Positions 1-15,665 of a DNA stretch of 15,665 nucleotides are shown piece by piece. How positions within the stretch are numbered: position 1 is the stretch's first letter; every line of letters starts with the position of its first letter. A program made the translations under genes and the position numbers. Origin of the DNA: Tannerella sp. (GTDB taxonomy: Bacteria > Bacteroidota > Bacteroidia > Bacteroidales > Tannerellaceae); assembly GCA_031267485.1 (NCBI GenBank), contig JAIRYY010000012.1:1-15665 (forward strand), written 5' to 3'. The notes under the pieces were generated by a model. That model had not been told where the DNA came from, did no database searches, and was given only the letters and a program-made list of their open reading frames with translations.

Positions 1-470
1 ATGTCCGTATTCGAAATGGGGATTTTATTTTTTATATTTTTGAGGTCTTTCAGAATTATTTCTTTCAAACGATAACTTGCAGCAGCACCGGCGTAGGCGG
101 CGTTGGCGGCGGCGGCGTAAGCGTTGGCGGCATAGGTGGCGGCGTAGGCGGCGGCGTTGGCAGTGTTGGCGGCGTAGGTGGCGGCGTTGGCGGCGGCGGC
201 GGCGTAGGTGGCATTAGCGGCGTTGGCGGCGGCGTAAGCGTAAGCGTAAGCGTCCACGCCGCCGCCTACGACGTTACTTATATCCAATGCATAAAAAACA
301 GAATATAGATGCTTTTGTTTATCTTTTTCTTCCCAGAAACCAAAGTGTCCATACTTCCCCAAAAAAGGCAATGCTCGCATAGCGCAAAGCCAGGCAAAAT
401 AAACAATCTCTTCCCGAGACAATTTTATCAACTCACGTTTTACTACCGATCTAAATTCACTTCTATCCAT
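1..470 (-). CDS. Partial hypothetical protein with Ala/Asn/Tyr-rich low-complexity repeat tract
   Basis: The frame opens with ATG at 470 and stays open for 156 codons to the window edge, so the C-terminus is missing. Residues 1-70 are non-repetitive and look globular, with EEIVYFAWLCAMRALPFLG at about 20-38 and a HFGFWEEKDKQKHLY stretch at about 42-56. Residues 73-131 consist almost only of Ala, Asn, Tyr and Thr, with Tyr or Asn every three to four residues, probably helical. A charged segment (SYRLKEIILKDL) follows from 132. The tract uses nearly uniform GCC, AAC and TAC codons, which makes it a GC-rich minisatellite against AT-rich flanks and suggests DNA-level repeat expansion. Similar Bacteroidota hypothetical proteins with this N-terminus and an Ala-rich tract are known to me only from memory. 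No function can be assigned. The plus strand is also open here (Gly/Val-rich), but only this strand has a start codon and sensible flanking protein. Confidence 0.72.
   Translation of the reverse strand, partial: MDRSEFRSVVKRELIKLSREEIVYFAWLCAMRALPFLGKYGHFGFWEEKDKQKHLYSVFYALDISNVVGGGVDAYAYAYAAANAANATYAAAAANAATYAANTANAAAYAATYAANAYAAAANAAYAGAAASYRLKEIILKDLKNIKNKIPISNTD
71..266. repeat. GC-rich degenerate trinucleotide-register minisatellite
   Basis: About 195 bases built from GGC/GCC triplets interrupted by GTA, GTT or GGT on the plus strand. It includes a short pure (GTAAGC)3-type run at 233-250. The period is a multiple of three, so the minus-strand frame survives length changes. It codes for the Ala/Asn/Tyr tract of the partial gene at 1-470. 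Confidence 0.8.
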
Positions 471-527
471 AATCTTTCTTATTTCAACAGTTTGTTATAA
501 AATCAATTATTTAATTGAATATAAACA

Positions 528-559
528 GCCTTACAGGTTTCAGCGCACGCTGTAAAGGC
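528..559. other. Imperfect inverted repeat (possible leader hairpin)
   Basis: GCCTTACAG (528-536) pairs with CTGTAAAGGC (550-559) with one bulged base, around a 13-base loop. A second small hairpin, CAGC (541-544) with GCTG (549-552), uses bases of the larger stem, so the two folds exclude each other. The site lies in the presumed leader of the minus-strand gene ending at 470. No U-tract follows on either strand, so it is not a classical terminator. Confidence 0.4.
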
Positions 560-655
560 AGGATAAACAACAGCCCTTATTATAATGCGTCGATGACGGC
601 ATTTCCAACAGCATGAAAATTTTACAGTCATCACACCCATCTGTTTTTCATGTGT

Positions 656-687
656 CAAAGATAGGATATTTTTTTTACAAAAGCAAC
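656..687 (-). promoter_or_regulatory. Candidate Bacteroidota-type promoter for the Ala-rich gene
   Basis: On the minus strand 656-663 reads TATCTTTG, an exact match to the Bacteroidota -7 consensus TANNTTTG. The -33 box is weaker: GTTG at 684-687, 20 bases away. Transcription would start near 649 and run towards the gene starting at 470. A perfect 17-base palindrome (678-694) covers the -33 region and could be an operator. Confidence 0.4.
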
Positions 688-694
688 GCTTTTG
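678..694. repeat. 17-base perfect palindrome
   Basis: CAAAAGC and GCTTTTG flank the three bases AAC. It overlaps the candidate minus-strand -33 box. It is not followed by a T-run in either direction, so a terminator role is unlikely. A protein-binding site is possible but unproven. Confidence 0.4.
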
Positions 695-810
695 GAGAAA
701 TTCAAATTGTCGTATTCTGTCATTGAGAGATAAAAACCGGCGTCAAATCCGGAATATATAGCGGGCAATCAATTTTTTTCATCAAAAACGGAAAAATAGC
801 GTGAAAGTTT

Positions 811-841
811 TTTGCAGAATAAAAAAACAGTATTATCTTTG
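811..841 (+). promoter_or_regulatory. Bacteroidota primary-sigma promoter of tRNA cluster
   Basis: TTTG at 811-814 and TATCTTTG at 834-841 are separated by 19 bases, the classical Bacteroidota -33/-7 arrangement. The predicted start near 848 lies about 20 bases before tRNA-Gly. Confidence 0.85.
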
Positions 842-866
842 CACCCGCAATTTTAAGGGAAACATT

Positions 867-939
867 GCGGAAGTAGCTCAGTTGGTAGAGCATAACCTTG
901 CCAAGGTTAGGGTCGCGGGTTCGAGTCCCGTCTTCCGCT
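867..939 (+). tRNA. tRNA-Gly (anticodon GCC)
   Basis: A full 73-base cloverleaf. The acceptor GCGGAAG pairs with CTTCCGC (932-938). The anticodon stem TAACC/GGTTA encloses loop TTGCCAA, with GCC at 900-902. The T-arm loop TTCGAGT is present. The discriminator is T939, and CCA is not encoded. It is the first gene after the promoter at 811-841. Confidence 0.96.
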
Positions 940-956
940 CTGGGACTATGGCACAG

Positions 957-983
957 GGGAGCAACGGAGGTTGCCCTTTTTTA
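957..983 (+). terminator. Possible intrinsic terminator between tRNA-Gly and tRNA-Leu
   Basis: GCAAC (961-965) pairs with GTTGC (970-974) around GGAG. The stem can extend by GG (958-959) with CC (975-976) past a bulged A, and it is followed by a six-T run (977-982). No promoter fits between it and the next tRNA at 999, so it would be leaky or act as a processing hairpin. Confidence 0.45.
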
Positions 984-998
984 TTCACTAAATAAAAT

Positions 999-1082
999 GC
1001 CCGGGTGGCGGAATTGGTAGACGCGCTCGTTTCAGGTGCGAGTGGGGTTAAAGCCGTGCAGGTTCGAGTCCTGTTCCGGGCA
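999..1082 (+). tRNA. tRNA-Leu (anticodon CAG)
   Basis: A class II tRNA of 84 bases with a long variable arm. GCCCGGG pairs with TCCGGGC through one G-T pair. The anticodon stem CTCGT/GCGAG encloses TTCAGGT, with CAG at 1033-1035. The T-arm contains GGTTCGAGTCC. CCA is not encoded. It probably shares the transcript of the neighbouring tRNAs. Confidence 0.95.
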
Positions 1083-1109
1083 CTTATTTTTTGATTCGGT
1101 TAAATGTTT

Positions 1110-1193
1110 GCGCAGGTGGTGAAATTGGTAGACACGCTACTTTGAGGGGGTAGTGCCGGCAACGGCGTGTGAGTTCGAGTCTCATCTTGCGCA
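1110..1193 (+). tRNA. tRNA-Leu (anticodon GAG)
   Basis: A class II tRNA of 84 bases. GCGCAGG pairs with CTTGCGC. The anticodon stem CTACT/GGTAG encloses TTGAGGG, with GAG at 1144-1146. The variable arm and T-arm (GAGTTCGAGTCTC) are intact. CCA is not encoded. It lies 27 bases after tRNA-Leu(CAG), so the two are most likely co-transcribed. Confidence 0.95.
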
Positions 1194-1239
1194 CAAAATC
1201 AAGGAAATCGGATGCCGGATGAAATTTTCGCCCCTGATT

Positions 1240-1271
1240 TTTGGGATTTAAAAAAATGAACCGTATCTTTG
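1240..1271 (+). promoter_or_regulatory. Promoter of rpmB-rpmG-DUF4295
   Basis: TTTG at 1240-1243 and TATCTTTG at 1264-1271, 20 bases apart, match the Bacteroidota consensus. The predicted start near 1278 leaves a leader of about 37 bases before the rpmB ATG, so the ribosomal genes need not depend on tRNA read-through. Confidence 0.82.
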
Positions 1272-1314
1272 CGCCCTCAAAACAGTAAAAACAATTAGAA
1301 AATTATAAAATACA

Positions 1315-1554
1315 ATGTCTAAGATTTGTCAAATTACGGGAAAGAAGGCTCAATCCGGAAACAATGTGGCTCACTCGAATCTGCGTACGAAACGTAAATT
1401 TAATGTAAATCTTTTCACAAAAAAGTTTTACTGGGTCGAGCAGGATTGTTGGATAAACCTTAATATATCGGCGGCAGGCTTGCGCCTGATAAACAAAGTC
1501 GGGTTGGACGCCGCGTTGAAAGGCGCTGCTGAAAAAGGTTATTTAAACTCATAA
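1315..1554 (+). CDS. rpmB: Large-subunit ribosomal protein bL28
   Basis: A 79-residue protein of normal family length. It begins [21 protein letters not shown], the conserved L28 opening with the basic [10 protein letters not shown] segment after it. bL28 is a small component of the 50S subunit. Only one cysteine (Cys5) is present, so this is the form without the zinc-binding CxxC pairs. No Shine-Dalgarno sequence precedes the ATG; the leader is AT-rich, as is usual in Bacteroidota. It is the first gene of a three-gene ribosomal cluster, 19 bases ahead of rpmG, and has its own promoter at 1240-1271. Confidence 0.96.
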
Positions 1555-1558
1555 TGTC

Positions 1559-1563
1559 GGAGG
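1559..1563 (+). promoter_or_regulatory. Shine-Dalgarno site of rpmG
   Basis: GGAGG lies 10 bases before the rpmG ATG at 1574. A strong purine box is unusual in this window, where most starts lack one. It supports the chosen start. Confidence 0.6.
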
Positions 1564-1573
1564 AAATAGAATT

Positions 1574-1762
1574 ATGGCGAAGAAAGTAAAGGGAAACAGA
1601 ATACAGGTCATCCTTGAATGTACCGAACACAAGGACAGCGGCATGCCGGGCACGTCCCGTTATATTACGACCAAAAACCGTAAGAACACGACGCAGCGCC
1701 TCGAACTCAAAAAATACAATCCCATTTTGAAAAAGATGACTTTACATAAAGAAATAAAATAG
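1574..1762 (+). CDS. rpmG: Large-subunit ribosomal protein bL33
   Basis: A 62-residue basic protein starting [20 protein letters not shown], with the family's [18 protein letters not shown] segment at about 34-51. bL33 sits near the E-site of the 50S subunit. It has a single cysteine (Cys16) instead of the four of the zinc-ribbon type, so it is the zinc-independent form, matching its bL28 neighbour. The start is supported by GGAGG ten bases upstream. It is followed after 12 bases by the DUF4295 gene, and the three genes form one transcript ending at the terminator at 1964-1997. Confidence 0.96.
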
Positions 1763-1774
1763 GAGATTTAGACC

Positions 1775-1927
1775 ATGGCAAAAAAAGCAGTTGCAACATT
1801 CAAAACCGGAGAAGGGCGCACATACTCGAAAGTGATCAGGATGGTGAAATCACCCAAGACGGGCGCTTATATTTTTCAGGAAGAAATGGTTCCGAATGAG
1901 GGCGTGAAAGATTATTTCAAAAAATAA
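1775..1927 (+). CDS. DUF4295 small basic protein (Bacteroidota ribosome-associated)
   Basis: A 50-residue lysine-rich protein beginning MAKKAVATFKTGEGRTYSKV and ending VKDYFKK. The ATG at 1775 has AGGAG at 1761-1765 upstream. This family is restricted to Bacteroidota and typically follows rpmG. From memory, it was identified as an additional large-subunit ribosomal protein (named bL38) in the Flavobacterium johnsoniae ribosome structure; I cannot verify that here, but the size, charge and position fit. It is the last gene before the strong terminator at 1964. In the relatives I recall, ftsY follows this gene, whereas here the next gene is dnaN. Confidence 0.92.
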   Translation: MAKKAVATFKTGEGRTYSKVIRMVKSPKTGAYIFQEEMVPNEGVKDYFKK

Positions 1928-1963
1928 GATTTTGCACTTGAACGGAAGTTGAATGATATATTG

Positions 1964-1997
1964 AACTCTTTTCCATACCGGGAAAGAGTTTTTTTTA
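1964..1997 (+). terminator. Intrinsic terminator of the rpmB cluster
   Basis: An 11-pair stem (1964-1974 with 1980-1990, one T-G pair) with loop ATACC, followed by an eight-T run at 1989-1996. It sits 36 bases after the DUF4295 stop and separates the ribosomal genes from dnaN. Confidence 0.9.
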
Positions 1998-2039
1998 TTT
2001 TTTACCGGCGGAAAAATGCGGTATAATAAAAATAATAAC

Positions 2040-2047
2040 TATTTTTG
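2040..2047 (+). promoter_or_regulatory. Candidate -7 element upstream of dnaN
   Basis: TATTTTTG fits TANNTTTG and would start transcription about 38 bases before the dnaN ATG. No TTTG box is visible at the expected -33 position, so the site is weak or needs other factors. Position after a terminator and before a five-gene cluster makes a promoter here likely. Confidence 0.45.
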
Positions 2048-2091
2048 TTCGTCGTTTTTAGATAATTATTAACCATTAAGAATGTATAAAT

Positions 2092-3216
2092 ATGAAATTT
2101 AATGTATCAAGTTCAGCCTTGTTGTCTGCTTTACAGTCAATAAGCAAAGTTATTGCGTCAAAAAACACTTTGCCCATTTTGGACAGTTTCCTGTTTAATA
2201 TTGAGGGAGGAAAATTGACGATCACCGCTTCCGATTCGGAAACGCGACTGGTTACTTCCATTGATGTGGTAAGCGCGGACGGATCGGGTATGTTTGCAAT
2301 TGATGCCAAACGTTTGCTTGACCCGTTGAAAGAATTGCCGGAACAGCCGCTGGTGTTTGACATCAATGACGACAGCATGACGGTCAATGTCGATTATGAA
2401 AACGGAAAATTCAACCTGCCGGGACAGAATGGAGACGCCTATCCCCAGCAGAAACCGCTTCGGGAGAACGCGATAAGCCTGGCGCTCGAATCGCAGATCC
2501 TGCTGAATGGCATCAACCGCGCTCTTTTTGCCACGGCCGACGATGAACTCCGTCCGGTGATGAACGGCATATATTTTGACATTCAGACGGAATGTCTGAC
2601 CATTGTCGCTTCCGACGGTCACAAACTGATGCGTCTGAGCAACGCTTCCATCCGATCGGGAGAGCGCGCTTCGTTTATTTTGCCAAAAAAACCGGCAAAC
2701 ATTCTGAAAAACCTGCTCCCCAAAAACTCAAACAGTGTGACCGTTGTCTTTGACGAGAACAATGCATACGTGAAAACGGCCACTTTCGAGATGGTGTGCC
2801 GCCTGATCGAGGGCCGTTATCCGAATTACGACGCGGTGATACCCTCCGGCAATCCGAACAGGGCGACACTCGACCGCCTCTCTCTCCTCACGGCATTGAG
2901 GCGCGTGTCGGTCTTTTCCAATCAGGCGAGCGGGCTGGTGAAAGTGCAGCTTTCCGGGAACGAGATGGTCGTCTCCGCACAGGATATTGATTTTTCCACT
3001 TCGGCAGAGGAAAAAATCGTATGCCAGTATACCGAAACGCCATTAAGCATCGGATTCAAAGCGTCCTTCCTGATTGATATCCTGACGAACATATCGTCGG
3101 AAAATGTAATCCTGCAGCTGGCCGATCCGTCACGCGCGGGCGTTATCGTTCCTGTGGAAAACGAGGAGAACGAAGACTTGCTTATGTTGCTTATGCCCAT
3201 GATGTTAAACGATTAG
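2092..3216 (+). CDS. dnaN: DNA polymerase III beta subunit (sliding clamp)
   Basis: A 374-residue protein of normal length for the beta clamp. The clamp is a ring-shaped dimer of three similar domains per subunit (about 1-120, 130-245, 247-374) that tethers DNA polymerases to DNA. Seen here are the N-terminal MKFNVSSSALLSALQSISKV, the ASDSETRL segment near 46, ATADDELRPVMNGIYF in domain 2, ASDGHKLMRL near 173, IEGRYPNYDAVIP near 240, and the C-terminal LLMLLMPMMLND, equivalent to the E. coli VMPMRL end that helps form the partner-binding pocket. It is the first gene of a cluster of five. The downstream exonuclease begins 12 bases after its stop, so the two are probably translated from the same message. 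There is no sign of truncation. Confidence 0.97.
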   Translation: MKFNVSSSALLSALQSISKVIASKNTLPILDSFLFNIEGGKLTITASDSETRLVTSIDVVSADGSGMFAIDAKRLLDPLKELPEQPLVFDINDDSMTVNVDYENGKFNLPGQNGDAYPQQKPLRENAISLALESQILLNGINRALFATADDELRPVMNGIYFDIQTECLTIVASDGHKLMRLSNASIRSGERASFILPKKPANILKNLLPKNSNSVTVVFDENNAYVKTATFEMVCRLIEGRYPNYDAVIPSGNPNRATLDRLSLLTALRRVSVFSNQASGLVKVQLSGNEMVVSAQDIDFSTSAEEKIVCQYTETPLSIGFKASFLIDILTNISSENVILQLADPSRAGVIVPVENEENEDLLMLLMPMMLND

Positions 3217-3228
3217 TATGGACGGATC

Positions 3229-3999
3229 ATGCGACTGAACCTGAAAAATCCGCTTGTCTTCTTCGATTTGGAGACGACGGGCATAAACATCACAAAAGAC
3301 AGTATTGTCGAGATAGCCTATCTTAAAATCAAACCGGACGGCAGTGAGGAAAGCCGGACGCGGCGTATCAATCCGCAGATGCCGATACCGGCGCAGGCTA
3401 CTGCCATTCATGGTATTACGGACGAGGACGTGAAGGACTGCCCGACATTCAAGGAGATAGCAAAATCGCTTGCGATGCAGATTGAGGGCTGTGATTTGGC
3501 CGGATTCAATTCGAACCGGTTTGATATTCCGATGCTGGCCGAGGAATTTCTGCGTGCAGGCGTTGATGTTGATTTGAACAAACACAAGTTTATTGATGTG
3601 CAGACAATCTTCCACAAAATGGAGCAGCGCAGCCTGGTCGCGGCATATAAATTTTATTGCGGCAGGGAATTGACGGATGCCCATAGCGCCGAGGGCGATA
3701 CGAGAGCTACTTATGAGGTGCTTATGTCGCAGTTGGATCGCTATCCCGACCTGAAGAATGATATTGATGCGCTTTCCGAATTTTCCAGTTTTAATAACAA
3801 TGTGGACTTTGCGGGACGGATGATTTATAACGAAAACCGGGAAGAAGTGATTAATTTCGGCAAATATAAGGGGATGCCGGTCAGGGATGTGCTGAAAAAA
3901 GACCTGAGTTATTACAGCTGGATTATGCAGGGTGATTTCCCGCTTAACACAAAACAGAAACTGACGGAAATCCGGATTCGGATGAAAGATGAAACCTGA
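3229..3999 (+). CDS. DnaQ-like DEDDh 3'-5' exonuclease with FGKYKG C-terminal domain
   Basis: A 256-residue protein. Residues 10-170 form a DEDDh exonuclease: Exo I FDLETTG (Asp13, Glu15), Exo II NRFDIPML (Asp99), Exo III HSAEGD (His152, Asp157). All four metal-binding acidic residues and the catalytic His are present, so it should remove 3' nucleotides from DNA or RNA. A C-terminal segment (about 207-250, NFGKYKGMPVRDVL then YYSWIMQGDFPLN) resembles the small FGKYKG-type domain of the DUF3820 family. The ATG at 3229 is chosen because the ATG at 3219 soon meets a stop in its frame. Its place directly behind dnaN suggests a proofreading or repair nuclease working with the clamp, but that is inference; it could instead be a general exonuclease. 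Confidence 0.9.
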   Translation: MRLNLKNPLVFFDLETTGINITKDSIVEIAYLKIKPDGSEESRTRRINPQMPIPAQATAIHGITDEDVKDCPTFKEIAKSLAMQIEGCDLAGFNSNRFDIPMLAEEFLRAGVDVDLNKHKFIDVQTIFHKMEQRSLVAAYKFYCGRELTDAHSAEGDTRATYEVLMSQLDRYPDLKNDIDALSEFSSFNNNVDFAGRMIYNENREEVINFGKYKGMPVRDVLKKDLSYYSWIMQGDFPLNTKQKLTEIRIRMKDET

Positions 4000-4008
4000 C
4001 GATATCCG

Positions 4009-5232
4009 ATGATGAGGGGGAAAAAAATTATTCTGGGCATAACGGGGAGTATTGCTGCATACAAGGCCGCGTATCTGATCCGCGCACTGGTGAGGAAAGG
4101 CGCCGAGGTGCAGGTTGTCATAACGCCTGCGGGCCGGGAGTTCATCACGCCGCTGACGCTGGCCACGCTGAGCCGTCGCCCCGTTGTAAGTGAATTTTTT
4201 TCTAATCGGGACGGCTCATGGAACAGCCATGTCGATATGGGATTGTGGGCGGATGCGATGCTGATCGCTCCGGCCTCGGCCTCGACTATCGGGAAAATGG
4301 CAAACGGCGTTGCCGACAATATGCTTGTTACGACCTACCTGTCGTGCAAGGCGCCCGTTTTTGTCGCCCCGGCGATGGATTTGGACATGTATGCACATCC
4401 CTCCACGCAGCGGAACCTTGAGACACTCCGTTCGTACGGCAATTATGTGATCGAACCGGAAGACGGTTTTCTGGCCAGCGGGCTTGAGGGGAAAGGACGC
4501 ATGTCGGAACCTGATGATATCGTGCGGATTATGGGAGATTTTTTCGCCTCGCAAAAGGCGCTTCAGGGGAAAAAAATACTGATAACCGCCGGCCCGACAT
4601 ACGAAAAGATTGACCCGGTACGTTTCATAGGTAATTACTCTTCGGGGAAGATGGGCTTTGCTCTGGCCGAGGCCTGCGCCGGCAGAGGAGCGGAAGTGAC
4701 GCTTGTTGCCGGGCCTGTGGGGCTGAAAACGAAAAATCCGTCTATTCGGCGGATAGACGTGGAATCGGCCGGTGAGATGTATGACGAGGCCGTCCGCATT
4801 TTCCGGTCGTGCGATTTGGCCATATTGAGCGCTGCCGTTGCGGATTACCGGCCGGAACGGCAGGTCGCGGAGAAAATCAAACGTGAACGGAATGACGCCC
4901 TGGCCGTTTCGCTGGTACGTAATGAAGATATTGCGGCGACGCTCGGCAGGAACAAACGGGCAAACCAGATACTGGTCGGTTTTGCTCTGGAAACGGAAAA
5001 CGGAAAGAGCAATGCGAAAGAGAAACTGCAGCGCAAGAATCTGGACGTGATTGTTCTTAATTCGCTGAACGATGCAGGCGCGGGTTTTGGCTGCGATACT
5101 AATAAAGTCACGCTGATTGGCCGGTCCGGCACGGAAACGGAACTGCCTTTGAAATCGAAAACCGAAATCGCGGCGGACATCGTTGATTATTTAGTCTCCG
5201 GGTATTTGCAGTCGCAGACGGCGGGAGAATGA
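4009..5232 (+). CDS. coaBC: Bifunctional phosphopantothenoylcysteine decarboxylase / phosphopantothenate-cysteine ligase
   Basis: A 407-residue fusion that makes 4'-phosphopantetheine precursor for coenzyme A. The CoaC flavoprotein half covers about 5-180: GITGSIAAYKA, His74 in NSHVDMGLW (equivalent to E. coli His75), and APASASTIGKMANG. The CoaB half covers about 187-400: ITAGPTYEKIDPVRFIGNYSSGKMG with Asn209, and Lys289 in AEKIKRE, matching E. coli Asn210 and Lys289. Two CoaC residues differ from E. coli: PAMD has Asp124 where Asn125 is expected, and the clamp LASGLEGKGRM has Ser157 where Cys158 is expected. The start is either 4009 or 4012 (MMRGKK), nine bases or so after the exonuclease stop. 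A DUF4835 gene follows 38 bases later. Confidence 0.96.
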   Translation: MMRGKKIILGITGSIAAYKAAYLIRALVRKGAEVQVVITPAGREFITPLTLATLSRRPVVSEFFSNRDGSWNSHVDMGLWADAMLIAPASASTIGKMANGVADNMLVTTYLSCKAPVFVAPAMDLDMYAHPSTQRNLETLRSYGNYVIEPEDGFLASGLEGKGRMSEPDDIVRIMGDFFASQKALQGKKILITAGPTYEKIDPVRFIGNYSSGKMGFALAEACAGRGAEVTLVAGPVGLKTKNPSIRRIDVESAGEMYDEAVRIFRSCDLAILSAAVADYRPERQVAEKIKRERNDALAVSLVRNEDIAATLGRNKRANQILVGFALETENGKSNAKEKLQRKNLDVIVLNSLNDAGAGFGCDTNKVTLIGRSGTETELPLKSKTEIAADIVDYLVSGYLQSQTAGE

Positions 5233-5270
5233 TGGAGTTGTAATAATAACTTGTAAAACTATGCAATAAG

Positions 5271-6167
5271 ATGAGACGTTTAACGTGTTTACTGATATTG
5301 TTTTTTTGTGTCGCCGGGCTTGTCGGGGCGCAGGAACTGAATGCGGCTCTTATGATAAACCACGATAAAATACAGGGTTTCAACGAGCAGGTATTCAATA
5401 CGCTGGAATCTTCACTGACGGAATTTATCAATATGAAAAAGTGGACTACCGCGACATTTCTGCCGAACGAACGCATAGAATGCAATTTTACAATTACGGT
5501 CAACTCGGCGGAAAATAACCGGTTCAGTTGCGAGATGCAGGTTCAGGCACGCCGTCCCGTATATAATTCCGCCTATTCGACAACGGTTTTCAGTTTTCGC
5601 GATACGGAATTTGATTTCGAATATACCGAATTTGAGCCGTTGGAGTACACGGAAAATATGCTGAACAGCAACCTTACCGCCACGATTATCTATTACATTT
5701 ACATGGTGCTGGGATTTGATTTCGACAGTTTCTCCCCGAATGGCGGCCAGCAGTATTTCCAGCAGGCGCAGCAGATTGCCACGATGGCGCAGTCGACTCC
5801 GTCGTGGAACGGGTGGACAGCCTTTGCCAACAGAAGAAACCGTCATGCCCTGATTACGGCTATAACGGAAAATCAGGGAGATGTATTTCATACAATGTGG
5901 TATAATTACCACCGGAAAGGTTTGGACGAAATGTCCGCCAATGCGGACCGCGGCCGCACCAATCTGATTGCATCCCTGCCCGCATTGAAAGAGCTGAAGG
6001 CTGCACGTCCGGCATCCATATTGCTGCAGTTTTTTTCCGACTGCAAACTGGACGAAACGGTTGCCGCATATTCAAAGGCAACGACGCAGGAAAAGCAGGA
6101 GGGGTATAAACTGTTTATGGACTTGTTTCCCGCAGCTTCGTCGCGTTACGAGTCATTAAAAAATTGA
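5271..6167 (+). CDS. DUF4835 secreted protein (PorD-like)
   Basis: A 298-residue protein with a clear signal peptide: MRRLTCLLILFFCVAGLVGA, then mature QELNA..., so cleavage is expected after about residue 20. The mature part has the family's features: IQGFNEQVFNTLESSLTEFIN near 36-55, a segment with NERIECNFTITV near 65-78, SFRDTEFDFEY near 107-117, and ATIIYYIYMVLGFDFDSFS near 137-155. It belongs to the Bacteroidota DUF4835 family, whose genes typically sit between coaBC and recN, as here. From memory, relatives in species with type IX secretion are labelled PorD, but the family also occurs in species without that system. No catalytic motif is visible, and the role is most likely periplasmic or outer-membrane. 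recN starts three bases after its stop. Confidence 0.87.
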   Translation: MRRLTCLLILFFCVAGLVGAQELNAALMINHDKIQGFNEQVFNTLESSLTEFINMKKWTTATFLPNERIECNFTITVNSAENNRFSCEMQVQARRPVYNSAYSTTVFSFRDTEFDFEYTEFEPLEYTENMLNSNLTATIIYYIYMVLGFDFDSFSPNGGQQYFQQAQQIATMAQSTPSWNGWTAFANRRNRHALITAITENQGDVFHTMWYNYHRKGLDEMSANADRGRTNLIASLPALKELKAARPASILLQFFSDCKLDETVAAYSKATTQEKQEGYKLFMDLFPAASSRYESLKN

Positions 6168-6170
6168 TAT

Positions 6171-7829
6171 ATGCTGAAATCATTGTTTATACGGAATTAT
6201 GTGTTGATAGACGAACTGGATATTCGTTTCGAGGATAATTTTTCTGTTATAACGGGCGAAACGGGAGCCGGCAAGTCGATTATTCTCGGAGCGTTATCGC
6301 TTGTTCTGGGAGAACGCGCCGATTCAGGAAGCATCCAGTCGGGAAAGGACAAGTGCCTTATTGAAGCCGTTTTTGACATATCGACCTATTGTCTTGAACG
6401 GTTTTTTCAGGAAAATGACCTTGAATATGATGCGACGTCATGCATGTTCAGGCGGGAATTATACAGTTCCGGGAAATCGCGCGCCTTTATCAATGATTCG
6501 CCCGTTCCGCTTTCTGTCGTTAAAGAGCTGGGCGGTATGTTGATTGATGTACATTCGCAGCATCAGAACCTGCTGCTTGCCGATACGCGTTTTCAGCTCA
6601 ACGTGGTTGATTTGATGGCGCATGACGGCAAACAGCTTGCCGCTTACCGGGACGAATATGACCATTACCTTTCCCTGTGCGGCGCGCTGGCCGATTTGGA
6701 AAACAAAGCTTCGGCCATGAAGCAGGAGGAAGACTACGTTCGTTTTCAGTACGAGGAACTCGACGCGGCAAAATTGCAGGCCGGCGAGCAGGATGAACTG
6801 GAAAAGGAGGCCGGTATGTTGTCTCATGCGGAAGAAATAAAAACGGCGCTGTATAAAATTACGGAATTGCTGAACGGCGAGGATTATTCCGCCGTATCAT
6901 CCCTGCGGGAGGCTCAGGCTTCCATGGAACAGTTGTCCGCCTGTTTTCCGAAAGCAAAAGAATATGCCGGCCGGCTTCGCGCTTCATATATCGACATCCA
7001 TGATTTGGCTTCCGAAACGGACGTGCTCAAGGATGATATTGAGTTTGACCCCGAACGGCTGGAACGGGTCAATGACAGGATAAATACGATTTATTCGCTG
7101 CAGCAAAAGCATAAAGTGTCATCCATCGAGGATCTGATTGCCCGGAGAGATGATTTTGCCGCACAGCTTAACGCCATTGATTCTTTTGATGAAGAGCTGG
7201 CTGCATTGACCAAACGTTGCAGGGAGTCCTGCAAATTGTTGATTGAACAGGCTGCCGTAATAACCGGATTGAGGAAGAAAGCTTCCGGGACGGTTGAAAA
7301 ACAGCTTACGGAACGGATGGTGTTGCTTGGCATGCCCAACGCGCGTTTTCAGATATTGTTCGCTCCGAAAGGCAAACCGTCTGCCGATGGAATGGATGAG
7401 GTGTCGTTTCTTTTCTCGGCAAACAGGAACGAACAGTTGAAATCCGTGGCGCAGACGGCATCCGGAGGCGAGATTTCACGCCTTATGCTGTGCGTCAAGG
7501 CCATGATTGCCGGATATGCCGCCCTACCTTCCATTATTTTTGATGAGATTGACATCGGCGTTTCGGGTGAGATTGCCGACAAAATGGCTGGTATCATGCA
7601 TGATTTGGGGCGGAAAATGCAGGTAATGACCATCACGCATCTGCCGCAGATTGCAGCGAAAGGCAACGCCCATTATTTTGTTTATAAGGAAGATACGCCT
7701 GAACGTACCTGTACGCGCATCCGGCGTCTCGGCGACGGGGAGCGGGTGGATGAAATAGCGCGTATGCTGAGCGGAACGCGGATGACACAGGCCGCGGTCG
7801 ACAATGCGAAATCTCTGCTGGGTTTATAA
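6171..7829 (+). CDS. recN: DNA repair protein RecN (SMC-like ATPase)
   Basis: A 552-residue protein of normal family length. RecN is an SMC-like ATPase that binds DNA ends and helps recombinational repair of double-strand breaks. It begins MLKSLFIRNYVLIDELDI. Walker A GETGAGKS is at 29-36, with the central antiparallel coiled coil from about 150 to 370. The ABC signature TASGGEISRLML is near 424-435, and Walker B SIIFDEIDIGVSGEIADKM follows near 450. The D- and H-loop region contains TITHLPQIAAKGNAHYFVYK. It is the last gene of the dnaN cluster, three bases after the DUF4835 gene. Its TAA stop lies inside the left inverted repeat of the tandem-array element, so the insertion, if it is one, abuts the coding end without altering it. 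Confidence 0.97.
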   Translation: MLKSLFIRNYVLIDELDIRFEDNFSVITGETGAGKSIILGALSLVLGERADSGSIQSGKDKCLIEAVFDISTYCLERFFQENDLEYDATSCMFRRELYSSGKSRAFINDSPVPLSVVKELGGMLIDVHSQHQNLLLADTRFQLNVVDLMAHDGKQLAAYRDEYDHYLSLCGALADLENKASAMKQEEDYVRFQYEELDAAKLQAGEQDELEKEAGMLSHAEEIKTALYKITELLNGEDYSAVSSLREAQASMEQLSACFPKAKEYAGRLRASYIDIHDLASETDVLKDDIEFDPERLERVNDRINTIYSLQQKHKVSSIEDLIARRDDFAAQLNAIDSFDEELAALTKRCRESCKLLIEQAAVITGLRKKASGTVEKQLTERMVLLGMPNARFQILFAPKGKPSADGMDEVSFLFSANRNEQLKSVAQTASGGEISRLMLCVKAMIAGYAALPSIIFDEIDIGVSGEIADKMAGIMHDLGRKMQVMTITHLPQIAAKGNAHYFVYKEDTPERTCTRIRRLGDGERVDEIARMLSGTRMTQAAVDNAKSLLGL

Positions 7830-7848
7830 TCCCCAAATGTCCATTAGC
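7827..7848 (+). repeat. Left 22-base inverted repeat of the recN-rho element
   Basis: Pairs with the reverse complement of 8044-8065 at 19 of 22 positions (mismatches at positions 2, 8 and 20). The shared core is AAATGTCCATT. The first three bases are the recN stop codon. It forms one end of the unit containing the 23-base array. Confidence 0.8.
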
Positions 7849-7881
7849 CCGATTCCGTGTGTGCGACATGCCAATACTTGC

Positions 7882-8029
7882 AAAGACGCTTTGTCCGAAC
7901 GAACAAAGGCGCTTTGTCCGAACGAACAAAGGCGTTTTGTCCGAACGAACAAAGACGTTTTGTCCGAACGAACAAAGACGCTTTGTCTGAACGAACAAAG
8001 ACGCTTTGTCCGAACGAACAAAGGCGCTT
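7882..8029 (+). repeat. 23-base tandem repeat array, six full copies plus ten bases
   Basis: Units start at 7882, 7905, 7928, 7951, 7974 and 7997, and a 10-base partial copy starts at 8020. The consensus runs AAAGRCGYTTTGTYCG and ends AACGAAC. Only three positions vary (5, 8, 15) and all variation is by transition. Each junction contains CTTTGT...ACAAAG, a 20-base imperfect palindrome (CTTTGTCCGAACGAACAAAG), so every copy can form a small hairpin. Since 23 is not a multiple of three and the unit has no stop in most frames, several long frames cross it on both strands; none looks like a real gene. There are no spacers, so it is not CRISPR. Confidence 0.92.
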
Positions 8030-8043
8030 GTGAAGAATCTGCC

Positions 8044-8065
8044 GCCAATGGACATTTTGGGATAA
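8044..8065 (-). repeat. Right 22-base inverted repeat of the recN-rho element
   Basis: On the minus strand it reads TTATCCCAAAATGTCCATTG plus GC, matching the left copy at 7827-7848 at 19 of 22 positions. It lies eight bases before the A-run of the bidirectional terminator. Confidence 0.8.
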
Positions 8066-8073
8066 TGTGATAC

Positions 8074-8107
8074 AAAAAAAAAGCGAACCGTCGGGTTCGC
8101 TTTTTTT
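8074..8107. terminator. Bidirectional intrinsic terminator between recN and rho
   Basis: GCGAACC (8083-8089) pairs with GGTTCGC (8094-8100) around GTCG, flanked by nine A (8074-8082) and seven T (8101-8107). It therefore works in both directions, ending the recN message from the left and the rho message from the right, 27 bases past the rho stop. Confidence 0.93.
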
Positions 8108-8134
8108 CGATTATATGCGGCATGACGGCCTTTG

Positions 8135-10144
8135 TCATCCGTTCATGGATGCCAAAAACTCCATATTGCTGGACGTGTTCTCAAGCTGTTTCTTGACAAA
8201 CTCCATCGCTTCGATTGAATTCATGTCCGAAAGGTATTTGCGCAACACCCACATGCGGTTAATTGTTGCCCCGTCCTGTAACAAATCGTCTCTTCTGGTG
8301 CTGGATGCAATAATGTCAACGGCAGGATAAATACGCTTGTTGGACAATTTCCGGTCAAGCTGAAGTTCCATATTGCCGGTGCCCTTAAACTCTTCGAATA
8401 TGACATCATCCATTTTAGAACCCGTTTCCGTAAGGGCCGTTGCAAGAATTGTCAGGCTGCCTCCGTTTTCAATGTTGCGTGCAGCGCCGAAGAACCGTTT
8501 CGGTTTCTGGAGCGCATTGGCGTCGACGCCACCCGACAGGACTTTGCCGGATGCCGGCTGAACGGTATTGTACGCACGGGCAAGACGCGTTATGGAATCG
8601 AGAAGGATGACTACGTCGTGGCCACATTCAACCATGCGTTTCGCCTTGTTGAGCACGATATCCGCAATTTTCACGTGACGTTCCGCCGGTTCGTCGAAAG
8701 TCGATGCAATCACTTCCGCATCAACGCTACGCGCCATGTCGGTAACTTCTTCGGGACGTTCGTCTATCAGCAGGATAATCATGTATACTTCCGGGTGATT
8801 GGTCGCAATGGCATTTGCTATATCTTTGAGTAACATCGTCTTACCGGTCTTGGGCTGGGCGACGATAAGTCCGCGCTGGCCTTTTCCGATAGGAGAGAAC
8901 AGGTCGACCACGCGTACGGATATCTGGTCGTATACTTTATGCGACTTTTTTTCCGTAAGCCTGAATTTCTCGTCCGGGAAAAGAGGGGTGAGATGGTCAA
9001 ACGGTACGCGGTCGCGCACATCTTCAGGTGCACATCCGTTTATTTTATCCACTTTAACTAACGGGAAATATTTTTCGCCCTCTTTCGGCGGCCTGATAGG
9101 CCCTTCGACAAGGTCTCCGGTTTTAAGCCCGAACAGTTTTACCTGCGACTGCGACACATAGATGTCATCGGGCGACGACAGGTAATTGTAGTCGGAAGAA
9201 CGTAAGAACCCGTATCCGTCCTGGATTATTTCCAGAACACCCGAACCGGTCAGTATTCCGTCGAAATCGAACGTTTTTTCCGTTTCCATTTGCATGGGAG
9301 GGAGCTGACGCTGATTAATGTTCTGGTTATTATGTTTTGCCGGACGGGCGCCCTGATTCTGAATGGGCGCCGGTTCGACAATTGCGCCCGGCTGTTTGTT
9401 CTCGGCATTTGCCGCGATTGGGATCACCTGATCCAGCATCGTATTGGTTTCGTTATTGTGCCTGAATATAACTCTTTTGTTATTGCCGGATTGCGACTGT
9501 GCATCCGGTTTCTCCTGCGCCTCCTGCTTCTTCTCCGGTTTGTCGGACGTTTTTTCATCGGCATCGGGAGTTGTTGGCTTAACCGCCGGAGCCTGCGCCG
9601 TATTCGCCGGAACCGGAGGTAAAACGTTGGCTATAAGGGGAGCTACGGGCTGGACAGTTGCGCTATCTTTAGCGGCAATATTGCCGAATTGAACCTTTTG
9701 AGGCTGCTGTTCCTTTACCGGAATCGTTATTGTTTTTTCCTTTTTAGGCCGTCCTCTTTTGGCTTTTGGCGTACTGTCGCCGACCGGGTCGGCTTTCACT
9801 TCACCCGTTTGCTGTCCGTTGTTTTTCGGCGGCCGTCCCCTGCGGTTTTTTTCGGATTTGCTATCCGGCGCCGGTTCACTTCCTTTTGCGGAAGAGGATT
9901 CCTGTTTGTTTTTGTTTGGATGTTCAACAACCCGTTGAGATCTTTTTTCTTTTTTACGGGCTTCTTTTTCCTTCTCTTTTTCAACCTGTATGCCAGCCCA
10001 TGAAATAGCCTGTTCGTCAAGGATTTTGTAGACTAATTCTTCTTTCTGCAAAGATTTTGCTTTTTTGACGCCCAAGTTTTCTGCAATTTCCTGTAATTCG
10101 GATAATTGTTTTTCGTTTAATTCAAGAATGTTGTATTTTTGCAT
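8135..10144 (-). CDS. rho: Transcription termination factor Rho, long Bacteroidota form
   Basis: A 669-residue protein, about 250 longer than E. coli Rho. Rho is a hexameric RNA helicase that ends transcription of untranslated RNA. Residues 4-48 are the Rho N-terminal helical domain ([19 protein letters not shown]). Residues about 55-290 are a low-complexity Lys/Pro/Gln/Ala-rich insert with two AT-hook-like motifs, RRGRPPK (101-107) and KRGRPKK (129-135). Residues 298-372 are the cold-shock-type RNA-binding domain ([15 protein letters not shown]). The ATPase core follows: Walker A QPKTGKT (430-436, where E. coli has PPKAGKT), [13 protein letters not shown] (458-470), Walker [17 protein letters not shown] (511-526), and the Q-loop and R-loop region [27 protein letters not shown]. 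It lies downstream of tilS on the same strand and has its own promoter-like site at 10279. Confidence 0.97.
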
Positions 10145-10278
10145 ATAAAATTTGTAATATAATAAATTTCAGATTTATAAGTCGATGATAAGTGATAACA
10201 ATACACTTTTCTATTATGTGAAAAAATGATTATACTGTGATTTTGGAATATTTATAATGTCTTGTTTTTAAAACGCTA

Positions 10279-10310
10279 CAAAGATACGGAGAATTTTTCA
10301 TTGCTGCAAT
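10279..10310 (-). promoter_or_regulatory. Candidate rho promoter
   Basis: On the minus strand 10279-10286 reads TATCTTTG, the exact -7 consensus. ATTG at 10307-10310, 20 bases away, is a weak -33 box and overlaps the tilS end. Transcription would start near 10272, giving rho a leader of about 130 bases, which is AT-rich. A long rho leader may allow autoregulation, but no specific structure was found. Confidence 0.6.
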
Positions 10311-11650
10311 TTTTTTGAAGAAAAATTTATGATAAAAGCAGTTTTTGTTTTGTCATCTATGCGAAATCGGTTGTCGGTACGCCTGCCGACGAGCCAAAGG
10401 ATATCGTTTCTGCTGCATAATATCCATGTTTTTTCTTTTTCCAGGAGATTAAGTTTGTGATTCGTAAAATAATCGCTCAGTTTCTGGCGGCCGTTCATTC
10501 CAAAAGGTATAAACCAGTCGCCCGGTTTCCATTTTCTTAATGTAAGCGGAAAATGAAGTTTGTCATAATCGAACGTTCCCGTCAGGGGCGATTTGTCAAT
10601 ATGGAACGTACGGTCAACCGGAGTTTTGCGGACGGACAGGGTGAGCGGTAAATTGCGCCATTCCGTTGGAAGGTCGCTCAGTCTGTATTCGTCCGGGGTT
10701 TCTGTGCCGGGTTTGAACAGGATTAATTTGTCGCGGTCTTTCAGCAGTCTGTATGCCGAATCCGCGGCTTCGAAGATTTTCCCGGGCGTATCGTTCAGCG
10801 CCCGGAAAATTTCCCCGGAAACATGACGGGAGAATCCGTATGTTTTCAGCAGTTCATATAAGATGGTTTTAGGCGCCGGCTGTTGCATCAGGCTTTCAAT
10901 CGGCAGGCATGCATGGCCGTTATCCGGGTCTTCGGCGAGCAGGACTTTCGACCGTTCCGCCGTCTGCGAGTAAATCTGTTCCGCATCTGCGAGATTTTCG
11001 GCCGTTCGGGCAAGCACATTCCTGATCGACGGATTGATCTCCGCCATTAACGGAAGCAGCCGCAGACGGATGAAATTGCGCGTGTATTTGTCTGACAGGT
11101 TGGAACTGTCCGTGACAAACGGCAGGTTTTGTTCTTCCAGGAACCGTTCGATTTCCTCCCGGCTCACACAGAGCAGCGGACGGACGATGAAGCCGTTTTT
11201 CGGACGTATGCCGCAAAGCCCGCGTATGCCGGTGCCGCGTATCATATTGAGAAGCATCGTTTCCACGCTGTCGTCCCGGTGATGGGCTACAGCAATCGCC
11301 TGTGCGCCGTGTTTTTTGCGCAACGCCTCAAACCATCGATAGCGCAGTTCCCGCGCCGCCATTTCGATTGATACATGCTTTTGCTCTGCGTGCGACCGGG
11401 TGTCAAAATCGGTTTTTTCAAACCGGATGCGATGGTTTTCCGCAAATTCCCGGCAGAAAACCTCATCCCGGTCGGATTCCGCGCCCCGGAGATGAAAGTT
11501 GCAGTGAGCCGCCATGCAATGATAACCCAGCCGGTTCAATAGGTGCAGGAGCGAAACGGAATCCTTTCCGCCGCTGAATCCGGCAATGACGGGTTTGCCG
11601 GGCGTCAGCAGGTGATTGTCCTTAATAAATGTCTGTATTTTATGTATCAA
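10298..11650 (-). CDS. tilS: tRNA(Ile)-lysidine synthetase
   Basis: A 450-residue protein. TilS joins lysine to C34 of the AUA-reading tRNA-Ile, using ATP, so that it reads AUA and not AUG. The N-type ATP pyrophosphatase P-loop SGGKDS is at 26-31, followed by AHHRDDSVETMLLNMIRGTGIRGLCGI near 122-148. The C-terminal domain shows LTLRKWKPGDWFIPFGMNGRQKLSDYF near 370-396 and WLVGRRTDNRFRID near 416-429. The start is TTG at 11650: no ATG is available near it, and translation from TTG gives (M)IHKIQTFIKDNHLL, which fits the usual N-terminus just before the P-loop strand. It begins 14 bases after the zinc-ribbon gene stop and is the last gene of the aspS operon before rho. Confidence 0.94.
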   Translation of the reverse strand: MIHKIQTFIKDNHLLTPGKPVIAGFSGGKDSVSLLHLLNRLGYHCMAAHCNFHLRGAESDRDEVFCREFAENHRIRFEKTDFDTRSHAEQKHVSIEMAARELRYRWFEALRKKHGAQAIAVAHHRDDSVETMLLNMIRGTGIRGLCGIRPKNGFIVRPLLCVSREEIERFLEEQNLPFVTDSSNLSDKYTRNFIRLRLLPLMAEINPSIRNVLARTAENLADAEQIYSQTAERSKVLLAEDPDNGHACLPIESLMQQPAPKTILYELLKTYGFSRHVSGEIFRALNDTPGKIFEAADSAYRLLKDRDKLILFKPGTETPDEYRLSDLPTEWRNLPLTLSVRKTPVDRTFHIDKSPLTGTFDYDKLHFPLTLRKWKPGDWFIPFGMNGRQKLSDYFTNHKLNLLEKEKTWILCSRNDILWLVGRRTDNRFRIDDKTKTAFIINFSSKKLQQ

Positions 11651-11664
11651 GTTTAATGCGGAGA

Positions 11665-12558
11665 TTATTTTTCTGTCGCGTTGGCAAGCTCCGGATCAAT
11701 CATTATACGTCCGCAGTATTCACAGACGATGATTTTCTTGTGAAGTTTTATATCCAGCTGTTTCTGTGGAGGAATCTTATTGAAGCAACCGCCACATGCG
11801 TCACGTTCGATATTAACGACCGCCAAACCGTTGCGCGCGCCTTTGCGTATGCGTTTGAATGCATTCAGCAGGCGCAGTTCTATTTTTTCTTCAATGGATT
11901 TCGCTTTGTCACGCAGCTTTTCTTCTTCCTGACGCGTTTCCGCCACAATCTCCTGGAGTTCTTTTTTCTTTTGTTCGAGATCGATTTTGCGTCCATCCAG
12001 AATCTCCTTGCTCCCGGAAATATTTTCTTTCTTCTGTTTTATAGCCGCATTGAACTCTTTTGCCTTCTTTTCTGAAAATTCAGCTTCAAGTTCCTGAAAT
12101 TCAACCTCTTTAGATAGATTGTCAAATTCGCGGTTATTACGCACCTGATCCAGTTGCCCCTTGTATTTTTCAACCAGCAGTTTGGATTCCGACACCTTGT
12201 TTTTCTGCGCCGTCACACTGTCCTCCAGTTCGCGTATTTCCGCCTGATATTTCTCCAGGCGCGTTTTGAGTCCGGCTATTTCGTCTTCAAGATCCTGCAC
12301 CTCCAGCGGGAGTTCTCCGCGTAAGGTTTTTATTTTGTCGACTTCGGAAACAATCATTTGAAGTTTGTACAGCATATATAACTTTTCCTCAACGGAATAG
12401 TCCTTAACGTTCTTGTTTTTCAAAGACGAGGTATCAACCGTTATTTCTTCCACGGGAGCCGTATCTTTTGCTCCCTTTTTATCGGCAACCGTCTTTTTGT
12501 CTTTCTTTGTTGTTGTTTTTGCCTCATTATCTGCTTTGGCTTCAGTCTTTTTTGCCAT
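11665..12558 (-). CDS. C4-type zinc-ribbon coiled-coil protein (DUF164 family)
   Basis: A 297-residue protein. Residues 1-50 are a Lys/Ala/Thr-rich basic extension. Residues about 55-235 are almost entirely heptad-like coiled coil (for example LEVQDLEDEIAGLKTRLEKY). The C-terminus carries a zinc ribbon with CGGC (Cys255, Cys258) and CEYC (Cys279, Cys282), followed by GRIMIDPEL. This arrangement is that of the DUF164 / zf-RING_7 family, conserved in many bacteria and widely annotated as a nucleic-acid-binding or CdsZ-like protein; its exact role is not known to me. It begins two bases after the Nif3-family stop, and tilS follows at once, so it is part of the aspS operon. Confidence 0.92.
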   Translation of the reverse strand: MAKKTEAKADNEAKTTTKKDKKTVADKKGAKDTAPVEEITVDTSSLKNKNVKDYSVEEKLYMLYKLQMIVSEVDKIKTLRGELPLEVQDLEDEIAGLKTRLEKYQAEIRELEDSVTAQKNKVSESKLLVEKYKGQLDQVRNNREFDNLSKEVEFQELEAEFSEKKAKEFNAAIKQKKENISGSKEILDGRKIDLEQKKKELQEIVAETRQEEEKLRDKAKSIEEKIELRLLNAFKRIRKGARNGLAVVNIERDACGGCFNKIPPQKQLDIKLHKKIIVCEYCGRIMIDPELANATEK

Positions 12559-12560
12559 GC

Positions 12561-13658
12561 TTATAAATATTTAATAGGGTTTGAATTTGCTATTGAGTTT
12601 TGCACCGCAAAGGTAGGAAATTTTTTTGATATAATATGAAAGAATAAATCTTTTGTGCAAATTTCACTTTCATAATGTCCGGTTACGGCAAGTAAGATAC
12701 GGTTTTCCGCATCGTAAAAATCATTATATCGGGCTTCGCCGGTAATAAATATGTCCGCGCCCGCAGCTATGGCTTCGCTTATGAGAAAAGCTCCGCTGCC
12801 GCCGCACAGGGCTACCGTGCGCAGCCGGCGTCCCGTAAGGGGGGAATGTTTGATACATTTGGCCTTGAGCACGTCTTTTATGCGTTGCAGAAAAATCAGC
12901 TCGTCTTCCTGTTCGGGAAGCGTCCCGACAATGCCGCTCCCGGCCTGCTGCCATTCGTTTTCCAGCTTGTACAGGTCGAAAACCGGCTCTTCATAGGGAT
13001 GCGCCGACAGCAGGGCGCGTATGACGGCCGGTTTCCTGTAGGCCGGAAAAACCGTTTCGATACGTACTTCTTTCTCTACATGCAGTTTCCCGGTCTCTCC
13101 GCAGTAGGGGTTGCTGTTTTCGCCCGCCAGAAATGTGCCGTTGCCCTCGGCGTTAAAACTGCAGGAACTGTAATTGCCGATATCTCCCGCTCCCGCCTCG
13201 AACAGCGCGCGGCGAAGCGTTTCGGCATCGTTTTCGGGAACGAAAGTCACGATTTTTACAAGATTGTGTTTCCGTGGGCTTAATATCCGGACGTCTTCCA
13301 GTCCGAACATCTCCGCAAGTTTGTAGTTTACGCCTCCGGAGGCATTGTCCAGATTCGTATGTGCGGCATAGATGGCGATGTCGTTTTTGCAGGCTTTTAT
13401 CAGGCACCGTTCGATGTAATTTTTCCCCGTCAATGATTTGAGGGGTTTGAATAATAATGGATGATGCGAAACGATCAGGTTGAATCCAGCCTTAATAGCT
13501 TCTTCTACAACATCTTCCGTCACGTCAAGACAAAGAAGCGCTCCGGTTGCCGGAAGATTGACATCGCCGGCCTGGATGCCCGCATTGTCGAAATCTTCCT
13601 GAAGACTCAACGGCGCATGGCGTTCTATTTCTTCGAGGATATCCTTAATCCTGATCAT
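12561..13658 (-). CDS. Nif3-family dinuclear metal-centre protein
   Basis: A 365-residue protein of the Nif3 / DUF34 (YbgI) family, which forms hexameric toroids with two metal ions per subunit. Ligand candidates are His65 and His66 in SHHPLLF, Asp104 in AAHTNLD, and His328 and Glu332 in GHYESE near the C-terminus. Between the two halves (about 130-235) lies the PII-like insert domain found in the longer members, with [13 protein letters not shown] near 218-230. The molecular function is not settled; annotation as GTP cyclohydrolase I type 2 rests on limited evidence. Its ATG at 13658 lies inside the end of aspS, overlapping by 14 bases in another frame, which implies translational coupling. 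Confidence 0.94.
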
Positions 13659-15420
13659 GATGTTGTTTTACCGCGTCGACTTTGATGTTCAGTTCTTTCA
13701 GTTGCGCGTCCTCAAGCGCGGACGGCGCGTCGAGCATCACGTCGCGTCCCGAATTGTTTTTTGGGAAAGCGATACAGTCGCGGATCGAATCGAGGCCGGT
13801 GAACAGGGATACAAATCTGTCAAGACCGAAAGCGATGCCGCCATGGGGAGGCGCTCCGTATCTGAACGCGTTCATGAGGAAGCCAAACTGCGCCTGCGCC
13901 CGCTCTTCGGTGAATCCGAGCAGCCGGAACATGCGGTTTTGCAGCAGGCTGTCGTGTATACGGATGGATCCGCCGCCTATTTCCACGCCGTTAATGACCA
14001 GGTCGTAAGCGTTTGCGCGAACTTCGCCGGGATTACTGTCCAGCAACGGAATATCTTCCGGCTTGGGGGAGGTGAACGGATGGTGCATGGCATAGTAACG
14101 CCGCGTTTCCTCATCCCATTCCAGCAGGGGGAAGTCTATGACCCACAGGCAGGCAAACGTGTCTTTGTTGCGTAACCCCAGCTGATTTCCCATTTCGAGG
14201 CGCAGCTCGTTCAACTGCCTGCGCGTCCTGTCGGCATGATCGCCCGAGAGGATAAGAATCAGATCGCCGGGCCGGGCGTCGAATGCATCTTTCATTTTCA
14301 GAAGCGTCTCCACTGAATAGAATTTGTCTACGCTCGACTTTACGCTTCCGTCGGCTTCAACGCGTGCGTAGACAAGCCCTTTGGCTCCAATCTGCGGCCT
14401 TTTCACAAAATCGGTGAGGCTATCAATCTGTTTGCGCGTGTAGGTGGCCGCGCCTTTCGCACATATTCCTCCTATATATTCCGCATTGTCAAACACGGCA
14501 AAACCGCACCCTTTCATGAGGTCCATAAGTTCGACAAATTTCATTCCGAAGCGGATATCGGGCTTGTCCGAACCGTAATATTTCATGGCGTCGCGCCAGG
14601 TCATGCGGGGAAAGTCCTCGCTGAACGTTATGCCACGAATCGTCTTGAAAAGGCATTTGGTCATCCCCTCAAATGTTTGCAGGACATCTTCCTGTTCAAC
14701 GAACGACATCTCGCAGTCTATCTGTGTAAACTCCGGCTGGCGGTCGGCGCGCAGGTCTTCGTCGCGGAAACACTTCACGATCTGGAAATAGCGGTCAAAC
14801 CCGGAAACCATCAATAACTGTTTCAGCGTTTGCGGAGATTGAGGCAGGGCGTAAAACTGTCCCGGGTTCATCCGGGAGGGGACAACGAAATCCCGCGCAC
14901 CTTCGGGCGTGGAATTTACAAGTACCGGCGTTTCAACCTCAAGAAAACCGGCCTCGCTCAGATAGCGGCGTGTTTCGAACGCCATGCGATGCCTTATCTC
15001 CAGGTTTTTGCGGACAACATTGCGGCGCAGGTCCAGATAGCGGTATTTCATGCGGATGTCATCCCCCCCGTCGCTCTCGTCTTCAATAGTAAAAGGAGGG
15101 GTGAGCGACGCATTAAGCACGTTCAGCTCCGAAACGGCAACTTCAATCTCGCCGGTTGCGAGGTGAGCATTCTTCCCGGAACGTTCCCTAACCGTCCCCT
15201 TAACCTGAATAACAAACTCGCGCCCCAGTTTGTTAGCGCGTTCGCAGAGCGAGGCGTCCGTCTCTTCATTAAAAACCAGCTGCGTAATGCCGTAACGGTC
15301 GCGCAGGTCAATAAAAGTCATACCTCCCATATTGCGGACTTTCTGCACCCATCCGGCCAGTGTCACGAATTTACCCGCATCTTCAAGTCGCAGTTCCCCA
15401 CAAGTATTTGTCCTGTACAT
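13645..15420 (-). CDS. aspS: Aspartyl-tRNA synthetase
   Basis: A 591-residue bacterial-type AspRS, the class II enzyme that charges tRNA-Asp. Residues 1-105 are the OB-fold anticodon-binding domain ([24 protein letters not shown]). The catalytic core shows the flipping-loop region [36 protein letters not shown] near 195, motif 2 [18 protein letters not shown] near 218-235, and motif 3 [13 protein letters not shown] near 528-540. The GAD insert spans roughly 300-420. ATG at 15420 is chosen over a GTG two codons upstream because family members begin at MYRT. Position 31 is Met and position 83 is Lys, not the His31/Gly83 pair reported for non-discriminating AspRS, so the enzyme is probably specific for tRNA-Asp; this is inference. 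It is first in the operon aspS-Nif3-zinc ribbon-tilS. Confidence 0.97.
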
Positions 15421-15463
15421 ATTCACATATTATATATTTATAACCGTTGAAAAAAAAATCACG

Positions 15464-15495
15464 CAAAAGTAAGGATATTTTAATACAATGCCAAA
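15464..15495 (-). promoter_or_regulatory. Promoter of the aspS operon
   Basis: On the minus strand TACTTTTG (15464-15471) fits TANNTTTG, and TTTG (15492-15495) lies 20 bases upstream. The predicted start near 15457 leaves a leader of about 37 bases before the aspS ATG at 15420. Confidence 0.8.
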
Positions 15496-15515
15496 AAAAG
15501 TATTTGATTAATTTT

Positions 15516-15546
15516 TTTGGATATTCAAAATTAATGCATATCTTTG
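15516..15546 (+). promoter_or_regulatory. Promoter of tRNA-Ser
   Basis: TTTG at 15516-15519 and TATCTTTG at 15539-15546, 19 bases apart, match the Bacteroidota consensus. It points away from aspS, and the two -33 boxes are only about 20 bases apart, so the pair is divergent. Confidence 0.85.
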
Positions 15547-15583
15547 CAACCGCTTTTGAAAATTGATTCGGTTAGAAACGCTC

Positions 15584-15665
15584 GGAAAGATGGGTGAGTG
15601 GCTGAAACCAACAGTTTGCTAAACTGTCGTACGGGTTACCGTACCGGGGGTTCGAATCCCCCTCT
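15584..15665 (+). tRNA. tRNA-Ser (anticodon GCT), 3' end cut by window
   Basis: A class II tRNA. The acceptor begins GGAAAGA at 15584. The anticodon stem ACAGT/ACTGT encloses TTGCTAA, giving anticodon GCT. A long variable arm (TACGG / CCGTA) and the T-arm GGGGGTTCGAATCCCCC follow. The window ends after TCT, so the last four acceptor bases and the discriminator are missing. Confidence 0.94.

Follow-up and report, generated by a model that had tools for sequence, protein, structure and literature searches.

What kind of sequence is a short tandem array, enclosed by inverted repeats and devoid of a transposase gene, that separates the convergent genes recN and rho in a Tannerella sp. genome? It may be a mobile element, a repeat array which transposon ends have come to enclose, or a structured segment of the recN mRNA. 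The window (the whole stretch of DNA analysed) measures 15,665 nucleotides. The features of the region are the following.

6171–7829, plus strand: recN, upstream neighbour, intact reading frame (TIGR00634, 467.8 bits, cut-off 407.85)
7826–7830, no strand: left target-site duplication ATAAT, including the recN stop TAA at 7827–7829 (sequence)
7831–8061, no strand: complete element, 231 bp, very probably an IS1380-type MITE with an internal minisatellite
7831–7848, plus strand: left terminal inverted repeat CCCCAAATGTCCATTAGC, 16/18 complementary to the right end
7849–7880, no strand: left subterminal leader, with the same sequence in the other full copy, on contig C329 (alignment)
7881–8029, no strand: 23-bp dyad-symmetric unit CAAAGACGCTTTGTCCGAACGAA, 6.5 copies (Tandem Repeats Finder)
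8030–8043, no strand: right subterminal tail, common to the copies on contigs C329 and C302 (alignments)
8044–8061, minus strand: right terminal inverted repeat, reading CCCAAAATGTCCATTGGC on this strand (sequence)
8062–8066, no strand: right target-site duplication ATAAT (sequence)
8076–8107, no strand: hairpin of 14 bp, perfectly paired and with A/T tracts, in the recN-rho spacer but outside the element (inverted-repeat search)
8135–10144, minus strand: rho, convergent downstream neighbour (TIGR00767, 638.4 bits, cut-off 509.45)

The array is the only one given there by Tandem Repeats Finder (period 23, 6.5 copies, 94% matches, no indels, score 256), which agrees with the six and a half units counted earlier from the letters alone; its length could be mis-assembled. 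The inverted arms returned by an inverted-repeat search (7826–7848 and 8044–8066) measure 23 nt and are 87% complementary. They had been described as 22-base repeats matching at 19 positions. Inverted ends are indeed present, but shorter than described: the outer five bases are the ATAAT duplication, a near-palindrome that made the arm appear too long. The terminal repeat proper, CCCCAAATGTCCATTAGC / GCCAATGGACATTTTGGG, measures 18 bp, 16 of which match. Since the left ATAAT contains the recN stop codon, the element starts at the recN stop and leaves the recN frame undamaged. Only leader, array and tail are found between the ends. The element thus features, as expected of a MITE, terminal inverted repeats (16/18 bp), a target-site duplication and no transposase gene.

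The 23-bp unit resembles its own reverse complement (identity 0.70 vs 0.49 in shuffled units, p 0.027 uncorrected, whole-unit symmetry test); in a cruder palindrome test, based on 7-bp arms, the window array scores a non-significant p of 0.095. As the array is dyad-symmetric, the whole element folds back. Three overlapping ORFs of 88–140 aa, unlikely to be genes, traverse the array (7633–8138), as all frames of the unit are free of stop codons. Other repeats in the window, GGC-rich and with periods of 9–42 (GGCGGCGTTGGCGG...), are located at 89–234; we guess that they are coding, and they probably encode a glycine-rich protein.

Copies, empty sites and ends

The genome hosting the window (G000) is represented by 2.73 Mb in 351 contigs, and is 77% complete. 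A 301-base query matched four places in it: the window, a full copy on C329, the right-hand half of a copy on C302, and a weak match on C301, which is a 69% match to a different 23-bp array lacking MITE ends. The C329 copy (L078, 6888–7496) is 85% identical to the window element (E 8.3e-79). It features leader and tail as in the window, 5.5 units and its own duplication, ATTAT. The difference in unit number between the two copies (6.5 vs 5.5), counted as the sequence-only reading had proposed, leads us to infer that the array can expand. Three of the five scored C329 units read GAGCGAAC, in contrast to GAACGAAC in all six units of the window array, and such copy-specific variants suggest that each array has been homogenised independently.

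The C329 copy splits a gene after ATG AGA AAC ATC GCA ATT AT, and ATTAT is found on either side. The insert, including one duplication, measures 213 bp, corresponding to 71 codons, and the frame is open throughout, with no stop. Joining the flanks yields the lipoprotein-like leader MRNIAIICLLAAIFSASCG, reading MRNIAIICLLAAIFSASCGHE... The downstream part of the gene corresponds to PF14307 (WbsX), and the signal peptide that received the insert belongs to a WbsX-like lipoprotein gene. A leader similar in kind, free of the insert, is found in the best-matching orthologues, those of G002 (79%) and G027 (78%).

Sites lacking the element were found also at recN, where a comparison of recN-rho lengths had been suggested. 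A recN match was found in 34 of 41 genus genomes, and 30 of these loci were examined. In five of them, the window's included, recN faces rho within the fetched stretch. The element is absent in all four relatives (G008, G002, G034, G006), in which the gaps measure 111, 129, 76 and 0 bp, respectively; the gap in the window measures 305 bp, or about 69 bp once the element and one duplication are subtracted. No MITE ends were seen at the remaining 25 loci, in which the gene order is different or the stretch ended. The recN-rho sites without the element belong to other species and were compared by gap length and end search, so that the C329 gene provides the stronger proof of an empty site. Dispersed copies and sites free of the element, both typical of MITEs, are therefore found.

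Ends of this type mark many genomes of the genus. The search for the inverted-repeat ends in host and related genomes, advised at the outset, gave, for CCMAAATGTCCATTRG with up to one mismatch, 265 hits spread over 23 of 41 genus genomes, counting that of the window, vs 8 for the reversed control pattern, both figures being sums over a per-genome table. G007 contributes 125 of the hits and G062 41. A loose search (up to three mismatches) in G000 was not above control (27 vs 36 hits) and was dropped. A scan of named genomes identified at least 117 stretches with such ends. Among the 80 matches listed, they reside in Tannerella, Tannerellaceae, Prevotellaceae, Paludibacter, Proteiniphilum, Dysgonamonadaceae and Candidatus Symbiothrix genomes, in one Cyclobacteriaceae genome, and in others. 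Many of the Tannerella-type records presumably are termite-gut genomes.

Opposed ends located 50–900 bp apart, with up to two mismatches per end and full flanks, define 76 non-identical elements from 289 loci. Identical 5-bp flanks were found in 46 of the 76, vs 10.6 on average and 19 at most in 500 shuffled re-pairings. The duplicated targets are ATAAT (14), ATTAT (11), TTTAT (9), ATAAA (5), ATTAA (4), and three single cases; a perfect 5-bp duplication is absent in 30 elements. Some MITE ends lie at or close to contig ends, and elements of this type may break assemblies. A non-autonomous mobile element with an expanding array had been surmised for the window, a view that would be contradicted by ends and array occurring only here, constant in length in all relatives and with no empty site. 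None of this holds: further copies, empty sites, duplications, a matching transposase family and arrays of different length speak for the surmise.

IS1380 elements duplicate 4–5 bp of target and have ends starting with CC. The duplications described here measure 5 bp, and the ends start with CCC. Sequences of IS1380 transposases are enclosed by such ends in L084 (C346 of G027), L085 (C230 of G033) and L197 (a Bacteroidales genome); in L077 (C358 of G027), which is cut by the contig end, one end adjoins an IS1380 transposase sequence. C-terminal transposase pieces correspond in Pfam to DDE_Tnp_1_4. In L197 the transposase is split into a 379-aa frame, scoring 232.9 bits to NF033539 (transpos_IS1380, cut-off 180), and a 60-aa N-terminal frame in another register. 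L197 thus places a transposase of the family between these ends, and L197, L084 and L077 share their ends with the elements, none with an undisturbed transposase gene. No intact autonomous copy, with an undisturbed full-length transposase gene, was found, including in the 351 contigs of the 77% complete G000.

MITEs classically originate by internal deletion of an insertion sequence. A 319-bp relic on contig C147 of G000, in which 25 transposase residues from the N-terminus adjoin 28 from the C-terminus, has undergone such a deletion; on C284 of the same genome, an end is followed by the start of a transposase running off the contig. The transposase C-termini of L197 (3–1478) and L077 (6089–6656) are nearly identical (98.9% alike). 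The source genomes, a Bacteroidales bacterium and a Tannerella sp., have the isolate-name prefix Gx481 in common, and the near-identity denotes either a recent transfer or a binning error.

Altogether, the element between recN and rho is very probably an IS1380-derived MITE carrying a minisatellite. An IS1380-family transposase acting in trans would recognise ends of the CCCAAAATGTCCATTRG type, and insertion would occur at AT-rich 5-bp targets (ATAAT, ATTAT, TTTAT and similar), which would then be duplicated. At the window site, the target included the recN stop codon, and its duplication kept recN intact. Made by units close to their own reverse complement, the element would be a quasi-palindrome at any copy number. 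Units would be added, removed and made uniform, slippage or unequal recombination being the probable mechanism, with which the different unit numbers and the copy-specific variants agree.

Tandem arrays and their periods

At a Tandem Repeats Finder score of 50, tandem arrays were found in 16 of the 76 elements, and none in the other 60. The best periods are 41 (five elements), 42 and 123 (three each), 23 (two), 7, 21 and 63 (one each); 63 and 123 correspond to 3 x 21 and 3 x 41. Eleven of the 76 elements come from G062 stretches (L090–L108), and most of them carry 41–42-bp arrays, made by several different units.

Similar periods were found outside the elements. In G030, sampled as 20 evenly spaced 20-kb stretches of one contig (L310–L329, 400 kb), the period is 41 or 42 in 51 of 90 arrays and 40 in five, and many different units are found; 63 arrays with a period of 20–44 and at least 2.5 copies were sorted into 34 unit families. 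A lag count of exact 14-mers, independent of Tandem Repeats Finder, gives 7, 20 and 32 places at lags 40, 41 and 42, respectively, and at most four at every other lag. Lag peaks are found at 23, 42, 46 and 69 in G000, at 21, 41, 42 and 63 in G062, and weakly at 21, 23, 42 and 63 in G007; the peaks at 46, 63 and 69, being multiples, add no independent period, and the stretches of these three genomes were chosen partly for carrying these ends or arrays. Few arrays and no clear period peak were found in G022 and G026, each sampled as 400 kb of contiguous stretches from one or two contigs. Twenty genomes representing 20 other families (274 kb) yielded 11 arrays, seven of them with periods of 20–24, hence arrays of 20–24 bp may be widespread in the order. 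Cyclobacteriaceae DNA carrying these ends (12 loci, 85 kb) yielded no array. A further dispersed repeat, GTCATTGCGAG...GAAGCAATCC, was noticed in G000 (L335, L349, L004), often adjoining 21-bp arrays.

Dyad symmetry varies with the period. The whole-unit test gives p<0.05 for 37 of 68 arrays of 40–44 bp, for four of 31 arrays of 21–23 bp, the window's included, and for none of 13 arrays of other periods. With 7-bp arms, p<0.05 was obtained for two of 31 arrays of 21–23 bp over five genomes, and for none of the 11 in G000.

The array could accordingly be the primary component, one of a host-wide class with periods of 21, 23 and 41–42 bp, which MITE ends would have enclosed by insertion or end capture. 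Related 23-bp repeats are found without these ends in G004, G023, G022, G028 and G027; nine such arrays have no end-like sequence (up to three mismatches) within about 400 bp, three matches with three mismatches being located farther off. G030, rich in arrays, yet has no MITE-end hit at up to one mismatch. The C302 half copy (L079, 1769–1909) is broken inside the array, and is followed by a short stretch and by an unrelated 42-bp array, which recurs in C256 (L346, 58/62 bases); MITE end and array remnant are in this way joined to an unrelated array. In contrast, all three places in G000 in which the unit of the window is found carry also the end of the window MITE. As both complete copies have the same leader and tail, ends and array have moved together here. 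Precedence of the array is a serious possibility, to which we give somewhat less than an even chance.

Arrays with unrelated units, inside and outside MITEs, cluster at 21, 23 and 41–42 bp in some of the sampled genus genomes, near the 22, 23 and 41 nt described for Porphyromonas gingivalis (see below), and similar periods despite unrelated ends and units suggest a host cause. Rather speculatively, a 'ruler' of Bacteroidales might make or keep dyad-symmetric arrays at 21, 23 and 41–42 bp, which MITEs, including BrickBuilt (see below), might acquire and spread. We think it doubtful, if conceivable, that these periods reflect about two or four DNA turns, irrespective of unit sequence or transposon carriage, and just as tentative is the notion that the ruler resides in replication, in repair or in the nucleoid, rather than in the elements themselves. 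Should the recurrence of periods be upheld in wider surveys, 'why 23 and 41 bp?' would become a testable question for the origin and maintenance of bacterial minisatellites.

The recN-rho spacer and RNA folding

The element is probably read into the recN mRNA, as part of the 3' UTR. RNA folding of the plus strand, which is the recN strand, gives -78.8 kcal/mol (z -4.56 vs shuffled sequences), folding of the minus strand -108.6 kcal/mol (z -10.18). The sequence-only reading had located array and arms exactly between the recN stop and a shared terminator. The recN stop is in place, inside the left duplication; the terminator is a putative one, the 8076–8107 hairpin, whose role is suggested by its shape and which is absent from the listing of a simple terminator scan. 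Within the array, the same scan gave two terminator-like sites, both on the minus strand, the shuffled mean being 0.7 for the region.

TTTG-N17-23-TAnnTTTG is the Bacteroidetes-type promoter motif. No match to it was found in the element, and four were found elsewhere in the window, at 811, 1240, 15464 (minus strand) and 15516; a promoter scan recognised no sigma-70-like site inside the element either, and a promoter role was discarded. One tRNA-Gly, two tRNA-Leu and one tRNA truncated by the window end are encoded at 867–1194 and 15584–15665.

Domestication of the element as a structured 3' UTR, an RNA hairpin protecting or terminating the recN mRNA, with its repeats retained for that function, is very unlikely. 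Both strands fold much better than shuffled sequences, but the better fold is that of the strand not used by recN. The element is set between the recN stop and the terminator-like hairpin, but it is missing in four of four relatives in which recN faces rho, and the other full copy is inside a gene. In G062, intergenic arrays lie in convergent gaps in six of 13 cases vs 18 of 70 gaps, the numbers being small; arrays in G030 show no such preference, eight of 48 placed arrays vs 42 of 203 gaps being convergent. A long structured 3' UTR, proposed as an alternative from the letters alone, may be a consequence of the insertion, and is unneeded to account for the element. A CRISPR-like or regulatory iteron array, which the in-register direct repeats of about 23 bp may recall, is practically out of the question, as the units are head-to-tail without spacers, on which ground a CRISPR identity was rejected, no Rfam family matches the array or the rest of the element, and transposon ends and target duplications bound the array.

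Comparison with known systems

The sequence-only reading could name no standard element with a tandem array, and no transposase, inside terminal inverted repeats; precedents are found in Porphyromonas gingivalis. In the available text of Klein et al. 2015 (PMC4596501), BrickBuilt is described as a MITE with leader, tail and internal 23-nt direct repeats without spacers; long stem-loops are predicted, and unit number differs among copies and strains. According to the same text, tandem repeats of P. gingivalis measure 22, 23 and 41 nt, and the 23-nt type is found in BrickBuilt, the 41-nt type in MITE464/PgRS, both with IS5-type ends. The window element shares with BrickBuilt the MITE architecture with a spacer-free 23-nt array, leader and tail, the predicted folding into long stem-loops, the variable unit number and the order Bacteroidales (PMC4596501, as far as available). 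This is a likeness of architecture, not membership. BrickBuilt ends are IS5-type (GAGACC-type, GAGACCTTTGCA and variants) and differ by eye (Table 2 of PMC4596501, in the part available) from the CCCAAAATGTCCATTRG ends associated with IS1380. The duplications reported there for BrickBuilt are irregular (CT, GAAA, AAAAA), those of the window family measure 5 bp; BrickBuilt is reported in the portion at hand as always intergenic, whereas one copy of the window type, that on C329, is inside a gene (PMC4596501). The 23-nt BrickBuilt unit, AGAYCATARTATCCTCTCRTRTG, is unrelated to that of the window, and its consensus was found, with up to two mismatches, in none of 393 genomes of the order sample (G000 included); no P. 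gingivalis genome was hit that could serve as a positive control. MITE464/PgRS, compared by description, carries repeats of 41 nt, a period shared by many G062 elements, and has IS5-type ends as BrickBuilt (PMC4596501, available text).

IS1380-family insertion sequences encode a transposase (NF033539/PF13701) between the same ends, and the window element has none. BOX elements of Streptococcus pneumoniae are short and mobile and hold internal modules whose number varies, and the likeness resides in these traits. Rickettsia palindromic elements, likened here by description, insert in frame in protein genes as the C329 copy does (PMC10969869, in the part available). They differ in that here a single in-frame case was found, and transposon ends and duplications are present. 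The available text of PMC9426551 and PMC5771137 holds nothing decisive for the element. No earlier account of array-bearing IS1380-type MITEs from the genus emerged from a literature search covering few subscription papers.

The MITE with an internal 23-nt minisatellite is therefore of a known kind, that of BrickBuilt, and the IS1380-type ends are new. The IS5-type partner of BrickBuilt was deduced from the ends, no transposase remnant being described inside it in the available text (PMC4596501). In contrast, the ends described here are shared by insertion sequences and by a deletion relic. The window element adds a further Bacteroidales instance of a minisatellite-carrying MITE, in which both the ends and the unit are unrelated to those of BrickBuilt.
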